Source: Muricea muricata (lineage: Eukaryota > Cnidaria > Anthozoa > Malacalcyonacea > Plexauridae). From it: a stretch of DNA of 64,000 bases. Of the stretch, positions 1 to 64,000 are shown in pieces; the stretch's first letter is position 1, and the number at the start of each line of letters is the position of its first letter. The DNA lies in NCBI GenBank assembly GCA_963855995.1, contig OY979717.1, positions 20,063,906 to 20,127,905 of the forward strand. The letters run 5' to 3'. The translations under genes were made by a program, and so were the position numbers. The notes below the pieces were generated by a model, which was given only the letters and a program-made list of their open reading frames with translations, searched no databases and was not told the DNA's origin.

Positions 1-1562
1 AAACTAACTGAATATCTGACACTTTTTGGGTTTGCTAATCTCCTAATGGAATATAAACGAGCGTTTCAATTCAAAAAAGTTTTTAAAAATGCAAAATTGG
101 ACAATGTGGTCCACATTTGTTATGAGCAGATTGGATGCGCAGAAGCGACTGTAAACTATCTTTAACAGAGATTTCAATGCAATTTGCGAAAACATGATCT
201 CAGACCCCAGTACAGGTGTATGTACCACAGAATACCACACAATTTTCTATCATTCATATTTTATGTCACAAGTATATATCATGGACTATTATTGGTTTTT
301 TGGAAAGGTTTTCCCTGTAGTTTTTCTTCCTGTGGGGTGCTGCGGTTAGATTTAGCTTATTTTACTATTTTTGAAGCCTGACATTATTTGGATAAAATCC
401 TAATGTACCACAGAATACCATTGTGGCAATAAATAAATAACGGTTTATCAAATTGAACCAGGATTTGGTCTTTGATGGTGTATGGTAATACTGTATAGAT
501 ATTGCTATCTAATTTAGTGGAAGGTTAATACTAAAGTCACTACATAATACCCATGGTATATACTACAATATATCAGATTTATCAATAATGTTGAAAGATC
601 GTGTTCTTTTGTAGCAAATTTGACTGTTCCCTGTTATTCTTGAATGGCAGGAATGTTTTATCACTTAGTACAAATGTCTGTGAACATAATTTATGTTGGT
701 TTGCAAACTTATTTTCAAACGTCCTGATTTTACGAGCATTTAGCAAAAAAGAGGTACCAAAAACAACGAATCATATTTAAACTTTATCCTCGTTACTTTT
801 AAGAATTTTTATTAAAATATTCATTTTTCTTAGTTATGTGTCAATTAACACCAAAATTAATATATATTTTCGAGAATAAAGTATTTCGCACGTTTCTTCC
901 AAATTTTATACTGAAAATAGATACGACTGGTATTCTGTGGTACCGAGGTATTTTGTGGTACATATACCTGTACAGTAATTCTTACCTCGATGATAAGTTA
1001 CTCATCACAATCCGTAGGTACATAGAAACGCATTGATATCTTTATCACAGATAAAAAGTATACATACAGTAGTTTCACCTGTGGCCTTTAAACATACTGT
1101 CTTTGGGGAGGGTTAGGAGAGGAAAAAGAGCCCGGGGGGGGGAAAAGACGTTTTACATCGCTAGTTGAGCAACCGCCCCTCGCATAAACTAAAAACTCCA
1201 AACTAATTACTCACTGCGCTTAATTTTATAAGATTATATTTGTTTGCCTGTGAACTTATGCAGAATCTCAAATCGAAAGAAAATGAAGCCTGCCAATCCG
1301 ATATGCAGCAGCCAATCAGAACCATAGTCCATCACTTGGACTAGAGAATGTAATTTATATTGCATATATCACATTTCCTCCCCACCTGCTTGCTCCCCAA
1401 CCCTCCCTCGGAACCAGTCTGTTCGCAGGTTACTTGCTCTGGGCGTTACGAAGAATTTGTTTAGCCACATGTATGCCAAAATAACTCGTGTCCATATTGT
1501 TCCACCATGATATACTAAGCATTTAGCATGGGCAGATAATTTCTCTATTTTTTGTATTATAG
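1..1562 (+). other. Upstream intron sequence of the dynein gene
   Basis: No earlier dynein exon is visible here on either strand, and the first recognised exon starts directly after the acceptor at 1561-1562. The stretch is AT-rich and contains one inverted-repeat element (210-973). The remainder shows no protein similarity that I recognise; short open frames are random. Confidence 0.7.
210..973. mobile_element. Inverted-repeat element (non-autonomous DNA transposon-like)
   Basis: The left end GTACAGGTGTATGTACCACA (210-229) is repeated inverted at the right end (TGTGGTACATATACCTGTA, about 955-973). Further TACCACAGAATACC copies lie just inside both ends and at about 404-417. It has no coding capacity. 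The target duplication is unclear; CAG beside each end is possible but only 3 bp. Confidence 0.55.
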
Positions 1563-59236
<57,674 letters not shown>

Positions 59237-59343
59237 TCTGCTATTTTACTACTGTTACTTTTATTTAGACTTACCTTTGCTTTTAGTATTACTTAGATTT
59301 TTTTGACTATTTAGTAAATTGCTCAACTAATAGTAATGATGAT

Positions 59344-59349
59344 ATTAAA
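59344..59349 (+). promoter_or_regulatory. Candidate polyadenylation signal of DYNC1H1
   Basis: ATTAAA lies 108 bases after the stop codon and is followed by a GT-rich stretch (TTTTTGTGGTGTTC). It is the first plausible signal; no AATAAA occurs before it. Confidence 0.4.
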
Positions 59350-61593
<2,244 letters not shown>

Positions 61594-61970
61594 AAGAGTT
61601 AATGAACTTCAGAAACCTGGTGTGTACCGCATTTCTTGTGAATGTGGTTTGGTTTACATCGGTGAGCAGTGGCGAAGCCAGCCCGACATTTGGTCATGCA
61701 AATGCAAATTTTTCTGTGTTTTTAGACCGTATAAGGAATCAATTTTTAAAAAAATAAATAATGATAATGATTTGAATTTGCAAAGCATGACCAAATTGTC
61801 GGGCTGGCTTCGCCAATGTCGGTGAGACTGGCCGAATTCTCTCCTAAAAAACATAAGACTAATTACGAGAAAACCGAACTCGAAAAATCGATGAGCCGTG
61901 GCTAAACACTCATGGACCAATGACAATCGCATAAAAATGCAATTTTGAGCTCGAAACTGAATCCCCTATC
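61594..61970 (+). mobile_element. Penelope-like retroelement fragment, GIY-YIG domain, decayed
   Basis: Translation gives PGVYRISCECGLVYIG, then, after removing a nested insertion, ETGR and further on in shifted frames HKTNYEKTELEKS and QSHKNAIL. The GVY...YIG spacing and the ETGR and EHK...EKS order match the C-terminal GIY-YIG nuclease region of Penelope-like and related retroelements. Stop codons and frameshifts after ETGR show it is dead. No reverse transcriptase block is visible upstream. Confidence 0.6.
61667..61818. mobile_element. hAT-type MITE, 152 bp, nested in the GIY-YIG fragment
   Basis: The ends CAGTGGCGAAGCCAGCCCGA and (inverted right end) CATTGGCGAAGCCAGCCCGA continue inward for about 30 bp. 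A perfect 8-bp target duplication TCGGTGAG lies at 61659-61666 and 61819-61826. Removing the element and one duplication rejoins VYIG to ETGR in frame. hAT elements make 8-bp duplications. Confidence 0.92.
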
Positions 61971-62198
61971 AGGAACAAATAATTGGCATTACATTGTATG
62001 GCTGCAGCTCCAGTTCTCCGGCTCCAGTTCTGTGTATGGGTTTTCATCAGTCGCCTTCCAGAGACATTTGATCCTTTGTATTATTGTTTTGAAATAACAT
62101 TGCAACAGCTTCTTGACTTTCTGGGAAGCTTCGCGGCTAATCTATATACTAACAAGGTAGATCTATTTAAAAAGTTATCGTTTTAAAAGCATTTGAAA
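61971..62198 (+). other. Region upstream of the sulfotransferase
   Basis: A short CTCCAGTTCTCCGGCTCCAG stretch (about 62008) resembles the subterminal repeats of the MITE at 62844. TATTTAAA at 62164-62171 is a possible TATA-like box, 28-35 bases before the ATG. Nothing else is recognised. Confidence 0.4.
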
Positions 62199-62846
62199 AT
62201 GTCTGCAGATGAATGTGTCGGGGTTCAGCTCATCAAACGAAGACGGGCGCTCATGGTGACAGAACACGGAGTGAATCATGGTCTAAATTTCAAACCTCGT
62301 TCAGACGACGTGATTGTAACTCCGCCAAAACGTGGCACGACATGGATGCAAGAAATCCTACATCAGTTGCGAAGTGGTGGCGACATGTCTTTTGATGAGA
62401 TTAGCGATGTGGTACCTTTTATTGAGCTTGCTTATGATTTCAAGATTGATCTCAACGCCGAACACAATTATCAACCGCGATGTTACAAGACACACGCATG
62501 GTATCCTTCTTGTCCGAAAGGTGCTAAATACGTTGTGATCTACCGTGATCCCTGTGCTGCCTTCTACAGTTTTTTTAACTACTTCAAGGGCTGGTATTTT
62601 CAACCTGGGGAGGCTTCACTGTATGAATTTGTAAGAGACTTCTTAGTCGCTGGCAGCGGAGTTCCAAATACTAAGGCAGAATACGCGTCCTACTTTGTCC
62701 ATTTGGTGAGCTGGTGGGAACACAGGGATGATTCGAATGTTTTATTCCTGTTCTTCGAGGATATGAAAGATGATTTAGAGAGTGCAGTTCGAAAAGTTGC
62801 TGCTTTTATAGGAATGGAGGACGAAGAAAGGATTAAAAAGGCTTAG
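62199..62846 (+). CDS. Sulfotransferase N-terminal ORF as it stands (215 residues)
   Basis: The start is ATG at 62199; an in-frame TAA lies 15 bases upstream (62184), so there is no longer start except a TTG. The frame covers both PAPS-binding motifs and the candidate catalytic histidine, but ends at TAG (62844-62846), the first three bases of the inserted element. A product would lack the C-terminal third, including the RxNGxxG nucleotide-binding loop, and is probably inactive. Confidence 0.85.
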   Translation: MSADECVGVQLIKRRRALMVTEHGVNHGLNFKPRSDDVIVTPPKRGTTWMQEILHQLRSGGDMSFDEISDVVPFIELAYDFKIDLNAEHNYQPRCYKTHAWYPSCPKGAKYVVIYRDPCAAFYSFFNYFKGWYFQPGEASLYEFVRDFLVAGSGVPNTKAEYASYFVHLVSWWEHRDDSNVLFLFFEDMKDDLESAVRKVAAFIGMEDEERIKKA

Positions 62847-63582
62847 TGCTGTGCAAACTCCGGTTTTTTCACCTCCGGCACCGGCTCCGGCGAAAGAAAC
62901 TCCGGCTCCGGGAAAAAAACTCCGGCTCCAGCAGAAAATTTTAGGCTTGTGCAAATTTGTCAAAGTTGGAAATTTTTACAGTTTAAATTGGAAACGCCTT
63001 CTTTGTTTTTTATTTAACACTTCGCATTCTTCGCATTAACATTTTGTAATATGCATGATGCACGGTATTGTATTTGCAAAAACAAGACGCAAGGTCAATG
63101 TGGTTAAAACTTTTTATTATCAAACTTAATGAAAGCAAGTTTACCAATGTTTCCTGTTACAATGTTACCCGCCAAAGGAAAGACTCTGCTCTCAGACCTT
63201 ACTGATGAGGGTAATGTTTCAGTTATTCTTTAAAACACATATTCGACCTTTCATGTTGACAATAATGTCAATATTGTAAGCATAGCGTTGCAGCGTTTGA
63301 TGAAATTTTTAGGTAAAATTTTCACATGCATTACCGTCTTGCCGACGTCACAGTTATACAAAAATAACATAAAATACCATAATTATAATTTGTATGTTTG
63401 TGTCAAGCTGCATTGGGCTGTATTTACTTTTTCTTCGATGGAGTTAGTTTTTCGTTGATCTATGATAGAAGTTTGCAGCACAAATAAGTGCTGCCGGAGT
63501 TTTGCCGGAGGTGAACAAACTCCGGCTCCAGCTCCGGCTCCGGCAAAATGGGGCAAAACTCCGGCTCCGGTGCACAGCACTA
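62844..63582. mobile_element. hAT-type MITE, 739 bp, inside the sulfotransferase ORF
   Basis: The ends TAGTGCTGTGCA and its exact inverse TGCACAGCACTA are flanked by a perfect 8-bp duplication AAAAGGCT (62836-62843 and 63583-63590). Both subterminal regions (about 62855-62940 and 63490-63570) carry repeated ACTCCGGCTCCGG words, like transposase-binding repeats of hAT elements. The interior is AT-rich without a transposase frame. The clean duplication and intact host frame indicate a young insertion. Confidence 0.95.
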
Positions 63583-63590
63583 AAAAGGCT

Positions 63591-63872
63591 GTGCAAATGA
63601 GCTCCTTTGAATTTATGAAAAGAAATGAGCAAAAGTTTGCCGAGGCTCGTTTTCTACGTTACCGGAATGGAGTATGTGGCTTGCCGACTGACCAGGTAGT
63701 CAGCAAAGTCGTCTCGGGTTCTGTAACACAAGGACGAGAGTTGATGGATGAGAAAACGAAGGAAATAATTCGGGCCAAGTGGCTGGAAGTAGTTGGACAA
63801 CAAATTGGATTTCAAGATTACGATGAGCTTCGAATGTTGCGAACGTTGCGGAAGTATGTTGCGTCGTTATAG
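63591..63872 (+). CDS. Sulfotransferase C-terminal portion beyond the insertion
   Basis: 93 codons and TAG. It begins VQMSSFEFMKRNEQKF, holds the RYRNGVCG loop and ends RKYVASL. The frame stays open leftward through the right end of the inserted element to about 63462, so a read-through or internally started product could carry a short proline/alanine-rich leader. Confidence 0.8.
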   Translation: MQMSSFEFMKRNEQKFAEARFLRYRNGVCGLPTDQVVSKVVSGSVTQGRELMDEKTKEIIRAKWLEVVGQQIGFQDYDELRMLRTLRKYVASL

Positions 63873-63878
63873 AATAAA
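63873..63878 (+). promoter_or_regulatory. Polyadenylation signal AATAAA of the sulfotransferase
   Basis: A canonical AATAAA begins at the base right after the stop codon, implying a very short 3' untranslated region. Confidence 0.6.
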
Positions 63879-63882
63879 TTTA

Positions 63883-63991
63883 GATGGCGAATGATGGCGT
63901 CAGCCGTTCTTGTTTGAAATCATAAACGTGAAAGTTGACTGACTGCCGTTGTTGATTTCATACAAGAACGGCTGACGCCATCATTCCCATC
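63883..63991. mobile_element. TA-flanked foldback element, 109 bp
   Basis: The left arm GATGGCGAATGATGGCGTCA...GAAATCA (63883-63922) and the right arm TGATTTCATACAAGAACGGC...CCCATC (63953-63991) are inverses with one mismatch and one indel, around a 30-base loop. TA occurs at both sides (63881-63882, 63992-63993). It starts four bases past the AATAAA, so the cleavage site may lie inside it. Confidence 0.85.
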
Positions 63992-64000
63992 TATAACGAC

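Follow-up and report, generated by a model that had tools for sequence, protein, structure and literature searches.

Has a transposable element broken a sulfotransferase gene at this locus, how recently might it have done so, and could the gene still be expressed by splicing the insertion out? The question arises because a sulfotransferase frame near the downstream end of the 64-kb window (the whole stretch of DNA that was analysed) is cut in two by a short segment with transposon-like ends. A preliminary description of this DNA had proposed that a young hAT-type MITE splits an otherwise intact frame, giving a truncated or null allele.

The interrupting element has perfect terminal repeats and a perfect duplication

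The element spans 739 bp (62844-63582), and its ends, TAGTGCTGTGCA and TGCACAGCACTA, are exact reverse complements that form perfect 12-bp terminal inverted repeats. Identical direct copies of the 8-bp sequence AAAAGGCT lie on both sides of it, at 62836-62843 and 63583-63590. Both structures had been reported in the preliminary description, and both are confirmed at 62836-63590. The features of the locus are given below, read from the DNA itself except where another basis is named.

62199-62843, plus strand: 5' sulfotransferase part, 215 codons, with PKRGTTW, KTH and YRDP...S motifs (Pfam, PDB)
62836-62843, no strand: left copy of the 8-bp target-site duplication AAAAGGCT
62844-63582, no strand: candidate hAT-like MITE, 739 bp, whose first codon in the frame of the gene is TAG
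62844-62855, plus strand: left terminal inverted repeat TAGTGCTGTGCA
62858-62925, plus strand: left subterminal repeats, six CTCCGG hexamers (hexamer count)
63494-63570, no strand: right subterminal repeats, five CTCCGG and two CCGGAG hexamers (hexamer count)
63571-63582, minus strand: right terminal inverted repeat TGCACAGCACTA
63583-63590, no strand: right copy of the target-site duplication AAAAGGCT
63591-63872, plus strand: 3' sulfotransferase part, 93 codons and the stop TAG (matches of the joined protein reach residue 228-231)
63873-63878, plus strand: AATAAA directly after the stop codon, a possible polyadenylation signal

In a chance test, we counted perfect inverted repeats of at least 10 bp placed directly inside a perfect 8-bp duplication, for elements of 80-2000 bp. 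The window contains five such structures, four of them in an (AT)n array (60337-60607) and the fifth being the 62844-63582 element, while 100 first-order Markov windows, each as long as the real one, gave one in total. The window has 18 CTCCGG/CCGGAG hexamers, 13 of which are inside the element and within 100 bp of its ends. Its G+C content is 39.4% overall and 32.8% in the core (62945-63486), with 37.1% for the window. Nine near-matches to CTCCGGCTCCGG were found, and only one is outside the element (chance mean of 0.01 for the whole window): a lone CTCCGGCTCCAG at 62016-62027, some 170 bp upstream of the sulfotransferase start codon, a possible relic of a related element. We also observed an ATG-started open frame of 136 residues (63462-63872) that begins inside the element and reads on, in frame, through the 3' part of the sulfotransferase; in its element-coded part, the CTCCGG repeats are translated as a PAPAPAPA stretch.

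The anatomy of the element points to the hAT superfamily

Elements of the hAT superfamily create an 8-bp duplication and end in short inverted repeats of 10-25 bp (PMC3942097), and in maize the AAACGG hexamers near the ends of Ac bind its transposase (PMC3260210). Here, the duplication is 8 bp long and perfect, the terminal repeats are 12 bp long and perfect, and repeated short motifs are found near both ends (13 of 13 hexamers no more than 100 bp away). As for coding capacity, the element has 25 overlapping frames with a length of 25 aa or more, and none of the seven that were scanned reached its curated Pfam cut-off. The target AAAAGGCT fits neither nTnnnnAn, reported for Hermes, nor nnnTAnnn, reported for TcBuster, its positions 2 and 7 being A and C and its centre AG. 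Both are preferences of subgroups, nearly any 8 bp can reportedly serve as the Ac/Ds duplication (PMC3260210), and a single insertion site cannot decide a target preference or yield a consensus. Since no transposase, no second copy and no empty site was found for the element, and its target falls outside the Hermes/Buster preference, we call it hAT-like, a superfamily label that we infer from anatomy. With this qualification, the earlier view of a MITE-like, hAT-type DNA transposon interrupting a sulfotransferase frame is supported.

Searches for further copies gave little. BLASTN found no second copy in the 64-kb window, and the terminal repeat, with up to two mismatches, matched seven times in the window, five times besides the two ends of the element, for a chance mean of 4.92. 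In IMG/VR, the exact 20-base end pattern had no match, and the 18-base pattern had one (L002), which we rejected as a chance match because it lies inside a long frame on a contig of 51-65% G+C that has neither a CTCCGGCTCCGG repeat nor a second perfect end. No report of the element or of the insertion was found in the listed literature on hAT elements, MITEs, introners and splicing, and the papers that matched exact sequence letters were, by title, not on transposons.

The two halves of the frame form one sulfotransferase

Removing the element and one copy of the duplication leaves a single frame of 308 aa, from the ATG at 62199 to the stop at 63870-63872, with no stop or frameshift. This bears out the claim that the host halves share a frame and carry no other lesion, although the shared frame follows automatically from an insertion of the duplication type. 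The 5' part, of 215 residues, matches Pfam Sulfotransfer_1 (PF00685) with an E value of 3.8e-34 and 118.7 bits, as well as solved sulfotransferases (44 distinct PDB sequences at E values up to 0.001). It contains PKRGTTW, KTH and YRDP...S, which we take to be sulfotransferase motifs. The same part had no match in IMG/VR.

When the halves are joined, the PF00685 score rises from 118.7 to 135.3 bits (curated cut-off of 22), and the match crosses the junction to residue 231. The best PDB sulfotransferase, 7v1o, aligns over residues 25-228 of the joined protein. One distant bacterial relative (L001), among 27 pattern matches in GTDB genomes, aligns in one segment over residues 34-234 with 28% identity. 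Since both the Pfam and the PDB matches continue past the junction, the two halves belong to one former sulfotransferase. More precisely, the junction falls after residue 215 and the matches reach 228-231, which supports the 3' part as the natural continuation over its first 13-16 residues. Residues 232-308 of the joined protein have no Pfam or PDB match, and the 3' part taken alone matches no Pfam family or PDB sequence significantly. Sulfotransferases have a C-terminal PAPS-binding RKGxxGDW motif; by eye, the joined protein offers only a loose SGSVTQG stretch, where the L001 alignment is weak. Codon use adds little on coding status: the synonymous codon score is slightly above the composition null in the 5' part (0.028 vs. 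-0.027, SD 0.040) and below it in the 3' part (-0.096 vs. -0.034, SD 0.063).

Surroundings of the gene and the possibility of a dispensable copy

Upstream of the sulfotransferase lies a cytoplasmic dynein heavy chain gene (22156-59221, plus strand), for which 51 introns were inferred within the part that was compared. Its exons were placed with part of the human dynein heavy chain, which gave 55 plus-strand segments, one cross-match being dropped, and 51 GT-AG introns. The query began mid-protein; exons farther upstream are outside the comparison. Across 3,111 aligned columns, overlaps and read-through stretches counted in, identity between these 55 segments and the human protein is 65.2%, a level in keeping with an animal. 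About 3 kb lie between the end of the last dynein exon matched and the sulfotransferase.

Two other transposon-like pieces flank the sulfotransferase frame. The first is a 152-bp element (61667-61818) between 8-bp duplications TCGGTGAG (61659-61666 and 61819-61826), with terminal repeats that begin CAGTGGCGAAGCC and are 89% alike over 45 columns. Its first 12 bases together with the duplication define a kind of structure found 29 times in 100 random windows, a number compatible with chance on these features alone. Joining its flanks gives a frame that reads KPGVYRISCECGLVYIGETGR, which we take to resemble the end of a GIY-YIG nuclease, with a stop soon after; the unjoined frame (61523-61825) has no Pfam match. 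Weak matches to the interior of this element at 1831-1885 (76% over 55 columns) and 51890-51974 (72% over 87 columns) are perhaps diverged copies of the same family. The second piece is a long imperfect palindrome, TAGATGG...CCATCTA (63881-63993), which starts 8 bases past the sulfotransferase stop and is 83% alike to its own reverse complement over 116 columns. As RNA, 63873-64000 has a predicted fold of -77.2 kcal/mol. The palindrome resembles a further MITE, perhaps one with TA as its duplication.

This setting bears on whether the sulfotransferase was already a dispensable or silent paralogue, so that the insertion was without consequence. That the gene's 927 bp contain no intron, beside a dynein gene for which 51 were inferred, is what a retrocopy or one member of an enlarged gene family would show; there are also transposon-like pieces in the vicinity, and the codon use of the frame shows little sign of coding. 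Against this, 924 nt of the frame are free of stops and frameshifts, and no poly(A) tract directly follows the stop. We regard a dispensable copy as a possibility to be kept in mind, although an unlikely one.

Age of the insertion

The preliminary description called the insertion young, a claim that receives moderate support, from the undamaged reading frame but not from the perfect repeats and duplications. The latter are too short to date the insertion: with no mismatch in 20 compared positions, a pairwise divergence of up to about 14% is still allowed. The frame is more informative. For an unselected frame of 924 nt, the probability of remaining undamaged at 0.1 indels per substitution would be 0.254 at 1% substitution, 0.069 at 2%, and 0.019 at 3%; when indels are ignored, these values become 0.629, 0.448, and 0.283. 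Since neither half has acquired a stop or a frameshift, the insertion appears recent on the scale of neutral decay, and we consider it probably recent in this loose sense only.

The opposite reading would be that the element is old and fixed and that the split gene has been kept by selection as shorter proteins, either the truncated 215-residue product or the 136-residue one started within the element. It could draw on the frame 63459-63872, stop-free from the element into the 3' half with its ATG at 63462, and on the survival value of 0.283 at 3% substitution when indels are ignored. Since, however, the element-coded part of the shorter product includes the repeat-derived PAPAPAPA and the 3' part alone has no family match, we find this reading quite improbable.

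Possible removal of the element as an intron

Could the element be spliced out in the manner of an introner, leaving a gene that still works? The preliminary description had named removal as an intron as an outcome that would overturn it, and we checked this by splice-site scoring alone. In brief, donor and acceptor scores were derived from 50 of the 51 introns of the neighbouring dynein gene (median of 475 nt, range 79-1083), the intron at 56898-59098 (2201 nt, with a weak donor) being excluded. Intron boundaries had been chosen partly by a generic consensus, which flatters the scores of the true introns relative to an independent set. Leave-one-out totals for the 50 true introns ranged from 8.47 to 23.91. 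A first scan covered the 11 GTs in 62651-62850 and the 17 AGs in 63381-63660; a second took in every GT between the start codon and 62846 together with every AG in 62861-63860, with 410 pairs that keep the frame and are free of stops.

The candidates were GT 62846 with AG 63577, an exact GC-AG excision via the duplication, and nearby sites in the host and in the element. By our own reading, the pair 62846/63577 keeps the frame and adds five codons, much as introners may add a few codons that include the duplication (PMC9860276). Its donor, however, scores -3.79 and its acceptor -2.13, below the respective true minima of 0.55 and 1.75, and their sum of about -5.9 (added by hand) compares with a weakest true total of 8.47. 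Exact GC-AG excision has an acceptable donor (4.53 when GC is counted as GT) but an acceptor (63587) that scores -6.42. The host GTs 62706 and 62714 (2.97 and 3.03) stand at the 6th percentile of true donors, and the element AGs 63478 and 63468 (3.13 and 1.93) at the 2nd percentile of true acceptors. By score, then, the usable splice sites of an introner are lacking: among frame-keeping pairs whose donor lies in 62651-62850, the highest total is 6.15 (62714/63478), short of even the weakest of the 50 introns, and this pair would also remove host codons. A farther pair, 62594/63478, totals 9.26, above three of the 50 true introns, and is the only one of the 410 to reach true totals. It would not restore the enzyme, however, since 250 host bases (about 83 codons) would be lost and 262 residues left.

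Because the frame-keeping pairs near the insertion score below true-intron totals, clean intron-like removal of the element is unlikely under this scoring model, and that the gene still works through such removal is very improbable; some aberrant splicing around the element may nevertheless occur. That the element serves, under certain conditions, as a weakly used intron or contributes alternative exons, through AG 63478 and upstream host donors or through end sites that add five codons, so that altered isoforms arise instead of a null, would be the beginning of an intron derived from a hAT element, but we give it hardly any credence.

Predicted effect of the insertion and most likely explanation

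The inserted 747 bp are a multiple of three, yet they contain five stops in the frame of the gene, and the element opens with the first of them, the TAG at 62844. The predicted product therefore ends after 215 residues, and the in-frame TAG supports the truncation that had been foreseen for a truncated or null allele.

The explanation that we favour, with considerable confidence, is that a hAT-like MITE inserted into the sulfotransferase frame and broke it, with duplication at a staggered cut, a predicted truncation and a probably recent date. A transposase acting in trans would have inserted the non-autonomous, hAT-type element into codons 213-215 of an intronless frame. Staggered cutting at the target would have copied the 8 bp now seen on both sides. 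An mRNA reading into the element would be expected to encode the first 215 residues only and to lose the last 93. Most likely, one sulfotransferase gene would thereby have lost its function, or a large part of it, in this allele.

This is an ordinary gene-breaking insertion of a well-known kind and of low surprise, and it leaves knowledge of such elements unchanged. Its value is that of a clean case of a MITE breaking a coding frame, usable as a presence/absence marker between individuals and as a means of testing whether a hAT-like MITE family still moves in the genome.

Comparison with known systems

The joined protein differs from the cytosolic sulfotransferases of PF00685 (PDB 7v1o, 3bfx, and 1hy3) in that RKGxxGDW is not recognisable by eye, the last 77 residues are unmatched and the allele is interrupted; it resembles them in a match over most of the domain and in its PKRGTTW, KTH and YRDP..S motifs. 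With introners, which are introns derived from DNA transposons, the element shares its position inside a coding frame, bounded by terminal repeats and a target-site duplication, as well as one candidate splice that adds five codons in frame (PMC9860276). Unlike in introners, the splice sites at its two termini have lower scores than any donor or acceptor among the 50 introns taken from the neighbouring gene.

The element also resembles nonautonomous Ac/Ds-like elements and other hAT MITEs, such as maize Ds1 and Ds-l4 and Drosophila Mar, within what is described for them (PMC3260210, PMC3517528). There are differences: the end sequence has six of 11 positions in common with the Ac/Ds end TAGGGATGAAA (hand count), the hexamer is CTCCGG instead of the AAACGG of Ac (PMC3260210), the AAAAGGCT site does not fit the nnnTAnnn of Mar (PMC3517528), and no partner transposase is known for the element. 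The terminal repeats of Ds and Mar are 11 bp long, against 12 bp here (PMC3260210, PMC3517528). The 8-bp duplication, in turn, is common to all (PMC3260210, PMC3517528), the C/TAG-type ends and the hexamer repeats near both ends are like those of Ac/Ds (PMC3260210), and, like Ds1, Ds-l4 and Mar, the element combines no recognised coding capacity with insertion in a gene (PMC3260210, PMC3517528).
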